Assembly (NCBI GenBank): GCA_902517815.1
Contig: CABYED010000009.1
Location: 1-59,419, forward strand
Length of the DNA stretch: 59,419 nt
Source: an uncultured SAR116 cluster alpha proteobacterium
GTDB taxonomy: Bacteria > Pseudomonadota > Alphaproteobacteria > Puniceispirillales > Marisalimonadaceae
Reading direction: 5' to 3'
In this document: positions 1 through 59,419 of the stretch, in pieces
Layout: each line of letters opens with the position of its first letter
Numbering within the stretch: the stretch's first letter is position 1
Made by a program: the position numbers and the translations under genes
The notes under the pieces: model-generated
What the model was told of the DNA's origin: nothing
The model's database searches: none
Seen by the model: only the letters and a program-made list of their open reading frames with translations

Positions 1-259
1 TTGATTTTCCAATTTTATAACCTTTATTAATTAATTTAGTAAATAGTCTAGAAACAGAGTTATTTGGCTCTGCACAATATTTTTGTTCGGTAACAAATCT
101 ATCATTTACAGCATGCTCACTTAAAAAAATTTCCTCAGAATTATCAGATTTTAATTTGTAGTGAAGTATACCATTAAGATGTTTTTTACCAGTTATTGAA
201 TAAACTATGTCTAAATTATCTTTTCTAAAAATTTTTGTATTTAATTCAATTTCCGCCAT
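1..259 (-). CDS. hypothetical protein, N-terminal part only (cut by window start)
   Basis: An open frame starts at ATG 259 and runs off the left edge without a stop, giving about 86 residues. The start is preceded by GAGGT seven bases upstream, a good ribosome binding site. The visible protein begins MAEIELNTKIFRKDNLD and is soluble, without signal peptide or membrane segment. I do not recognise the family. The gene runs away from the regulator gene that starts at 566, so the 300-base gap between them is a divergent control region. Confidence 0.6.
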   Translation of the reverse strand, partial: MAEIELNTKIFRKDNLDIVYSITGKKHLNGILHYKLKSDNSEEIFLSEHAVNDRFVTEQKYCAEPNNSVSRLFTKLINKGYKIGKS

Positions 260-565
260 TATTACTACCTCATTAATTTCCATATGCAATGGAATAATAC
301 ACCATTTTTTTTACTAGGGAGCGGTTACCTAATTAATCGGAAAAAATTATATTGTTTTTTTTAATTAGTCAATCAGTTATGTTTCACGATACGTGAACAC
401 ATATTCTTGCTTCACAACCAGATTTTAAATTATTTAAGGTTGGTGAACTCAGTAAATTTTCCAACTAGCGTTACTGAGTTCACTTTATTAACAAGATAAT
501 AATTTCTATGTAGATATTTTTCAAGCTTTGTCATAATCTTTTAGAAGCTGGTTGGGAGACAATTA
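260..565. promoter_or_regulatory. divergent intergenic region with repeated GTGAAC/GTTCAC half-sites
   Basis: This 306-base gap lies between a leftward hypothetical gene and a rightward regulator gene. It holds five copies of a TTCAC/GTGAA half-site: TTTCAC 382-387, GTGAAC 393-398, TTCAC 411-415, GTGAAC 443-448 and GTTCAC 478-483. The first two form an inverted pair with a three-base centre. The last two are the outer ends of a perfect 13-base inverted repeat (443-455 and 471-483). The array looks like operator sites, perhaps for the regulator encoded next to it. No coding frame is evident. Confidence 0.45.
443..483. repeat. perfect 13-bp inverted repeat, 15-base spacer
   Basis: GTGAACTCAGTAA at 443-455 is repeated as its exact reverse complement at 471-483. 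In RNA it would form a long stem. No gene reads into it from the left on the plus strand, so a terminator role is unlikely. It is more likely an operator or the stem of a small RNA upstream of the regulator gene. Confidence 0.6.
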
Positions 566-1039
566 TTGGAAAATAAAATGGAAAATGTTTTGCAACAAAA
601 TTTTGTTGAAATTTGGCATCATTTTCTTTCGTTTGAAATTAGTAGATCAAAATTTGCAGTTGAAACTTGGGGTAGTGGAAACGCTTATTTAGTTTTTCAA
701 GTTATTGCTTGGCATCATTTTTTAGTTATGACAGATCAAGCTGAATCTAAAATAAGAGACGAAGCGGTAGAACTATGGTTTCAACTTACTAAAACTGGGT
801 TTAAGACACGTAGTGTTTTAACTTACAGCCTTATATCATCACTAACCTCGTTAAGTATAGAAACAGTTAGAAGACATGTAAAAAAACTAGAAAAAAATAA
901 CTGGGTTTCTTATTCAAAAAAAGAGGGTGTTAAGTTTAGTCCTAGTAATGAAAATAATAAGTTTCTAGCAGACGTTTTTAATGTTAAAGAAGTTAGAGCT
1001 TTAGGACATTTTCTTGATATAATTGAAAAACAAAAATAA
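566..1039 (+). CDS. winged-helix transcriptional regulator
   Basis: A 157-residue protein with a probable DNA-binding winged helix in its C-terminal half. Helices around residues 85-112 (SLISSLTSLSIETVRRHVKK) resemble the MarR/ArsR-like layout of a helix-turn-helix followed by a basic wing. The N-terminal half is helical and rich in Trp and His (two WHHF motifs, residues about 17-20 and 49-52), perhaps a dimerisation or ligand pocket. I chose the TTG at 566 because GGGAG at 554-558 sits at the right distance; the in-frame ATG at 578 would be about 20 bases from it. The SDR gene follows by 18 bases, probably in one transcript. The half-site array upstream may be its operator. The exact family is unsure. 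Confidence 0.6.
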   Translation: MENKMENVLQQNFVEIWHHFLSFEISRSKFAVETWGSGNAYLVFQVIAWHHFLVMTDQAESKIRDEAVELWFQLTKTGFKTRSVLTYSLISSLTSLSIETVRRHVKKLEKNNWVSYSKKEGVKFSPSNENNKFLADVFNVKEVRALGHFLDIIEKQK

Positions 1040-1057
1040 ATACATTAGGTTTAAAAT

Positions 1058-1816
1058 TTGGAAATAGAAAATAAAGTTATTGTTGTTACTGGTGGATCAG
1101 GCGGTATTGGTAAAGCCCTAGCAAGGAGTTTTACTCATGAAAATGCAAAAGTAGTTATAGTTCTTGATATAAACTTTGATAATTCTCTATTAGAAAGTAA
1201 TAAGCTAATTCCAATAGTTTGTGATGTAACTAATGAAAAAGAATTAACCAGAGTTATTGATGAAATTAATATTGAATTTGGTCTTATCGATATTTTTTGT
1301 TCTAACGCTGGAATACTGAGTTTAGGAAGTGAACAGACACCAATTGAAGAATGGAATAAAAACTGGAATTTACACGTCATGTCACATGTTTTTGCAGCAA
1401 AAAAACTAATACCTGAAATGTTAAAAAGAGGTAGTGGATATTTTGTAAATACATCTTCTGCAGCAGGATTGCTGAGCCATATTGATTCTGTTACATATTC
1501 AACTACTAAACATGCTGCTATTGGATTTGCTGAGTGGATTGCAATTACGTATGGAATGAAAGGTATAGGAGTTTCAATCTTATGTCCTCAGGCTGTAGAA
1601 ACAGCCATGACAAAAGGTAGAGAAAACGAGGTATCAGCTCTTGATGGAATGATGAAACCAACTCAGGTGGCTTTAGATGTGATAAAAGCTATTAAAGAAG
1701 AAGCTTTTCTTATTTCACCTCATGAGCAAGTTTTAGGTTACTTTCAAAATAAAGCTAATAATTATTCTAGGTGGATTGGTGGCATGCAAAAATTACGGCA
1801 AAAACTAAAATCTTGA
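1058..1816 (+). CDS. short-chain dehydrogenase/reductase
   Basis: This 252-residue classical SDR should oxidise or reduce an unknown alcohol or ketone using NAD(P). The N-terminal cofactor loop is TGGSGGIG (residues about 11-18), followed by SNAG near residue 86. The catalytic triad is visible as Ser in the NTSSAAG segment and the YSTTK motif. Start is a TTG at 1058, about eight bases after an AGGT-type ribosome binding site. It follows the winged-helix regulator closely and may be its target. It ends three bases before the stop of the convergent tartrate dehydrogenase-like gene. The substrate cannot be inferred. Confidence 0.85.
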   Translation: MEIENKVIVVTGGSGGIGKALARSFTHENAKVVIVLDINFDNSLLESNKLIPIVCDVTNEKELTRVIDEINIEFGLIDIFCSNAGILSLGSEQTPIEEWNKNWNLHVMSHVFAAKKLIPEMLKRGSGYFVNTSSAAGLLSHIDSVTYSTTKHAAIGFAEWIAITYGMKGIGVSILCPQAVETAMTKGRENEVSALDGMMKPTQVALDVIKAIKEEAFLISPHEQVLGYFQNKANNYSRWIGGMQKLRQKLKS

Positions 1817-1819
1817 ATT

Positions 1820-2890
1820 TTACAGTGCTTCTGCAATAGCCGAACCACAAATAATTGTAGTTGCTTTTCCTCCTAAATCACCAGTTCTATATTCTTCTTT
1901 TTCTAAAACTTCTTCTATTGCTCTAACAATGTGTTCTGATGCTTTTTTAAATCCAAGATATTCAAGCATCATTGCACCTGCCCAAATTTGACCAACAGGG
2001 TTTGCAATCCCCTTTCCAGCAATGTCTGGAGCAGATCCATGTACTGGCTCAAACAATGATGGAAATTTTTTTTCAGGGTTTATATTACCCGACGGAGCAA
2101 TTCCTATTGTTCCAGTACATGCAGGTCCTAAATCTGATAGAATATCACCAAACAAATTTGAAGCTACAACAACATTAAATTTGTCAGGGTTAAGCACAAA
2201 ATGTGCACAAAGTATGTCAATATGATATTTATCCCATTTAACTTCTGAGTATTTTTTAGCCATTTCTTCAACCCTTTCATCCCAATAGGGCATGGTTATA
2301 GAAATACCATTAGATTTTGTAGCGGACGTTAAATGTTTTTTTTCTGTTTTATTTGCTAATTCAAATGCAAATTTAAGAACTCTATCTACACCTACCCGGG
2401 ACATAATAGTTTCCTGCATAACAATTTCTCTTTCAGTATCTGGAAACATTTTGCCACCTATAGAAGAGTATTCTCCCTCAGTGTTCTCTCTAATAATATA
2501 AAAATCTATATCCCCTGGTTTCCGATTTGCAAGAGGGGAAGTAACTCCAGGCATTAATTTAACTGGTCTAAGATTTATATATTGATCAAACTCTCTTCTA
2601 AATTTTAATAAAGATCCCCATAATGAAATATGATCAGGAATTTTATCTGGCCAACCTACTGATCCAAAAAATAAAGCATCGTGCTCTCCAATTTGCTTCT
2701 TCCAATCATTTGGCATCATTTGACCGTGTTTTGAATAATAATCGTAAGAGCTAAAATCAAAATGATCAAAGTGAAGATTAATACCATATTTATTTGACAC
2801 CACATTCAAAACTTTTAGAGCTTCCGGCATAACCTCTGTTCCAATACCATCTCCTGGTATTACAGCAATATTATATTTGTTTTTTTTCAT
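1820..2890 (-). CDS. dmlA: tartrate/D-malate dehydrogenase (decarboxylating)
   Basis: A 356-residue beta-decarboxylating dehydrogenase of the isocitrate/isopropylmalate family. It should oxidise D-malate or tartrate with NAD and a divalent metal. The PGDGIG start, the HISLWG motif, RENTEGEYSS and the ATKSNG and SNLFGDILSDLGP segments match, from memory, the E. coli DmlA (YeaU) type very closely along the full length, and differ from LeuB and Icd. It is the first of three family members in this window. The NIPSNAP gene lies nine bases upstream on the same strand, so the two form an operon. The true substrate among tartrate, D-malate and related hydroxy acids is open. Confidence 0.88.
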   Translation of the reverse strand: MKKNKYNIAVIPGDGIGTEVMPEALKVLNVVSNKYGINLHFDHFDFSSYDYYSKHGQMMPNDWKKQIGEHDALFFGSVGWPDKIPDHISLWGSLLKFRREFDQYINLRPVKLMPGVTSPLANRKPGDIDFYIIRENTEGEYSSIGGKMFPDTEREIVMQETIMSRVGVDRVLKFAFELANKTEKKHLTSATKSNGISITMPYWDERVEEMAKKYSEVKWDKYHIDILCAHFVLNPDKFNVVVASNLFGDILSDLGPACTGTIGIAPSGNINPEKKFPSLFEPVHGSAPDIAGKGIANPVGQIWAGAMMLEYLGFKKASEHIVRAIEEVLEKEEYRTGDLGGKATTIICGSAIAEAL

Positions 2891-2899
2891 GAAATTTTC

Positions 2900-3226
2900 C
2901 TAATTAGTTTCATAAGGTGTCCATGGAGCAGCTGTCATTAGTTTGTTTTCTTGTGTTAAGACAAGTGGTCTAAATTCCGAGGCAAACCTTATAAAGTCCT
3001 TATCATTATATATAGTTTTCCATAATTCTCTTCTACTATTATCATCTTGAAATTGCCAGACGTGAATTATTTGATTTAACGCACCTACATCACCAATATA
3101 ATATCGTATTATATTATCCTTATATTTTTTTAAAGCTGGCCAACCTAAATCCTCATAAATTTTCATAGCTACTGACAATTTACCAACATGTAATGTGTAA
3201 GTTCTTAATTCAAAAATTTTCAACAT
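2900..3226 (-). CDS. NIPSNAP family protein
   Basis: A protein of about 108 residues with the NIPSNAP ferredoxin-like fold: the ELRTYTL opening strand, G-x-LNQIIHVWQF in the middle and a basic RRELW stretch before the last strand. These proteins often accompany catabolic enzymes, but their chemistry is unknown. The strong GGAGG at 3229-3233 lies very close to ATG 3226, so translation may instead begin at the next codon, TTG 3223; a TTG at 3235 overlaps the binding site and is unlikely. It is the first gene of a two-gene operon with the tartrate/D-malate dehydrogenase. Confidence 0.8.
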   Translation of the reverse strand: MLKIFELRTYTLHVGKLSVAMKIYEDLGWPALKKYKDNIIRYYIGDVGALNQIIHVWQFQDDNSRRELWKTIYNDKDFIRFASEFRPLVLTQENKLMTAAPWTPYETN

Positions 3227-3265
3227 TTCCTCCAATTTAAAATAAACCTTATTCTAACTGCATTA

Positions 3266-3294
3266 TTGAGTTTAATAAAATTTTATTTAATAAT
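3266..3294 (+). promoter_or_regulatory. candidate sigma-70 promoter of the lactate dehydrogenase-type gene
   Basis: TTGAGT at 3266-3271 and AATAAT at 3289-3294 are separated by 17 bases, matching the -35 and -10 boxes at 5 of 6 positions each. Transcription would start near 3301, about 20 bases before the ATG at 3322. In such AT-rich sequence chance matches occur, so support is moderate. Confidence 0.4.
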
Positions 3295-3321
3295 GTATGT
3301 TAGAAATAATAGGAAGTTTAA

Positions 3322-4461
3322 ATGGAAATTTTAGAAATTAAAGATTTAGAAACGTTAGCAAAAAAGCGTGTTCCCAAAATGTTTTTTGATTATGTAAATT
3401 CTGGTTCATGGACTGAGACAACATACAATGAGAATGTTTCTGACTTTCAAAAGATTAAACTTAGGCAAAGGGTTGCAATTGATATGTCAAATAGAACTCT
3501 TGAAACTAAGATGATTAATCAACCTGTTTCAATGCCAGTAGCAATTGCTCCAACAGGGTTGACAGGAATGCAAAGAGCAGATGGAGAAATATTAGCAGCA
3601 CAAGCAGCAGAAGAATTTGGTATTCCTTACACTTTGTCAACAATGAGTGTTTGTTCTATTGAAGCAGTAGCTGAAAAAACAAAAAGACCATTTTGGTTTC
3701 AACTTTATGTTATGAAAGATAAAAAATTTATGGAGCGTCTCATTGACAGAGCCAAAGAAGCTAAATGTAGTGCTTTAGTTTTAACACTTGATTTACAACT
3801 TTTAGGCCAAAGACACAAAGATTTAAGAAATGGACTATCAACCCCACCCAAATTAATCCCCAAGCATATATATCAAGTATTAACCAGACCCATGTGGTGT
3901 TTGAGAATGCTTACAACTAAAAATCATTTTTTTGGAAATATTGTTGGTCACGTTGAAGGAATCAAAGACGTAAGATCTTTAGGTTCTTGGATAAGCACTC
4001 AGTTTGATCAGAAACTTGATTGGAAAGAAGTAGATTGGATAAGGAAAAGATGGGGTGGCAAATTAATAATAAAAGGGATTTTAGATTCTGAAGATGCTCT
4101 TTTAGCCTCTAAAACAGGAGCTGATGCTATAATTGTTTCCAATCATGGAGGAAGGCAACTGGACGGGGCATCATCTACTATAAATATTTTACCTGAAATA
4201 GTAGATAAGGTTGGTAAACTTGTTGAGATTCACTTAGACGGTGGGATTAGATCTGGTCAGGACGTCATTAAAGCAATGTGTTTAGGAGCAAAGGGAACGT
4301 ACATCGGTCGAGCATTTTTGTATGGTTTAGGAGCCCTTGGAAAAGAAGGTGTAACAAAAGCTCTTAACATCATTAAAACAGAAGCAGATATGACAATGGC
4401 TTTATGTGGTAGAAGAGATATACACGATTTGAATAGAGACAATATTTATAATTTAAAATAA
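3322..4461 (+). CDS. lldD: FMN-dependent alpha-hydroxy-acid dehydrogenase (L-lactate dehydrogenase type)
   Basis: A 379-residue flavoenzyme that should oxidise L-lactate or a similar 2-hydroxy acid and pass electrons to the respiratory chain. The signature SNHGGRQLDGA with the active-site His and substrate-binding Arg is at about residues 273-283. The N-terminal FFDYVNSG, the QLYVMKD strand and the LDGGIRSGQD phosphate-binding segment are also typical. Length equals the usual LldD. The start has an AGGAAG binding site. Neighbouring hydroxy-acid dehydrogenase genes fit a role in small organic acid use. Glycolate or mandelate oxidase activity cannot be excluded. Confidence 0.88.
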   Translation: MEILEIKDLETLAKKRVPKMFFDYVNSGSWTETTYNENVSDFQKIKLRQRVAIDMSNRTLETKMINQPVSMPVAIAPTGLTGMQRADGEILAAQAAEEFGIPYTLSTMSVCSIEAVAEKTKRPFWFQLYVMKDKKFMERLIDRAKEAKCSALVLTLDLQLLGQRHKDLRNGLSTPPKLIPKHIYQVLTRPMWCLRMLTTKNHFFGNIVGHVEGIKDVRSLGSWISTQFDQKLDWKEVDWIRKRWGGKLIIKGILDSEDALLASKTGADAIIVSNHGGRQLDGASSTINILPEIVDKVGKLVEIHLDGGIRSGQDVIKAMCLGAKGTYIGRAFLYGLGALGKEGVTKALNIIKTEADMTMALCGRRDIHDLNRDNIYNLK

Positions 4462-4519
4462 TTACAATTAAAACTTATGATTTTAATTTTGAATTTAGCT
4501 TGTTTCTTATAATTATCAA

Positions 4520-5476
4520 TTATTCAAGCTTTGAAAATATTGTAATAGCGGCCTCACTCATTTCTTTTATGCATATTAGAGCTGTTGGCAATTGTACAGA
4601 ATTACTAACAAAAGCGTGCATTTGACCAGGGAACAGGCGATAATGAACTTCATTTCCAAAAGACAAAAGTCTTCTTTTATAAGCATCACCTTCATCAACT
4701 AAAGGGTCTAGACCAGCTCCAAAAATATAAGTTGGTGGCATATTTTCTAAGTTAGGTGTTAAAATTGGAGATGCTCTCCAATCAACTTGTTCTTCAAAAG
4801 AATTTAAATAATGATTAACAAAATATTCTATAGTTTTTTTATTAAGGATCATTCCTTCGAGTTCTATATCCATTGATCTTCTGCACATAGTCATATCTAC
4901 CCAAGGATAAACTAAAATTTGACCATGTACTTTTGGGATGATTTTATCTCTTGACATAATCGTGCCAACAGTTGCTAGAGCACCACCAGCACTATCTCCA
5001 CACAAAATGATTTTATTTTCATCAATTTTAAGTTCACTTGATATTTTTATAATTTCAGTAACTGCATCTTTTGTTTCAGTAATTTGAGATGGAAATTTGA
5101 ATTCAGGAGCAAGTTTATAATCAACTGCAATTACTATAGCATTTGTTTGCTTGCAAAGATGTCTACAAACTAAATCATGACTTTCAAGATCACCCATTAC
5201 AAAACCACCTCCATGAAAATATATTATTGAAGGTAACTTATCTTTATTAATGTTATGAGAAGATTTGTTAAAATATTTTCTTAGTGGAATAGTCCCAAGA
5301 GTACCATTAACTGAGAAATCTTCTACATCTGTTATATCAACCATCAACTCTTTAGGAGTTTCTGCCATTTTTGCTCTTAAAGCTCTAAGCTCCTGCGGAG
5401 TAAAACTCTCAAGAGCAGGTGCATTATTATTTATACGTTCATTAATTAAAGCTTGTGTATCTTTATCAATTTGCAT
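4520..5476 (-). CDS. alpha/beta hydrolase, hormone-sensitive-lipase-type esterase
   Basis: A 318-residue carboxylesterase of the HSL (alpha/beta hydrolase fold-3) group. The oxyanion motif HGGGF is at about residue 88, the nucleophile Ser 162 lies in GDSAGG, and the probable acid and base are Asp 257 (GLDPLVDEGDAY) and His 287 (GQMHAF). No signal peptide is seen, so it is cytoplasmic. I place the start at ATG 5476, because the longer frame from 5512 adds residues untypical of the family and the ATG has an AGAGAA site. Natural substrate unknown. It is divergent from the metal exporter gene. Confidence 0.85.
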   Translation of the reverse strand: MQIDKDTQALINERINNNAPALESFTPQELRALRAKMAETPKELMVDITDVEDFSVNGTLGTIPLRKYFNKSSHNINKDKLPSIIYFHGGGFVMGDLESHDLVCRHLCKQTNAIVIAVDYKLAPEFKFPSQITETKDAVTEIIKISSELKIDENKIILCGDSAGGALATVGTIMSRDKIIPKVHGQILVYPWVDMTMCRRSMDIELEGMILNKKTIEYFVNHYLNSFEEQVDWRASPILTPNLENMPPTYIFGAGLDPLVDEGDAYKRRLLSFGNEVHYRLFPGQMHAFVSNSVQLPTALICIKEMSEAAITIFSKLE

Positions 5477-5567
5477 GTAATTTCTCTTTTTTATTAATAT
5501 ACTTATAATCATATTAAGATTTATTTAAATCAAATATTTTAAATCTTAATAAATTTCAAAAACTAAT

Positions 5568-5589
5568 AAAATTAGCCATGGCTAATTTT
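5568..5589. promoter_or_regulatory. 22-bp perfect palindrome, candidate operator
   Basis: The 22 bases centred between 5578 and 5579 (core TTAGCCATGGCTAA) equal their own reverse complement. The palindrome lies between divergent genes and ends ten bases before a good -35 box serving the transporter gene. A terminator role is unlikely because neither flanking gene reads toward it. A metalloregulator or other dimeric repressor or activator site is plausible. Confidence 0.5.
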
Positions 5590-5598
5590 TTTAGTATA

Positions 5599-5627
5599 TT
5601 GACGTTATCAATGCTTTGTGCAATATA
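5599..5627 (+). promoter_or_regulatory. candidate sigma-70 promoter of the metal transporter gene
   Basis: TTGACG at 5599-5604 and AATATA at 5622-5627 are 17 bases apart. The predicted start of transcription is near 5634, about 24 bases before the ATG at 5658. The promoter overlaps the alternative TTG start at 5616 and so argues against that longer frame. Confidence 0.5.
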
Positions 5628-5657
5628 AGGTGTATAAACAAATCTTATAGAGAATTC

Positions 5658-6827
5658 ATGAATTATAACTCATCACAGGCAACCATATACCCATTTATTA
5701 TTAGGTATCAGCAAATATTTAGCTATTTGTTTTTATTTGTTGGAGTTTATCTATTTTTTAATATGGATAATCAGACATGGGAAATCATAAAATCATCAGT
5801 TTCTGATGCTTACATAGGTGTTACTAGTTTTGTGGCTGGAACATTATTGTTATTTTTTACATTAGAGAAGTATCTAAAAATTGATGTAAAAAATATTCTT
5901 TCAAATAGACCAAAATTAGAAGTCTTTATAAGTTCCTTTCTTGGTGCTCTCCCCGGCTGTGGCGGAGCAATTATTGTTTTAACTCAATACTCAAGAGGTA
6001 AAGCATCGTTTGGATCTGTTGTTGCGGCTTTGACCGCGACAATGGGTGATGCGGCTTTTCTGTTAATCGCAAGAGAACCAGTAACTGGATTATTAATTCT
6101 ATTAATTGGTTTTTTTGTAGGATACGTGTCTGGTTTATTAGTTAATTCAATTCATGGGAAGAGTTTCATGAAGATGAATGGTTGTGATTTGATTAGATTA
6201 AATTGTAAACCATCAAAGTATAAAACATCAAAAACTTTAGATTTAATCTGGCTAGCCTTAATGATACCAGGCATGATTTTTGGAATTTTATCAGCTTTAC
6301 AAATTGATCTTGATGCCTATTTTTCAAATAATTTTATAGAGAATCCAATATCATTTTTTGGCTTTTTTGCAGGTTCTTTGTGTTTTATTATGTGGATTAC
6401 ACCAATCATTAGTGGTTTTAAGTATAGCCCTTCAGGACCTAATGAAAAGATAATTAGAAGAACTGTTTCAGATACCAACTTTATAACAGGTTGGGTGATT
6501 CTATCTTTCCTTGCTTATGAATTAACTGTTCATTTTGGAGGTTTTAATTTAGAAACTATCTTCAAATCATATTATATATTAATTCCATTAATTGCTATTC
6601 TGATAGGTTTTTTACCTGGTTGTGGTCCACAAATATTAGTCACTACTCTATACTTAAATGGTATAATACCATTATCTGCACAAATAGGTAACGCAATTTC
6701 AAATGATGGTGATGCTTTGTTTCCTGCAATTGCATTACACCCCAAAGCTGCTTTCATAGCTACAATCTACTCAGCTTTTCCAGCAATAATTTTTAGCTAT
6801 GGTTACTTGTTTATATTTGAATTTTAA
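5658..6827 (+). CDS. putative manganese/heavy-metal exporter, 10-TM ArsP_2-type family
   Basis: An integral membrane protein of 389 residues with about ten hydrophobic segments in two homologous halves. Each half carries a LPGCGG or LPGCGP motif followed by a GDAAFLLIA or GDALFPAIA motif, the hallmark of the putative metal exporter family known as ArsP_2 or 'putative manganese transporter'. It probably sits in the inner membrane and exports a divalent metal. ATG 5658 has an AGAGAA site and a promoter just upstream; the TTG at 5616 lies inside that promoter. The 22-bp palindrome upstream may be its operator. The ion transported is not shown by the sequence. Confidence 0.72.
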   Translation: MNYNSSQATIYPFIIRYQQIFSYLFLFVGVYLFFNMDNQTWEIIKSSVSDAYIGVTSFVAGTLLLFFTLEKYLKIDVKNILSNRPKLEVFISSFLGALPGCGGAIIVLTQYSRGKASFGSVVAALTATMGDAAFLLIAREPVTGLLILLIGFFVGYVSGLLVNSIHGKSFMKMNGCDLIRLNCKPSKYKTSKTLDLIWLALMIPGMIFGILSALQIDLDAYFSNNFIENPISFFGFFAGSLCFIMWITPIISGFKYSPSGPNEKIIRRTVSDTNFITGWVILSFLAYELTVHFGGFNLETIFKSYYILIPLIAILIGFLPGCGPQILVTTLYLNGIIPLSAQIGNAISNDGDALFPAIALHPKAAFIATIYSAFPAIIFSYGYLFIFEF

Positions 6828-6955
6828 AATTTAATTATTTTTCAATCATTATAGTATTTTTTTAATTTAATAATAAGTGATACTTGATGAATGGAAATTG
6901 TAAAGTTAGTATAAACTACCATTTCAAAATTCTAACGAAAAATAAAGTATGCTAA

Positions 6956-7768
6956 ATGAATTTTAAACCAGCGAATATACCTTCCAATGATGCACAAAGG
7001 GTTAAAGCAGTTCAAAGAACTGGTGTATTAGATGAAAGCAAAGAAGAGTTATATGATATTTATTGTTTTCTCGCAAAAGAAATAACTGGTTGTCCCGTAA
7101 GTTGGACTGGGGTTATTGATAATGAAAAACAGTTTGTTTTAGCAAGAGATGGTTTCCCAGATGAAGTGCCAATGGAAATGCCAAGAGACCAAACGCTTTG
7201 TCAATTTGCAATTGAAAAAACAGAACCTTTAATCATCAATGACATGACTAATGACTATCGTTTTAAGAACCATCCAGCGGTTGTTGATTTTGGAGTAAAG
7301 TTCTATGCAGCATTTCCAGTTGCTACTTCAGATGGTTATACTCTTGGAACGTTATGTGTTAGTGATAATAGAGTAAGAAGATTAACAAAAAACAAAATTA
7401 AATTATTAAAAGGTTTGGCTTCGAAGTTGTCTTATCAACTAGAAGTACAAGTTAATCAAAGAAAAGGCACTGCTGAGTCTGTAATTAATATATTAAACAA
7501 ATTAATTAGAAATTTTAAAAATCTTCAAATAATAGAAGCAATTACAATTTTAAAATTTATGATAAATGAACAGATTTCAAGAGATGATGAAGAGTTGTTA
7601 ATGCAATTTGGTATTGCTCATAAAAAGAATGATATTCTTGAACTTTCTTCGCAAGGGAAGAATTTAAAATCAGAATTAAACCTGAACATAGGAACACTGA
7701 AACGTATAAAAAATCTTTCATCTGACAATGGACAGCTTATGAATATGTTAGATCAAATTAAAGGTTAA
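6956..7768 (+). CDS. GAF domain protein
   Basis: A 270-residue cytoplasmic protein. Residues about 15-170 form a GAF domain of the kind starting with R-x-x-A-V-x-x-(T/L)-G-(V/I)-L-D and containing MPRDQTLCQFAI, DMTNDYRFKNHP and FYAAFPVATSDGYTLGTLCV. The remaining 100 residues are helical and match nothing I recognise; there is no kinase, GGDEF or DNA-binding domain. It may sense a small molecule or redox state and act through a partner. The 103-residue gene follows after two bases and is probably that partner. Confidence 0.8.
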   Translation: MNFKPANIPSNDAQRVKAVQRTGVLDESKEELYDIYCFLAKEITGCPVSWTGVIDNEKQFVLARDGFPDEVPMEMPRDQTLCQFAIEKTEPLIINDMTNDYRFKNHPAVVDFGVKFYAAFPVATSDGYTLGTLCVSDNRVRRLTKNKIKLLKGLASKLSYQLEVQVNQRKGTAESVINILNKLIRNFKNLQIIEAITILKFMINEQISRDDEELLMQFGIAHKKNDILELSSQGKNLKSELNLNIGTLKRIKNLSSDNGQLMNMLDQIKG

Positions 7769-7770
7769 AA

Positions 7771-8082
7771 ATGTTTGGAAAAATTTTAAATTTTAAATTT
7801 ACATCTATAAGCGAAGCAAAATTGGCCGCCTCATTTTGCTCTGAAAAGTTTGGTTCTAAAATAAGTGAATATGATATTGTAGGTCTTAATATTTTCATCA
7901 GTCAATCAGGAGATCTAAATGTTTCCATTAAATTTGAAACTCCAGATGCATTGAAAAGCTTTGAATCTAATTATCTAAATATTATTGCAGATCTAAAAGG
8001 AAGTCTGGTTTTCAAGGAAAATAATTTTGTTGGTGTTTGTACTTTTACGTATGAGAAGGAAGCCACAAGTACAGAAATGTAG
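7771..8082 (+). CDS. hypothetical protein, translationally coupled to GAF gene
   Basis: A 103-residue protein of unknown family starting two bases after the GAF gene stop, with AAAGGT as binding site inside the end of that gene. It has alternating strands and helices (FTSISEAKLAASFCSE, then GDLNVSIKFETPDALKSFE), resembling a small ferredoxin-like alpha/beta fold. No signal peptide or membrane segment. Close coupling suggests the two products act together. No function is proposed. Confidence 0.65.
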   Translation: MFGKILNFKFTSISEAKLAASFCSEKFGSKISEYDIVGLNIFISQSGDLNVSIKFETPDALKSFESNYLNIIADLKGSLVFKENNFVGVCTFTYEKEATSTEM

Positions 8083-8106
8083 ATTGATTTTTAGAGGGTT
8101 TTATAA

Positions 8107-9030
8107 ATGATAAAAGCGTCAGAAACATTTGAAGGAACATGGCCGTTTCTGCCTAATTTTTTTGATGGAAATGGTTTTCTAATGCATTACGTAGATGAGG
8201 GGCCAAGACAGGCTAATCCAATTATTCTTCTTCATGGCGAACCTACCTGGGGCTATTTATATAGAAAATTCATACCTGAATTATCGAAATCATGTAGGGT
8301 TCTTGTTCCAGATATGATGGGTTTTGGTAAATCAGAAACTCCGCAAGATAAGGAATATACTTTAAAAACTCATGTAGAAAACTTGAGTAGTTTAATTGAC
8401 TATTTAAAATTAACCAATATCACGTTCGTTGGTCAAGATTGGGGTGGCCCGATAACAGCTGCTTATTCGATAAGAAACCTAAATAAGGTAAAAAGTTTTG
8501 TTTTAATTAATACATTATTTGGATATAGCAAAGAAGAAAGGCCAAAGAATTTATCTCCATGGTTTCAGTGGATAAATAAACATTATCAAGATAAAACATT
8601 AGAAGGTATTTTGGGTGAGCTTGGATCTACACTTCTTTCTGTAATGAAGATTCCTAACTTTACAAATAATAATATTATCAATGATACATGGATTAATGCT
8701 TATTCATCCCAGTTTCCAGATAGAGCAAGTTGTATAGGAGCTATTAATTTCCCATTAGATGCTCTTTTAAATAGAATTGTACCTTATATTGTAGAAGGTA
8801 TTAAACAAGGTGACCTTAAGTCTTTATGTTCGAAACCAGCTCTTTTGGCATATGGAATGAAAGATAAAGCAATTGAACCAGATTACGCTATAAGAGACTT
8901 TAAAGCTCTATTCCCTGGTTCTAAAGTTGTTGAAATGCCAAATGCTGGTCATTATTCGCAAGAAGATGAACCAGAACTTTTAATAAACTTAATAAAAGAA
9001 TTCATGACAGAAAATGAAAACAAATTATGA
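8107..9030 (+). CDS. haloalkane dehalogenase-like alpha/beta hydrolase
   Basis: A 307-residue hydrolase resembling haloalkane dehalogenases of the DhlA (HLD-I) type. The oxyanion segment HGEPTW is at residues 43-48. The nucleophile Asp 111 is followed by the halide-stabilising Trp 112 in GQDWGG, and the acid Asp 253 (GMKDKAIEPD) and base His 282 (AGHYSQEDE) are present. An aspartate nucleophile rather than serine, plus the Trp, favours dehalogenase over esterase. It might act on short marine haloalkanes, but related proteins can be epoxide hydrolases or inactive on halides. GAGGG precedes the start; the DUF952 gene overlaps its stop by four bases. Confidence 0.78.
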   Translation: MIKASETFEGTWPFLPNFFDGNGFLMHYVDEGPRQANPIILLHGEPTWGYLYRKFIPELSKSCRVLVPDMMGFGKSETPQDKEYTLKTHVENLSSLIDYLKLTNITFVGQDWGGPITAAYSIRNLNKVKSFVLINTLFGYSKEERPKNLSPWFQWINKHYQDKTLEGILGELGSTLLSVMKIPNFTNNNIINDTWINAYSSQFPDRASCIGAINFPLDALLNRIVPYIVEGIKQGDLKSLCSKPALLAYGMKDKAIEPDYAIRDFKALFPGSKVVEMPNAGHYSQEDEPELLINLIKEFMTENENKL

Positions 9031-9374
9031 ATTTAGTTTATAAAGTCTGTTCTAAAGATGAATGGGATCAAGCAATTATAAATCAATTTTATTCTGGTTC
9101 AGATGTCGACAATAAAGATGGTTTCATTCATTTATCTACAAAAAAACAGTTAAATGAAACGGTAACAAAACATTTTCGAGGAAAGAAAAATTTGTTAGTT
9201 ATCTCTTTTAGCACTAAAAAAATACAAGATAATCTTAAATGGGAAGTTTCTAGAAATGGTGATTTTTTTCCTCATTACTATGGAAATTTAGAAACAAAAT
9301 TTGCAGAAAAGACGTATAATTTACACTTAAATGCTGATGGTATCCATGAATTTCCTGAAAACTTTTTCTCCTAA
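9027..9374 (+). CDS. DUF952 family protein
   Basis: A 115-residue protein of the DUF952 family, recognised by the N-terminal YKV strand, the DGFIHLST motif at about residues 31-38 and the LKWE-(V/x)-S-R-NGDFFPHYYG segment. Its function is not known; the fold is related to the ADP-ribosyltransferase-like DUF952 group. It overlaps the dehalogenase-like gene in an ATGA junction, so the two are translationally coupled. Its last 48 bases overlap the end of the convergent glycosyltransferase gene. Confidence 0.8.
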   Translation: MNLVYKVCSKDEWDQAIINQFYSGSDVDNKDGFIHLSTKKQLNETVTKHFRGKKNLLVISFSTKKIQDNLKWEVSRNGDFFPHYYGNLETKFAEKTYNLHLNADGIHEFPENFFS

Positions 9375-10406
9375 AAAACTTTGTAAAAATTGTTTTTCTG
9401 CATGAAGTCCGTATTTTTGTCTAAGATCTTTTTTATTGATAGCATCTTTTAGAACATTAGCTAGCTGATCTTGATTTAAAGGATCTACACACCAGCCTGT
9501 TTTTGAATCAATTACGGCATCTGTTACTCCTCCATCTAAGCCCGCAATCGATGGAATTCTAAAAGCGGCTGCTTCAATATAAGATATACCAAAACCTTCA
9601 ATAGATTCGTTCACTTTATATGATGGCATTACAAAAACATCAGAGCTTTCTAATAATTTTTGTTTTAAATTATTATTTATTTTCCCAATTAAAAATACTT
9701 GGTCTGTTAAATTTAATTTTTTAATATTTTCTTTTATTTCCTTAAATTGTAATCCCTCACCACAAATATTCCAATGAAATGGCTTTAATAACTTATTTTT
9801 ATTTAAATTTGATAAACATCTTAATACTAGAAGAATACCTTTTCTTTTTTCAAGTCTACAAATTGTTAAAAGAGAGACTGTTTTTGAATTTTCTCTAGAT
9901 TTTGTTTTCTTTTCTAATGATTTTTCAAGTGAATAGGTAGGAGGTATAACTATTTTTTTTATATTTGTAATTTTTAACTTATCAATCAAGCTAGATGTGT
10001 AATTAGAACTACAAATAATACAAGAGGCTCTGTTTAAAGATTTTTTTATTTTTTTAATTTTTTTTTCTTTTGATAAAAATTCTTGTCCATGAGCAAAGAC
10101 ATATACTTTATTGATAGTTTTTGGAACCGCATTTAAAGATTTCCAGCTATCGCAAATAATAATATCACTACTTTTGCAAATTACTTTTAATAAAAATTTT
10201 TTAATAAATGGTCTAAATATTTTAGGAGAAAAATTGTTATGAATATGAATGTTCAAATTTTTACTACTATACTCTTTTGATAAATAGTGATCTGGAAAAA
10301 TATGTGTTTCATTAGAAACTGACAATCTTTTGCTAATTGAATCCATTACATTTTGCATGCCGCCAGTTCTAGGAGGAAAAGTTTGTGTAACAATCATATA
10401 TCTCAT
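9327..10406 (-). CDS. glycosyltransferase family 4-type (group 1)
   Basis: A GT-B fold glycosyltransferase of about 359 residues. The N-terminal domain has the FPPRTGGMQNVMDSIS acceptor-side loop. The C-terminal domain has TICRLEKRKGI (donor strand), the GEGLQ turn, VFVMPSY and the EGFGISYIEAAAFRIP motif whose Glu contacts the sugar nucleotide. It is probably cytoplasmic and could extend a surface polysaccharide or glycolipid, but no other polysaccharide genes are nearby. I start at ATG 10406; TTG 10415 and ATG 10397 are alternatives, none with a clear binding site. Donor and acceptor unknown. Confidence 0.85.
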   Translation of the reverse strand: MRYMIVTQTFPPRTGGMQNVMDSISKRLSVSNETHIFPDHYLSKEYSSKNLNIHIHNNFSPKIFRPFIKKFLLKVICKSSDIIICDSWKSLNAVPKTINKVYVFAHGQEFLSKEKKIKKIKKSLNRASCIICSSNYTSSLIDKLKITNIKKIVIPPTYSLEKSLEKKTKSRENSKTVSLLTICRLEKRKGILLVLRCLSNLNKNKLLKPFHWNICGEGLQFKEIKENIKKLNLTDQVFLIGKINNNLKQKLLESSDVFVMPSYKVNESIEGFGISYIEAAAFRIPSIAGLDGGVTDAVIDSKTGWCVDPLNQDQLANVLKDAINKKDLRQKYGLHAEKQFLQSFLGEKVFRKFMDTISI

Positions 10407-10497
10407 AACTATCAACTATAATTAAAACTATATTAAATCAAAATGTATGGTTAAATGCTATCTCATATTATAATATAAAAAATTTATAGAGGTAATT

Positions 10498-11103
10498 ATG
10501 TTAAAATTAACTTTTAGTCCAGCTTCCCCATATGTACGTAAGGTTCTATTATCAGCTTACAGGGCTGGAATTCAAGATGATATAGAACTTGTAGATTCAG
10601 GTACTGAATATGACAAATTATTGAGGAGTAAAAATCCTCTCGGAAAAATCCCAGTCCTTCAAAAAGATGACGGAGATTTTTTATTTGATAGTAGAGTAAT
10701 AGTAGAGCATTTAAATAAATTAGGAGGTAAATTAATACCTGAATATGGCTCTGAAAGAGATATAATACTGCGAAGATCAGCTCTTGCTGAAGGGTTAACA
10801 GATGCATCCCTTCTTGTAGTTTATTCAGAGAGATATGCAGGAGGTGAGATACCTTCAAAATTATGGTTAGACTTACAAATAGGTAAAATAGACAGAACAT
10901 TAGATTATTTAGAAATTGATATTATTAATTGGTCAAACCCCATAGAATTTGATGCAGCAAATATCGCGCTAGTCACAGCGCTTGATTATATGTCATTTAG
11001 GAATGTAAGAGACTGGAAATTAAACAGATTAAAATTAAGTCAATGGTTTGATAATATGTCATCAAAACTTCCAGGTTTTGCTGAGACATCTCCTAAATCA
11101 TAA
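10498..11103 (+). CDS. glutathione S-transferase family protein
   Basis: A 201-residue GST. The thioredoxin-like domain covers residues 1-78, with SPASPYVRKVLL at the glutathione end, the cis-Pro loop GKIPVL and the DSRVIVEHL segment (Asp-Ser pairs with the glutathione gamma-glutamyl group). The helical C-terminal domain covers about 88-195. GAGGT precedes the start. It resembles small bacterial GSTs involved in detoxification or stress; the substrate is unknown. It stands alone between the divergent glycosyltransferase gene and the convergent glycerate kinase gene. Confidence 0.85.
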   Translation: MLKLTFSPASPYVRKVLLSAYRAGIQDDIELVDSGTEYDKLLRSKNPLGKIPVLQKDDGDFLFDSRVIVEHLNKLGGKLIPEYGSERDIILRRSALAEGLTDASLLVVYSERYAGGEIPSKLWLDLQIGKIDRTLDYLEIDIINWSNPIEFDAANIALVTALDYMSFRNVRDWKLNRLKLSQWFDNMSSKLPGFAETSPKS

Positions 11104-11109
11104 TTAAAT

Positions 11110-12357
11110 CTAAGGTTGAATTAAAACAGCTCTAAAGTCATTTACATTTGTTAAGGTAGGTGAAGTAAAAATCAAATCGTCAATATTTTTAAAAAACTCA
11201 TATGAGTTATTAGCATTTAAAAAACTCATTGGTTTCATTTTCATCAAGGATGCTTTTTTTAGAGTTTCTTCTGAGACATATGCTCCAGCGTTATCCTTAA
11301 TACCATCAATCCCATCTGTATCAATTGCAAGGCAATTTATACCATTCGCATTTTTTAGGTGAATTGCCATTGATAGCATAAACTCAGTATTTCTACCTCC
11401 TTTACCATTACCCTTAATTGTTACAGTAGTTTCTCCACCAGATAAAAGTAATATTGGTTTCTGTAGGGTAATATCTTTATATTTTTTTTCTTTTTTAATT
11501 TTTATTGCTAATTCAGCCATTTTTTTACCTTCAATTATAGATTCTCCCTCAAGTGAATCTGAAATAATGATAGGTATGAAATCTTGTTTTTTAGCGGCTT
11601 CAGCAGCTTTTTTTAGAGCCATCATTGGGGTTGCAAGCATATATTCGGGAGATTTAGTTAATTTTGGTAATGTATTTTTTTTTATAATATCCCTTAATTG
11701 GTTATCAATAGAAATTTTATACTTTTCTAATATTTTAATTGAATCATCGTTTAAACCATTTGCTTGTATGGTTGGACCGGAACCAATATAAGCAGGGTCA
11801 TCTCCAGGAATATCAGATATCATATAAGTAGTAAGTTTTGCTGGAAAAATTGCTTGAGCAAGACGACCTCCTTTGATTTTGGATAAAGATCTTCTTACAA
11901 TATTCATTTCATCTATTGGTGCACCACAACGTAAAAGTTCTTTATTAATCCTTTGTTTTTCTTCAAAAACAACTCCTTTTGCAGGAAAGGTTAGTAAAGA
12001 AGATGCGCCTCCTGAAATAAGAAAAACTACATGATCGTCTTTTGATGATTTTGTGGCTAATTCAAATATTTTTTTTGATGCTATTAAACCATTTTTATCT
12101 GGTTCTGGATGAGAAGCTTCAATAATTTTTATAAATTTAGTTTTAGTATAATGACCATACCTTGTTATAACTAAACCTTCTAGAGGACCATCATAAGTAT
12201 TTTCGAATTCTTGTGCCATACTTGCACCTGCTTTACCTGCACCTAGTACAATAAGTTTACCTTTTGGTTTTTTAGGAAGAATTTTAAATTTACCTTTTGG
12301 TTTAGCAGCTTCAAGTGCAGAATTCATAATCAATGTTAGTGAATTTTTTAAATTCAT
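11110..12357 (-). CDS. gckA: glycerate 2-kinase (MOFRL family)
   Basis: A 415-residue enzyme expected to phosphorylate D-glycerate to 2-phosphoglycerate using ATP. Homologues were once annotated as hydroxypyruvate reductase TtuD. Visible are VLGAGKAGASMA near residue 36, the SGGASSL loop near 115, and the C-terminal MOFRL domain with SGGETTV and GKGGRNTEFML. In other bacteria it serves tartrate, glyoxylate or serine routes. Here it could also recycle glycerate released by the glucosylglycerate phosphorylase encoded 6 kb away (inference). It is transcribed alone, divergent from an enoyl-CoA hydratase gene. Confidence 0.85.
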   Translation of the reverse strand: MNLKNSLTLIMNSALEAAKPKGKFKILPKKPKGKLIVLGAGKAGASMAQEFENTYDGPLEGLVITRYGHYTKTKFIKIIEASHPEPDKNGLIASKKIFELATKSSKDDHVVFLISGGASSLLTFPAKGVVFEEKQRINKELLRCGAPIDEMNIVRRSLSKIKGGRLAQAIFPAKLTTYMISDIPGDDPAYIGSGPTIQANGLNDDSIKILEKYKISIDNQLRDIIKKNTLPKLTKSPEYMLATPMMALKKAAEAAKKQDFIPIIISDSLEGESIIEGKKMAELAIKIKKEKKYKDITLQKPILLLSGGETTVTIKGNGKGGRNTEFMLSMAIHLKNANGINCLAIDTDGIDGIKDNAGAYVSEETLKKASLMKMKPMSFLNANNSYEFFKNIDDLIFTSPTLTNVNDFRAVLIQP

Positions 12358-12446
12358 AATAAATTTGCAATTTTAGTTATTTTCTTAAAGAATGACTTCA
12401 TAAGTTTTTTAATTCAACCATAAAATAATTAAAGTATAGGAATAAA

Positions 12447-13235
12447 ATGGCTATAATAGAAAATGAATTAATTGGTAATACATTACTAGTGACTATTAAT
12501 AATCCTTCTAAACGAAATTCAATGATTTTTGGTTTTCATGATGAATTACAATCAACTATCAAAAGGGCAGATAATAATAAAGAAGTTAACGCATTAATTA
12601 TAACTGGTGCTGGTGATTTTTTTTGTGCAGGAGGTGATTTAAATGGCCTCAAAACTAGAAGATCAATGTCGGAGGATGAAAGATATGATGCACTAAGTCA
12701 GTTAAATGGAACAATACAAGCTATTTTTGATTGTTCAAAACCTATTATTTCTGCCATTGAAGGTGGAGCGGCAGGTGCGGGTGTCTCATTAGCGATGGCC
12801 TGTGACTTAGTAGTTATGAGTGAGCATACCTTTTTTTCACTAGCTTATGTTAAAATTGGATTGTCACCAGATGGTAATGCAACTAAATTCTTATCTGAAA
12901 CTATGCCACGTCAAATGCTGTCTGAGATGGCAATGATAGGAGGGAAAATAGATGCTTCTAGATTATATCAAATAGGGGCTATAAATGTTTTATCACAAAA
13001 AGGAAATGCAAAAGAAACTGCTTTGGAATTATCTAAAAATTTTGATAATCTTCCCAAAAATTCAATTTCTAGAATAAAAAAATTATCCAGATCTGCTTAT
13101 GGAAATAATTTTTCAGAACAGCTTCAAATGGAAACAGATTTGATGGTAAAATCCATGGGTGATAAAGAAAGCATAGAAGGTATTGATGCCTTTTTAGAAA
13201 AAAGAGAACCGGACTATAAAAAATTAAGAATGTAA
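12447..13235 (+). CDS. enoyl-CoA hydratase/isomerase family protein
   Basis: A 262-residue crotonase-fold protein. The first oxyanion loop is AGDFFCAGGDLNGL (about residues 54-67). The second, EGGAAGAGVSLAMACD (about 107-122), carries the helix dipole Gly pair. The usual hydratase Glu at the GxxPD position is replaced by a VKIGLSPDGNATKF segment, as in isomerase or ring-opening members, so hydration is not certain. It follows an AGGAATAAA binding site. The transglycosylase gene begins about 33 bases downstream but probably has its own promoter. The acyl-CoA substrate is unknown. Confidence 0.8.
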   Translation: MAIIENELIGNTLLVTINNPSKRNSMIFGFHDELQSTIKRADNNKEVNALIITGAGDFFCAGGDLNGLKTRRSMSEDERYDALSQLNGTIQAIFDCSKPIISAIEGGAAGAGVSLAMACDLVVMSEHTFFSLAYVKIGLSPDGNATKFLSETMPRQMLSEMAMIGGKIDASRLYQIGAINVLSQKGNAKETALELSKNFDNLPKNSISRIKKLSRSAYGNNFSEQLQMETDLMVKSMGDKESIEGIDAFLEKREPDYKKLRM

Positions 13236-13241
13236 TTTGTC

Positions 13242-13256
13242 TGGCACATTGATTGC
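13242..13256 (+). promoter_or_regulatory. candidate sigma-54 (-24/-12) promoter
   Basis: TGGCAC at 13242-13247, five bases, then TTGC at 13253-13256 match the -24/-12 sigma-54 consensus with exact spacing. The predicted transcription start is 13268, which is the A of the transglycosylase ATG, so the mRNA would be leaderless. Three more matches of the same form stand at flagellar genes near the end of the window. Confidence 0.5.
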
Positions 13257-13267
13257 TTATAAAAAGC

Positions 13268-13960
13268 ATGAAATTATTTAAAGTATCAATAATATTTAAT
13301 ATATTTTTTCTTTTATCAATTAAAGAAGCATTCGCAGACAAAATTGAAAAATTAAATTTATGTGAGAATAAAATCCAAAAAATTGAAATGCAAACTGATA
13401 TTCCAAAAGGGCTTCTTGTTAGTATAGGAAAAGCTGAAGCAATTAGAAAAATAAAAAATAAATTCGTCATTTGGCCTTGGACAATAAATCATGCTGGCCG
13501 AAGTATGTTTTTTGATAATAAAAAACAAATGAAAAATTATGTTTATAAAAATTTAAAAAAAGACGATTTTAATATTGATGTAGGTTGTATGCAGATTAAC
13601 ATCAAATGGCATAAAAATAATTTTAAGAAAATATCCGATATGTTTGAGGTTAATCCTAATGTTTCATATGCAGCTTCATTTTTACAACAATTAAAAAATA
13701 AACATGGTTCATGGGATAAAGCAATTAAGCATTATCATTCTTCTGATCCCCAAAAAAATAAACCTTATTTAATTAAAGTTAAAAGTTTTTGGAAAAAAAT
13801 TGAAGATGAGAAAATAATCAAAATACAAAATATTCAATATAAAAGTATTAAAAAAATAAAGGATAACTCACTTGCTAATATGATTAGAGAAAGACAACCT
13901 TATTTGTTTGAGAGAATTGAGAAAGTAAAGTTCTTTAGAAATATTTTCTCACAAAATTAA
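13268..13960 (+). CDS. secreted lytic transglycosylase (SLT domain)
   Basis: A 230-residue exported protein: signal peptide of about 23 residues (MKLFK, a hydrophobic stretch, then AFA-D), followed by an SLT lysozyme-like domain. The catalytic Glu is probably Glu 57 in SIGKAEA. The WPWTINHAGRS, VGCMQIN and AASFLQQLKNKHGSWDKAIKHYHSS motifs are typical of periplasmic transglycosylases in alphaproteobacteria, some of which are flagellum-specific. It should cleave peptidoglycan glycan strands in the periplasm. A sigma-54-type promoter directly upstream hints at a flagellar role. I reject the TTG at 13253 because it lies in the -12 box and would place charges before the signal peptide. Confidence 0.8.
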   Translation: MKLFKVSIIFNIFFLLSIKEAFADKIEKLNLCENKIQKIEMQTDIPKGLLVSIGKAEAIRKIKNKFVIWPWTINHAGRSMFFDNKKQMKNYVYKNLKKDDFNIDVGCMQINIKWHKNNFKKISDMFEVNPNVSYAASFLQQLKNKHGSWDKAIKHYHSSDPQKNKPYLIKVKSFWKKIEDEKIIKIQNIQYKSIKKIKDNSLANMIRERQPYLFERIEKVKFFRNIFSQN

Positions 13961-14038
13961 ATTAATTAATTGATTAAAACTTGAATAACGTAAATAGTTA
14001 AATTGTCAATTATTTAATTTTATTATGAGGTTGTGAGT

Positions 14039-14710
14039 ATGAATGTAAAGGAAGCTTTCATTTCAAGAAGATCAGTAAGAAGGTTTCTTCCAGATCCAAT
14101 ATCAAAAGACAAAATAAAAAATATTTTAGAGTGTTCAGCTTTCGCGCCAAGTGGACATAATATACAGCCTTGGCATGTATATATTGTAGAGGGTAAAAAA
14201 AAGGAAGCAATTACAAACTCTATTTTAGAATCTATTGAAAATGGTTCTGCTAAAAATTTTAAACAAGAATTTGATTATTACCCAACTGAATGGTTTGAAC
14301 CTTTTATTTCTAGAAGAAGAGCAGTTGGTTTTGAACTTTATAAACTTCTTAACATTAAAAGAGATGATTTTGAAGCTAGAGAAAAACAAATGCAGGAAAA
14401 CTTTCATTTTTTTGGTGCCCCGCTTGGAATGTTTATAACCATGGATAGACGTCTTGCCACAGGAACATTTATGGACGTTGGTATGTTTATTCAAAGTATA
14501 TTAGTGGGTGCTAGAGGAGAAGGATTGCATACCTGTGGTCAAGTTGCTTTTACGAGATTTCATACTTTAATTGCAGACCATTTAGGTTTCACAGAAAACG
14601 AGATGTTAGTATGTGGAGTTTCAATTGGTTACGAGGATACAAATGCTCCTGAAAATGCTTTGCGTGTTGAAAAATTAAATTATACCGACTTTACTACTTT
14701 TTTGTCATAG
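14039..14710 (+). CDS. nitroreductase family protein
   Basis: A 223-residue FMN-dependent oxidoreductase. The N-terminal FISRRSVRRFLPDPI with FMN-phosphate-binding Arg residues and the APSGHNIQPWHVYIV segment are family signatures. The GEGLHTCGQVAFTRF segment near residue 165 completes the flavin site. It should reduce nitro, quinone or related substrates with NAD(P)H; the natural role is unknown. Start at ATG 14039 because TGAGG lies eight bases before it; GTG 14033 is too close. It is followed by an MFS gene after 30 bases. Confidence 0.85.
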   Translation: MNVKEAFISRRSVRRFLPDPISKDKIKNILECSAFAPSGHNIQPWHVYIVEGKKKEAITNSILESIENGSAKNFKQEFDYYPTEWFEPFISRRRAVGFELYKLLNIKRDDFEAREKQMQENFHFFGAPLGMFITMDRRLATGTFMDVGMFIQSILVGARGEGLHTCGQVAFTRFHTLIADHLGFTENEMLVCGVSIGYEDTNAPENALRVEKLNYTDFTTFLS

Positions 14711-14740
14711 TTAAATTTAACTTACAAAAGACCTATAAAT

Positions 14741-15967
14741 ATGAAATTACTAAATCTTGATAGTTCTAAAACTTACTCTATACCAGATTTATATCTTAAT
14801 ATAGGACATTTGTTAGATCATTTTATGATGCTTATTTTTGCAAAGGCAGCATTTGATGCCGGTAGGGAATTTGGTTTATCTTATGAAGAAATTATTATTT
14901 ATGGAACTTTAGGTGTAGTTTTATTTGGAGCTGCAGCCCCCTTAGCGGGTTGGTTGGCTGATAAATTTTCAAGAGCTATTTTAATTACAATTTATCCTTT
15001 TGGTTTAGCCTTAGGTGCGTTACTAACTGCTTTTTCATATTCTGTAGAGATGTTAGGAATATCATTAGGCATATTGGGATTTTTTGCAGCTATTTACCAT
15101 CCTGTTGGTATTGCAATGATTACAAAAAGACCAGGTAAAGTAGGTTTGAGGCTAGGTATAAATGGTGTTTGGGGTAATATGGGGGTGGCTTTAGCACCAG
15201 TCCTGACTGGATTTTTAATAGCTTATGCTGATTGGAGAATGGCTTTTATACTGCCTGCAATTTTTTGTAGTATATTTGGAATTTCTCAATTACTGTCTTT
15301 TATAGAGTTGAATGAGAGTATATCAAACTCAAAACCAAAAATTCAAAATGAAAAAAATCAAGATTTAAAGGATGGGTGGAAAACAGTCCTTATTTGCTTA
15401 AGTATTGTTACATTATCTGGAGGATTTATCTTTGGTTCAATGACATTTCTAATACCAAGATTGTTTGAAATCAATTTATCAGAAATTTCCAATGATATTG
15501 CAATAACAGGAATTTTAGCGGGATTAGTTTATGCTTTTGCTTCATTTGCTCAAATTGGGACAGGTTGGTTGGCTGATAAAATTCCTCCAAAATATGTTTT
15601 ATCAGCTATGGGTATTGGTCAATTAATTTTTATTTTTTTAGCAAGTTTTTCATTTGATTACAGTCTATTATTCATTATGTTAGCCGGAATGTTATTTGTT
15701 TTTGGGCAAGTTCCCATAACAGACATTATTTTGGTAAAATATGTTCAAGATAGTTGGAGAGGTCGAGTGCTTTCAATCAAGTTTATGGTTAACTTATGTG
15801 CTGGTGCTGCAGTGCTGCCTACAATATCTATTTTGTTAAAAAATGGGTACGATTTTTCTCATGTTTTAAAATCATTAGCTTTTATTTCAATTGCAGTAAT
15901 TATTTCAGGAATGCTTTTGCCTAATAAATCATCAAATTTTATTATGGCCAAACAAAAATCTTTATAA
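14741..15967 (+). CDS. MFS transporter, fosmidomycin-resistance-like
   Basis: A 408-residue inner-membrane protein with about 12 transmembrane segments of the major facilitator superfamily. The loop 2-3 motif GWLADKFSRA and its echo GWLADKIPPK in the second half mark the two six-helix bundles. The segment AIYHPVGIAMITKRPGK followed by GVWGNMGVALAP resembles Fsr-type exporters. It could export a small metabolite or drug. The gene lies just before the glucosylglycerate operon; whether it belongs to it is not shown. Confidence 0.8.
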   Translation: MKLLNLDSSKTYSIPDLYLNIGHLLDHFMMLIFAKAAFDAGREFGLSYEEIIIYGTLGVVLFGAAAPLAGWLADKFSRAILITIYPFGLALGALLTAFSYSVEMLGISLGILGFFAAIYHPVGIAMITKRPGKVGLRLGINGVWGNMGVALAPVLTGFLIAYADWRMAFILPAIFCSIFGISQLLSFIELNESISNSKPKIQNEKNQDLKDGWKTVLICLSIVTLSGGFIFGSMTFLIPRLFEINLSEISNDIAITGILAGLVYAFASFAQIGTGWLADKIPPKYVLSAMGIGQLIFIFLASFSFDYSLLFIMLAGMLFVFGQVPITDIILVKYVQDSWRGRVLSIKFMVNLCAGAAVLPTISILLKNGYDFSHVLKSLAFISIAVIISGMLLPNKSSNFIMAKQKSL

Positions 15968-15994
15968 ATACCAAATAATACCTAAGTTTACGCC

Positions 15995-16819
15995 ATGATA
16001 AAAAATCAAATATTAATTTTTACAGATCTTGATGGTTCATTATTAAATCACAATAACTTTGAGTTTAGAGAGATCAAGGATTTTATTTTAAATTGTATCA
16101 AAAATGGCATTAAGATTATACCAAACACTAGTAAGACAAATTCAGAAATTCAGGTGTTTCTTGACCAATTAGGACAAAATCTTCCTTTTATTGTTGAAAA
16201 TGGTGCAGCAATACATAATCTTGACTTAGTTCATCCAAAAATAAAAGTTAAAAATAATTCTCTTGTTTTCAGTAGGTCATTACCTGAAATTTTAAAGTTA
16301 TTTAAAAAAAAAATTCCTAAAGATTTTCAAAAAAGGTGTTTTTTTTTAAAAGATATGAGTTCTATCGAACAAATGAAAATTCTTGGTCTTAATAAAAAAT
16401 ATTTACCGTTTGCTCTTAACAGAGATTACTCAATACCATTAGTTTTTGAAGGCTCCAACGAGATGGTAAATGAATTCACTAGTCTTTTAAAAGAAATTGG
16501 CATGAAACTGCACGAAGGTGGAAGAATTTATAATATATGTGATGATTGTTCAAAAGGTAAAGCGATGATTACATTAATTGAAAAGTTAAAAAATGAATTT
16601 GATTTCAACTCTCATACAATAGTTGTAGGGGACAGTCCTAATGATATTTCAATGTTAAATGTTTCTGATCAACCTTGTATTATTCCTTTACCAAATAAAA
16701 AGAATTTATGTCATTTAAAAGATAAAAAAATAATTAGAGCAACTCAAACAGCACCACAAGGATGGGAAGAAGTGGTAAGAGCCTCGCTTAAAAAAATTAA
16801 TTTTGAATTAGAAGGATAG
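15995..16819 (+). CDS. gpgP: glucosyl-/mannosyl-3-phosphoglycerate phosphatase (HAD family)
   Basis: A 274-residue HAD-superfamily (type IIB cap) phosphatase. Motif I FTDLDGSLL has the catalytic Asp 11 and Asp 13. VENGAAIH and the C-terminal VVGDSPNDISML (motif IV metal-binding Asp residues) match the mannosyl-3-phosphoglycerate phosphatase group. It should remove phosphate from glucosyl-3-phosphoglycerate to give glucosylglycerate. The synthase gene starts four bases after its stop, confirming the pathway. In marine bacteria glucosylglycerate accumulates under salt stress combined with nitrogen shortage (established). Preference for the glucosyl over the mannosyl compound is inferred from the neighbours. 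Confidence 0.85.
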   Translation: MIKNQILIFTDLDGSLLNHNNFEFREIKDFILNCIKNGIKIIPNTSKTNSEIQVFLDQLGQNLPFIVENGAAIHNLDLVHPKIKVKNNSLVFSRSLPEILKLFKKKIPKDFQKRCFFLKDMSSIEQMKILGLNKKYLPFALNRDYSIPLVFEGSNEMVNEFTSLLKEIGMKLHEGGRIYNICDDCSKGKAMITLIEKLKNEFDFNSHTIVVGDSPNDISMLNVSDQPCIIPLPNKKNLCHLKDKKIIRATQTAPQGWEEVVRASLKKINFELEG

Positions 16820-16823
16820 TGAT

Positions 16824-18059
16824 ATGGGTAGTTTTTATCAAAATGGCATAGTTGCAAATTTACATGATTTTTCATATGGAACGTCTTCGGAAGCGAATTA
16901 TAAAAAGTTAGAAAATGATTTAATGAAATTTTCTAAAAACAATCCAATGGAATTAATTCTACCGTGTTTATTTTCTGAAATAAACGGAAAGGCATTGCCT
17001 AAAATTGTTAATGAAATTAATAAAACCAAATTTTTAAACCATATAGTAATAGGTTTAGATAGAGCAAACAAAAATCAATATAGAGAAGCTTCTAACTTTT
17101 TTAAGAATTTAGAAATACCTCATTCTATTCTTTGGAATGATGGATCAAGATTAATGGAACTTGACAAAGAATTAAAAGATAAAGGTTTGTCACCCAAAGA
17201 ATTTGGAAAAGGTAGAAATGTGTGGTTCTGCATAGGTATGACCCTAGCTAGGGGCAAGGCGGAATCTATTGCTTTACATGACTGCGACATCTTAACATAC
17301 GAAAAATCTTTATTAGCAAAATTATTTTACCCTGTGGCTAATCCTGTATTTAATTTTCAGTTTTGTAAGGGATATTATCCTAGAGTTGCAGATGGGAAAA
17401 TGAATGGAAGAGTTTCTCGTTTACTTGTTTTTCCTTTATTACTTGCAATGGAAAAAACAATTGGTCGAAGTGAATATTTAGATTTTATGAAATCATTCCG
17501 ATATCCTCTAGCTGGAGAATTTTCTTTTCGAAGAAACTTGTTGCCAAGACTAAGAATACCTTCTGATTGGGGGTTGGAGATTGGAGTTTTATCTGAAATG
17601 CAACGAAACCACGCTAGTAACAGAATCTGCCAAGTTGATTTAGCTCAGAAATATGACCATAAACATCAAGATTTGTCAGAGAATGACGATAATTCTGGAT
17701 TATCAAGAATGTCTATTGATATAACCAAGGCATTAATAAGAAAACTTGCAACTCAGGGAAATATTTTTACTTTAGAGACATTCAGAAGTATTAAAGCAAC
17801 ATACTACAGGGCTGCACTTGATATGATAGATATATATAGAAGTGATGCACAAATGAATGATTTGAATTTTGATTCTCATATTGAAGAAAAAACTGTAGAA
17901 TTATTTGCATTAAATATAATGAAAGCTGGGGAATCTTTTTTTGAAAATCCAATGGAGACGCCTTTTATTCCAACGTGGAATAGAGTCTTGAGCGCAATTC
18001 CAGATTTTTTAGATAGATTGAAATTATGTGTTGAATTAGATGATGCAGAAGTCAAATAA
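16824..18059 (+). CDS. gpgS: glucosyl-3-phosphoglycerate synthase
   Basis: A 411-residue GT-A type glycosyltransferase. It should transfer glucose from an NDP-glucose to D-3-phosphoglycerate. The metal-binding motif is HDCDI near residue 153, preceded by GKGRNVWFCIGMTLARGKAESIAL. LAGEFSFRR and the GLEIGVLSEM segment near residue 250 are typical of the GpgS/MpgS-like synthases. It lies between its phosphatase and the GH13 phosphorylase, overlapping the latter by 20 bases, in one operon. The product phosphate ester is the substrate of the upstream gene's enzyme. Confidence 0.85.
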   Translation: MGSFYQNGIVANLHDFSYGTSSEANYKKLENDLMKFSKNNPMELILPCLFSEINGKALPKIVNEINKTKFLNHIVIGLDRANKNQYREASNFFKNLEIPHSILWNDGSRLMELDKELKDKGLSPKEFGKGRNVWFCIGMTLARGKAESIALHDCDILTYEKSLLAKLFYPVANPVFNFQFCKGYYPRVADGKMNGRVSRLLVFPLLLAMEKTIGRSEYLDFMKSFRYPLAGEFSFRRNLLPRLRIPSDWGLEIGVLSEMQRNHASNRICQVDLAQKYDHKHQDLSENDDNSGLSRMSIDITKALIRKLATQGNIFTLETFRSIKATYYRAALDMIDIYRSDAQMNDLNFDSHIEEKTVELFALNIMKAGESFFENPMETPFIPTWNRVLSAIPDFLDRLKLCVELDDAEVK

Positions 18060-19812
18060 TAATTTTAAAGAAAATATTAATTTAGATATTTTAAAAAGAT
18101 TAAACTACATTTACGATACTATAATTTCTAAAGAGAAAACTTTAGAGTACTCAAAAAAAATTAATAGACTTATTAATGATTACAAAAAATTGGAAGTTAA
18201 AACTGAAACAAAAGATGCTTGGTCTGAAAGCACAATATTATTAATCACATATGCAGACGGTATCAGTAAAGGTATATCAGGCAAAACACTAAAGAACTTT
18301 GGAACATTTTATAAAAAATATCTTAAAAAATTTATTAATAGTATTCATTTTCTTCCGTTTTTTCCGTCAAGTGGAGATGGCGGTTTCTCTGTCAAAAATC
18401 ATTTTGAAGTAGATGAAACTTATGGTACGTGGGAAGATATCAAAGAGTTGTCAAAAAATGCTAACATAATGACTGATTTAGTTTTAAATCACGCATCTTC
18501 TGAAGGTCAATGGTATAAAAATTTTTTAAAAGAGAAAAGACCGGGAAAAAATTATTTTTACATTGTAGATAAAGATTATGACTGTAGTAAGGTTGTAAGA
18601 CCACGTGACCATAATCTTCTATCAGAGATAAAATTTTTAAATGAAAAAAAGTTTTTATGGTGTACTTTTAGTCATGATCAAATTGATTTGAATTTTAAAA
18701 ATCCTGAAGTTTTATTAGAATTTATTAATCTAATACTCACATTTGCATCGTATGGAATCAAAATTTTTCGATTAGACGCAGTTGCATTTATTTGGAAACA
18801 GTCTGGAACGACTTGTCTAAATCTAACGCAAACTCACGAAATTATTAAATTATTAAGAGATATTGTAGATCAATTAGAGAAGGATATAATAATTGTTACT
18901 GAAACTAATTTACCAAAACAAGAAAATTTAAGTTATTTTGGCAAGAATGATGAGGCTCACTGGGTATATAACTTTCCATTACCGCCTTTAATTATAAATA
19001 CTTTACTATTTGAGGATTCAAGCGCCCTTACAAAATGGAGCATGAAAATGCCGCCCGCTCAGATAGGAAACGCCTATCTTAACTTTATTTCATCACATGA
19101 TGGAATTGGGATGAGACCTGCTGAAGGTGTATTAACTGATAAAGAAATAAAAAAAATGCTTCAAAGACTAAAGAAAAATGGTAGCCAGTTTTCAATGAGA
19201 AAATTATCTAATGGTGAAGAAAAAGTGTATGAGGCCAATATTTCATTATTTGACGCTCTAAAATTTACCGATAGTGATAAAAAAGGAAAATTTGACTTAA
19301 AAAGATTTATTGCTGCTCATTGTATAATTTTAGCAATTGAGGGAGTTCCAGCTTTTTATTTTAATTCATTGTTTGCAACAAAAAATGATGAAAAAGCTTT
19401 TGCTAGTTCAGGAATTAAAAGAAACCTGAATAGATATAAATGGGACTATTCATTTTTAATTAGTTTATTAAATAAAAAAAATAGTATTGAGTATAAGAGT
19501 TATGATGCATTTAAAAATTTAATTTCTATAAGAAAAGTACAGCCAGCTTTTCATCCAAACGCAACTCAATTTACTCTTAATTTAGATAAAAATATTTTTT
19601 CTGTTTGGAGACAGAGTAGAGACAGAAAGCAGAGCATCTTTGCTTTAACAAATGTGTCTTCAAAAACTGTAAAATTAAATAGTAACCAGATTAATTTAAT
19701 TGATGATGAACAATGGTTTGATTTGTTAAGTCCAAATGAAAAAATAACAGACGGGCAATTTATAAAACTTAATCCTTATCAAACTGTATGGATTACAAAT
19801 TTTAAAGTATAA
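18040..19812 (+). CDS. GH13 sucrose phosphorylase-type enzyme, probable glucosylglycerate phosphorylase
   Basis: A 590-residue glycoside hydrolase family 13 enzyme of the sucrose phosphorylase (GH13_18) type. The nucleophile Asp lies in FRLDAVAF (about residue 246), the acid/base Glu in IIVTETNL (about 288) and the transition-state Asp in ISSHDGIGMRP (about 353). No signal peptide. Because it overlaps the synthase gene, it probably cleaves glucosylglycerate with phosphate to glucose 1-phosphate and D-glycerate, as described for E. coli YcjM, rather than sucrose. The operon thus holds both synthesis and breakdown of the same compatible solute. Substrate assignment is inference. Confidence 0.82.
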   Translation: MMQKSNNNFKENINLDILKRLNYIYDTIISKEKTLEYSKKINRLINDYKKLEVKTETKDAWSESTILLITYADGISKGISGKTLKNFGTFYKKYLKKFINSIHFLPFFPSSGDGGFSVKNHFEVDETYGTWEDIKELSKNANIMTDLVLNHASSEGQWYKNFLKEKRPGKNYFYIVDKDYDCSKVVRPRDHNLLSEIKFLNEKKFLWCTFSHDQIDLNFKNPEVLLEFINLILTFASYGIKIFRLDAVAFIWKQSGTTCLNLTQTHEIIKLLRDIVDQLEKDIIIVTETNLPKQENLSYFGKNDEAHWVYNFPLPPLIINTLLFEDSSALTKWSMKMPPAQIGNAYLNFISSHDGIGMRPAEGVLTDKEIKKMLQRLKKNGSQFSMRKLSNGEEKVYEANISLFDALKFTDSDKKGKFDLKRFIAAHCIILAIEGVPAFYFNSLFATKNDEKAFASSGIKRNLNRYKWDYSFLISLLNKKNSIEYKSYDAFKNLISIRKVQPAFHPNATQFTLNLDKNIFSVWRQSRDRKQSIFALTNVSSKTVKLNSNQINLIDDEQWFDLLSPNEKITDGQFIKLNPYQTVWITNFKV

Positions 19813-19821
19813 AATTAAGTT

Positions 19822-20442
19822 TTAATTTAAGGACAATCCACCTTGTTCATTGAGAAAAGATGTTATTGAGTCTACTCCAGTATTATTTCTCATCTGACCA
19901 AAAACATAAGGTAGTTTATTTCTAGCTATTTCAACATCATTTTTCATTTTATCAAGATCAACGCCAACATGTGGTGCAAGATCTGTTTTGTTTACTAGCA
20001 AAAAATCTGATTTTGTAATAGCAGGCCCTCCTTTTCTAGGAATATCACCGCCCATTCCTACATCAATTACATAAATAGATAAGTCTACCAATTCAGGACT
20101 AAAAGTAGCAGCTAAATTATCACCTCCTGATTCAATTAATATTAATTCTAAGTCAGGAAACTTTTCTTTTAATTCATCGACTGCTAACAAATTAATTGAA
20201 GCATCTTCTCTAATAGCGGTATGCGGACATCCACCTGTTTCAACTCCTTTAATTCTCTCTAAAGGAAGTGCCTGTGCTTTCATAAGATATTCTGCATCCT
20301 CAATTGTATAAATATCATTAGAAATAACTGCCATTGAGACTTTTTTAGAAAGTTTTTTGCATAAAGCCTCTGTTAAACTAGTTTTCCCAGCACCTACAGG
20401 GCCTCCAATTCCTACTTTAAGTGGTCCAAAGTTATTAATCAT
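19822..20442 (-). CDS. ureG: urease accessory GTPase UreG
   Basis: A 206-residue GTPase that powers nickel delivery to urease. The P-loop [10 protein letters not shown] is at residues about 13-22. [16 protein letters not shown] has the CPH nickel-binding motif; [19 protein letters not shown] and the [10 protein letters not shown] guanine-recognition motif follow. Length is the family norm. Its start overlaps the stop of ureF by four bases. It is the last gene of the urease operon. Confidence 0.97.
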
Positions 20443-21095
20443 GTTTGATATATCCTATTATTTAATGTTTCATGATACATGCTACTTAAGTCAGACAAAA
20501 AAGCAGAAGTTCCTAAATTATGGATTTGTGCAATTTTATTAATGTTTGCTTGTTCTTCAATAACTGGCAATAAGTTAATTAGAATTTTCTGTCCGTCGCT
20601 CTGGCCTAAGGGAATATGTTTAATTCCAACGTTAATAAGATTTGATACAAAGCTCTGTATAAAAGCAATTAATAATTTTTCTAGGGGTATTTTAAAATAT
20701 GAACCAGCTTTTCCAATAGCTGTTGGATAGGCTAAATTTGTATCAATTTTATAACCCCAATTTTCTTTAATGTTTTTACAAAAAGCTTTTCCTAAATTAG
20801 AAGATTCAATCCATCTTTCTTTAGAAGAGCAAAGAGCAAATGCAAGTTCATTTACTTCTTCACCATTATAAGCGTTGGCAACTAAAATACTGTCAGTTTT
20901 CCCAGTACCATTTACAATTAAATGTTTTGTCCATTCTTCCAAACTAATTTTATCATATACAAATTCATATTCAATTGCTGCTTCCAAACCATGAGAAAAG
21001 TTAAAGCTACCAACAGGAAAACTTGGTGAAAACCAAGAAAGTAGTAACTGATGATAATCAAAAATTTGTTGTTTTTGTCTAATGTTTGTGTCCAT
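20439..21095 (-). CDS. ureF: urease accessory protein UreF
   Basis: A 218-residue helical chaperone that joins UreD and UreG to apo-urease. The [19 protein letters not shown] motif at about residues 15-33 is the UreF signature, and the middle shows [11 protein letters not shown]. The C-terminus is needed for UreG binding in known homologues. It overlaps the end of ureE by 17 bases and the start of ureG by four, so the three are translationally coupled. Confidence 0.95.
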
Positions 21096-21519
21096 GAGTT
21101 CTACCTAAACCATATGCACCACCTTCTGGGTTAAATTCTTCTTTTACTTTTTTTACAGATCCACCGAGCTTTATGATTAAGTTTTCAATTACTTTATCAA
21201 CTTGTATTAAAAGTCTTTCATCTTCGATTTGGCAAGGGATATGTCTATTACCAATATGCCAAGTTATTTTCATAAGATTATTACTTTTAATTTCTAATAA
21301 TTCTTCTTCAGCGGATTGAATTAGAATGATTGATCCATTATCAAGTAAAAATCCATCATTTTTTTTTAAAGAAACAGTCTCTGATAAATTTACTAAAAAC
21401 CCAAAATTATTATCAGAAACTAGCTTTTTTCTTCTTATAAATCTTTGATCATAAGTTAAGGTTATAGTGTCATCTATTTTTTTATTTTCTGGGTTAACTA
21501 AAATTTTCTCTGAGATCAT
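21079..21519 (-). CDS. ureE: urease nickel metallochaperone UreE
   Basis: A 146-residue protein that brings nickel to the urease assembly complex. The WHIGNRHIPCQIE segment near residue 90 holds the conserved nickel-binding His of UreE. The C-terminus GRTHGHKH is a short His-rich tail, much shorter than in Klebsiella. The N-terminal domain has the DQRFIRRKKLVSDNN pattern. It sits between ureC (eight bases upstream) and ureF (overlapping). Confidence 0.93.
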   Translation of the reverse strand: MISEKILVNPENKKIDDTITLTYDQRFIRRKKLVSDNNFGFLVNLSETVSLKKNDGFLLDNGSIILIQSAEEELLEIKSNNLMKITWHIGNRHIPCQIEDERLLIQVDKVIENLIIKLGGSVKKVKEEFNPEGGAYGLGRTHGHKH

Positions 21520-21527
21520 TATTTTCT

Positions 21528-23237
21528 CTAAAATAAAAAATATCTTTGCGCCATGGGTAATTCAGTAGCCGGCTCACAGGTGAGAATTTCCCCATCAGCT
21601 GTAACTTTATATGTTTCAGGATCAACAGAAATGTCTGGGCAATAGTTATTATAAACCATATCCTTTTTTGATATGTCTCTTGTTTTCTCAACAGCAACAG
21701 TGTTTTTAGCAAGTTTTAATGAGTCTAAACTTCCAGATTTAATAGAATCTTTACTGACAAAAGTAATTGAAGATGTCTCTAGAGACCTTCCATAAGAAGA
21801 AAACATTGGTCTTGTATATACAGGCTGCGGAGTTGGAATTGATGCGTTTGGATCACCCATTTGAGCACAAGCAATACTCCCACCAAGCAACACAATCTCT
21901 GGCTTTACCCCAAAAAAAGCTGGATCCCATATCACAATATCTGCTCTTTTACCTTCAGTTATTGAGCCTATATGTTTAGATAAACCGTGAGTTATTGCTG
22001 GATTAATAGTATATTTTGCTACATATCTTTTAACTCTCACATTATCATTATCACCTTTTTCTTCCTGTAGACGACCTCTTTGGACTTTCATTTTGTGAGC
22101 TGTTTGCCAAGTTCTGATAATAACTTCTCCAACTCTTCCCATTGCTTGACTGTCAGAAGCTATAATTGAAAAGGCACCTAAATCATGAAGGATATCCTCT
22201 GCAGCTATAGTCTCTTTTCTAATTCTGCTTTCGGCAAAAGCAACGTCTTCTGGAATTGATTTATCTAAATGATGGCACACCATAAGCATATCCAAATGTT
22301 CTTCTAGAGTATTTATAGTATAGGGTCTTGTTGGATTGGTTGATGATGGTATTACATTTTCATTCCCGCATACTTTTATAATATCAGGAGCATGGCCTCC
22401 ACCAGCACCTTCAGTATGAAAGGCATGAATTGTTCTACTATTAATGGCTTTAATTGTATTTTCAACAAATCCACTTTCATTTAATGTATCTGTATGTATC
22501 ATTACTTGAACATCCATTTTATCAGCTACATTTAGACAATTATCTATAGCACCTGGAGTGGTTCCCCAATCTTCGTGTAATTTTAGTGCGCAAGCGCCTG
22601 CATTTACCTGTTCAATTAAACCTTCTGGTTTAGAAGAATTACCTTTACCCGCAAATGCAAGATTCATAGAAAAAGCATCCGCTGATTGTATCATTTTACC
22701 TATATGCCAAGACCCAGGTGTGCATGTTGTTGCCAATGTTCCATGAGCAGGTCCAGTGCCACCCCCTAGCATTGTTGTTAAACCTGAATGCAGAGCATCT
22801 TCAATTTGTTGAGGACATATATAGTGAATGTGAGAATCAAATCCGCCTGCTGTAATTATTTTACCTTCACCTGCGATTATTTCTGTGCCAGGTCCAATAA
22901 TGATATCAATTTTTGGTTGAGTGTCAGGATTTCCAGATTTTCCAATTTTTTGAATAATACCATCTTTAATTCCAATATCGGCTTTAAATATCCCATTTAC
23001 ATCAACTATCAGTGCGTTTGTAATAACTGTGTCAACGGCTCCATCTTTTCTTGTGACTTGTGATTGGCCCATACCGTCTCTAATTACTTTTCCACCCCCA
23101 AATTTTACTTCCTCGCCATAGACAGTTAAATCATTTTCAACTTCTATAAACAAGTCTGTGTCAGCCAATCTAACTTTGTCACCAGTCGTAGGGCCAAACA
23201 TTTCTGCATATGATGATCTTGTTATTTTTGAACTCAT
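21528..23237 (-). CDS. ureC: urease alpha subunit
   Basis: The 569-residue catalytic subunit, which hydrolyses urea to ammonia and carbamate. All active-site residues are present and in register with the family: His 136 and His 138 ([11 protein letters not shown]), the carbamylated Lys 219 (ALKLHEDW), His 248, His 274, the flap Cys 321-His 322, and Asp 362 ([12 protein letters not shown]). The enzyme should therefore be functional with two nickel ions. Its start overlaps the ureB stop by one base. Separate gamma, beta and alpha subunits are the normal bacterial arrangement. Confidence 0.98.
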
Positions 23238-23542
23238 TACAAGGCTCCCATAATTTTCTGATTAAACCCAAAAATATTTTTATCACCTTTGATATTGATT
23301 AAATTTACCTCTCTTGTTTGACCTGGTTCAAAGCGAACTGCAGTTCCAGCTGCAATATCTAGCCTCATTCCTTTTGTTTTATCCCTATCAAAAGATAAAA
23401 ATTCGTTTGTTTCGTAAAAATGATAGTGGCTACCAACTTGGATTGGTCTATCCCCTGTATTTGAAACTTTTATCTTTAAAGCATCAGAATCTTTATTTAA
23501 AACTATTTCATCAGATTTTGTAATAATTTCTCCAGGTATCAT
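23237..23542 (-). CDS. ureB: urease beta subunit
   Basis: The 101-residue UreB starts [13 protein letters not shown] and has the [21 protein letters not shown] core, typical in sequence and length. It forms the structural beta chain of the urease trimer. It lies 11 bases after ureA and overlaps the ureC start by a single base. Confidence 0.97.
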
Positions 23543-23553
23543 TTAAATCTCCA

Positions 23554-23856
23554 TTATCTTATAGGATGATGAACTGTAACTAATTTTGTGCCATCGGGAA
23601 ATGTGGCTTCAACTTGAACTTCATGTATCATTTCAGGAATCCCACTCATACATTCATCTTTTTTTACAACATGAGCTCCAGCTTCCATTAAGTCTGCAAC
23701 GGTGCGTCCTTCTCTAGCTCCTTCAACAACAAAATCTGAAATTAAAGCTATCGCCTCTGGGTAGTTAAGTTTAATTCCTCTACTTTTTCTATTTCTTGCA
23801 ACTATTGCAGCTAAGCTAATTAAGAGTTTATCTTTTTCTCTAGGTGATAATTTCAT
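23554..23856 (-). CDS. ureA: urease gamma subunit
   Basis: The 100-residue UreA starts [17 protein letters not shown] and carries [28 protein letters not shown] and the [14 protein letters not shown] end, as in known gamma subunits. A GGGAGAG binding site precedes the start. It lies nine bases after the ureD stop. Confidence 0.97.
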
Positions 23857-23865
23857 GTTCTCTCC

Positions 23866-24675
23866 CTAACTGTTCCATACTTTTGGAATGTTATTATCAG
23901 CAAGTAATAATATTAAATTTTTTTGCATTGATTTCAAATCATATGCTTCTTTGGCAACCATTCTGACTAAAATTTTATCATTCCATATAGAATGAGACAA
24001 CAAGATTGTTTCTGAGTTTTTTAGAATTTCAGGTAAAGTGTTCTCATAAGAAAATAGTTTTTTTCCGTAGATAAAAATATTAGATATTGCGACTCCATCC
24101 TTAGCTGAAGCAATGTTTGAGAGAGTTTCTTTAATATTACCATTTAAAAGTAATGCTTCAGCGTGAATCAAATTTTTATTAACTTTTATTCTCCAATTAT
24201 CATTGAAATAACCCTTATCAAGATATTCACCCATAGCTGTTCTTCCAAATATTGTAGTTTCAGCTAATATAAAATTAGAATTAGGACTTAAATTTACTTC
24301 AATGTATCTATCAAAATTACAGTTGTTAAATAAAATTAATTCTTGTGGTATCCAAAAAAGATTACTTGTGTCATCTACTGATAAAGAAATTTTAACTTTA
24401 GCCTTTTCATTAAATCCCTTATAAGCTCTCTCTGCAGTTTGAGTAGTTAAAAAAATTTTGGATTTATTAACAATTTCAAAATCATAAGCAAAATTATCAC
24501 CACTTGTAATTCCACCAGCGGTGTTAACTAAAACTAATTCTTTAAATTTTTGTGAAGATTTAGGATAAAAAACTTTTGCAGAACCTGATTGGTAAAAGCG
24601 GTTTATTTCATTATTATTTATTTTAACATTTATATTACCGAGAGCTCTTTGAAAGGTTGTTTTTTTATTTAACAT
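23866..24675 (-). CDS. ureD: urease accessory protein UreD
   Basis: A 269-residue scaffold protein of urease nickel insertion, weakly conserved but recognisable by the SGSAKVFYPKS segment, LVNTAGGITSGDNF near residue 50, TTQTAERAYKG and ILAETTIFGRTAMGE. It is the first gene of the operon ureDABCEFG. No urea ABC transporter, nickel transporter or regulator lies next to the operon. The promoter is probably in the 54 bases before it, or it is read through from the MBL-fold gene. Confidence 0.93.
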   Translation of the reverse strand: MLNKKTTFQRALGNINVKINNNEINRFYQSGSAKVFYPKSSQKFKELVLVNTAGGITSGDNFAYDFEIVNKSKIFLTTQTAERAYKGFNEKAKVKISLSVDDTSNLFWIPQELILFNNCNFDRYIEVNLSPNSNFILAETTIFGRTAMGEYLDKGYFNDNWRIKVNKNLIHAEALLLNGNIKETLSNIASAKDGVAISNIFIYGKKLFSYENTLPEILKNSETILLSHSIWNDKILVRMVAKEAYDLKSMQKNLILLLADNNIPKVWNS

Positions 24676-24729
24676 TTATATGTTGATACCCTTCGTTAGT
24701 TTTTTATTATATTTTAAATTTCTTTATAA

Positions 24730-25743
24730 TCATATTTTAGAATAATGAACTGTTCCGCGCTCATCAACTTTACTTTTGGCTTGATTGGTTACGTCTAGGT
24801 GGATTAGGTGAGCTCTTGCTTCTCCAATTGCAAAGTGCATTTGCTCATCACCTATTTTTCTGTCAAAAATAATTTCAATAGAATCCATAATAGTTATATC
24901 TTTTTCATTAAGGGCATCTAATATTAAACTTAATCTATGATTATGATGTTTAATTAAGTCTTTGGCTCGTTGATCACCATTTGTAAATGGCCAATCATGA
25001 CAAGGGAATACTTTTGTATTTGGTTCCATGGTTGATATTTCATTAAGATATTTAAAATAACCACCTAATCTATCATCTAACGGGTCAAAAAAATTATCAG
25101 AAATGTTTGGTGAAATCCTAGGTAATAAAAAATCTCCTGAAAGATATAACTTTCTTTTATGATCCATTAAAGAAATATGTTCAGGTGAGTGACCAGAGTC
25201 TGTTCTAACTATCCATATTCCGTCATTAGACTCAATTTCATGTCCAGCTTTAATGATTTCAAACTCAGGTAGTTCATACACTCTATTTTTATATAGCCTT
25301 GTTGCTGGGCCCTTAGCAAGAATATCTTCTTCACTCATTCCAGCTCTTACAAAAACATTACGAAAAATTTTTGCATATTCATCATCTGGCATTGATCTAA
25401 AAGTATTGGCAGTAAATATTTCCTTTTCTGTTGTGTAACATTTAATATCTAATTTTTTTTGAAGCCAGCCCGCCATTCCAATATGATCAGGGTGATAATG
25501 TGTAATTAATAAACCTGCAAATTTTTTAGATTTTAATGGACCATTTATAAGCGCTTCCCAATGTTCTTCAGAATGTTCAGATTTTAGGCCAGCATCTAAA
25601 ATTAACAATCCCTTTGGAGTATCCATTAAAAATAAATTTACATGGTTTAATCTAAAAGGAAGCTCAAAATGTACCCAATATAAATCAGAAGCGATTTGAG
25701 TTAATTCACCAAATTTAGGTTTATCAATTTCTAGTTTCGTCAT
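24730..25743 (-). CDS. metallo-beta-lactamase fold hydrolase
   Basis: A 337-residue cytoplasmic MBL-fold protein. The zinc-binding motif is THYHPDHIGMAG (about residues 82-93), with further ligands in SGHSPEHISL and in GDFLLP, and a C-terminal CHDWPF His. Its length and a helical C-terminal part (about 240-337) resemble the LACTB2/RNase Z-like thioesterase or hydrolase group rather than antibiotic-degrading enzymes. It lies 54 bases upstream of ureD on the same strand; a link to urease is not otherwise suggested. Substrate unknown. Confidence 0.8.
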   Translation of the reverse strand: MTKLEIDKPKFGELTQIASDLYWVHFELPFRLNHVNLFLMDTPKGLLILDAGLKSEHSEEHWEALINGPLKSKKFAGLLITHYHPDHIGMAGWLQKKLDIKCYTTEKEIFTANTFRSMPDDEYAKIFRNVFVRAGMSEEDILAKGPATRLYKNRVYELPEFEIIKAGHEIESNDGIWIVRTDSGHSPEHISLMDHKRKLYLSGDFLLPRISPNISDNFFDPLDDRLGGYFKYLNEISTMEPNTKVFPCHDWPFTNGDQRAKDLIKHHNHRLSLILDALNEKDITIMDSIEIIFDRKIGDEQMHFAIGEARAHLIHLDVTNQAKSKVDERGTVHYSKI

Positions 25744-25913
25744 TTATTGCTCGTCAAGAATTATCGTGGTAATTTTTATTTAAGATGTTAAGAATATACA
25801 TTAAATCTAAATTAGATCTAGCAAATCTAAAATAAAATTTTAAAAATAAAAATATAAACTTTTCAGCCTATATTTTTATACTATCAAAAAGATTAAACAT
25901 TAAGAGATACATT

Positions 25914-27131
25914 ATGAAAAATTCATTAGACGGAATAAAAGTATTAGATCTTACAAGAGTTCTAGCAGGGCCTTATTGCACCCAAATGCTTGGTGATCTT
26001 GGAGCAGAGATAATAAAAGTAGAAAGGCCAGGAGGAGGGGATGATACCAGAGGATTTGCTCCGCCATTTGTAAAAGACGAAAATGGAGAAGAGACGGATT
26101 TAAGTGCTTATTATTGTGGAGCAAACAGGAATAAAAAATCAATAACTGTCAATCTTAGTAAAAAAGAAGGTCAGGATTTAATAAAGAAACTACTTAAAGA
26201 TTGTGACATATTAGTAGAAAATTTTAAAACAGGTACATTAGAGAAGTATGGTCTTGGTTATAACGATTTAAAGATGGAGTTTCCTAGATTAATATATTGT
26301 TCTATCACTGGTTTTGGACAGACTGGTCCTTATGCATTTAGACCAGGCTATGATGGTTTAATTCAAGCAATGGGCGGTGTCATGGCTCTTACTGGAGAAC
26401 CAAATGGGGAGCCTATGAAAGTTGGAGTTCCTATTGGAGACTTGATGGCAGGAATGTTTGCATCAGTAGGAATTCTTGCAGCTGTTAGACATCAAATTCA
26501 AACTGGAGAGGGTCAATTTATTGACATTGGTATGTTAGATACACATGTTGCATGGCTTGCTAATCAAGGAATGAATTATTTGTCTACAGACAAAAACCCT
26601 GAAAGACTAGGCAATCAGCATCCTAATATTGTTCCTTATCAAGTCATGCCTACATCTGATGGATATATTGTACTTTCAGTTGGAAATGACCCAACTTTTG
26701 AGAGATTTTGTAAATTAGCTGGCGAAGAAAAGTTAATTAATAATCCAAAATTCAAAACCAACGCGGACAGAGTATCAAACAGAGAATTTGTTACTAATGT
26801 TTTAAACGAAATTACCAAGAAACACACTTCCGAGTGGTGGCTTAAAGAGCTAGAGAAAGAAAAAATTGGATGTGGTCCAATTAATACATTAAGTCAAGTT
26901 TTCTCAGACCCGCATGTAAAGGCTAGAGAAATGATAGTGAATATGGATCATAAAAAAACAGGCAAATCTCCTCTAAAATTAATAGCAAACCCAATTAAAA
27001 TGCATGAAACTCCACCAAGTTATAGAATGCCGCCTCCTCTACTTGGAGAACATACAGATGAAATTTTATCTGAAGAAATTGGTCTCAGTGAGACTGAGAT
27101 AAAAAATCTAAAAGATAATGAGATAATTTAA
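25914..27131 (+). CDS. CaiB/BaiF family (type III) CoA-transferase
   Basis: A 405-residue family III CoA-transferase. The N-terminal LDGIKVLDLTRVLAGPYCTQMLGDLGAEIIKVE is the family hallmark, and the catalytic Asp is probably in VPIGDLMAGMFA (about residue 176). The C-terminus PPPLLGEHTDEIL is typical. It should move CoA from a donor such as succinyl-CoA to an organic acid. The next genes encode an MFS transporter and a nucleoside-recognition-type membrane protein, so uptake and activation of one organic acid is likely. The substrate cannot be named. Confidence 0.88.
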   Translation: MKNSLDGIKVLDLTRVLAGPYCTQMLGDLGAEIIKVERPGGGDDTRGFAPPFVKDENGEETDLSAYYCGANRNKKSITVNLSKKEGQDLIKKLLKDCDILVENFKTGTLEKYGLGYNDLKMEFPRLIYCSITGFGQTGPYAFRPGYDGLIQAMGGVMALTGEPNGEPMKVGVPIGDLMAGMFASVGILAAVRHQIQTGEGQFIDIGMLDTHVAWLANQGMNYLSTDKNPERLGNQHPNIVPYQVMPTSDGYIVLSVGNDPTFERFCKLAGEEKLINNPKFKTNADRVSNREFVTNVLNEITKKHTSEWWLKELEKEKIGCGPINTLSQVFSDPHVKAREMIVNMDHKKTGKSPLKLIANPIKMHETPPSYRMPPPLLGEHTDEILSEEIGLSETEIKNLKDNEII

Positions 27132-27152
27132 TATATTATTCTGAAAGAATTT

Positions 27153-28394
27153 ATGGTTCTGGCACAAAACAAAAATCTCATTCCTGATATTGAGTATGAT
27201 AGTCTAAGGTCTTGGATTAGATTAATTTTTTTATTTATTGTTGGTGTTGTAGGTATTGTAGGTATGTGGTCCGTTGTAGTTGTAATGCCAGCATTAGAAA
27301 CTGAATTTGCTATTGATAGAGGTAAGGCAAGTTTGCTTTATGCTACTACTATGGTTGGTTTTGGATTAGGTAATTTTTTAATTGGAAAAGTAGTAGATAA
27401 ATTTGGGCTTAAATTTCCAATTATTGTTGCAGTTATTCTCCTTTCATCATCCTATTTAGTAGCAATGATTTCCAATGAATTTTGGCATTTATTGGTTTTA
27501 CAAGTTTTTATGGGTACAGCTGCATCAACTTTTTTTGGTCCCTCTATGGCGGATATTGGTAATTTTTTTGAAAAACATAGAGGACTAGCAGTAGCTATAG
27601 TTGCTAGCTCTAATTACGTAGCAGGTGGTTTGTGGCCACTCTTTATTAGTCATTTGCTAGAGTTTAGTAATTGGAAAGATGTCTATTTTTATATTGCAAT
27701 AATCTGTTTGGTAATCATCTTTCCAATTTCATTAATTTTGAAAAATAATATTGTTACTTCGAATAACCAAGAAATTAATTTTAATAATAAAAATAATACT
27801 ATTAAGAAACTATCACCTAAAACATTACAAACTTTGTTAGTATTAGCTGGTATTGGTTGTTGTCTTGCGATGGCAATGCCTCAAGTTCATATTGTTGCTT
27901 TATGTGTTGAGAGAGGCTTTGGTCTAACTGTTGGAGCTCAAATCTTATCTGTAATGCTATTGTCTGGAATGATAAGTAGGATTGGTTTTGGATTTTTATC
28001 TGACAAAATTGGCCCAATATATACCATTTTCATTGGATCATTATTACAAATGTTTTCTTTAGTTTTTTTCTTGCCATTTGATAGTCAGTTGTCACTATTC
28101 ATTGTGTCTTTGATGTTTGGTTTATCTCAAGGTGGGATTGTTCCAGCATATGCAATGATTGTTAGAAAATATCTCCCAATTGAAGAAGTTGGAGAAAGAG
28201 TAGGCTTGGTTATAATGGGAACTATTGTAGGTATGGGGTTAGGTGGTTGGATGTCTGGAGAAATATTTGATCTTACTCAATCTTATAAACTTGCATTTGT
28301 TAATGGCATATTTTGGAATTTAACAAATCTCCTCATTGTCACATTTATTATGTGGAAAGTTTACTTCCAAAAGGATAGATTTATCTTCAGTTAA
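27153..28394 (+). CDS. MFS transporter, monocarboxylate/oxalate-formate antiporter-like
   Basis: A 413-residue inner-membrane protein with about 12 helices. The FLIGKVVDKFGLK loop and the second-half FGFLSDKIGP repeat are major-facilitator loop motifs. GMWSVVVVMPALETEF and the FFEKHRGLAVAIVASSNYVAG segment resemble organic acid transporters of the oxalate/formate or monocarboxylate type. It starts 21 bases after the CoA-transferase gene and is followed 14 bases later by another membrane protein. It probably imports the acid used by the CoA-transferase (inference). Confidence 0.82.
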   Translation: MVLAQNKNLIPDIEYDSLRSWIRLIFLFIVGVVGIVGMWSVVVVMPALETEFAIDRGKASLLYATTMVGFGLGNFLIGKVVDKFGLKFPIIVAVILLSSSYLVAMISNEFWHLLVLQVFMGTAASTFFGPSMADIGNFFEKHRGLAVAIVASSNYVAGGLWPLFISHLLEFSNWKDVYFYIAIICLVIIFPISLILKNNIVTSNNQEINFNNKNNTIKKLSPKTLQTLLVLAGIGCCLAMAMPQVHIVALCVERGFGLTVGAQILSVMLLSGMISRIGFGFLSDKIGPIYTIFIGSLLQMFSLVFFLPFDSQLSLFIVSLMFGLSQGGIVPAYAMIVRKYLPIEEVGERVGLVIMGTIVGMGLGGWMSGEIFDLTQSYKLAFVNGIFWNLTNLLIVTFIMWKVYFQKDRFIFS

Positions 28395-28408
28395 TTGAAG
28401 AGTTTTAG

Positions 28409-29380
28409 ATGAATAAAATAAAAGAACTTACAAAATCAAGTCTTGAAATCACTTATGAGTTATTCATCGTAATGATTCCTACTTTGATAGTAGTAAAAAT
28501 ACTTGATGAAATAGGTTTTGTTGAAATTTTAAACAATATCTTTGCACCTTTAATGTTTTTGTTAGGATTACCAGAAGCTATTTCATTAGTTTTTACCACT
28601 TCAATGTTAACTAGTCCTTATGCTGGTTTAATAGTTTTCTCAGGACTTCCAGCTGATATGCCATTTACTGCTGCTCAAGCAAGTGTTCTTGGGCTTCTTA
28701 TTTTGTTTACACATTCTTTACCAATAGAAGTTATTATTTGCCGAAAAGCAGGTGTAAGAGCACGTGCGATGATATTTATTAGATTAGGTTTGGGGATATT
28801 ATCATGTTATTTTTTGAATTTGTTTTTTGAATTAACAGGATATATGAATTATCCTGCTACTATTTTATTACCAAGTCTTGAGAGTGCGCCCGACCTTTTA
28901 AGTTGGGGGATTTCTCAATTAAAAGGTCTTGGAATGATTTTCATTATTATAGTTGCTCTTGTCATTATTTTAGATTTTTTAGAATATATTGGTGTTGAGA
29001 AACTAATAGAAAAAGCCTTAAAACCATTTTTAAATTTTCTTGGTGTTGGTGAAAAAGCGTCAACAATAGCCGTTGTAGGAGTAACATTAGGTATAGGCTT
29101 TGGAGCTGGTCTTTTAATTAAAGAAGTGAAAACTGGGAAACTTCACTACAAGGACGTGTTTGGTGTATTAGTTTTAGTAGGAATGCTTCACAGCATTATT
29201 GAAGATACTGCGGTCATATCATTAATAGGATCAAACATAATTATAACTTTGTTTCTAAGGGCCGTGCTTACATTGTGCATCGTTTACGTGTTTATGAGGT
29301 TGGGTGCGCACTTTACTAAGGAATTTTGGCAAAAACATCTTACAAATTATAATATTCCAGAATATAAACCAGATTCTTAG
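28409..29380 (+). CDS. nucleoside recognition (GATE) domain membrane protein
   Basis: A 323-residue membrane protein with about eight to nine hydrophobic segments and two copies of the nucleoside-recognition (Gate) domain found in concentrative nucleoside transporters and spore maturation proteins. TSPYAGLIVFSGLPADMPFT with FTHSLPIEVIICRKAGVRARA is the first copy, and GVTLGIGFGAGLLIKEVKTG with GMLHSIIEDTAVIS the second. It lies in an operon with the CoA-transferase and MFS genes and may be a transporter. Its last four bases overlap the end of the convergent SDR gene. Function unproven in this family. Confidence 0.75.
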   Translation: MNKIKELTKSSLEITYELFIVMIPTLIVVKILDEIGFVEILNNIFAPLMFLLGLPEAISLVFTTSMLTSPYAGLIVFSGLPADMPFTAAQASVLGLLILFTHSLPIEVIICRKAGVRARAMIFIRLGLGILSCYFLNLFFELTGYMNYPATILLPSLESAPDLLSWGISQLKGLGMIFIIIVALVIILDFLEYIGVEKLIEKALKPFLNFLGVGEKASTIAVVGVTLGIGFGAGLLIKEVKTGKLHYKDVFGVLVLVGMLHSIIEDTAVISLIGSNIIITLFLRAVLTLCIVYVFMRLGAHFTKEFWQKHLTNYNIPEYKPDS

Positions 29381-30075
29381 TAGGGAATTATTGTGTTGTC
29401 CCAAGCAAATATTTTGCCGTTATCAATTACTGTTTTTGTATCAATAACGTTCACTAATTTCTTAGCTGAAAATTCTGGAGAGAAATACTCCTTATTTTTT
29501 TTCTGAAATGGTCTTGACAATTTTGAATCTACAGTACCTGGATGAAGCCCAAAAATAATACTGTCGTGATTTGATCTTTGTTGTTCAATTGATAAACCTT
29601 TTAAAATCATATTTAAGGCTGATTTTGAAGCTCTATATGAATACCAACCACCAAGTTCATTGTCTTGAATGCTTCCAACTCGCGCAGAAATTGATGCAAA
29701 TTTAGTTATCCTATCCCTGTAGAGGCAAGGTAAATAGTATTTAGCAATCAATGCAGTTGGTATAGTATTAGCATTAAACATATCTAAAAATTTTTCAGTA
29801 GATAAATCTCTGATTGATTTTTCTGGATTATCTAAGGCACCAATAGCAACTATAATTATATCCAATTTAATTTGTAGAGAGGAAGCGGCTTCAGCTAGGC
29901 TTTGTTCGTTGCAATAATCTACTTTTATCGATTTTATTAGATTATTTTCAAATTCTTCACCTGATCTTGAATATGCAATAATATTATCAATATTTGGTTT
30001 ATTTATATATTCAATACATAAAGCCTTACCAATTGCACCAGAGCATCCGAAAATAGCTACATTTAAATTTGTCAT
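29377..30075 (-). CDS. SDR family protein, C-factor (CsgA)-like
   Basis: A 232-residue short-chain dehydrogenase. The nucleotide loop is FGCSGAIGKALC (residues about 8-19), AIGALD replaces the usual NNAG, and the catalytic Ser and YRASK are in ISARVG and WYSYRASKSALN. The short length and the GLHPGTVDSKLSRPF segment resemble the C-factor/CsgA-like group. Substrate unknown. It stands alone on the minus strand. Confidence 0.82.
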   Translation of the reverse strand: MTNLNVAIFGCSGAIGKALCIEYINKPNIDNIIAYSRSGEEFENNLIKSIKVDYCNEQSLAEAASSLQIKLDIIIVAIGALDNPEKSIRDLSTEKFLDMFNANTIPTALIAKYYLPCLYRDRITKFASISARVGSIQDNELGGWYSYRASKSALNMILKGLSIEQQRSNHDSIIFGLHPGTVDSKLSRPFQKKNKEYFSPEFSAKKLVNVIDTKTVIDNGKIFAWDNTIIPY

Positions 30076-30168
30076 TGGATAAACTTTTATTCTTACAATT
30101 GAATTTTTGACCGATTTACTTTATTCGATACATATAGTCATCTTATAATAAAATACAAAGAGACAAAT

Positions 30169-30891
30169 ATGAAAAATAATAAACCTCATTTCTTACTAAT
30201 TCACGGTGCTTGGCATGGAGGATGGGTTTGGAATGAAATATCTGAAATATTGAGCTATCAAGGGTACAGTGTTTCAACGCCGACTTTAACTGGTCTAGGC
30301 GAAAAAAAGCATTTATTATCATCTAAAATCACAATTGATACGTTCATTGAGGATATAGTTAATCATATTATTTTTGAAAATCTTAATAACATTATACTTG
30401 TCGGTCACAGTTTTGCTGGAAGTGTAATAAGTGGTGTTGCAGATAAATTAAAAGATAGAATACAAAAATTAATTTACTTTGATGCTGTGATTTTAAAAGA
30501 TGGTCAAAAACCTTTTGATATTGCTCCGAAAGAATTAGTTAAACAGAGAATTGAATTAGCAAAAAGATTTGGAAATGGTATATCAATCCCAGCTCCAAGC
30601 GCAGACGCATTTGGAGTATTTGACGTAAAAAAATCATTATTACTTGAAGAAAAATTAACACCACATCCACTTAGTACATATCAGTCAAAGCTTACAATTA
30701 AAAATGAAATAGGGAACGGTATTCCTTTATTCTACATATTTTGTAATGATCCTGTTTATAAAAGTCTTGAAAGTTCTAGAAAAGTAGTACGTAAATTGAA
30801 ATGGCCAATTTTTGAACTAAATGCAGGACATGATGCTATGTTAACTCATCCAAAAGAAACTTTAAATTTACTTATGAAAATTTGTAACTAA
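30169..30891 (+). CDS. alpha/beta hydrolase, methylesterase/hydroxynitrile-lyase-like
   Basis: A 240-residue hydrolase. LIHGAWHGGWVW near residue 10 and the nucleophile Ser 81 in VGHSFAGSV resemble the plant methylesterase and hydroxynitrile lyase-like group that also occurs in bacteria. The C-terminal base His lies in LNAGHDAML. No signal peptide. It precedes the thiolase gene by about 22 bases on the same strand; whether it belongs to that pathway is unclear. Substrate unknown. Confidence 0.8.
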   Translation: MKNNKPHFLLIHGAWHGGWVWNEISEILSYQGYSVSTPTLTGLGEKKHLLSSKITIDTFIEDIVNHIIFENLNNIILVGHSFAGSVISGVADKLKDRIQKLIYFDAVILKDGQKPFDIAPKELVKQRIELAKRFGNGISIPAPSADAFGVFDVKKSLLLEEKLTPHPLSTYQSKLTIKNEIGNGIPLFYIFCNDPVYKSLESSRKVVRKLKWPIFELNAGHDAMLTHPKETLNLLMKICN

Positions 30892-30913
30892 AATATCAAC
30901 ATTGGAGGTTAAA

Positions 30914-32080
30914 ATGACAGCTTGTATAACTGGATGGTCTCACAGCAAGTTTGGTGTAAATGTAGAACAAACTTCTGAAAATATGATTGCAGACGTTGTT
31001 GAAAAAGCTATCGAGCATGCAGAAATTTCTGCTAAAGAAATAGACGCTATTTTTGTTGGAACATTCAATAACGGCTTTCAAAAACAAGATTTCCATGGTG
31101 CACTACCTGCTGTTTCACAATCTGATTTAAGACACGTACCCGCGATGAGAGTTGAAAATGCATGCGCTACTGGTTCTGCTGCCATACATACCGCAATGAA
31201 TGCAATTGAAGCAAAAAAAGCAAAAACTACTCTAGTAGTCGGTGTAGAAAAAATGACTGATGTATCTTCTGATAAAGTTGGCGATATTTTACTAGGTGCA
31301 AGTTATAGACCTGAAGAAGGTAGTACAAAAGGTGGATTCACTGGAGTTTTTGCATCTATTGCTAAGTCTTATTTTCAAAAATATGGTGATAAATCTGATA
31401 TACTAGCAAAAATTGCAGCTAAAAATCATGAAAATGGTTGTTCAAACCCATTAGCTCATATGCAAAAAAATCTCGGCTTTGAATTTTGTAATTCTATTTC
31501 AGAAAAAAATCCTTATGTTGCTGAACCTTTAAGAAGAACCGATTGTTCTATGGTATCTGATGGGGCGGCGGCACTAATAATACAAGATTTTGATTTGTCG
31601 CTTTCTGCAAAAAGGGCTATTGCATTTAGAGCAAGAAGGCATGTTAACGATATTCTTCCACTTAGTAAGAGAGAAAAAACTAAATTTGAAGGTGCGCGTC
31701 AAGCTTGGCACCACGCTCTTTCAGATGCTAAGATAACTCTAGACGATTTATCTTTTGTTGAAACTCACGACTGTTTTACAATCGCCGAACTTATTGAGTA
31801 TGAAGCAATGGGCTTAACTAAAATAGGTGAGGGCTATAAAGCTATTGAAGAGGGTTGGGTTCAGAAGACTGGTAAATTACCCATAAACCCCTCTGGGGGA
31901 CTGAAGTCAAAAGGGCATCCCGTTGGTGCAACTGGAGTGTCTCAACATGTTATGTCTGCGATGCAATTGACTGGAGAAGCTGGAGATATGCAAATCAATA
32001 AAGCAAATTTAGCGGGTATATTTAATATGGGTGGCGCTTCTGTTGCAAATTATGTGTCAATTTTAGAAAGATTACGCTAA
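30914..32080 (+). CDS. thiolase family protein (SCP2-thiolase-like)
   Basis: A 388-residue thiolase-fold protein. The nucleophile Cys 84 lies in VENACATGSAA, the HDCFTIAEL segment replaces the NEAFA loop of classical thiolases, and GGLKSKGHPVGATG holds the active His. These replacements are typical of SCP-x/acetyl-CoA acyltransferase-like thiolases acting on branched or bulky acyl-CoAs. I start at ATG 30914, which follows the strong site TTGGAGGTTAAA; the upstream TTG is within that site. Neighbouring genes for enoyl-CoA hydratase and two acyl-CoA dehydrogenases suggest one beta-oxidation-like route. Confidence 0.85.
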   Translation: MTACITGWSHSKFGVNVEQTSENMIADVVEKAIEHAEISAKEIDAIFVGTFNNGFQKQDFHGALPAVSQSDLRHVPAMRVENACATGSAAIHTAMNAIEAKKAKTTLVVGVEKMTDVSSDKVGDILLGASYRPEEGSTKGGFTGVFASIAKSYFQKYGDKSDILAKIAAKNHENGCSNPLAHMQKNLGFEFCNSISEKNPYVAEPLRRTDCSMVSDGAAALIIQDFDLSLSAKRAIAFRARRHVNDILPLSKREKTKFEGARQAWHHALSDAKITLDDLSFVETHDCFTIAELIEYEAMGLTKIGEGYKAIEEGWVQKTGKLPINPSGGLKSKGHPVGATGVSQHVMSAMQLTGEAGDMQINKANLAGIFNMGGASVANYVSILERLR

Positions 32081-32122
32081 AAAATATTTTTGATGATTGT
32101 AAATATTAATTTTTTAATTGCA

Positions 32123-32920
32123 TCATAAGTTTTTATAATTAGGTTTTCTCTTTTCTAGTAGCGCGTCTATTGCTTCTCTGTGATCATCAAGTTGTTGTAA
32201 CATGCTTTGTTGGCTAGCGGCCATTTCTAATGCATCTTGCAAAGGAACGTTTTGTGACATTCTTAGTAAACGTTTAGCTCGTCTGGATGCTTCTGGAGGT
32301 TGAGCGGCAATTTTTTTAGCTAATTGTTGAGCTTCAACTATCAAATTGTCGTTAGGTACTACTTTTGAAACAAGACCCCAATCTAGAGCTTTGTTAGCAT
32401 CTAGAACATCACAAGTTAGGATCATTTCATTAGCTCTTGCCAAACCAATTATTTTGGGAAGGAACCAAGATCCTCCATCTCCTGGTATAATGCCTATTCT
32501 TAGAAAACTCTCTGAAAACTTTGCATCCTCACTTGCTATTCTGATATCACACATAGTACAAAGATCATTACCTGCACCTATAGCATGACCGTTAACTGCT
32601 GCTATAACAGGGACATCAATAGAATTCATAGTTAAAGGAATTTTTTGAATACCAAATCTGTACCAATCTTCAAGTTGTGCTTGAGTCATTTGATCTTTTG
32701 TAGTCATATCTTTTATTTCTTGAAGATTGCCACCAGAAGAAAAACTCTTTCCAGCTCCGGTTAAAATAACACACCCAACATTTTTGTCTTTATCAGCTTT
32801 TTGTATATATTCTACTAAGCCTTCTATAATGTCCCCTGAAAGTGCGTTTCTCGTATCAGGTCTATTAAGTGTAATTTTGACAATTCTATCATCTTGTTCA
32901 TATAAAACAGATTTTGACAT
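32123..32920 (-). CDS. enoyl-CoA hydratase
   Basis: A 265-residue crotonase-family protein. Oxyanion loop one is AGKSFSSGGNLQEI (about residues 55-68) and loop two VNGHAIGAGNDLCTMCD (about 108-124). The FLRIGIIPGDGGSWFLPK segment has GIIPGDGG; Asp rather than Glu at the second acid position fits a hydratase variant. TGAGGTGAAAT precedes the start. It lies downstream of the two acyl-CoA dehydrogenase genes on the same strand with a 25-base gap, so it is probably the third gene of that operon. Confidence 0.85.
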   Translation of the reverse strand: MSKSVLYEQDDRIVKITLNRPDTRNALSGDIIEGLVEYIQKADKDKNVGCVILTGAGKSFSSGGNLQEIKDMTTKDQMTQAQLEDWYRFGIQKIPLTMNSIDVPVIAAVNGHAIGAGNDLCTMCDIRIASEDAKFSESFLRIGIIPGDGGSWFLPKIIGLARANEMILTCDVLDANKALDWGLVSKVVPNDNLIVEAQQLAKKIAAQPPEASRRAKRLLRMSQNVPLQDALEMAASQQSMLQQLDDHREAIDALLEKRKPNYKNL

Positions 32921-32945
32921 ATTTCACCTCAAGTTTTCTTTGAAA

Positions 32946-33974
32946 TTAAGTTAAATATTCCCATAAGTTTTTATTATTTTTTTCAAGAAATCTTTTGCCT
33001 AAAAATTCCTCCCAAAAAGATTCATTTCCAAAGTCATTTCTCCAACTATTTAAATTTTTTGTAAAATAAGATAATTCATACTCTTTGGTAAATCCAATTG
33101 CTCCATGAACCTGATGAGAAATAGCTATAATTTTCCCAGCTGCAAAACCTGCTCTAATTTTTAATATCGCTGTATCGTTAGAATTTTTTTCACTTAAACC
33201 TAGTTTGGTAATTGTAGACAGGGCTGCAGACGAGGCTGACAATTCAACTGCCATTTCTGAAATTTGGTGCTGTATAGCTTGAAACTTTGACAAAGCTCTA
33301 CCAAACTGTTTTCTTTCTGAACAATAGTTTATTGACAAATCAAGAACCTTTTCCATTGCACCGATCATTTGAGCAGATCTAAGAATTGCACCTAAAAAAT
33401 TGAAATCAATATTATTTTTAATGGGTCTAATTTCAGCAATATTTAAATTCTCTACCTTGATATTGTACCTTGGTTCAGCTAAAAAGTTTTTTTTATTTAT
33501 AATTTCTCCATTAATTTTATTGATTAAAATTGCTTTTTTGACATTGTTTAATTCATGAACGATCAATAAATTTTTTGTGAGGTTAAGGTATGGTACTGCT
33601 AAAAGCTCCCCAGAAATCATATTGTTTTTAATTTGTAAATTTTTTGTGTCAGTAGCAAAAGTTACTATGCCGTTTGGTGGATTTATATCGGATTCAGATA
33701 ATATATAATTTGATAAAATTGTTTCAGATAAGGGTAAAGGAGTTCCATGATTATTTAGGATTTTAATTAGAGGTAAAATTGAAAAAAATGGTATTTCATA
33801 ACCACCAAACTTTTCTTTCACTGATATTTTTGGAAGTCCGTTTTTTTCAATTTCATTCCACAAATTTAATATATCAGTATTTTCAGAAACTATATTTTGT
33901 CTTAAACTATGATTTACGTGTTTTTGTAAAATTTTAGAAGTTGTTTCTAAAATTATTTCTAATTCTTCAATCAT
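32946..33974 (-). CDS. acyl-CoA dehydrogenase, second subunit-like
   Basis: A 342-residue, somewhat short acyl-CoA dehydrogenase-fold protein. The N-terminal helical part and mid beta-domain are weakly conserved; the C-terminal RKQFGRALSKFQAIQHQISEMA and HQVHGAIGFTKEYELSYFTK segments are clear. It overlaps the longer dehydrogenase gene by four bases (ATGA). Such close pairs of one standard and one divergent dehydrogenase form alpha2beta2 enzymes in steroid and related side-chain degradation (established for some actinobacteria and proteobacteria). I infer a heteromeric enzyme here. Confidence 0.8.
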   Translation of the reverse strand: MIEELEIILETTSKILQKHVNHSLRQNIVSENTDILNLWNEIEKNGLPKISVKEKFGGYEIPFFSILPLIKILNNHGTPLPLSETILSNYILSESDINPPNGIVTFATDTKNLQIKNNMISGELLAVPYLNLTKNLLIVHELNNVKKAILINKINGEIINKKNFLAEPRYNIKVENLNIAEIRPIKNNIDFNFLGAILRSAQMIGAMEKVLDLSINYCSERKQFGRALSKFQAIQHQISEMAVELSASSAALSTITKLGLSEKNSNDTAILKIRAGFAAGKIIAISHQVHGAIGFTKEYELSYFTKNLNSWRNDFGNESFWEEFLGKRFLEKNNKNLWEYLT

Positions 33975-35125
33975 CTTAGGCCTAACTGTCTAGCAATTAT
34001 ACCTTTCATGATTTCAGTTGTGCCTCCTCTAAGAGAGTTTGATGGAATTCTTAATGTTGCATCTTCAAACAGATTTTGTAATTGATTTGGCCATTCATGA
34101 AGCGGAACGATATTTGAGAATTCTCTTAATGTTTCTATCATCATCTTTTCGAATTTATTACCTAATTCTTTTACAAATGCCGCTTGTGTCTCAGGAGATT
34201 CACCATTTTGAAGCATTGAAGCAACCGAAAAACTCATCCTTCTTAATGTTTGTATTTCAGATATTAATTTACCAACTATCTTTGTGCCTGAATGAATTAG
34301 TGAGTTTCTGAATTCATTTATAAAACTATCTAATAATGTGAAATGAGAGAGAAATCTTTCTGGACCAGATCTTTCTAGGGCAAGTTCACCAACAACTTGT
34401 TTCCAGCCTTTGCCTTCTTCTCCTAAAAGAGAAGCATCTGACAGTTCAACATTGTCAAATAAAGTTTCATTAAAATGTCTTTGACCAGTCATATCAGGAA
34501 TCCCAGTAATCTTTACGTTTGGAAGGGCCAAATCAACAAGAAATTGAGAAAGACCTTCATGCCTATTTTTCTCAGGTGCTGGACTAGTTCTAGCTAAAAC
34601 AATCATATAATGTGCTAAATGAGCGCCGGTAGACCATATTTTTCTTCCCTCAAGTTTCCAGCCATTCTTAGTTTTGGTGGCTTTCGTTTTTACTGAGGCT
34701 AAATCCGAACCAGAGTCAGGTTCACTCATTCCAATAGCAAAAAAACACTCGCCAGCTGTTATTCGAGGAATAATAGAAGATTTCTGTTTTTCATTTCCAT
34801 ATCTCAAGATTTGACTTCCACTCTGTCTATCAGCTATCCAATGAGCAGCTACAGGAGCTCCTGAAGACAAGAGTTCTTCTGTTACTACGTATCTTTCTAA
34901 AGCTGTTCTTTGATGTCCGCCATATTCTTTAGGAAATGACATCCCAAGCCAGCCTTTAGATCCAAGTTTTTTACTAAAGCTTGGATCAGCTGAAAAAACC
35001 CAGGCATCTGGAGAAGGTGTAAATTCATTATTATTTATACAGGTTGTTATAAATTCTCTTACTTCTTTTCTAAGATTTGAGAGTTCGTTTGTTTCTTTTA
35101 TAAATGGAAAATTGAATTTTGACAT
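33971..35125 (-). CDS. acyl-CoA dehydrogenase
   Basis: A 384-residue acyl-CoA dehydrogenase. FFAIGMSEPDSGSDLASVKT (about residues 125-145) is the FAD and substrate signature, GRKIWSTGAHLAHY follows, and RIPSNSLRGGTTEIMKGIIA closes the protein. The Glu used as base in medium-chain enzymes (in YEGT) is an Arg here, as in many family members whose base lies elsewhere, so the active residue may come from another helix. It should oxidise an acyl-CoA thioester and pass electrons to ETF. It is the first gene of an operon with the shorter partner and the hydratase. Confidence 0.88.
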   Translation of the reverse strand: MSKFNFPFIKETNELSNLRKEVREFITTCINNNEFTPSPDAWVFSADPSFSKKLGSKGWLGMSFPKEYGGHQRTALERYVVTEELLSSGAPVAAHWIADRQSGSQILRYGNEKQKSSIIPRITAGECFFAIGMSEPDSGSDLASVKTKATKTKNGWKLEGRKIWSTGAHLAHYMIVLARTSPAPEKNRHEGLSQFLVDLALPNVKITGIPDMTGQRHFNETLFDNVELSDASLLGEEGKGWKQVVGELALERSGPERFLSHFTLLDSFINEFRNSLIHSGTKIVGKLISEIQTLRRMSFSVASMLQNGESPETQAAFVKELGNKFEKMMIETLREFSNIVPLHEWPNQLQNLFEDATLRIPSNSLRGGTTEIMKGIIARQLGLR

Positions 35126-35152
35126 TAATACTTCTTTATAGTTGGTTACTAC

Positions 35153-35215
35153 AATTAAACTAAATAATTAAAGGAAAACGTCAATAGAATTAATAGAATA
35201 TAAATAAGTTTAATT
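35153..35215. repeat. 9-bp inverted repeat in divergent promoter region
   Basis: AATTAAACT at 35153-35161 and its reverse complement AGTTTAATT at 35207-35215 lie between the divergent acyl-CoA dehydrogenase and RraA-like genes. They may be regulator half-sites, but in such AT-rich DNA chance is a fair explanation. Confidence 0.25.
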
Positions 35216-35267
35216 ATTGATATTAAGAATTTCATAATTTAATCTTTTTACGATTAAGGAGGTAGAA

Positions 35268-35918
35268 ATGTCGATTGATGAAAATATCTTGCAAAGATTA
35301 AGGAATATAGCAACACCCACATTAGCGAATGCACTTGATGATATTGGTTTCAATGGAGTTATGAATAATCTACATCCTGCAGGTCTAGGTATGAAAATAG
35401 TTGGTAGGGCAGTAACTGTACAGGAGGTTACGGGGCCATATGGAAGTTTTTCTACAGAAGAGTTCAAAGTTGGGCATATGATTGACGCCGCTAGTCCAGG
35501 TGATGTTATAGTAGTTGCAAATAATGGAGCACAAGTATCTACCTGGGGTGGAATGGCTTCTTACTCTGCAAAATTAAAGGGTATAGCTGGGCTGGTAGTT
35601 GATGGTGGAGTTAGGGATCGAGAAGAAATAGTAGAATTTTCTTTTCCAACTTTTTCAAAACACATGGTTCCAACACCTGGTAAAACTCGAATAAAAGTCC
35701 TTTCAATCAATGAACCAATCATTTGTGCGGGAGTAAGGGTTAGACATGGAGATATTATTGTTGGAGATGGAACAGGAGTTTTGTGTTTGCCAATTGAACA
35801 TGTTGAAAAAATAACTGAGGAAGCTGAAAAGTTTACTGCTGACGATAAAAAGGCTATGCAAGAGATGAAAAATGGTCTGACTTTTAGAGAAGCACTCAAG
35901 AAATTTTCAAAAATTTAA
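35268..35918 (+). CDS. RraA-like / HMG aldolase-like protein
   Basis: A 216-residue protein of the RraA / 4-hydroxy-4-methyl-2-oxoglutarate aldolase fold. VVDGGVRDREE (about residues 106-116, with the Arg-Asp pair used by the aldolases), RVRHGDIIVGDGTGVLCLP and the N-terminal PTLANALDDIG match. It probably acts on a 2-oxo or hydroxy acid rather than as an RNase E inhibitor, because the convergent neighbours are sugar-acid catabolic genes. The binding site AAGGAGGT is near-perfect, indicating strong translation. Exact reaction unknown. Confidence 0.82.
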   Translation: MSIDENILQRLRNIATPTLANALDDIGFNGVMNNLHPAGLGMKIVGRAVTVQEVTGPYGSFSTEEFKVGHMIDAASPGDVIVVANNGAQVSTWGGMASYSAKLKGIAGLVVDGGVRDREEIVEFSFPTFSKHMVPTPGKTRIKVLSINEPIICAGVRVRHGDIIVGDGTGVLCLPIEHVEKITEEAEKFTADDKKAMQEMKNGLTFREALKKFSKI

Positions 35919-37192
35919 GTACTTCCTCTAAGAATTTGCAAAGCTCTTCTAAAAAAATCAGCTTGACCAAAATTTCCTGATTTTAGAGTAACTGAAACAG
36001 GTTTGTTACAATTTGAATTTGGTGACCAAAGAGCAGGAACTCCGTGAGCAATTTCTTTTCCAATTTTTAATTCTTGTAGCCCTAATCCATTAACTACGGC
36101 ACCTGATGTCTCTCCACCAGCAGTTATAAAAATACCAAAAGTATGATTTAAAAGTTTATTCGATAATTTCTCAAAAATACTTTCAATCTTATTCGCTAAT
36201 ACTTCTTGTCCATATTGAATTTGTTTTTCTTTAACAATTTTTGGATCTGCAGATGAATAAATTAAAGGCGATAGAGTTTCATTGTTTCTAATCCATTTTA
36301 TAACATCTTCAATTAAGTTTTCGTTATTCATTACTTCGTCGGCAGAAATAAAATATGATGGATTATCTTTTTTATAAACCTCTATTTGACTCAAAGTAGC
36401 AGATGAACAAGAGCCTGATAGAATTACTGCATTTGTTGTATTTTCAGGAATTTGAAAATTTTCATCCGAGAGTAAACCATCTTTTTTATAAATTTTTGGT
36501 AAACCTAAGGCAATTCCCGAACCACCAGTTAAAAATTTTAAATCTTTTACTCCGTTACAAATAATTTCAAAATCTTCATTATTGGTTGTATCAACTATTG
36601 CGTATTTGCAACCTTCAATTTTCAATTTGTTAATTTTATCTTTAACACTTTGTGAACCATTATTTATTGTTTTATAATCAATTAATCCAACACTATGTTT
36701 AGTCTGATGGTCTAGCCATCTAACTAAATTATGGTCAATCATGGGTGTTAAAGGGTGTTTTTCCATCCCTGATTCATTGAGTGGTTTCCCATTTACAAAC
36801 ATATGCCCGTAAAATACTGTTCTTCCTGCATCTGGAAAAGAAGGACAGGCTACGGTGAAATCAACATTTAATTCCTCCATTATAGCATCAGTAACTGGAC
36901 CTATATTTCCTTCTTTTGTTGAATCAAATGTAGAACAATATTTAAATATGAATTGACTGCAACCAGCATTTTTTAACCATTCCAAAGCTTTTAGACTCTC
37001 TGATACAGCTTCATTTATTGGAATTGTTCTTGTTTTTAGTGCAATTACAGCAGCATCAGCATTGGTTAGTGAAGCTTTGTTTTTAAAGGAGGGAACCCCC
37101 GCAAACATAGAAACTTGCATTCCAGATTTTTTTAAATTATTTGCTATGTCTGATGACCCTGTAAAGTCATCTCCAATAATTCCAAGTATCAT
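35915..37192 (-). CDS. four-carbon acid sugar kinase family protein
   Basis: A 425-residue kinase of the four-carbon acid sugar kinase family (formerly DUF1537; OtnK/DtnK group). The N-terminal substrate domain starts with GIIGDDFTGSSDIANNL, where GDDxTG is diagnostic. The C-terminal nucleotide domain shows AVILSGSCSSATLSQI and FITAGGETSGAVVNGLGLQEL. It should phosphorylate a tetronate such as threonate, erythronate or a 3-oxo-tetronate. It overlaps the RraA-like gene by four bases at the convergent ends. It forms an operon with an ABM protein and an isopropylmalate-dehydrogenase-like enzyme. Confidence 0.87.
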   Translation of the reverse strand: MILGIIGDDFTGSSDIANNLKKSGMQVSMFAGVPSFKNKASLTNADAAVIALKTRTIPINEAVSESLKALEWLKNAGCSQFIFKYCSTFDSTKEGNIGPVTDAIMEELNVDFTVACPSFPDAGRTVFYGHMFVNGKPLNESGMEKHPLTPMIDHNLVRWLDHQTKHSVGLIDYKTINNGSQSVKDKINKLKIEGCKYAIVDTTNNEDFEIICNGVKDLKFLTGGSGIALGLPKIYKKDGLLSDENFQIPENTTNAVILSGSCSSATLSQIEVYKKDNPSYFISADEVMNNENLIEDVIKWIRNNETLSPLIYSSADPKIVKEKQIQYGQEVLANKIESIFEKLSNKLLNHTFGIFITAGGETSGAVVNGLGLQELKIGKEIAHGVPALWSPNSNCNKPVSVTLKSGNFGQADFFRRALQILRGST

Positions 37193-37204
37193 TTATTATA
37201 AACT

Positions 37205-37495
37205 TTATAGTTTCTGTTTTTCTAGCTGTGTGATAATTTTTTCTTTAACCCAAGGTGTAACCTCTTCATTAAATGCTAAATAATGATCGCTTTGTAGGTG
37301 AATATCAAAAGCATCTTTATCAGTATAAGTCTCATATAAAAAAACTACATTTTGGTCATTTGGATCATGACATACATCAAACTCATGACAATCTTTTTCA
37401 AGTTCAAGAGAGTCTCTAGCTTGTTGTAAAATTCTAGTTTTAAATTTATCAATATCTTTTTCGTGGATTACGAATTTTACTGTAATTACAAACAT
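37205..37495 (-). CDS. antibiotic biosynthesis monooxygenase (ABM) domain protein
   Basis: A 96-residue single-domain protein of the dimeric ferredoxin-like ABM fold: VTVKFVIHEKDIDKFKTRI, DSLELEKDCHEFDVCHDP and FLYETYTDKDAFDIHLQSDHY are typical. Such proteins accompany sugar-acid and quinone pathways (for example YgiN, LsrG) and may be isomerases or oxygenases. It lies between the kinase and dehydrogenase genes in one operon. AAGGAG precedes the start by 13 bases. Confidence 0.83.
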   Translation of the reverse strand: MFVITVKFVIHEKDIDKFKTRILQQARDSLELEKDCHEFDVCHDPNDQNVVFLYETYTDKDAFDIHLQSDHYLAFNEEVTPWVKEKIITQLEKQKL

Positions 37496-37513
37496 TAATT
37501 TATTAATCTCCTT

Positions 37514-38641
37514 TTAAGTTAATATTTGTTTTTGAATTTCATTATCTTTTAATAAATCACTTAAAGTTTTGGTTATCGCTGTTGTTCCCATATCACCTCC
37601 AAATTCTATTGGTCTTAATTCATTTCTTTCAAAACCAATTTCAATTGCAGTCTCAATTAATCTAGAACCTAATAAAGTACTTTTACAACTTGTTTTGTCA
37701 GATAGATATTCGAGCATCAGAGATGCACTTAAAGTAGTAGCTAGCGGATTAGCCTTATCCTGTCCGATTATATCAGGCGCACTTCCATGGGCAGGTTGAA
37801 ATAACCCATGATTATCACCTATTTCAGCACATGAGGCCATACCCATGCCTCCTATCAGGCCTCCTCCTAAATCAGATAATATGTCACCAAACATATTTTC
37901 CATTACCATTACATCATATTCCCAAGGATTTCTAATCAAGTTGAGTGCCATTGCATCAACATAGCAATGGTCAGCATCTATATCTTTAAATTTAACTTTT
38001 CTTTCATCAAATATTTTCCTGAAAAATGCCTGTGATCTAAAAACATTAGCTTTATCAACGCAAGTTACTTTTCCAAGCTTACCTTTTTTCTTTCTTTGCA
38101 TAGCTAATTTAAATGCAAAATCATGTAATTTTTCAGTAGTTGCTCTAGTTATTTTCATTACATCTTGCACTTCTTCATCATTTTCAACAGGACATCTATT
38201 ATGAACAGCAGCAGTGTAAAATAATCCTTCAGTAGATTCTCTTAAAATAACCAAATCTATATTACTTGATAATTCATTACTTAATCTATTTGGTATGTTT
38301 TTGTATGCTTTTACTGGTCTTACACCTGCATATAAACCAAACATTTCTCTAAATCTTAGGTGAGGGCATATTTCAGTTCCATCTTTATGACGAACAGTAG
38401 GTAACCCAATTGCACCTAAAAAAATGCTATCGAGTTCATCAACTTTTTTTTCTCCTCCTGGTTCAACATCTTTTCCAGTCAAAGAATAATATTCAGCGCC
38501 TGCTTTGATCATATGCCATTCGCATTTAAATCCACCTGTTATTTTTGAAGACAAGTCAACAATTGAAATAGCTGAATTTACTATGTCTTTACCTATCCCA
38601 TCTCCAGGTACGGTAGCTATCTGAAATTCATTATTATTCAT
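37514..38641 (-). CDS. isocitrate/isopropylmalate dehydrogenase family protein
   Basis: A 375-residue beta-decarboxylating dehydrogenase. VPGDGIGKDIV, HLRFREMFGLYAGVRPVK, VILRESTEGLFY, DKANVFRSQAFF, MENMFGDILSDLGGGL and HGSAPDIIGQDKANP carry the family's substrate, metal and NAD-binding residues. It lacks the H-I-(S/T)-LWG motif of the DmlA-type enzymes at 1820 and 44201, so it probably has a different substrate. In an operon with a tetronate-type kinase it may oxidise and decarboxylate the phosphorylated acid, the job PdxA2 does in known D-threonate pathways (inference). ATG 38641 is preferred over the TTG 12 bases upstream. Confidence 0.8.
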   Translation of the reverse strand: MNNNEFQIATVPGDGIGKDIVNSAISIVDLSSKITGGFKCEWHMIKAGAEYYSLTGKDVEPGGEKKVDELDSIFLGAIGLPTVRHKDGTEICPHLRFREMFGLYAGVRPVKAYKNIPNRLSNELSSNIDLVILRESTEGLFYTAAVHNRCPVENDEEVQDVMKITRATTEKLHDFAFKLAMQRKKKGKLGKVTCVDKANVFRSQAFFRKIFDERKVKFKDIDADHCYVDAMALNLIRNPWEYDVMVMENMFGDILSDLGGGLIGGMGMASCAEIGDNHGLFQPAHGSAPDIIGQDKANPLATTLSASLMLEYLSDKTSCKSTLLGSRLIETAIEIGFERNELRPIEFGGDMGTTAITKTLSDLLKDNEIQKQILT

Positions 38642-38817
38642 GCGTGATACCAAATTTTTTTAATAAAATATTACTTAGGTCGATTAACATTTACAATGAT
38701 TTAATAGATATTTGTAATTTATAAAAAAAATCTTTTAGAGTTATAAATTTTTAAATGAAATGAGGATGAACTTAATTAATCTTGGGAGATATATATTGAG
38801 TTCATCCATATATTAAC

Positions 38818-38836
38818 AATAATGATAATCATTATC
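38818..38836. promoter_or_regulatory. Fur box, nearly perfect
   Basis: Nineteen bases match the classical Fur consensus (three GATAAT/ATTATC hexamers) at 18 of 19 positions. It lies about 115 bases upstream of mbfA. The fur-like gene is 3.5 kb away. Confidence 0.8.
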
Positions 38837-38863
38837 ATTGTCAATAATATATTTATTTATTTT

Positions 38864-38882
38864 AATAATTATTATCATTTGC
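38864..38882. promoter_or_regulatory. second, weaker Fur/Irr-like box
   Basis: AATAATTATTATCATTTGC agrees with the Fur consensus at about 14 of 19 positions, 28 bases downstream of the strong box and about 70 bases before the mbfA start. Two tandem boxes suggest cooperative repression; an Irr-type element is an alternative. Confidence 0.45.
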
Positions 38883-38952
38883 AAAAATAAATAATAAATT
38901 CAATGACTTATTAATTAAACTAATATATTAAAAAACTCTTTGGGAATGCATT

Positions 38953-39927
38953 ATGTACAAATCTTTAATAAAAAAGAAATTTCAAGACTTAAATGATAAT
39001 GAAATATTATCTCTTGCAATTGGTAGTTTAGAAGAAGATATAAAATTATATGATGATTACTCTTCTCATTTTCTTATAAATTACCCAGTAACATCAAAAA
39101 TGTTTAAACAAATGTCTATTTTAAAAAATAAAAATAGAAAAAAATTAGTTGAATTACATAAAAAAAAATTTGGTGAGACTTTAAGCATTACTAACCGCAA
39201 AGAAATTGCTAATTATTTTAAAAGAAAACCTGAATGGTTGGTAATAAAGAATTCTATTGAAAAAGTTAGAAACGAAATTATTCAAATGGAAACTTTGTCT
39301 GCTGAATTTTATAATTCTTTTGCTAAAAAATCACAAAATATTGAAATTAGAAATTTACTTATTGACTTAGCATTAATGAGTAGAGAGCAGAAAGATAATG
39401 CTAAATTGATATTATTGAATGCTCAAAAATCACGAAGTGCTAAAGAGGAAGTTACTAAAGATAAAAGGCAGTTTATTTTAACATGGGTCCAGCCAGGTCT
39501 TGCCGGTCTTATGGATGGTTCAGTTTCAACTTTAGCTCCAATTTTTGCTACTGCTTTCGCAACAAAAGACAGTCATACAACATTGCTAGTTGGTTTAGCT
39601 GCATCTATAGGAGCTGGAATTTCAATGGGTTTTACAGAAGCTGTACATGATGATGGAGTAATATCAGGGAGAGGTTCACCAATAAAGCGAGGGTTTGCCT
39701 CAGGCATTATGACCACAATAGGGGGGTTAGGTCATGCACTCCCATATTTGATTTCTGACTTTTATGTTGCAACAGTGATTGCAATGTTTTTTGTGCTAGT
39801 TGAGCTTTGGGCTATTGCGTGGATACAAGCTAAATATATGGAAATTAAATTTACAAAAGCCGTGTTTCAAGTGGTTTTTGGTGGATCACTAGTTCTAGCT
39901 GCTGGTATATTAATAGGTGGAGGTTAA
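38953..39927 (+). CDS. mbfA: membrane-bound ferritin-like iron exporter MbfA
   Basis: A 324-residue protein with an N-terminal ferritin/rubrerythrin-like four-helix domain (about residues 10-160) and a C-terminal VIT1/CCC1-type membrane domain (about 165-324, with PGLAGLMDGSVSTLAPIFATA and GMTEAVHDD-like GFTEAVHDDGVISGRG). This fusion is MbfA, an inner-membrane iron exporter that protects alphaproteobacteria against iron and peroxide stress (established for Bradyrhizobium and Agrobacterium). Ferritin-side Glu residues such as those in GSLEEDIKLYDDY and METLSAEFY are present. The upstream Fur boxes fit iron control. It faces the same way as the Fe(III)-binding protein gene downstream. Confidence 0.9.
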   Translation: MYKSLIKKKFQDLNDNEILSLAIGSLEEDIKLYDDYSSHFLINYPVTSKMFKQMSILKNKNRKKLVELHKKKFGETLSITNRKEIANYFKRKPEWLVIKNSIEKVRNEIIQMETLSAEFYNSFAKKSQNIEIRNLLIDLALMSREQKDNAKLILLNAQKSRSAKEEVTKDKRQFILTWVQPGLAGLMDGSVSTLAPIFATAFATKDSHTTLLVGLAASIGAGISMGFTEAVHDDGVISGRGSPIKRGFASGIMTTIGGLGHALPYLISDFYVATVIAMFFVLVELWAIAWIQAKYMEIKFTKAVFQVVFGGSLVLAAGILIGGG

Positions 39928-39964
39928 AAAAAATTAATTTGACATTGATAATAGTTATAGTAAT

Positions 39965-39983
39965 AATAATGATAATGATTCGC
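39965..39983. promoter_or_regulatory. Fur box at the Fe(III)-binding protein gene
   Basis: AATAATGATAATGATTCGC matches the Fur consensus at 15 of 19 positions. It ends 9 to 21 bases before the two candidate ATG starts, so bound Fur would block transcription initiation. It also overlaps any longer reading frame, arguing for a downstream start. Confidence 0.65.
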
Positions 39984-40004
39984 AATAACATAATGGTTTT
40001 TTCA

Positions 40005-41042
40005 ATGAAAAGTCTTAAATCTTTATTATTTTGTATTTTCAACTTAATTTTTTGTTTATCTATCTTAATTTTTGGAATTCAACGCGCTAGTGCAAAAGAG
40101 ATAAATATTTACTCTTATCGAAGCCCTGCTCTTTTGGAACCATTTACTAAAGAATATGAAAAAGAATTTTCAGTAAAATTTAACGTTTTACACGCTAAAA
40201 AGGGCCTCGCGCAAAGGCTCAAATCCGAAGGAAAAAATTCTCCTGCGGATGTGCTTCTTACCGTTGATATTTCAAGATTATCTGAGCTTGCGGATATGGA
40301 TTTAGTTAAAAAAATTAACTCAGACATAATAAATAGAAATGTTCCAAATCATTTAAGAGATATAAACAAAAAATGGGTTAGTTTATCTACTAGAGCCCGA
40401 ATAATAGGTATTTCCAAAGAAAGGGTTAATAAAAATGAAATTAATGATATTGAAGATTTAGCAAAATCCAAGTTCAGGGGTAAAATCTGTACAAGAATTG
40501 GAAGTCACCCATATAATAGAGCATTATTGGCTTCAATAATTGCACATAAAGGTGAGGCAAAAGCAAAATCATGGGCAGAAGGTTTAGTTTCAAATTTTGC
40601 AAGAAAACCAAAAGGTAATGACAGAGCACAAGCAAAAGGAATTTACTCAGGTGAGTGTGATATAGTTTTAATGAATACGTATTATTTTGCATTAATGAAA
40701 TTTAATGAAAAGAAACCTGAACAAAAAAATTGGGCACGAGCTACTGAAGTAATATTCTATAACCAAGGTAATAGAGGGCAACATGTTAACATTTCAGGTG
40801 CGGCTATTGCAAAATATTCAAAAAATAGCGAAGAAGCTCTAAGATTTATTGAATGGCTGACTATGCCAAAGGCACAGAAAATTTATGCAAATGTTAATTT
40901 TGAATATCCAGTAAATCCTAAAGTTAAACTTGATGGCAAAATAATGGAATGGGGTACATTTAAGTCAGATAGCTTACCAATAAGTGAGATTGCTAAAAAT
41001 GCAAAAAAAGCACAAATGATAATTGATCAGGTGGGTTGGTGA
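40005..41042 (+). CDS. fbpA: periplasmic Fe(III)-binding protein of an ABC transporter
   Basis: A 345-residue exported substrate-binding protein. A signal peptide MKSLKS plus a hydrophobic stretch ends at RASA-KEI. The mature part starts with INIYSYRSPALLEPFTKEYEKEFS, as in FbpA/FutA proteins, and has the iron-binding tyrosine pair in MNTYYFALM. It should bind free ferric iron in the periplasm and hand it to the permease, whose candidate gene is at 42459. I start at ATG 40005 because of the signal peptide; ATG 39993 is an alternative, and neither has a clear binding site. A Fur box lies directly upstream. Confidence 0.88.
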   Translation: MKSLKSLLFCIFNLIFCLSILIFGIQRASAKEINIYSYRSPALLEPFTKEYEKEFSVKFNVLHAKKGLAQRLKSEGKNSPADVLLTVDISRLSELADMDLVKKINSDIINRNVPNHLRDINKKWVSLSTRARIIGISKERVNKNEINDIEDLAKSKFRGKICTRIGSHPYNRALLASIIAHKGEAKAKSWAEGLVSNFARKPKGNDRAQAKGIYSGECDIVLMNTYYFALMKFNEKKPEQKNWARATEVIFYNQGNRGQHVNISGAAIAKYSKNSEEALRFIEWLTMPKAQKIYANVNFEYPVNPKVKLDGKIMEWGTFKSDSLPISEIAKNAKKAQMIIDQVGW

Positions 41043-41104
41043 TTAAAAGAAATAACTTATACCAAAATAACCAACTAATAGCCAAGCTATACCTTTAAAT
41101 AAAA

Positions 41105-41136
41105 AAAACAGGAACAAAACAAGTCCTGTTTTTTTT
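41105..41136. terminator. bidirectional rho-independent terminator
   Basis: AAAACAGGA at 41105-41113 pairs with TCCTGTTTT at 41124-41132, ten-base loop, followed by T residues to 41136 and preceded by a run of A residues. It lies between the convergent iron-binding protein and SDR genes and can serve both strands. Confidence 0.85.
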
Positions 41137-41172
41137 ATATTTGTCTTTGAAATTTTTATATAATCTAGATAT

Positions 41173-41913
41173 TTAGACAGTTTGACCGCCATTAATCTGG
41201 ATCTCTGTTCCATTAACATATGAGAAAGTTTCTGAGCACATTGAAAGAATGACACCTGCAACTTCATCGGGTGTTCCAAATCTTTTCATAGGTATCTTCT
41301 CTGTGAGTAATTTTTTACTACTTGGAGTAACCATAGAGGTTTCAATTTCTCCAGGAGCTATAGCATTTACTCTTATATTATCTTTGGCAAGATCTGATGC
41401 CATTTCTCTTGTTAGTGATTTTAGAGCAGCTTTAGATGTTGCGTAAGCAGGTCCTGCAAATTGGTGAACATTATCACTGGCAATAGATGTTACGTTAATT
41501 ATCATACCATTGGCTGACTTTAGATTATTAACAATAGCTTTTGAAATAATGATTGGAGCAAAAAAATTAACATTAAATACTTTACGCCATAATTCTAATG
41601 ATGTGTCATTAAAACTAAGTCTCTCATTTTTTTTGTCTTTTGGAGAAATTGCAGCATTATTAATAAGTGCTTTTACTGGCCTCCCATTTAAAAATTCAGA
41701 TAAGTCTCTAAGTTTTTTGTTTAAAGAAATTTCATCTTCAAGATCAACTTGAAAGTGAAATTGTTTATTGTTAGACCAAGGACATTTTGGTGCAACTTCA
41801 GATCGTGAAAATGTAATTACTGTCCATCCATCATCCCAAAATTTTTTTGAAGTAGCGTGACCTATGCCCCGGCTACCTCCTGTAAGAATTATAATTTTAT
41901 CTTTTTCTTTCAT
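41173..41913 (-). CDS. short-chain dehydrogenase/reductase under a Fur-like box
   Basis: A 246-residue classical SDR. TGGSRGIGHA is the cofactor loop (Arg suggests NADP), NNAA replaces NNAG near residue 89, the catalytic Ser lies in NVTSIAS, and YATSK completes the triad. APGEIETSM and NGTEIQINGGQTV are typical ends of FabG-like members. A good Fur box lies 15 bases upstream of the start, so expression may respond to iron. Its iron-related role, if any, is unknown. Confidence 0.85.
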   Translation of the reverse strand: MKEKDKIIILTGGSRGIGHATSKKFWDDGWTVITFSRSEVAPKCPWSNNKQFHFQVDLEDEISLNKKLRDLSEFLNGRPVKALINNAAISPKDKKNERLSFNDTSLELWRKVFNVNFFAPIIISKAIVNNLKSANGMIINVTSIASDNVHQFAGPAYATSKAALKSLTREMASDLAKDNIRVNAIAPGEIETSMVTPSSKKLLTEKIPMKRFGTPDEVAGVILSMCSETFSYVNGTEIQINGGQTV

Positions 41914-41927
41914 TTTTAAATTTTTGA

Positions 41928-41946
41928 GAAATTGATAATCATTCTT
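41928..41946. promoter_or_regulatory. Fur box upstream of SDR gene
   Basis: GAAATTGATAATCATTCTT agrees with the 19-base Fur consensus at 15 positions. It lies 15-33 bases upstream of the SDR start, in the gap after the fur-like gene. It most likely controls the SDR gene. Confidence 0.6.
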
Positions 41947-41997
41947 AATAATACATTATGTAACTTTGAAATCAAAGAAATTAAATAAACAAGAATG

Positions 41998-42402
41998 TTA
42001 TTTTTTAATTTTTTTTCCAAATAATTCTAATCTATGATCTACTAGTTCATATCCCATATTAAGAGCTACCTGTTTTTTCATTTCTTCTAGTTCTTCGTTC
42101 TGAAATTCAATTATTTCACCACTCTCAACATCAATTAAATGTTCATGATGTTCGCCAGCTTCTTCATATCGAGATCTACCGTCACCAATATCTAATCTTT
42201 CAATTATTCCAGCCTCTTCAAATAATTTTATTGTTCTGTAAACAGTTGCGATTGAGATTGAACGATCTTTTTCAACAGCTCTTCTATACATTTCATCCAC
42301 ATCAGGGTGATCAGCTGAATCCTCGATTACTTCTAGTATAATTTTTCTAGGCAATGTCATTCTCAGACCGTTTTTTATACATTTCTCATAAAGTTGGGCC
42401 AT
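41998..42402 (-). CDS. fur: Fur family metalloregulator (Fur/Mur)
   Basis: A 134-residue Fur-family repressor. The winged helix covers residues about 10-80, with ATVYRTIKLFEEAG as recognition helix region, then the metal-binding HHEHLIDVESGEIIEF of the dimerisation domain. There are no CXXC pairs, as in alphaproteobacterial Fur/Mur proteins, so it may sense manganese or iron. The boxes in this window are of classical Fur sequence and suggest an iron role. ATG 42402 follows a GGAAAAAAGA site; the TTG 12 bases earlier is less likely. Confidence 0.92.
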   Translation of the reverse strand: MAQLYEKCIKNGLRMTLPRKIILEVIEDSADHPDVDEMYRRAVEKDRSISIATVYRTIKLFEEAGIIERLDIGDGRSRYEEAGEHHEHLIDVESGEIIEFQNEELEEMKKQVALNMGYELVDHRLELFGKKIKK

Positions 42403-42458
42403 TCTTTTTTCCAAGAAAGATTTATAATCATTCTAAACTAATACAAGTTTACAAAAAA

Positions 42459-44108
42459 TTAAATTATTTTTTTATTTATATTCATTATTTTATTGATAAA
42501 CAAAATAGGTAAAAGTCCTATAATTACTATAAGAAGAGCTGCGCTTGATGCTCTTTCAAGCATTTCATCATTTGCATATTGATATACGTATGTGGCTAAA
42601 GTTTCAAAATTGAAAGGTCTTAATAACAACGTTATAGGAAGTTCTTTAATAATATCAACAAAAGCCAGAATAAATGCAGTTAAAATAGATGGTCTTAATA
42701 ACGGTAATATAACCTTCCTAAAACTATACCAAAACGGATTACCAAGTGATCTACTAGCTTCAAGCAAATTAGGCGGTAATCTATTTATTCCGCTATTAAT
42801 TGCCCCAAATGAAACAGCATTAAATCTTGATATATAGGCAAAAATTAATAAAAAGTAAGAACCAATTAAGATTAAATTTAGATCAATAGAAAAGATTTCT
42901 AATGATAAATTTACAAATTTTTCAATAAAAGAAATAAAAAATAATGTCCCTAGAGCTATAATTATGCCTGGAAAAGCATATCCAATACCTGCTATTGTAG
43001 ATAAAAAATTAAAGCCTTTAAAATTTTGATATTTAATACTTATTGTTAAAATTATAGATAATAATATTATGATTGTTGCAGTAGTGAAGCTAATAAAAAA
43101 TGAGTTTTGGGCAATCGTAACTAAGTGATTAAAATTTTCAAGGTGAAAATAATTTAGAGAATTTTCAATTAAAATAAGCACTGGAATCAAAAACCCAAAT
43201 AATATTGGCATAACGCATATTGAAAAAATTATAATATTTTTAGATTTAGATACTTGAATATTAAAAAAATTGTGAGTGTTGAATTTAGGATCGTTAAATT
43301 TTTGTTTTTTTCTTGCATAAAGCTCTAGTGCAAGCAAAACAATCACAAATGTAAATCCTACCAAAGCTAGCTGTGATGCTGAGGCTAGATTGTTCATTCC
43401 AAGCCATAGGTTAAAAATACCCAGAGTAATTGTTTCAACTGCAAAAAAATCTACTGTACCAAAATCAGAAACTGTTTCCATCAACACTAATGACAATCCA
43501 GCAACTATTGCAGGTTTAGCCAGAGGTAAAGAAACAAAATAGAAAATATTTTTTCCAGAGATCTCAGCAAACTCAATTAAAGATGAAGGAGTAGATTTAA
43601 AAGCAACTTTGGTAATTAGATAAACATAAGGGTATAAAACAAAAGATATTACAAACACTGCTCCTCCAAGGGATCTTATTTCTGGAAAATAATAATCACT
43701 TGGTGAAGAAAAATTAAATAAATCTCTTAATATTGTCTGAACAACACCACTATATTCAAAAAAATCAGTATAACAATACGCAACTATATATGATGGTAAT
43801 GCTAGAGGCAAAAGTAGTGCCCACTCAATTATATTTTTCATGTAAAAATTATATCGGCAAACTAACCAGGCAAGAGAAACTCCAATCACAAAGGTAGTTA
43901 AACAAACACCTAACATTAACATAAAAGTGTTGTATAAATAATATTTTAAACGTGAATTTATAAGATGTAGCCATAAATCATATGTGTTTTGAAAACTTGA
44001 TATAATTATAGAAATAACTGGAGAGAGAAGTAAGAAAATTATAATTATACTTATGATTTTTAAATGCGAGTTTAATATTTGATTTAATAGTTTAGAGATA
44101 GCTACCAT
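42459..44108 (-). CDS. fbpB: Fe(III) ABC transporter permease
   Basis: A 549-residue inner-membrane protein with about 12 transmembrane segments in two halves, each with a permease (EAA-type) loop: EFAEISGKNIFYFVSLPLAKPAIVAG and EASRSLGNPFWYSFRKVILPLLRPS. This duplicated layout is typical of SfuB/FbpB ferric iron permeases and related thiamine permeases. It fits the ferric-binding protein encoded 1.5 kb away on the other strand. The matching ATPase gene (fbpC) is not in this window. It lies upstream of fur on the same strand with a 56-base gap. Confidence 0.87.
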   Translation of the reverse strand: MVAISKLLNQILNSHLKIISIIIIFLLLSPVISIIISSFQNTYDLWLHLINSRLKYYLYNTFMLMLGVCLTTFVIGVSLAWLVCRYNFYMKNIIEWALLLPLALPSYIVAYCYTDFFEYSGVVQTILRDLFNFSSPSDYYFPEIRSLGGAVFVISFVLYPYVYLITKVAFKSTPSSLIEFAEISGKNIFYFVSLPLAKPAIVAGLSLVLMETVSDFGTVDFFAVETITLGIFNLWLGMNNLASASQLALVGFTFVIVLLALELYARKKQKFNDPKFNTHNFFNIQVSKSKNIIIFSICVMPILFGFLIPVLILIENSLNYFHLENFNHLVTIAQNSFFISFTTATIIILLSIILTISIKYQNFKGFNFLSTIAGIGYAFPGIIIALGTLFFISFIEKFVNLSLEIFSIDLNLILIGSYFLLIFAYISRFNAVSFGAINSGINRLPPNLLEASRSLGNPFWYSFRKVILPLLRPSILTAFILAFVDIIKELPITLLLRPFNFETLATYVYQYANDEMLERASSAALLIVIIGLLPILFINKIMNINKKII

Positions 44109-44200
44109 TTAACAATTTTTTAAATATTGAAATAATTAAGTTATTAATAGATAAACTATTTTTATTACTATTTATATTTATTTATTTAAGAAGGCAAAAG

Positions 44201-45274
44201 ATGTACAAAATTGCAGTTATTCCTGGTGATGGGATTGGCACAGAAGTAATAGATAGTGGAGTTGAGGTTTTAAAAGCTCTTTCAAAGTCAGTCCAAAATT
44301 TACCAATAGAATTTCATCAATTTGATTGGGGAGCAGAGTACTTCAAAAAACATGGTGTAATGATGCCTGACGAAGGCGTTGAAGAACTTAAGAGCTTTAA
44401 TTCAATTTATTTTGGATCTGCTGGTGTCCCTGAAATTCCAGATCATATAACACTTTGGGGATTAAGGTTAAAAATATGCCAAGGTCTAGATCAATACGCA
44501 AATTTAAGACCAGTACGTCTCTTACCTGGAATAATATCTCCGCTTAAAAATATAGAAGAAAAAGATATTGATTGGAGTTTTATTAGAGAGAATTCTGAAG
44601 GAGAATACTCAGGAATTGGGGGTAGAAGTCATAGAGGTTACAGTCATGATACAGCAATGGATGTTACTTTATTTACAAAGCAGGGTGTTGAGAGAATACA
44701 GAGATTTGCCTTCGAAATAGCCAGATCTAGACCAAGAAAATTATTAACTTTAGTGACTAAATCTAATGCTCAAAGACATGGTATGGTCATGTGGGATGAA
44801 ATATTCGATGAGATATCGCAAGATTATAGGGACGTAAATACTGATAAAATGCTTGTTGATGCCATGACTACTAGAATGGTTCTAGATCCAAAAAGTATTG
44901 ATACTGTTGTAGCTTCAAATTTACATGCTGATATTTTAACAGATTTGGCAGCTTCATTATCAGGTTCAATGGGGATAGCTCCCACAGGAAATTTAGATCC
45001 AGAAAAACGTCATCCATCTATGTTCGAACCAATTCATGGATCTGCTTTTGATATAATGGGCAAAGGAATTGCAAATCCTATTGGATCTTATTGGTCTGCG
45101 GTGATGATGTTAGAAAATTTAGGTGAACTTAAAGCAGCTCAAAAGTTGATGTCTGCAATTGAAAAGCTTACATCAGACAAAAAATACTTACCTAAAGATC
45201 TTGGTGGGAAAAGCACTACAAAACAAATTACTAAAGTAATGATAGATATTATTTCAGGTAAAAATAGTAAATAA
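44201..45274 (+). CDS. tartrate/D-malate dehydrogenase-like enzyme
   Basis: A 357-residue beta-decarboxylating dehydrogenase of the same subgroup as the gene at 1820. IPGDGIGTEVI, DHITLWGLRLKICQGLDQYANLRPVRL, RENSEGEYSGIGG, SNLHADILTDLAASLSGSMGIAP and EPIHGSAFDIMGKGIANP hold the substrate, metal and NAD sites. The GGRSHRGY stretch and ALA-for-GPA changes show it has diverged from the first copy. The substrate is probably a tartrate-like or methylated hydroxy acid. It lies 19 bases before a threonine synthase-like gene, in one operon. Confidence 0.85.
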   Translation: MYKIAVIPGDGIGTEVIDSGVEVLKALSKSVQNLPIEFHQFDWGAEYFKKHGVMMPDEGVEELKSFNSIYFGSAGVPEIPDHITLWGLRLKICQGLDQYANLRPVRLLPGIISPLKNIEEKDIDWSFIRENSEGEYSGIGGRSHRGYSHDTAMDVTLFTKQGVERIQRFAFEIARSRPRKLLTLVTKSNAQRHGMVMWDEIFDEISQDYRDVNTDKMLVDAMTTRMVLDPKSIDTVVASNLHADILTDLAASLSGSMGIAPTGNLDPEKRHPSMFEPIHGSAFDIMGKGIANPIGSYWSAVMMLENLGELKAAQKLMSAIEKLTSDKKYLPKDLGGKSTTKQITKVMIDIISGKNSK

Positions 45275-45293
45275 ATTTAATATAGGATAATTA

Positions 45294-46529
45294 ATGGAAA
45301 AAAATTATGTAAGTCATCTTGAGTGCTCAATTACTGGCAAGAAATATGAAGCAAATAAAATACATGGTTTGTCAGACGCTGGAAGACCATTATTGGTTAG
45401 ATATGATTTACAAACTTTGAAAAAGGAAATCTCAAGAGATGATATTTCAAATTCGAAAGTAGATGGTCTCTGGAGATATTCACCACTATTACCAGTTTCA
45501 GATCCGAAAGACAGGATTACATTAGGTGAAACGATTACTCCATTGATTAAGTTAAATAGAACTGTTAACTATTCTTCAAACGATAAGGGTGTTGTATTAG
45601 TCAAAGATGAAGGAAGGCTTCCCACTGGTTCTTTTAAAGCTAGGGGATTATGTTTGGCAGTTTCAATGGCAAAACAATTTAAGTTAAAACATTTAGCTAT
45701 TCCCACAAATGGAAATGCAGGTGCTGCTATGGCTGCTTATGCTACAAACGCAGGTATAAAATCAACTGTTTTATGCCCTGAAGATACTCCAGACATTAAT
45801 ATCAGAGAAATTCAATCACTTGGAGCAGAAACTTTTTTAGTAAATGGTTTAATAAATGATTGTGGAAAAATAGTTGGAGAAGGCAAAGAAAAAGTAGGGT
45901 GGTTTGACGTATCAACTCTTAAAGAACCATACAGGATTGAAGGAAAGAAAACTATGGGTCTTGAATTGGCAGAACAACTTAATTGGAAATTACCAGATAT
46001 AATTTTTTATCCTACTGGTGGAGGCACTGGTTTAATTGGAATGTGGAAAGCTTTTTTAGAATTAAAAGAACTTGGATGGGTAAAAGGAAAATTACCTAAA
46101 ATGGTTGCTGTTCAAGCTAATGGATGCGCACCCATTGTCAAAGCTTGGGAAAACGGGGATGAGCATGCACCATTATGGGAAAACGCGTATACTAGAGCTG
46201 CTGGAATAAGAGTGCCAATAGCAGTAGGAGATTTTTTAATCATAAGAGCAATTCGTGAAAGTAAAGGTTTTGCAATGTCCGTGTCAGATGAGGAAATATT
46301 TGAGGCTAGAGATCGAGTTGCTTCAAATGATGGTTGTTTCTTGTGTCCTGAAGGAGCGGCAACAATGACAGCTTACGAAAAAGCATTATCTTCAAAATTA
46401 ATATCAAAACACGATAAAGTTGTGCTTTTCAATTGTGCTACAGGATTAAAATATCCACTCCCAGAAGTATCAAAAAAAATAGATAAAAATAATGAGATAG
46501 ACTATGATGTTTTTATTAATTACCCCTAG
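45294..46529 (+). CDS. thrC: threonine synthase-like PLP enzyme
   Basis: A 411-residue fold-type II PLP enzyme. The Schiff-base Lys is Lys 115 in LPTGSFKARG, PTNGNAGAAMAAYA binds the cofactor ring and FYPTGGGTGLIGMWKA binds its phosphate. Sequence and length match the long bacterial/plant threonine synthases, which convert O-phosphohomoserine to threonine. Clustering with a hydroxy-acid dehydrogenase is unusual for thrC, so a related lyase acting on a hydroxy- or phospho-amino acid is possible. Its last 14 bases overlap the end of the convergent FliL-like gene. Confidence 0.75.
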   Translation: MEKNYVSHLECSITGKKYEANKIHGLSDAGRPLLVRYDLQTLKKEISRDDISNSKVDGLWRYSPLLPVSDPKDRITLGETITPLIKLNRTVNYSSNDKGVVLVKDEGRLPTGSFKARGLCLAVSMAKQFKLKHLAIPTNGNAGAAMAAYATNAGIKSTVLCPEDTPDINIREIQSLGAETFLVNGLINDCGKIVGEGKEKVGWFDVSTLKEPYRIEGKKTMGLELAEQLNWKLPDIIFYPTGGGTGLIGMWKAFLELKELGWVKGKLPKMVAVQANGCAPIVKAWENGDEHAPLWENAYTRAAGIRVPIAVGDFLIIRAIRESKGFAMSVSDEEIFEARDRVASNDGCFLCPEGAATMTAYEKALSSKLISKHDKVVLFNCATGLKYPLPEVSKKIDKNNEIDYDVFINYP

Positions 46530-47127
46530 TTGTAATGGCAAATTTCTTGTAGTGAACACCAAAAATTATTGGATCTAATTTTTTTGAGTCTAAGTATGCA
46601 TTAAATTCATTTTTTATATTCTCAAGTAACTTATTTTTACCATCACTACCCTGAAGTTTTTCAAAATTTGTTTTGTTTATTTCTTCATATACAATTTTTC
46701 TAAAATCAACATCATAGTCTGTTAAAAATTCCATTAGCATTTCACCTTTATAAGAAGAAAATACTAAATCAAAACTTATAAATGAATTCGAATTAGGTAT
46801 ATTTGTCCAAAAACTTTTATTTGCATTGTCACCCATACCACCTATATCCCAATAACTTAAAGAAGGAATTATAACTTTTCCATCTGCCCCAATTTCTTGT
46901 ACTACAGGTTTTTCATCTGGTTCCATTCTGCCCAGTTTAATTGCTTCTTCTTTTGCAACTTCATAAATATCTATTTCTTTTTTAAATTTTTTTTCTTCTT
47001 TAATTATTTCGTTACTAAAATAAAAAAATATGAAAGTTAAAGCAGATGAAAAAAATGCAATTAAATATGCATACAAATGCCTAATATTCATAATTTTATT
47101 TTTTAATGAAATTTTTTGATCAGCCAT
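46516..47127 (-). CDS. FliL-like membrane protein
   Basis: A 203-residue protein with a short cytoplasmic N-terminus, one transmembrane helix (about residues 18-38) and a periplasmic domain. The C-terminal pattern FRKIVYEEINKTNFEKLQGSDGKNKLLENIKN followed by IIFGVHYKKFAITTR resembles FliL, which supports the flagellar stator. The segment before it (about 65-120) is longer than usual. It is co-oriented with a cNMP-binding gene 27 bases upstream and lies at the border of the flagellar region, which supports the call. Sequence identity to classical FliL is low by eye. Confidence 0.6.
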   Translation of the reverse strand: MADQKISLKNKIMNIRHLYAYLIAFFSSALTFIFFYFSNEIIKEEKKFKKEIDIYEVAKEEAIKLGRMEPDEKPVVQEIGADGKVIIPSLSYWDIGGMGDNANKSFWTNIPNSNSFISFDLVFSSYKGEMLMEFLTDYDVDFRKIVYEEINKTNFEKLQGSDGKNKLLENIKNEFNAYLDSKKLDPIIFGVHYKKFAITTRGN

Positions 47128-47154
47128 AATAAAACTTATTAAAATTTAACCAAT

Positions 47155-47544
47155 TTATTTTTTAAGTGATTTATAAACATTTAATTCTAACCAATGTTTT
47201 TCGGCTAAAGCATTTGCATCACCAATTCTAAGAGATAATCCTCTTACTATTGCTGCTAACACCGGATCAGCCATATTCATTTTTTCTTTAACAGTTTTTT
47301 CATCAATTATGCGAATAAGAGAATTAGTAATAGCTACGGCAGTTACAGTTCTTGGGGATTCAATTATATGCCCAACTTCTCCAAATATTTCTCCTGTCTC
47401 AAGTATTCCTAATTCTAATCCATGTTTAGACTCAATTCTAACTTTTCCACTATGAATTAAAAATATAAATTCAGCAGGATCGTTATGTGAGTATATAATT
47501 TCCCCAGCTTTGTATGGTTTAGGTTCTTGATTGCTCGTTTTCAT
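47155..47544 (-). CDS. cyclic nucleotide-binding domain protein
   Basis: A 129-residue single cNMP-binding (CAP_ED) domain without a DNA-binding part. The beta-roll shows YKAGEIIYSHNDPAEFIFLIHSGKV and the phosphate-binding cassette GEIFGEVGHIIESPRTVTAVA. It may bind cAMP or c-di-GMP-like ligands or be a structural domain. The gene precedes the FliL-like gene, so it could tune motor function (inference). Confidence 0.83.
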   Translation of the reverse strand: MKTSNQEPKPYKAGEIIYSHNDPAEFIFLIHSGKVRIESKHGLELGILETGEIFGEVGHIIESPRTVTAVAITNSLIRIIDEKTVKEKMNMADPVLAAIVRGLSLRIGDANALAEKHWLELNVYKSLKK

Positions 47545-47666
47545 GTGTAACTGCCTAATTAGAGTAAAAAATCCTTAATTATTTTTTAAAAACTTGTAAA
47601 TATATAAAATATAGTAAATAAATTAACTATATAATTTTTTTAATTAAAAGAAAAGGAGGTGGTCTG

Positions 47667-47747
47667 ATGTCTAGTATTTTATATGAGAATGGTTTTTTTA
47701 AGGTTTTTAATTTGTCAGAGCAATCTCTGGTAAAATTTGTATCTTAA
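47667..47747 (+). CDS. 26-residue microprotein
   Basis: ATG 47667 to TAA 47745-47747 encodes a 26-residue peptide (starts MSSILYENGFFKVFNLSEQS). The binding site AAGGAGGTGG seven bases or so upstream is among the strongest in the window, which argues for real and high translation. There is no signal peptide or membrane helix. I do not recognise it; it could be a small regulatory protein of the motility region. Confidence 0.5.
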   Translation: MSSILYENGFFKVFNLSEQSLVKFVS

Positions 47748-47772
47748 TGCTCCATTAATTCTATTAAATACG

Positions 47773-47801
47773 AAACAGGGTTTTAAACCCTGTTTTTTTT
47801 T
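47773..47801 (+). terminator. rho-independent terminator after microprotein gene
   Basis: AAACAGGGTTT at 47773-47783 pairs with AAACCCTGTTT at 47785-47795, followed by T residues to about 47801. It ends the plus-strand small transcript. The stop codon of the convergent 70-residue gene lies inside the hairpin. Confidence 0.88.
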
Positions 47802-47995
47802 ACATCATTCTTAATCATCTCTTTAAAAATATTTGCTAAAATTGATGAATCACTATTTTCGCTTTTAATTAATTTTTTTCTTAATATAATATCACCCCTA
47901 TTATTTATGAACGGTCGTTCAAAATCTTCAAATTCATTCAATATTTCTTCAATTTTATCAATTAATTTATTCTCCATTTTAGCATTTTTTTTCAT
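47783..47995 (-). CDS. hypothetical 70-residue protein
   Basis: A charged, mostly helical protein (MKKNAKMENKLIDKIEEILNEFEDF, later IILRKKLIKSENSDSS) without signal peptide. A GGAAAAGGAAAA purine stretch precedes ATG 47995. The last five codons and stop are encoded within the convergent terminator hairpin. Family unknown. Codon use resembles the neighbours, which supports a real gene. Confidence 0.5.
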   Translation of the reverse strand: MKKNAKMENKLIDKIEEILNEFEDFERPFINNRGDIILRKKLIKSENSDSSILANIFKEMIKNDVKKNRV

Positions 47996-48075
47996 AAGTT
48001 TTCCTTTTCCTTAAAACTACCTACTATATTTACGGAAGAGCTAAACAAAGTTTTATTTACGACGTATTTAAATAT

Positions 48076-48252
48076 ATGTATGCATTAGTAGATCAAATGA
48101 ATGAACTTAACAAAAAAGACAAAGTTGAAGACAACTTATTTGTAAATAATATTTTTGTTAATAAGGATAAAGGTAAAAAACAATTTCTTCCATTTGTAGC
48201 AACTGAAAAATGGATTGACCAACTTGGGAATAGGTTAAAAACAAATTCGTAA
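48076..48252 (+). CDS. hypothetical 58-residue protein
   Basis: A 58-codon frame (MYALVDQMNELNKKDK to TEKWIDQLGNRLKTNS) between two leftward genes. Its composition is protein-like, with third positions mostly A or T as in neighbours, and it ends three bases before the stop of the convergent ParA-like gene. There is no clear ribosome binding site, so it may be weakly expressed or leaderless. Family unknown. Confidence 0.4.
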   Translation: MYALVDQMNELNKKDKVEDNLFVNNIFVNKDKGKKQFLPFVATEKWIDQLGNRLKTNS

Positions 48253-48255
48253 TAC

Positions 48256-49017
48256 TTATCTTATTGGTATTACATTTTTAGGTTTATCATCTTTTGAATA
48301 AATTTTATCTAATTGTTCACCTAAGACAAACTTTTCAATAAAAGATCCAAAATGTTTGAAATCACTTTGAGCGTTTGTGTTTGTTTTATTTTCCCAATTT
48401 TCTACTTTCCCATTATAAAAGTGTCTTACACTAGCCAAATCTCTTAAGGGTGGACCAATAACAACATCATGATTTCTTAATCTCTCAGCCATTATTGAAA
48501 AATCTTTTTGACCAAAAGGAATTTTATTAGGACACACAATTAAGTGTGGGTATGATTTCCCATATCTAGCTTTTACTTTATCCATACTTCTTATAAAATT
48601 TTCAGTTGGATATAAATCGGCGTTACTAAGAGTGGTTGGAATTAGGACACAGTAACCTTCTCCAACCAGATTCCATAGCCTCTGTGAGCTACCTGCTGGC
48701 GTGTCAACAATTGCAACATGTCCTGGACGGAATTCATTTTGCTTAATAAATTGTTGAACAAGAGATATATTTGTGTTTTCAAATGCTGGGGTGATAGGAA
48801 GAAATTCAACGTTGATTTCAGGATTGCTTTTAGATAAAAACTCAGTTGCTGTTCTTTGAAGATCAGTATCAATGACAGTAATGTTTTGAGCAGGTATCCT
48901 ATCAGCCAATGATCTTGCAAGCATTATGGATAGAGTGCTCTTACCTACTCCACCTTTCACGTTTGCTACAAAAATAGATTTGGCACCAGTTAAACTTTTG
49001 GTTTTATTACTTGCCAT
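48256..49017 (-). CDS. ParA/MinD-type ATPase
   Basis: A 253-residue deviant-Walker ATPase. The signature FVANVKGGVGKSTLS (about residues 16-30), the Walker A' Asp in VIDTDLQRTATEF and the Walker B VAIVDTPAG are clear. Such proteins position plasmids, chromosomes or protein arrays on the nucleoid. There is no ParB gene; instead a coiled-coil protein gene lies 14 bases upstream in the same operon. Its place in a motility region suggests positioning of chemotaxis or flagellar complexes, but it is distinct from FlhG at 53121. TGGAGGG precedes ATG 49017. Confidence 0.87.
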   Translation of the reverse strand: MASNKTKSLTGAKSIFVANVKGGVGKSTLSIMLARSLADRIPAQNITVIDTDLQRTATEFLSKSNPEINVEFLPITPAFENTNISLVQQFIKQNEFRPGHVAIVDTPAGSSQRLWNLVGEGYCVLIPTTLSNADLYPTENFIRSMDKVKARYGKSYPHLIVCPNKIPFGQKDFSIMAERLRNHDVVIGPPLRDLASVRHFYNGKVENWENKTNTNAQSDFKHFGSFIEKFVLGEQLDKIYSKDDKPKNVIPIR

Positions 49018-49031
49018 TTGAACCCTCCAAA

Positions 49032-49382
49032 TTAAAAACTTTTTAAATTCTTAATAACGTTTATTGTTTTTTCAATAATTACTTTTTTTTGAGAAATTTT
49101 ATTAATTTCATCATCAGCAAGTTTCTTTTTTCTAATGAATTCATCTTCAAATATTTTAAGCTCTTCTTTTAATTTAGTTTTTTCATTTTCTAAAGATTCT
49201 AATCTGGAAATAATTGAGTCAACCTTGATCACGTAAGAAAGAAAATCATTTTCTGATTTTTGATGATTTAGTTCGTCATCTTCTTTTACCTCATTATTAA
49301 TTTCATCAATAATTAGATCATCAGGCTTAACTTTTTTCCAGTTTCCACCCCTTCTTAATATGTTTATTTCATAATTGTCCAT
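49032..49382 (-). CDS. coiled-coil protein, partner of ParA-like ATPase
   Basis: A 116-residue acidic and lysine-rich protein with a coiled coil from about residue 50 to 112 (RLESLENEKTKLKEELKIFE and following). The N-terminus has INILRRGGNWKKVKPDDLI, a short basic motif that could activate the ATPase, as short basic tails of ParA partners do. It is the first gene of a two-gene unit with the ParA-like gene. Unknown family; the partner role is inference. Confidence 0.6.
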   Translation of the reverse strand: MDNYEINILRRGGNWKKVKPDDLIIDEINNEVKEDDELNHQKSENDFLSYVIKVDSIISRLESLENEKTKLKEELKIFEDEFIRKKKLADDEINKISQKKVIIEKTINVIKNLKSF

Positions 49383-49511
49383 TTAATAATTTTAAAATAA
49401 ATTATAGCTTTTGACTATAAATAATTGAAATTATTGTAATTTTTTTTTATATTACAATATGTAGTAGTAATTTTTTTATTTAATAATAATATATTGTGTT
49501 AAGAAAATTAT

Positions 49512-49805
49512 TTATTGGTTCTCAGATTTACATTTAAATGATTTTTGGCATACTGGTGATGGTTGAAAAACAGTTACGTCTTTCCCTTTGCTTTGTCTTT
49601 TAAATATGCATTTATATCCGTCTTTTACACCATCTTTCATATTAATCTCTGTTTTTCTTAGTCTACAATTTTCATATTTTGTATATTCTTTGGATAATGT
49701 TTTAGATTCTCCATAAATTTTTCCTTTAGAATAAGATGGCGTTATATTGATACTTAGAAGTATTATCAGAGCATTTAAAAAGAAAATATTTTTTATTTTA
49801 AACAA
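49512..49805 (-). CDS. secreted small cysteine-containing protein
   Basis: A 97-residue protein with a clear signal peptide (MFKIKNIFFLNALIILLSIN to SYS-KG) and a basic mature part of about 70 residues with four Cys (CRLRK, YKCIF, VCQKSFKC), which may form two disulfides in the periplasm. Family unknown. Its start abuts the stop of the next upstream gene, so it is in the same operon as the Sel1 protein and the small protein between them. Confidence 0.6.
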   Translation of the reverse strand: MFKIKNIFFLNALIILLSINITPSYSKGKIYGESKTLSKEYTKYENCRLRKTEINMKDGVKDGYKCIFKRQSKGKDVTVFQPSPVCQKSFKCKSENQ

Positions 49806-50009
49806 TTAAGCTTCTCCATTATTTATTTCGTCCGATCCAGGCAAATAAGCTTGACCTTGTACAGCTTTTGCACCCATATCTTTAAAAAACTGAGCATTAT
49901 CTTTTATAAAACTTTCAATTTTATTTTTGATTACACTTTCTGCTGTATCAACATCATTAGCATCTATATCAACAAGACCGTCAATTAACCAATGAACCTT
50001 ATATTTCAT
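49806..50009 (-). CDS. hypothetical 67-residue protein
   Basis: A small soluble protein starting MKYKVHWLIDGLVDIDANDVDTAE. I choose ATG 50009 because GGAG lies six bases before it, formed by the start of a longer frame whose first ATG (50021) overlaps the stop of the Sel1 gene. The pattern K-V-x-W-x-I-D-G, then an A-E-S-V helix, resembles small domains of unknown function. It is in an operon with the Sel1 and Cys-rich protein genes. No function can be given. Confidence 0.6.
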   Translation of the reverse strand: MKYKVHWLIDGLVDIDANDVDTAESVIKNKIESFIKDNAQFFKDMGAKAVQGQAYLPGSDEINNGEA

Positions 50010-50020
50010 GAAAAACTCCA

Positions 50021-50620
50021 TTAATTATTAATTTTTTTAAATAGTTTAATCGATAAAGACTGCGCATCAAACAAATCTTTTTCATTTAGGTTATTTAAAA
50101 TTTCATCTCTTTTATACTTTGCAGTTTTAATCCCTTGTGCCACAGCGATATTATACCAGGTGTAGGCATTAACTAAGTCTGGAGGTTCAATAAAATTTTC
50201 ATATAGTTTTGCTATTTGGATAATTGCCTTTTTATCTTTTACAAAGGCTCTTTTTTCCAAAAAATCTCTAAGTCTGGTTGTAATATCTCTAATTTGTTTT
50301 TCTGTTAAATATCCGTCCAACTTATCTAGAATGTTAGATGATTTTTTTAGTCCTCCAAGTAGTGCCGAAACCCCCCAAAAGTATGAGTTTTCAAAATCTT
50401 GTGGTATTAAATCTCCAGAAAATAAAATTTTAGAATATAGAAGTTGAGCATTTATATCGTTCTTATCTGATAAGATTTTTAAATTTTTTATTCCTTCTTC
50501 AAACTTTTTTTCTTGTAAAAGTGTGTAAATTGTTTGGAGACTTTGTTTTTTCTCATTGGCTAATGAACTAAATGGAACAAATAAAAGATATAAAATAAAA
50601 ATTTTTAATAATATTTTCAT
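50021..50620 (-). CDS. periplasmic Sel1-repeat protein
   Basis: A 199-residue exported protein: signal peptide of about 21 residues (MKILLKIFILYLLF, SSLA-NE), then TPR/Sel1-like helical repeats (NAQLLYSKILFSGDLIPQDFENSYFWGVSALLGG and PPDLVNAYTWYNIAVAQGIKTAKYKRDEIL). Sel1 proteins are scaffolds. Vibrio MotX, part of the polar motor T-ring, is also a small secreted Sel1 protein, so a motor role is conceivable given the location. The likeness is at repeat level only and not enough to name it. Confidence 0.7.
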   Translation of the reverse strand: MKILLKIFILYLLFVPFSSLANEKKQSLQTIYTLLQEKKFEEGIKNLKILSDKNDINAQLLYSKILFSGDLIPQDFENSYFWGVSALLGGLKKSSNILDKLDGYLTEKQIRDITTRLRDFLEKRAFVKDKKAIIQIAKLYENFIEPPDLVNAYTWYNIAVAQGIKTAKYKRDEILNNLNEKDLFDAQSLSIKLFKKINN

Positions 50621-50653
50621 AAATTTTTAATTTCTTTTAGAAAAGAAAAACTA

Positions 50654-51052
50654 TTATCTACCTGCTAACATTACTAATTGTAATTGAACAACCCTAATTT
50701 TAAAATTAGAATTTTGCTTTTTTTCATACACTATGATCTTTGGCCTATCAGAATTTGGTTTTTGAAATTCTAATATCATATCATCGGGTAAAAAAACACC
50801 ATTATCATTAAGAACTTGTCTAGGGTTTGATTTGAAGTTTTCTTTGAATGGCTTATCAATCCATATTCTTGCTAAAACTCTACCTAAAATATCTGGTAAA
50901 TATTTTTTAACCTCTTCTCTGTTTTTTAGTATTAAGTCTTTATCAACTAACTCAAGTGCTTGATTTATTTCATTTGGCTTGAACTTAATAGGGAGCTTAG
51001 GTTTTTTTTCATTGAATTTAACCAAATCTGTACTTTTAGATGGAACAGTCAT
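50654..51052 (-). CDS. nitrile-hydratase-leader (NHLP)-like protein
   Basis: A 132-residue protein without signal peptide. Its second half (about residues 58-105), VLARIWIDKPFKENFKSNPR then QVLNDNGVFLPDDMILEFQ, resembles the nitrile hydratase alpha-subunit domain that serves as leader of NHLP-type ribosomally made peptide precursors. The C-terminus ends with a short LQLVMLAGR, where such leaders have their cleavage motif, and no core peptide follows. There are no nitrile hydratase metal Cys residues (CTLCSC is absent). No modification enzymes are nearby. The gene is divergent from the hook/rod gene. Role unknown; the likeness is from memory. Confidence 0.5.
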   Translation of the reverse strand: MTVPSKSTDLVKFNEKKPKLPIKFKPNEINQALELVDKDLILKNREEVKKYLPDILGRVLARIWIDKPFKENFKSNPRQVLNDNGVFLPDDMILEFQKPNSDRPKIIVYEKKQNSNFKIRVVQLQLVMLAGR

Positions 51053-51147
51053 TTAACTAAAAACTCCAGATGTAATTTGAATATATTAAATACAATTACG
51101 TTCATATTAGCAATATGTTTATAAAATTTTATTTTACATAAAGTCAA

Positions 51148-51162
51148 TGGCATAAATTTTGC
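51148..51162 (+). promoter_or_regulatory. sigma-54 (-24/-12) promoter of hook/rod gene
   Basis: TGGCAT at 51148-51153, five bases, then TTGC at 51159-51162. Spacing is exact for sigma-54. Transcription would start near 51174, 15 bases before ATG 51189 and just before its AGGAGA ribosome binding site. Confidence 0.7.
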
Positions 51163-51188
51163 TGCAATAAAAAAACAGGAGATGTGAT

Positions 51189-51992
51189 ATGTTATCAATT
51201 TTAAAAAGTGCCATTAATGCAAATAATAAAGAAATTGGAATAGTTTCTAATAATATTGCAAATGTTAATAGTACAGCATTCAAAAAAAGTAAAACAAATT
51301 TTGAACATATTTACTCAAGAGATAGATCCTCATCTCCAAGTAAATTTTCTGGTCAAGGGGTTGGAGTTAACGATCCACTTTTGCAAATGAGTCAAGGATC
51401 CCTTAAGACAACCAATGGTGCTTTAGACCTTGCTATAACTGGTTTAGGGTTTTTTCCAGTTGTTCATGAAGAAACTCTAGAAACGCCGTTTTTTACTAGA
51501 GATGGTTCATTTAACATTACTGCAACTGGTGAAGTGGTTACAAATGACGGATTAAACGTCATGGGTTTTCTTGGTGAGGATAATGAGGTTTTAACAAATT
51601 TAGTTATACCACCTAATAAAACAAATGAAGATGAAACTACATCCATGCTTTCAAATATAAATGTTAATTCAAGTGGCAAAATTACTGCCACTTATGGTTT
51701 TAGTGATGAAGTAATTATTGGAAATTTTATTCTTGCTTCATTTCCTAATGAAACTGGATTAAAACAAGTTGGTAATAATCGTTATCAAATTAATACAAAA
51801 TCAGGACTGCCAAATTTTGGCATTCCAATGGAGGATGCATTTGGTAAAATTGAATCTGGTAATTTAGAAAGATCAAATGTAGACATAACTTCCGAGATGA
51901 TTACTATGCTTAAAGCACAACAGGCATTTTCAGGCGTATCAAGACTTCTTCAAACAGAAGTTGACATAACAAAAAGATTAATTGACGGTTAA
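51189..51992 (+). CDS. flgF: flagellar hook/basal-body rod protein (FlgE/FlgF/FlgG family)
   Basis: A 267-residue axial flagellar protein exported by the type III system (no signal peptide). The N-terminal SNNIANVNSTAFKKSKTNFE is the rod/hook signature. QGVGVNDPLLQMSQGSLKTTNGALDLAITGLGFFPV follows, and the C-terminal NVDITSEMITMLKAQQAFSG heptad helix pairs with the N-terminus. Its length fits FlgF or FlgG; the GLNVMGF segment also resembles a short FlgE, so the symbol is tentative. It stands alone, driven by a sigma-54-type promoter, and converges on a 126-residue hypothetical gene. Confidence 0.8.
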   Translation: MLSILKSAINANNKEIGIVSNNIANVNSTAFKKSKTNFEHIYSRDRSSSPSKFSGQGVGVNDPLLQMSQGSLKTTNGALDLAITGLGFFPVVHEETLETPFFTRDGSFNITATGEVVTNDGLNVMGFLGEDNEVLTNLVIPPNKTNEDETTSMLSNINVNSSGKITATYGFSDEVIIGNFILASFPNETGLKQVGNNRYQINTKSGLPNFGIPMEDAFGKIESGNLERSNVDITSEMITMLKAQQAFSGVSRLLQTEVDITKRLIDG

Positions 51993-52004
51993 TGGTATAA
52001 TTTC

Positions 52005-52385
52005 TTATAGCAAAGGAATAAAAAATTTATATTCTAATATTTCTGAAATTAATTTTTTTTCAAGAAACAAAATACCATTTTTGTTAATATTTAATTTATT
52101 ATTAATTGTTAATTCTAACCTTGCAGGCCGTTCATTCTTTATTGATAATTGTTTATTTAATGTATTGAAATAATCATCTTTTACTCTTATTGAGCCAGAC
52201 ATTACTGGCCTTTCATATTCTATTGTTATTTTATTTTGAAAATTGCTTTTTTCATTAGTAATCATAAGATTACATGTGCCTCTTGCAATGTTAAGAAGAC
52301 TACATGACAAATAAAAACATTGTATTTGATGCTTGCTGTCATAATGGGCATCTACTGTCTTTATTAGCATCTCTAATTTTTGCAT
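52005..52385 (-). CDS. hypothetical protein, last gene of flhA operon
   Basis: A 126-residue protein of unknown family that starts seven bases after the fliA stop. It contains YLSCSLLNIARGTCNLMITN, then strands such as NKITIEYERPVMSGSIRV and ARLELTINNKLNINKNGILFLE, so it may be a small beta-rich domain. No signal peptide. Operon position behind flhA-flhF-flhG-fliA suggests a flagellar role; an assembly or FliA-modulating protein is possible but unproven. Confidence 0.6.
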   Translation of the reverse strand: MQKLEMLIKTVDAHYDSKHQIQCFYLSCSLLNIARGTCNLMITNEKSNFQNKITIEYERPVMSGSIRVKDDYFNTLNKQLSIKNERPARLELTINNKLNINKNGILFLEKKLISEILEYKFFIPLL

Positions 52386-52392
52386 TATAAAA

Positions 52393-53103
52393 TTAATTAT
52401 CTTTTTTAAGTTGTTCTCTAATTCTTTTTATAGCAGAGGTTTTAATTTGGGAAACTCTTCCTGTTGTTACTTCCATTACTTCAGCGATTTCATATATATT
52501 CAATTCTTCTACAAAATATAATTGTATAACAAGTGCTTCTTTACCTTCTAATGTTTTCAAAGCTTCTTTTAAATTATCTCTGAGCTCTACCTCATTAACT
52601 TGTTCTTCAGGATTTAAATCGTTAGTGACAAACCAATTAGAATAATCGTCATATGTATCTTCTAAACTTTTTATAACACTTGCTTCAAAAGCATGAGACC
52701 ATTCTGTATATTTTTCAGACGACATGCCAAGCTCATTAGCTATTTCATTTTGATAGGGGTCTCGTCCTAATTTATTTTTTAAATGATTAATTGCTTTTTC
52801 TGAATTTTTTTTAATTAAGATTGTTGTTCTATCTAAATTAGAACTTTTTCTCAAATAATCTAATATTTCACCTTTAATTCTAATACTTGCATATGCAGCG
52901 AAAGAGGCATTTTTTTGGGGCACATAATTTTGTGCGGCTGAGATTAAACCTAGCATTCCTATTTGAATAATATCTTCAATATCGACAATAGAATTCACTC
53001 GTCCGTGCAAATGCCATGAAATTTTTTTAACTAAATTTGTATTATCATTAATTAATTGATTAATGTTTGGCTTAATAATTTTTGAATAATTGTTCATATT
53101 CAT
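52393..53103 (-). CDS. fliA: flagellar sigma factor FliA (sigma-28)
   Basis: A 236-residue sigma-70-family factor of the FliA type. Region 2 shows DIEDIIQIGMLGLISAAQNYVPQKNASFAAYASIRIKGEILDYLRKSS (about residues 42-90). Region 3 shows LGRDPYQNEIANELGMSSEKY. Region 4 has EELNIYEIAEVMEVTTGRVSQI near the C-terminus. It should direct late flagellar genes. It lies 17 bases after flhG in the flhA-flhF-flhG-fliA operon, the order seen in polar flagellates such as Vibrio and Pseudomonas. Confidence 0.93.
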   Translation of the reverse strand: MNMNNYSKIIKPNINQLINDNTNLVKKISWHLHGRVNSIVDIEDIIQIGMLGLISAAQNYVPQKNASFAAYASIRIKGEILDYLRKSSNLDRTTILIKKNSEKAINHLKNKLGRDPYQNEIANELGMSSEKYTEWSHAFEASVIKSLEDTYDDYSNWFVTNDLNPEEQVNEVELRDNLKEALKTLEGKEALVIQLYFVEELNIYEIAEVMEVTTGRVSQIKTSAIKRIREQLKKDN

Positions 53104-53120
53104 ACTTTCATAATTGTATC

Positions 53121-53897
53121 TTAATTATCAAAAAATTTAATTGAACCAGTTTTATTAGTCTCAACCATCAATAGTTTTGACGAAAGTTCATTGAAAGCTT
53201 TAGTTTCAATATTATTATTTTTTGAAGAAACTACTGCTGTTCGTGAAATAATTGAGTTTCTAATTTTTTGTGAGTTTGGAATTTGTCCGACGTATTTTAA
53301 GTTAACATCTAAAAATTTTTGAGTAATTGATTGAAATTTGTCAAAGTTTAATTTGGCTTGTATTGGTGATGATGCCATATTTATAATGATACCAAAATTA
53401 TTCATTTTATGATCTAAAAAAGAAGTTTTTATTAGAGTGTATGCATCGATGAAACTTGTAGGTTCACCTGTAATAACAACTATTATTTTGTCTGCTGATG
53501 ACATGAATGTCATGGATGAGGATTCTGCACCTGCACCAACATCAATTAACATGAATTCAGGTTTCTTTTTAAGATCATTAAAACTTTTGATAATTTTATG
53601 ACGCTCAAGGTCACTTAAATTTAATAGGTTATTTATTGCGTTTCCACCTGACACAAATTTTAAGTTACCATTTATAGTTGTAATTACTTTATCAATGGGC
53701 GAATTGCCAGTAACAAAGTCCTCTAAGGAATATTTTGGATTTATCCCAAGCAGAATATGTGCATTCGCCATTCCTAAATCAGCATCTAAAAGAAGCGTTT
53801 CTTTATTTTGTAAAGCTAAGCTTAAAGCAAGATTAACGGCTACTGTAGTTTTACCTACTCCCCCTTTTCCAGAAGTTATAGCAATTGTTGTAGTCAT
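53121..53897 (-). CDS. flhG: flagellar number regulator FlhG (FleN/MinD-like ATPase)
   Basis: A 258-residue MinD-type ATPase. The deviant Walker A ITSGKGGVGKTT is at residues 7-18, LLDADLGMANAHILLG follows, and FMLIDVGAGAESSSMTFM is the Walker B region. It sits directly between flhF and fliA, which identifies it as FlhG rather than MinD; it would limit flagellar number together with FlhF at the pole. The N-terminal activator helix (DQAxxLR) of gammaproteobacterial FlhG/FleN is absent, since the protein begins with the first strand; its binding to the master regulator may therefore differ. Confidence 0.92.
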   Translation of the reverse strand: MTTTIAITSGKGGVGKTTVAVNLALSLALQNKETLLLDADLGMANAHILLGINPKYSLEDFVTGNSPIDKVITTINGNLKFVSGGNAINNLLNLSDLERHKIIKSFNDLKKKPEFMLIDVGAGAESSSMTFMSSADKIIVVITGEPTSFIDAYTLIKTSFLDHKMNNFGIIINMASSPIQAKLNFDKFQSITQKFLDVNLKYVGQIPNSQKIRNSIISRTAVVSSKNNNIETKAFNELSSKLLMVETNKTGSIKFFDN

Positions 53898-53916
53898 AAA
53901 TAATCCTAATTTTAAT

Positions 53917-55110
53917 TTATATACTAATGTCTTTCATATATTGTGCCAAAACTTCACTTTTGGCAAAAGCAATTGAACCAATAATTGACCTTGAGCCAGA
54001 CAAAATACCAATTTTACAATTTAATTCTGCAAAAATTGACAACTCTTCAGCACTTATGTGTGATTCATCTAATTTTGTAAGTGCGATAGTAGGAAATGAA
54101 TTTTTATAAAAATTCATCATTGATTTGATCATATTTTTATTAGAACTTGCGGGTATAGTTAATAAATTAGAACATTTTTTATTCAAAGATATTTTTTCAA
54201 GATAATCTAAGTAACCTGACAAATTTCTATTTTCTTGAGATACATCTATTATTAATTTTGATTTAATTTTATTTTCCTCAATAAATTGAATTAAGTCATT
54301 CAATGATGAAACAGAAGCTACATTTAAATTTAATAACTTACCAAAATTCAGGAGTTCTGAATAATCTGAGGATTTTGGACCAAAATTTATTATTGATAAT
54401 TTATGTTTTTCATTTTTAGAAAGTAAATTATCTAAAATATATGAAGAAATCTTCGCGCATAAGGTTGTTTTTCCAGAGCCTGTTGCCCCGTTTAAAAACA
54501 AAACATCAGAGTTTATAATCTTTTCCTCATAAGGAAAAACCAATTTTTTTGCCAAATGGTGATAAAAAAATAATTCTAAATCTTCAATTTCTATATTGTT
54601 AATTATTTTTTCTTGAAACTCAGATACAACTTTTTTTGAAAAACCTTTTTTTAATAAATCAATTGTTAATGAACTATTTTTATCTTTATTAAAATCGTCA
54701 ATATCAGAGATAATCATATTTTTTAGCAAGTTTTCTATTTGAGTTGTAAATGTCTTAAAAGTCTCCATGTCAACAAAATTTTTATCAAAATTATCACTTT
54801 TAGCCTCACTAATATTTTGTGAACTAGTATCATTTTTTATATTGTGATTTTTTATGAAAGTGTCAATTTTTCTAACCTTACAATCATTTTCTAAATTATG
54901 GTTCGAAAATAAGTGACTAAAATTATTTTTTTTCTTATAAATTTTTTTTACATTAGATGTAGCTATGTCTTCAATATTATTGGAACCTAATATTTCAATT
55001 TTTCCATTAATTTTTTGAGTTTTTAGTATTACAGCGTCTTTGCCAAGCACTCTTGAAATTTCATCCATTGCCGACAAACTATCATCTGCAACTACTTTAT
55101 GCTGTGTCAT
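53917..55110 (-). CDS. flhF: flagellar GTPase FlhF
   Basis: A 397-residue SRP-type GTPase that marks the flagellar pole. A long low-complexity N-terminal part (about 1-140, Lys/Asn rich) starts with the B-domain motif DDSLSAMDEISRVLGKDAVILKT. The NG domain follows, with P-loop LNGATGSGKTTLCAKI at about residue 205-220, LSIINFGPKSSDYSELL, LIIDVSQENR in the G3 region and a TKLDES guanine motif. The G3 Asp-x-x-Gly is altered (DVSQEN), which may weaken hydrolysis. It lies between flhA and flhG. Confidence 0.92.
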   Translation of the reverse strand: MTQHKVVADDSLSAMDEISRVLGKDAVILKTQKINGKIEILGSNNIEDIATSNVKKIYKKKNNFSHLFSNHNLENDCKVRKIDTFIKNHNIKNDTSSQNISEAKSDNFDKNFVDMETFKTFTTQIENLLKNMIISDIDDFNKDKNSSLTIDLLKKGFSKKVVSEFQEKIINNIEIEDLELFFYHHLAKKLVFPYEEKIINSDVLFLNGATGSGKTTLCAKISSYILDNLLSKNEKHKLSIINFGPKSSDYSELLNFGKLLNLNVASVSSLNDLIQFIEENKIKSKLIIDVSQENRNLSGYLDYLEKISLNKKCSNLLTIPASSNKNMIKSMMNFYKNSFPTIALTKLDESHISAEELSIFAELNCKIGILSGSRSIIGSIAFAKSEVLAQYMKDISI

Positions 55111-55138
55111 TTTTTTTCTCCGTGGTTTCTTAATTTAT

Positions 55139-57259
55139 TTAATTTTTTTCTTCTTCCTCTGAGCCGATATTAGCAACTACTTCTATTTTTTTATTATCTG
55201 GTAATTCAGTAAATGAAAGAACATCTAATGATGGAATATGTTGTCTAAGCATATGCGATAAATCTCTTCTAATCACAGGTGCTGTAATCATTACAGCCTT
55301 TCTATTTTCACTTTGCATTTTTTCCATAACTGTGTTTATTGCTGAGACAATCTTTTGTATGAGATTAGCTTCTAATATAAGACCATTTGCTCCTGTTTGT
55401 TTAGCAACGTTTACAATAAGTTGTTCTAAATCTGCTGAGAATGTTATTATTGGAAGAGCACTATTAAGGGGTGCAATTTGTTGAATTAATAATCCTGAAA
55501 TAGTTGGTCTTATTGCTTCAGCTAATTCTATTGGTGTCATGTTTTTAACATTTTGAGTAGCTAGAACCTCTAATATGCGTTTTAAGTCGCTTATTGGCAT
55601 CTTTTCAGCTAGTAAGGTTTTTAATATTGTTGTTAGAATATTTAATGGAACTAATTTGGGCACAGTCGAAGAAACCAACTGTGGTGACGATTTTGCTAAA
55701 TTGTCCAAAAGTAATTGAACATCATCTTGACCGAGTAATTCGGCGGCTTGCTTAGAAAGAATTTGATTTAAATGAGTTGCAATAACAGCCTCTGGTTCAA
55801 CTACCATATATCCTAAATTTTCAGCTCTAGCTTGCTGATGAGGTTCAATCCATGTTGCATCCATGTTAAAACTTGGATCCTTAACATCTGTTCCTTCAAT
55901 TTTTGTTTGAGCATTATCTCCTGGGATAGCTAAAAGTAATTGAGGAAAAATTTTGTCTTCTGCAACAATTTCTTGCCCAATTCTAATTCTATAATGGTTT
56001 GCTTCTAATGTTAAATCATCTCTAATTCTTACTTGAGGTACAATAAAACCTAATTCTTTTGAAATTTGTTTCCTTACACCTGTTATTCTAGCAATCAATG
56101 GACCATCATTCTCATCATCAACAAGTTGAATAAGTCCATAACCTAATTGCATTGATATTGAAGAATTATCAGCTATTTCTGACAGAGAAATAATATTATC
56201 ATCATCTTCATTTTCGGTATTTTTAACATCCTTATTATTTTCAGAAATGTTTGTATCACTATTATCAAAACTTTCATTATTTTTTCTAAGGATCCACCAA
56301 ACCGAAAAACTTAGAGCAGAACCAAGTAAAAATAGTGTGTTAGGCATGCCAGGAATTAAACCTAAAAGAAATAAAACGCATGCGCTAGGTAACCAAGCTT
56401 GTTTAACTCCAATTTGAGAACCAATTTGTTTAGATAAATCTTGGCTAGTTGAAACTCGAGTTACTATAATAGCAGTAGCTATTGCTAATAGTAAGGAGGG
56501 TATTTGAGCGACTAATCCATCTCCTACAGATAAAATAATATAGTTTTCAGCCGCAATTGAAACAGGTAAATCATGTTGAGCAATTCCGATAACAAGACCT
56601 CCTATAATATTAATTAGGAGAATTAAAATTCCAGCAATTGCATCACCTTTTACAAATTTAGATGCTCCATCCATTGACCCATAAAAATCTGCTTCTTTTG
56701 CAATATCGTCTCTCCTTTGTTTTGCTTCTTCACTAGTTAATAGACCTGCATTTAAGTCTGCATCTATAGCCATTTGTTTGCCGGGCATTGCATCTAATGT
56801 AAATCTTGCAGAAACTTCAGAAACTCTTCCGGCTCCCTTGGTAATAACAATTAAGTTTATTATAATTAATATCGCAAATACAAAAATACCAACAACATAA
56901 TTTCCAGCAATAACAAATTCTCCGAAAGCTTCAATAACTTTGCCTGCTGCATCAGGCCCAGTATGGCCAGCACTAAGCACTATTCTTGTAGAAGCAACAT
57001 TTAAACCAAGCCTTAAAATCGTTGCAAATAAAAGTACTGTAGGAAAACTTGAAAAATCTAAAGGTCTAAAAGTATGAATACAAACCATTAAAATTAATAA
57101 TGAAAGCAAAATATTTGTTGTAAAAAAAATATCTAATAAAATAGATGGGAGTGGAATAACCATCATAACCATTAACATTAAAATAGCTATAGGTAAGCCA
57201 AATGGCTTTAATTTATCTGATGCAAAAAATTGTGTTGCTAATGTGCTTGTCAAATTCAT
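55139..57259 (-). CDS. flhA: flagellar export apparatus protein FlhA
   Basis: A 706-residue component of the flagellar type III secretion gate. The N-terminal half has about eight transmembrane segments, with PSILLDIFFTTNILLSLLIL and the conserved FHIPEP loop region SEVSARFTLDAMPGKQMAIDADLNAGLL. The C-terminal half (about 350-706) is the cytosolic ring domain that docks chaperones, with PEAVIATHLNQIL and MLRQHIPSLDVLSFTELP. Length is the family norm. AAGGAGATGTC precedes ATG 57259. It leads the operon flhA-flhF-flhG-fliA and has a sigma-54-type promoter about 95 bases upstream. Confidence 0.97.
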   Translation of the reverse strand: MNLTSTLATQFFASDKLKPFGLPIAILMLMVMMVIPLPSILLDIFFTTNILLSLLILMVCIHTFRPLDFSSFPTVLLFATILRLGLNVASTRIVLSAGHTGPDAAGKVIEAFGEFVIAGNYVVGIFVFAILIIINLIVITKGAGRVSEVSARFTLDAMPGKQMAIDADLNAGLLTSEEAKQRRDDIAKEADFYGSMDGASKFVKGDAIAGILILLINIIGGLVIGIAQHDLPVSIAAENYIILSVGDGLVAQIPSLLLAIATAIIVTRVSTSQDLSKQIGSQIGVKQAWLPSACVLFLLGLIPGMPNTLFLLGSALSFSVWWILRKNNESFDNSDTNISENNKDVKNTENEDDDNIISLSEIADNSSISMQLGYGLIQLVDDENDGPLIARITGVRKQISKELGFIVPQVRIRDDLTLEANHYRIRIGQEIVAEDKIFPQLLLAIPGDNAQTKIEGTDVKDPSFNMDATWIEPHQQARAENLGYMVVEPEAVIATHLNQILSKQAAELLGQDDVQLLLDNLAKSSPQLVSSTVPKLVPLNILTTILKTLLAEKMPISDLKRILEVLATQNVKNMTPIELAEAIRPTISGLLIQQIAPLNSALPIITFSADLEQLIVNVAKQTGANGLILEANLIQKIVSAINTVMEKMQSENRKAVMITAPVIRRDLSHMLRQHIPSLDVLSFTELPDNKKIEVVANIGSEEEEKN

Positions 57260-57353
57260 GACATCTCCTTAATTTTAAGTTCAAATAAATTACACAATAA
57301 AAACAATAGGTTATTTAATTTGAGTTTCATAATAATAATCAAAAAATAAGGAA

Positions 57354-57368
57354 GCAAAAAGAATGCCA
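57354..57368 (-). promoter_or_regulatory. sigma-54 (-24/-12) promoter of flhA operon
   Basis: On the minus strand the sequence reads TGGCAT, five bases, TTGC, an exact-spacing match to the -24/-12 consensus. Transcription would start near 57342, 83 bases before the flhA start codon. It is divergent from the flgP promoter 68 bases away. Confidence 0.72.
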
Positions 57369-57436
57369 AGAATAATGATTGTTAATAGAAATAATTCTGT
57401 TTTTACTTATTTAATAAAATAAATTATTAATATTGT

Positions 57437-57451
57437 TGGCATGTATTCTGC
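57437..57451 (+). promoter_or_regulatory. sigma-54 (-24/-12) promoter of flgP-flgT operon
   Basis: TGGCAT at 57437-57442, five bases, then CTGC at 57448-57451: exact spacing with one deviation in the -12 box. Transcription would start near 57463, 24 bases before ATG 57487. It also overlaps the upstream part of a longer frame, which excludes that start. Confidence 0.65.
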
Positions 57452-57486
57452 ATAAGTGTCTTGAAATAATTATTCAGGAGTATTTC

Positions 57487-58008
57487 ATGTCAATTATTAA
57501 ACGTAAAAATCTTTTAGTAGGTGTTACAACATGTGCATTATTTTTAAGTGCTGGTTGCTTGCAGAATTTAGCTAACTCAAATTTCTCACCAAAAAGTAGT
57601 TTTAATGCAAAACAAATTAATTCTGAAAGTGATGGTATAGTTGCTTTAAAAGAAGTATTTGATAGTTCAGTTGAAAAAATACCAACATTAACAGCTGTAG
57701 GTTATGCTGTTGTTTCTAGTCAACCAGGTAGAACAGATGCACAAAAAAGATTGATGGCCATTAGATCTGCTAGAATGGCAGCAATGAGAGAATTAGCAGA
57801 ACAAGTTCATGGTATTCAAGTTGATTCTAATACAACAGTAATAGATCTAATGGTTCAAAACGATACATTTAGAGCTGTTGTTAAAGGAATTATAAGAGGT
57901 GCTAAAACCGTAAGAATTAATCCTACAGGTGTAGATACTTATGAAACAGTTTTAGAAATTGATAAAGATATGATGCTTATGATGTTAAAAAGCGCAAGAA
58001 GAACTTAG
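57487..58008 (+). CDS. flgP: FlgP-like outer-membrane lipoprotein (LPP20 family)
   Basis: A 173-residue lipoprotein: basic start MSIIKRKN, hydrophobic stretch and lipobox LSAGC with Cys near residue 23. The mature domain shows LTAVGYAVVSSQPGRTDAQKRLMAIRSARMAAMRELAEQVHGIQVDSNTTV and VRINPTGVDTYETVLEIDKDMM, the LPP20/FlgP pattern. FlgP forms outer-membrane H-ring or basal-disk structures of polar flagella in Vibrio and Campylobacter (established). CAGGAG lies six bases before the ATG. It is followed by the FlgT-like gene and shares a divergent control region with flhA. Confidence 0.82.
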   Translation: MSIIKRKNLLVGVTTCALFLSAGCLQNLANSNFSPKSSFNAKQINSESDGIVALKEVFDSSVEKIPTLTAVGYAVVSSQPGRTDAQKRLMAIRSARMAAMRELAEQVHGIQVDSNTTVIDLMVQNDTFRAVVKGIIRGAKTVRINPTGVDTYETVLEIDKDMMLMMLKSARRT

Positions 58009-58017
58009 TAATATATA

Positions 58018-59172
58018 ATGAAAAAAATTATTTTAAAATTTATTAATATATATAAAATTTATATATTAATTGCGTTGTTAACATTGAATTTTCCCTTGCA
58101 TGCACAAGATAAATCTAATTTCAAACAAGTTGAAGCTACGGGCAGATCAATTTTACTACCTAAAAATATTGAAACTTCTAGAAAAAGAGCCTTAGAAGAT
58201 GCAATATACTTAGCTGCTCTAAAAGGTGGTGCTGATGTTAATGGATTTTCGGCCATTAGTTCAAATACTATAATTAATGACCAGTCAGTTATAAAGGCAA
58301 CTAATAGAGTACTTGATTTTAAAATTTTATCTGAGACACAAAATAAAGAATACCTGACTATAAAAATAAGCGCTATTGTAGGAAGTGAATTATCAAAAAT
58401 TGATTGTAAAATTAGACCAATAAATATTAATCTATATAAAGGATCAATTGCGGTTGATACAAGTGTCCCATCAGAATTAGCTAGATATACTTCTTTATGG
58501 TATAACAAAACATATGAATTTATATCTAAACAGCCAAACGTTGATATAAATAACTTTCAAAGTAGAAAACTTAGTAAAATTATTAAATCATCTAAAAATC
58601 CTTCTTTTGATTATAATGCAATTACTAAAGGGATACCGACAATACATCCTGGTAATTATAGTCTTGTTCCCAAAATAGCTCTAACAAAGATGAATAAAAA
58701 TAATTTTTCTAGTTATTTATTAACAATTTCATTTGACTTATATAAAGGACAAAGAATTAAGTTAGAAACATCAAAAAGCTATGATCTACTCATTAATTAT
58801 CAATTAGAAAGTAAATTCCAGTTCTTAAAAAATTTTTCTACATTGGATATAGATAAAATTGACCAAAATGTGAATAATCATTTGTCAAAGGTAATAAATA
58901 GTTTTTTTTATGATATTAAATGCATACCTTTAGAAGGCAAATTAACTGTAAATGAGGGTAAACTTCAAGTAGATCTGGGAAGCAAACAAGGATTGAAACA
59001 AAAACAAATTGGTATGGTGAATGGGATTAAGATTCAAAATTCTATGTTAAATGATAGTATACTAATAGTCCATACCGATGATGTTTTTGACAATCACAGT
59101 ACTTTGTTACCTTTAAATGATAATGTTAAATTAACAAACTTAAATAATAAGATTGTTAAATTTGTGGAGTAA
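58018..59172 (+). CDS. flgT: FlgT-like flagellar H-ring assembly protein
   Basis: A 384-residue secreted protein: signal peptide of about 29 residues ending PLHAQ-DK. The N-terminal domain has VEATGRSILLPKNIETSRKRALEDAIYLAALKGGADV, close to the FlgT N-terminal pattern (aromatic-x-G, then A-R-x-x-A-L-x-D-A). The C-terminal part (about 300-384), EGKLTVNEGKLQVDLGSKQGLKQKQIGMV, looks like the SH3-like FlgT C-terminal domain. FlgT assembles the H-ring in the periplasm of Vibrio. It lies nine bases after flgP. Identification rests on remembered domain patterns. Confidence 0.7.
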   Translation: MKKIILKFINIYKIYILIALLTLNFPLHAQDKSNFKQVEATGRSILLPKNIETSRKRALEDAIYLAALKGGADVNGFSAISSNTIINDQSVIKATNRVLDFKILSETQNKEYLTIKISAIVGSELSKIDCKIRPININLYKGSIAVDTSVPSELARYTSLWYNKTYEFISKQPNVDINNFQSRKLSKIIKSSKNPSFDYNAITKGIPTIHPGNYSLVPKIALTKMNKNNFSSYLLTISFDLYKGQRIKLETSKSYDLLINYQLESKFQFLKNFSTLDIDKIDQNVNNHLSKVINSFFYDIKCIPLEGKLTVNEGKLQVDLGSKQGLKQKQIGMVNGIKIQNSMLNDSILIVHTDDVFDNHSTLLPLNDNVKLTNLNNKIVKFVE

Positions 59173-59176
59173 TATA

Positions 59177-59419
59177 ATGAAAAAAATTAATATATTGTCC
59201 TTTTTTATACTATTTATTCTTTCTCTTGCTAAATTATCATTTTCAGAACCTTTTGTCGTTTTAGAGTATAGAGGAAATTCAGATCGTTGGAATTCGAGTT
59301 CCGACAATTTATTCTTAAAAGATTTAAATTATAGCGCAAATCACAAAGTTTTAAAAAATGAAACATTAAGCGATATTATGCTAAATTACTATGGTTCTAG
59401 CGCATTTAATAATAGAGTT
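59177..59419 (+). CDS. secreted protein with LysM-like segment, cut by window end
   Basis: ATG 59177 opens an 81-codon frame that runs to the window end without a stop. GGAG lies seven bases upstream. The N-terminus is a signal peptide (MKKINILSFFILFIL to SFS-EP). Residues about 55-75, HKVLKNETLSDIMLNYYGSS, follow the LysM pattern (V-x-x-G-(D/E)-T-L-x-x-I, Y-Y-G), which binds peptidoglycan. It starts five bases after the FlgT-like gene and is the third gene of that operon, perhaps anchoring the ring in the cell wall. Confidence 0.6.
   Translation, partial: MKKINILSFFILFILSLAKLSFSEPFVVLEYRGNSDRWNSSSDNLFLKDLNYSANHKVLKNETLSDIMLNYYGSSAFNNRV

Follow-up and report, generated by a model that had tools for sequence, protein, structure and literature searches.

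A small exported LysM-type protein encoded in the probable H-ring operon of SAR116 alphaproteobacteria

The flagellar motor of Vibrio is surrounded by the LPHT ring, in which FlgP, FlgT and FlgO form the H-ring and MotX and MotY the T-ring. FlgO is a lipoprotein of the outer membrane; MotY is thought to contact peptidoglycan in Vibrio (PMC7990780). H-rings are described from gammaproteobacteria, and the part of a 2026 review used here names one alphaproteobacterium with homologues, C. sphaeroides (PMC13023049). In the Fla1 flagellum of this species, Rhodobacter (Cereibacter) sphaeroides, FlgT forms the H-ring and FlgP is essential; MotX and MotY are absent according to the consulted part of the same source (PMC7277832). 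SAR116 bacteria are ubiquitous in the surface ocean, and the available portion of the article reporting this does not contain the terms flagell, motil, flgP or swim (PMC12262181).

The window analyzed here, i.e., the whole stretch of 59,419 nucleotides, ends in a group of flagellar genes. A first-pass annotation had read the last three of them as one operon for FlgP, a FlgT-like and a LysM-like protein, divergent from flhA-flhF-flhG-fliA, in a marine alphaproteobacterium. The open reading frames, their Pfam matches and the gene order in 72 of 80 relatives agree with the operon, and the organism belongs to SAR116, its FlgP being 95% identical to FlgP of genomes named SAR116. The following features were recognized:

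50021-50620, minus strand: gene of a secreted Sel1-repeat protein of MotX-like size, found in 51 of 80 loci
50654-51052, minus strand: gene of a conserved 132-aa protein adjoining the Sel1 gene, found in 55 of 80 loci
51189-51992, plus strand: flgF or flgG-like rod protein gene (FlgE/F/G D1 and Flg_bbr_C above cut-off)
52005-52385, minus strand: gene of a conserved 126-aa protein between flgF and fliA, found in 64 of 80 loci
52393-53103, minus strand: fliA, sigma-28 (sigma-70 regions 2, 3 and 4 above cut-off)
53121-53897, minus strand: flhG, MinD/ParA type (ParA 77.2 bits; gene order)
53917-55110, minus strand: flhF (SRP54 GTPase domain 36.2 bits; gene order)
55139-57259, minus strand: flhA, divergent from flgP (Pfam FHIPEP 799.6 bits)
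57353-57368, minus strand: second sigma-54-type site, facing flhA (strict pattern match)
57437-57452, plus strand: sigma-54-type site (GG-N10-GC) upstream of flgP, 34 bases before the gene
57487-58008, plus strand: flgP, LPP20-domain lipoprotein of 173 aa, lipobox Cys24
58018-59172, plus strand: flgT-like gene, secreted periplasmic protein of 384 aa
59177-59419, plus strand: third gene, secreted FimV-type LysM protein, first 81 residues

The third reading frame stops after 81 residues, where the contig (G000:C9) terminates at position 59419. The 132-aa protein shows a faint likeness to nitrile-hydratase-alpha and DUF6794; its gene also adjoins three of six operons of family f24, described below, and is present in locus L154. 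In L003, a conserved hypothetical gene of opposite orientation (11985-12437, minus strand) is located between the flgM region and flgB; it recurs in 57 of 80 loci.

Strict sigma-54-type patterns were matched five times in the window, with 0.25 matches expected. Further such sites, next to the two listed, are found at 13242-13257, 22746-22761 and 51148-51163, the last just before flgF. The promoter scan covered 78 of the 80 relatives, as two had too little upstream sequence, and the strict pattern occurred upstream of flgP in 24 of the 78. All 78 relatives, which are non-independent and have uncurated start codons, attained a looser GG-N10-GC score, defined as 11 or more of 13 consensus positions, close to the called start of flgP, versus 0.5% of mononucleotide shuffles, which kept base composition alone.

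The identities proposed for the first two genes held. FlgP scored 31.6 bits with Pfam LPP20 (cut-off 25.9), and its profile matched the FlgP chain of 8z5n at E 2.2e-17. Cys24 of the lipobox follows a hydrophobic leader and is invariant in 20 of 20 members; from this conserved residue FlgP is predicted to be a lipoprotein. The FlgT-like protein scored 39.7 bits with FlgT_N (cut-off 28.8), a model matched by all 29 FlgT members. The Pfam models FlgT_M and FlgT_C were matched by 0 of 29 members, and the predicted FlgT fold fits FlgT 3w1e no better than HpaA and CsgG. The window copy is a distant FlgT. Compared with the Vibrio LPHT ring, profile matches to its chains were obtained for both SAR116 proteins, and one chain fits the FlgT model; FlgT_M and FlgT_C, on the other hand, go unmatched and a LysM gene is present.

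Among the 80 loci, flgP and flgT occur together in 74, the remaining six contigs ending inside flgT, and flhA lies divergently beside flgP in 77, the other three contigs beginning within 2.2 kb of flgP. The third gene is present in 72 relatives, while the other eight contigs end before a complete gene is possible; the association with flgP and flgT is, therefore, more than chance. As annotated, the three genes stand together, but the operon is longer than proposed and continues into flgA and flgM, with the order flgP-flgT-lysM-flgA-flgM in 69 of 80 relatives and flgP-flgT-lysM in three more. The flagellar linkage claimed for the operon is, thus, preserved among relatives. Located between flgT and flgA, the third gene frequently abuts or overlaps one of its two neighbors. 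Judged by homology and linkage of the sequences, the reading of the locus as an H-ring operon is well supported.

In a sample of the class (240 genomes, some shared with the 80 relatives), FlgT_N was found in seven genomes and FlgP in the same seven, six of which contain the third protein at E ≤ 1e-5. The seventh, G104, has a diverged version of 117 aa at the same place (E 2.5e-5), for which Pfam gave nothing up to E 1 and NCBIfam no more than a weak match (ActS, 0.0058). In a sample of the phylum (329 genomes), FlgT_N was found in 30 genomes and the third-protein profile matched in 98. Except in the own genome, these matches are open frames of 415–1807 aa, nearly all of them matched over the LysM region only, and six examples all exceeded the cut-off of FimV_core. 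Where a genome contained both, FlgT and the LysM-profile match were separated by no less than about 56 kb or lay on different contigs.

Plasmids were searched as well. Neither FlgT of L154 nor the LysM protein of L037 gave a tblastn match in 72,556 plasmid records, and FlgT of L196 gave one match, plasmid pOA238_118 of Octadecabacter arcticus 238. Here, flhA is divergent from LPP20, FlgT_N, LysM-like, flgA and flgM genes, and a Sel1 gene, motA and motB are nearby. The LysM-like gene is the following:

L212 6198-6542, minus strand: LysM-like protein of 114 aa, O. arcticus pOA238_118 (A1-type profile E 9.4e-8)

This gene is missing from PLSDB's incomplete gene table, and the original record may annotate it. 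Since this operon with its diverged LysM gene had been missed earlier, single-protein searches evidently overlook diverged copies. Sixteen non-alphaproteobacterial stretches (L161-L176) were also examined; L161-L166 have weak FlgT_N matches and we infer that L167-L176 are gammaproteobacterial. The A1 profile of the third protein (see below) gave no match at E ≤ 0.01 in these 16 stretches. In L173 (genome G524), a LysM gene of 321 aa at 9573-10538 immediately follows an LPP20 lipoprotein gene, with flgT nearby; it was spotted by eye and reaches only E 5.8 with the A1 profile, so that other kinds of LysM genes could be missed by such searches. As the LysM gene of G524 is a different and longer one, such rings may have acquired a LysM partner on more than one occasion.

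For the truncated window copy of the third protein (81 aa), Pfam gave nothing up to E 1; as this copy is incomplete, the nature of the protein rests on its relatives. It matches the family profile A1, built from 27 complete relatives of 141–153 aa, with 92 bits and E 6.3e-26. FimV_core (TIGR03505, the LysM region of FimV/HubP) matched all 27 A1 members at E ≤ 1, the best at E 2.3e-8, although the third protein of L003 scored 26.4 bits and thus below the cut-off of 43.45. Up to E 1, Pfam LysM itself matched only 7 of 27 members, and the A1 profile gave nothing convincing against PDB sequences. The predicted structure has a LysM fold, and the annotation as a LysM-type protein is consistent with both this model and the likeness of all relatives to FimV_core. 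Two of the checks suggested in the first-pass annotation, profile searches and structure prediction, came out divided: LPP20, FlgT_N and the LysM fold were recovered, in contrast to FlgT_M, FlgT_C and a fold specific to FlgT. The protein is small and carries a predicted signal peptide for export. About 34 residues remain beyond signal peptide and LysM domain, and short conserved peptides mark both mature ends (consensus EPFVVLEY and IYFFGG). The literature searched (open-access PMC) yielded no description of it.

The top fold matches of the third protein are baseplate chains. The stretches matched in them are presumably LysM domains, even though the chain titles are silent on LysM. This could mean that the fold serves as a protein-binding module, as it does in the baseplate hubs of phages and of contractile injection systems, with no contact to peptidoglycan. 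We consider this improbable, as the protein is exported and in sequence comes closest to FimV, a protein that binds peptidoglycan with its LysM domain (PMC12918733).

The same FimV likeness brings up the polar landmark proteins. Identity with full FimV/HubP was rejected, because the acidic cytoplasmic region and the TPR domain are missing and FimV_core stays below cut-off for L003. The third protein shares the FimV-type LysM domain and export, but has 141–153 aa compared with frames of 415–1807 aa for the FimV-like matches. It could still be a miniature landmark that labels the pole on its periplasmic side and assists FlhF and FlhG in positioning the flagellum: a likeness to FimV_core is shared by all 27 members, flhF and flhG adjoin the operon, and HubP clients include FlhF and FlhG (PMC12918733). 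However, the roughly 34 residues that come after the LysM domain leave no room for acidic or TPR parts, and an exported protein cannot directly touch cytoplasmic FlhF, so this reading appears the least probable of those considered here.

We favor another reading, to which we assign a probability of roughly 0.6, namely that the third protein clamps the H-ring of the SAR116 motor to peptidoglycan; domain, export and linkage argue for it. FlgP, as an outer membrane lipoprotein, and periplasmic FlgT would assemble into a ring encircling the L and P rings, as suggested by analogy with their homologs in Vibrio and R. sphaeroides. The exported third protein would bind peptidoglycan with its LysM domain, and the two end peptides would bind the ring. 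The H-ring would thereby be clamped to the cell wall, stiffening the motor, and the clamp could replace the wall contact given by MotY in Vibrio. Peptidoglycan binding by the third protein, its contact with FlgT or FlgP and its effect on the motor are putative. A related case is known from another machine. TsaP, also of LysM type, probably carries a FlgT-like domain as well and is longer than the SAR116 third protein. It binds peptidoglycan and, in the type IVa pilus, localizes with PilQ, the secretin of the outer membrane (PMC7545093).

The idea that the third protein stands in place of FlgO was not borne out. It has no conserved lipobox, a cysteine occurring within the first 40 residues in 9 of 27 members and at differing positions, and its gene lies between flgT and flgA. 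FlgO was not found in the own genome, which is 89% complete. Matches to PF17680 (FlgO) occurred in 13 of 26 genomes; they are frames of 384–658 aa, except for one broken by stops, and a FlgO-sized protein was not found among the 26, in contrast to the Vibrio ring. MotY_N was likewise detected in 0 of 26 genomes at E ≤ 0.01, many of which are incomplete. If the third protein replaces anything, then a peptidoglycan contact of the MotY type is likelier than FlgO.

Family f24, probably Rhodobacteraceae, contains operons without the LysM gene. FlgP was found in 8 of its 80 genomes. One locus is cut by the contig end inside FlgT (G361) and another carries the LysM gene (G579), which leaves seven readable operons, in six of which flgA follows flgT without an intervening gene. 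These six genomes show flgP-flgT-flgA-flgM beside divergent flhA, the same order as in SAR116 but for the LysM gene, and the LysM-protein profile found nothing elsewhere in them below E 0.9. One f24 FlhA has its best named plasmid match in Octadecabacter (59%). The split does not simply follow the family, because G579, O. arcticus and five loci titled Rhodobacteraceae or Paracoccaceae (L047, L055, L061, L066, L070) carry the gene. For the f24 kind of operon the gene is dispensable, as these six genomes have flgP and flgT without it, a point against the anchor reading.

A tree of FlgP, FlgT, FlgA and FlgM was calculated for 44 loci, namely 26 of the 80 relatives, 13 further alphaproteobacterial loci and five of the ten stretches L167-L176; some alphaproteobacterial loci are the same genome taken by two routes. 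It was rooted on the five non-alphaproteobacterial loci, i.e., those with flgA and flgM beside flgP and flgT. L160 (FlgT cut), L192 (without FlgM) and O. arcticus were left out. The six LysM-less loci fall among LysM carriers, within a group of 34 loci (support 100) that excludes five basal carriers. They do not form one supported clade (support 95 for two and 100 for four), and the nodes joining them to L154 have support below 80. This nesting suggests that the LysM gene was lost in the six f24 operons, in one loss or more, although another root could turn loss into gain. The six operons are presumably of Fla1 type. As predicted for SAR116, Fla1 combines an alphaproteobacterial H-ring, a FlgP lipoprotein and a distant FlgT, and it may belong with the LysM-less group.

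These operons also bear on the possibility that the third protein is no part of the ring, but an assembly factor acting with FlgA, which would recruit the machinery of the P- and L-rings, or else a wall enzyme, to the site of rod passage through peptidoglycan. Its gene is as close to flgA, which encodes the P-ring chaperone, as to flgT, which counts against the anchor reading; the position between the two, often abutting or overlapping one, and the small size and export of the protein would suit such a factor. Nevertheless, FlgA accompanies FlgP and FlgT in six f24 genomes with no adjoining LysM gene, non-alphaproteobacterial loci with flgA in the stretch also lack an adjoining third gene, and in the class sample the third protein is never apart from FlgT (6/6). 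We regard the assembly factor as unlikely, though less so than the landmark or the binding module.

The Sel1-repeat protein (50021-50620) is a candidate for a stator-recruiting part. A Sel1 domain was found in 23 of 23 members of its family up to E 0.1; ten of these matched the MotX model NF047621, at best with 1.1e-5, and the window protein itself scored 19.2 bits against a cut-off of 330. Of the 26 genomes, 14 gave Sel1 matches below E 1e-50, and each of these 14 belongs to the 15 that have FlgP; G628 has FlgP but no such match, and the match in G630 has a stop inside. Two of the 11 genomes without FlgP have weaker matches (G640, G643). The gene adjoins three of six f24 operons and is also present in L154 and O. 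arcticus. It was not found in five basal-clade loci (L062, L069, L075, L079, L082) within about 1.8 kb beyond flgF, which counts against a fixed part. Identity with MotK was considered and rejected, as the part of PMC10954123 used here likens the N-terminal region of MotK to an AMIN domain and mentions no Sel1. Taken further, the locus might represent a separate alphaproteobacterial scaffold, with a FlgP-FlgT H-ring, the LysM clamp, the Sel1 protein for MotX and neither MotY nor FlgO, which would be ancestral and whose clamp Fla1 would have lost; we put this forward tentatively and doubt it more than we believe it.

The annotation had suggested an undescribed outer motor scaffold. Alphaproteobacterial H-rings have a precedent in Fla1 of R. 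sphaeroides (PMC7277832), but the LysM component and the wide distribution of the operon look new against the literature searched (open-access PMC). If the motors of SAR116 possess an H-ring and a wall anchor belonging to it, this ring occurs more widely than has been described. If this is true, how an outer ring holds to peptidoglycan would become testable through the removal of one small gene.
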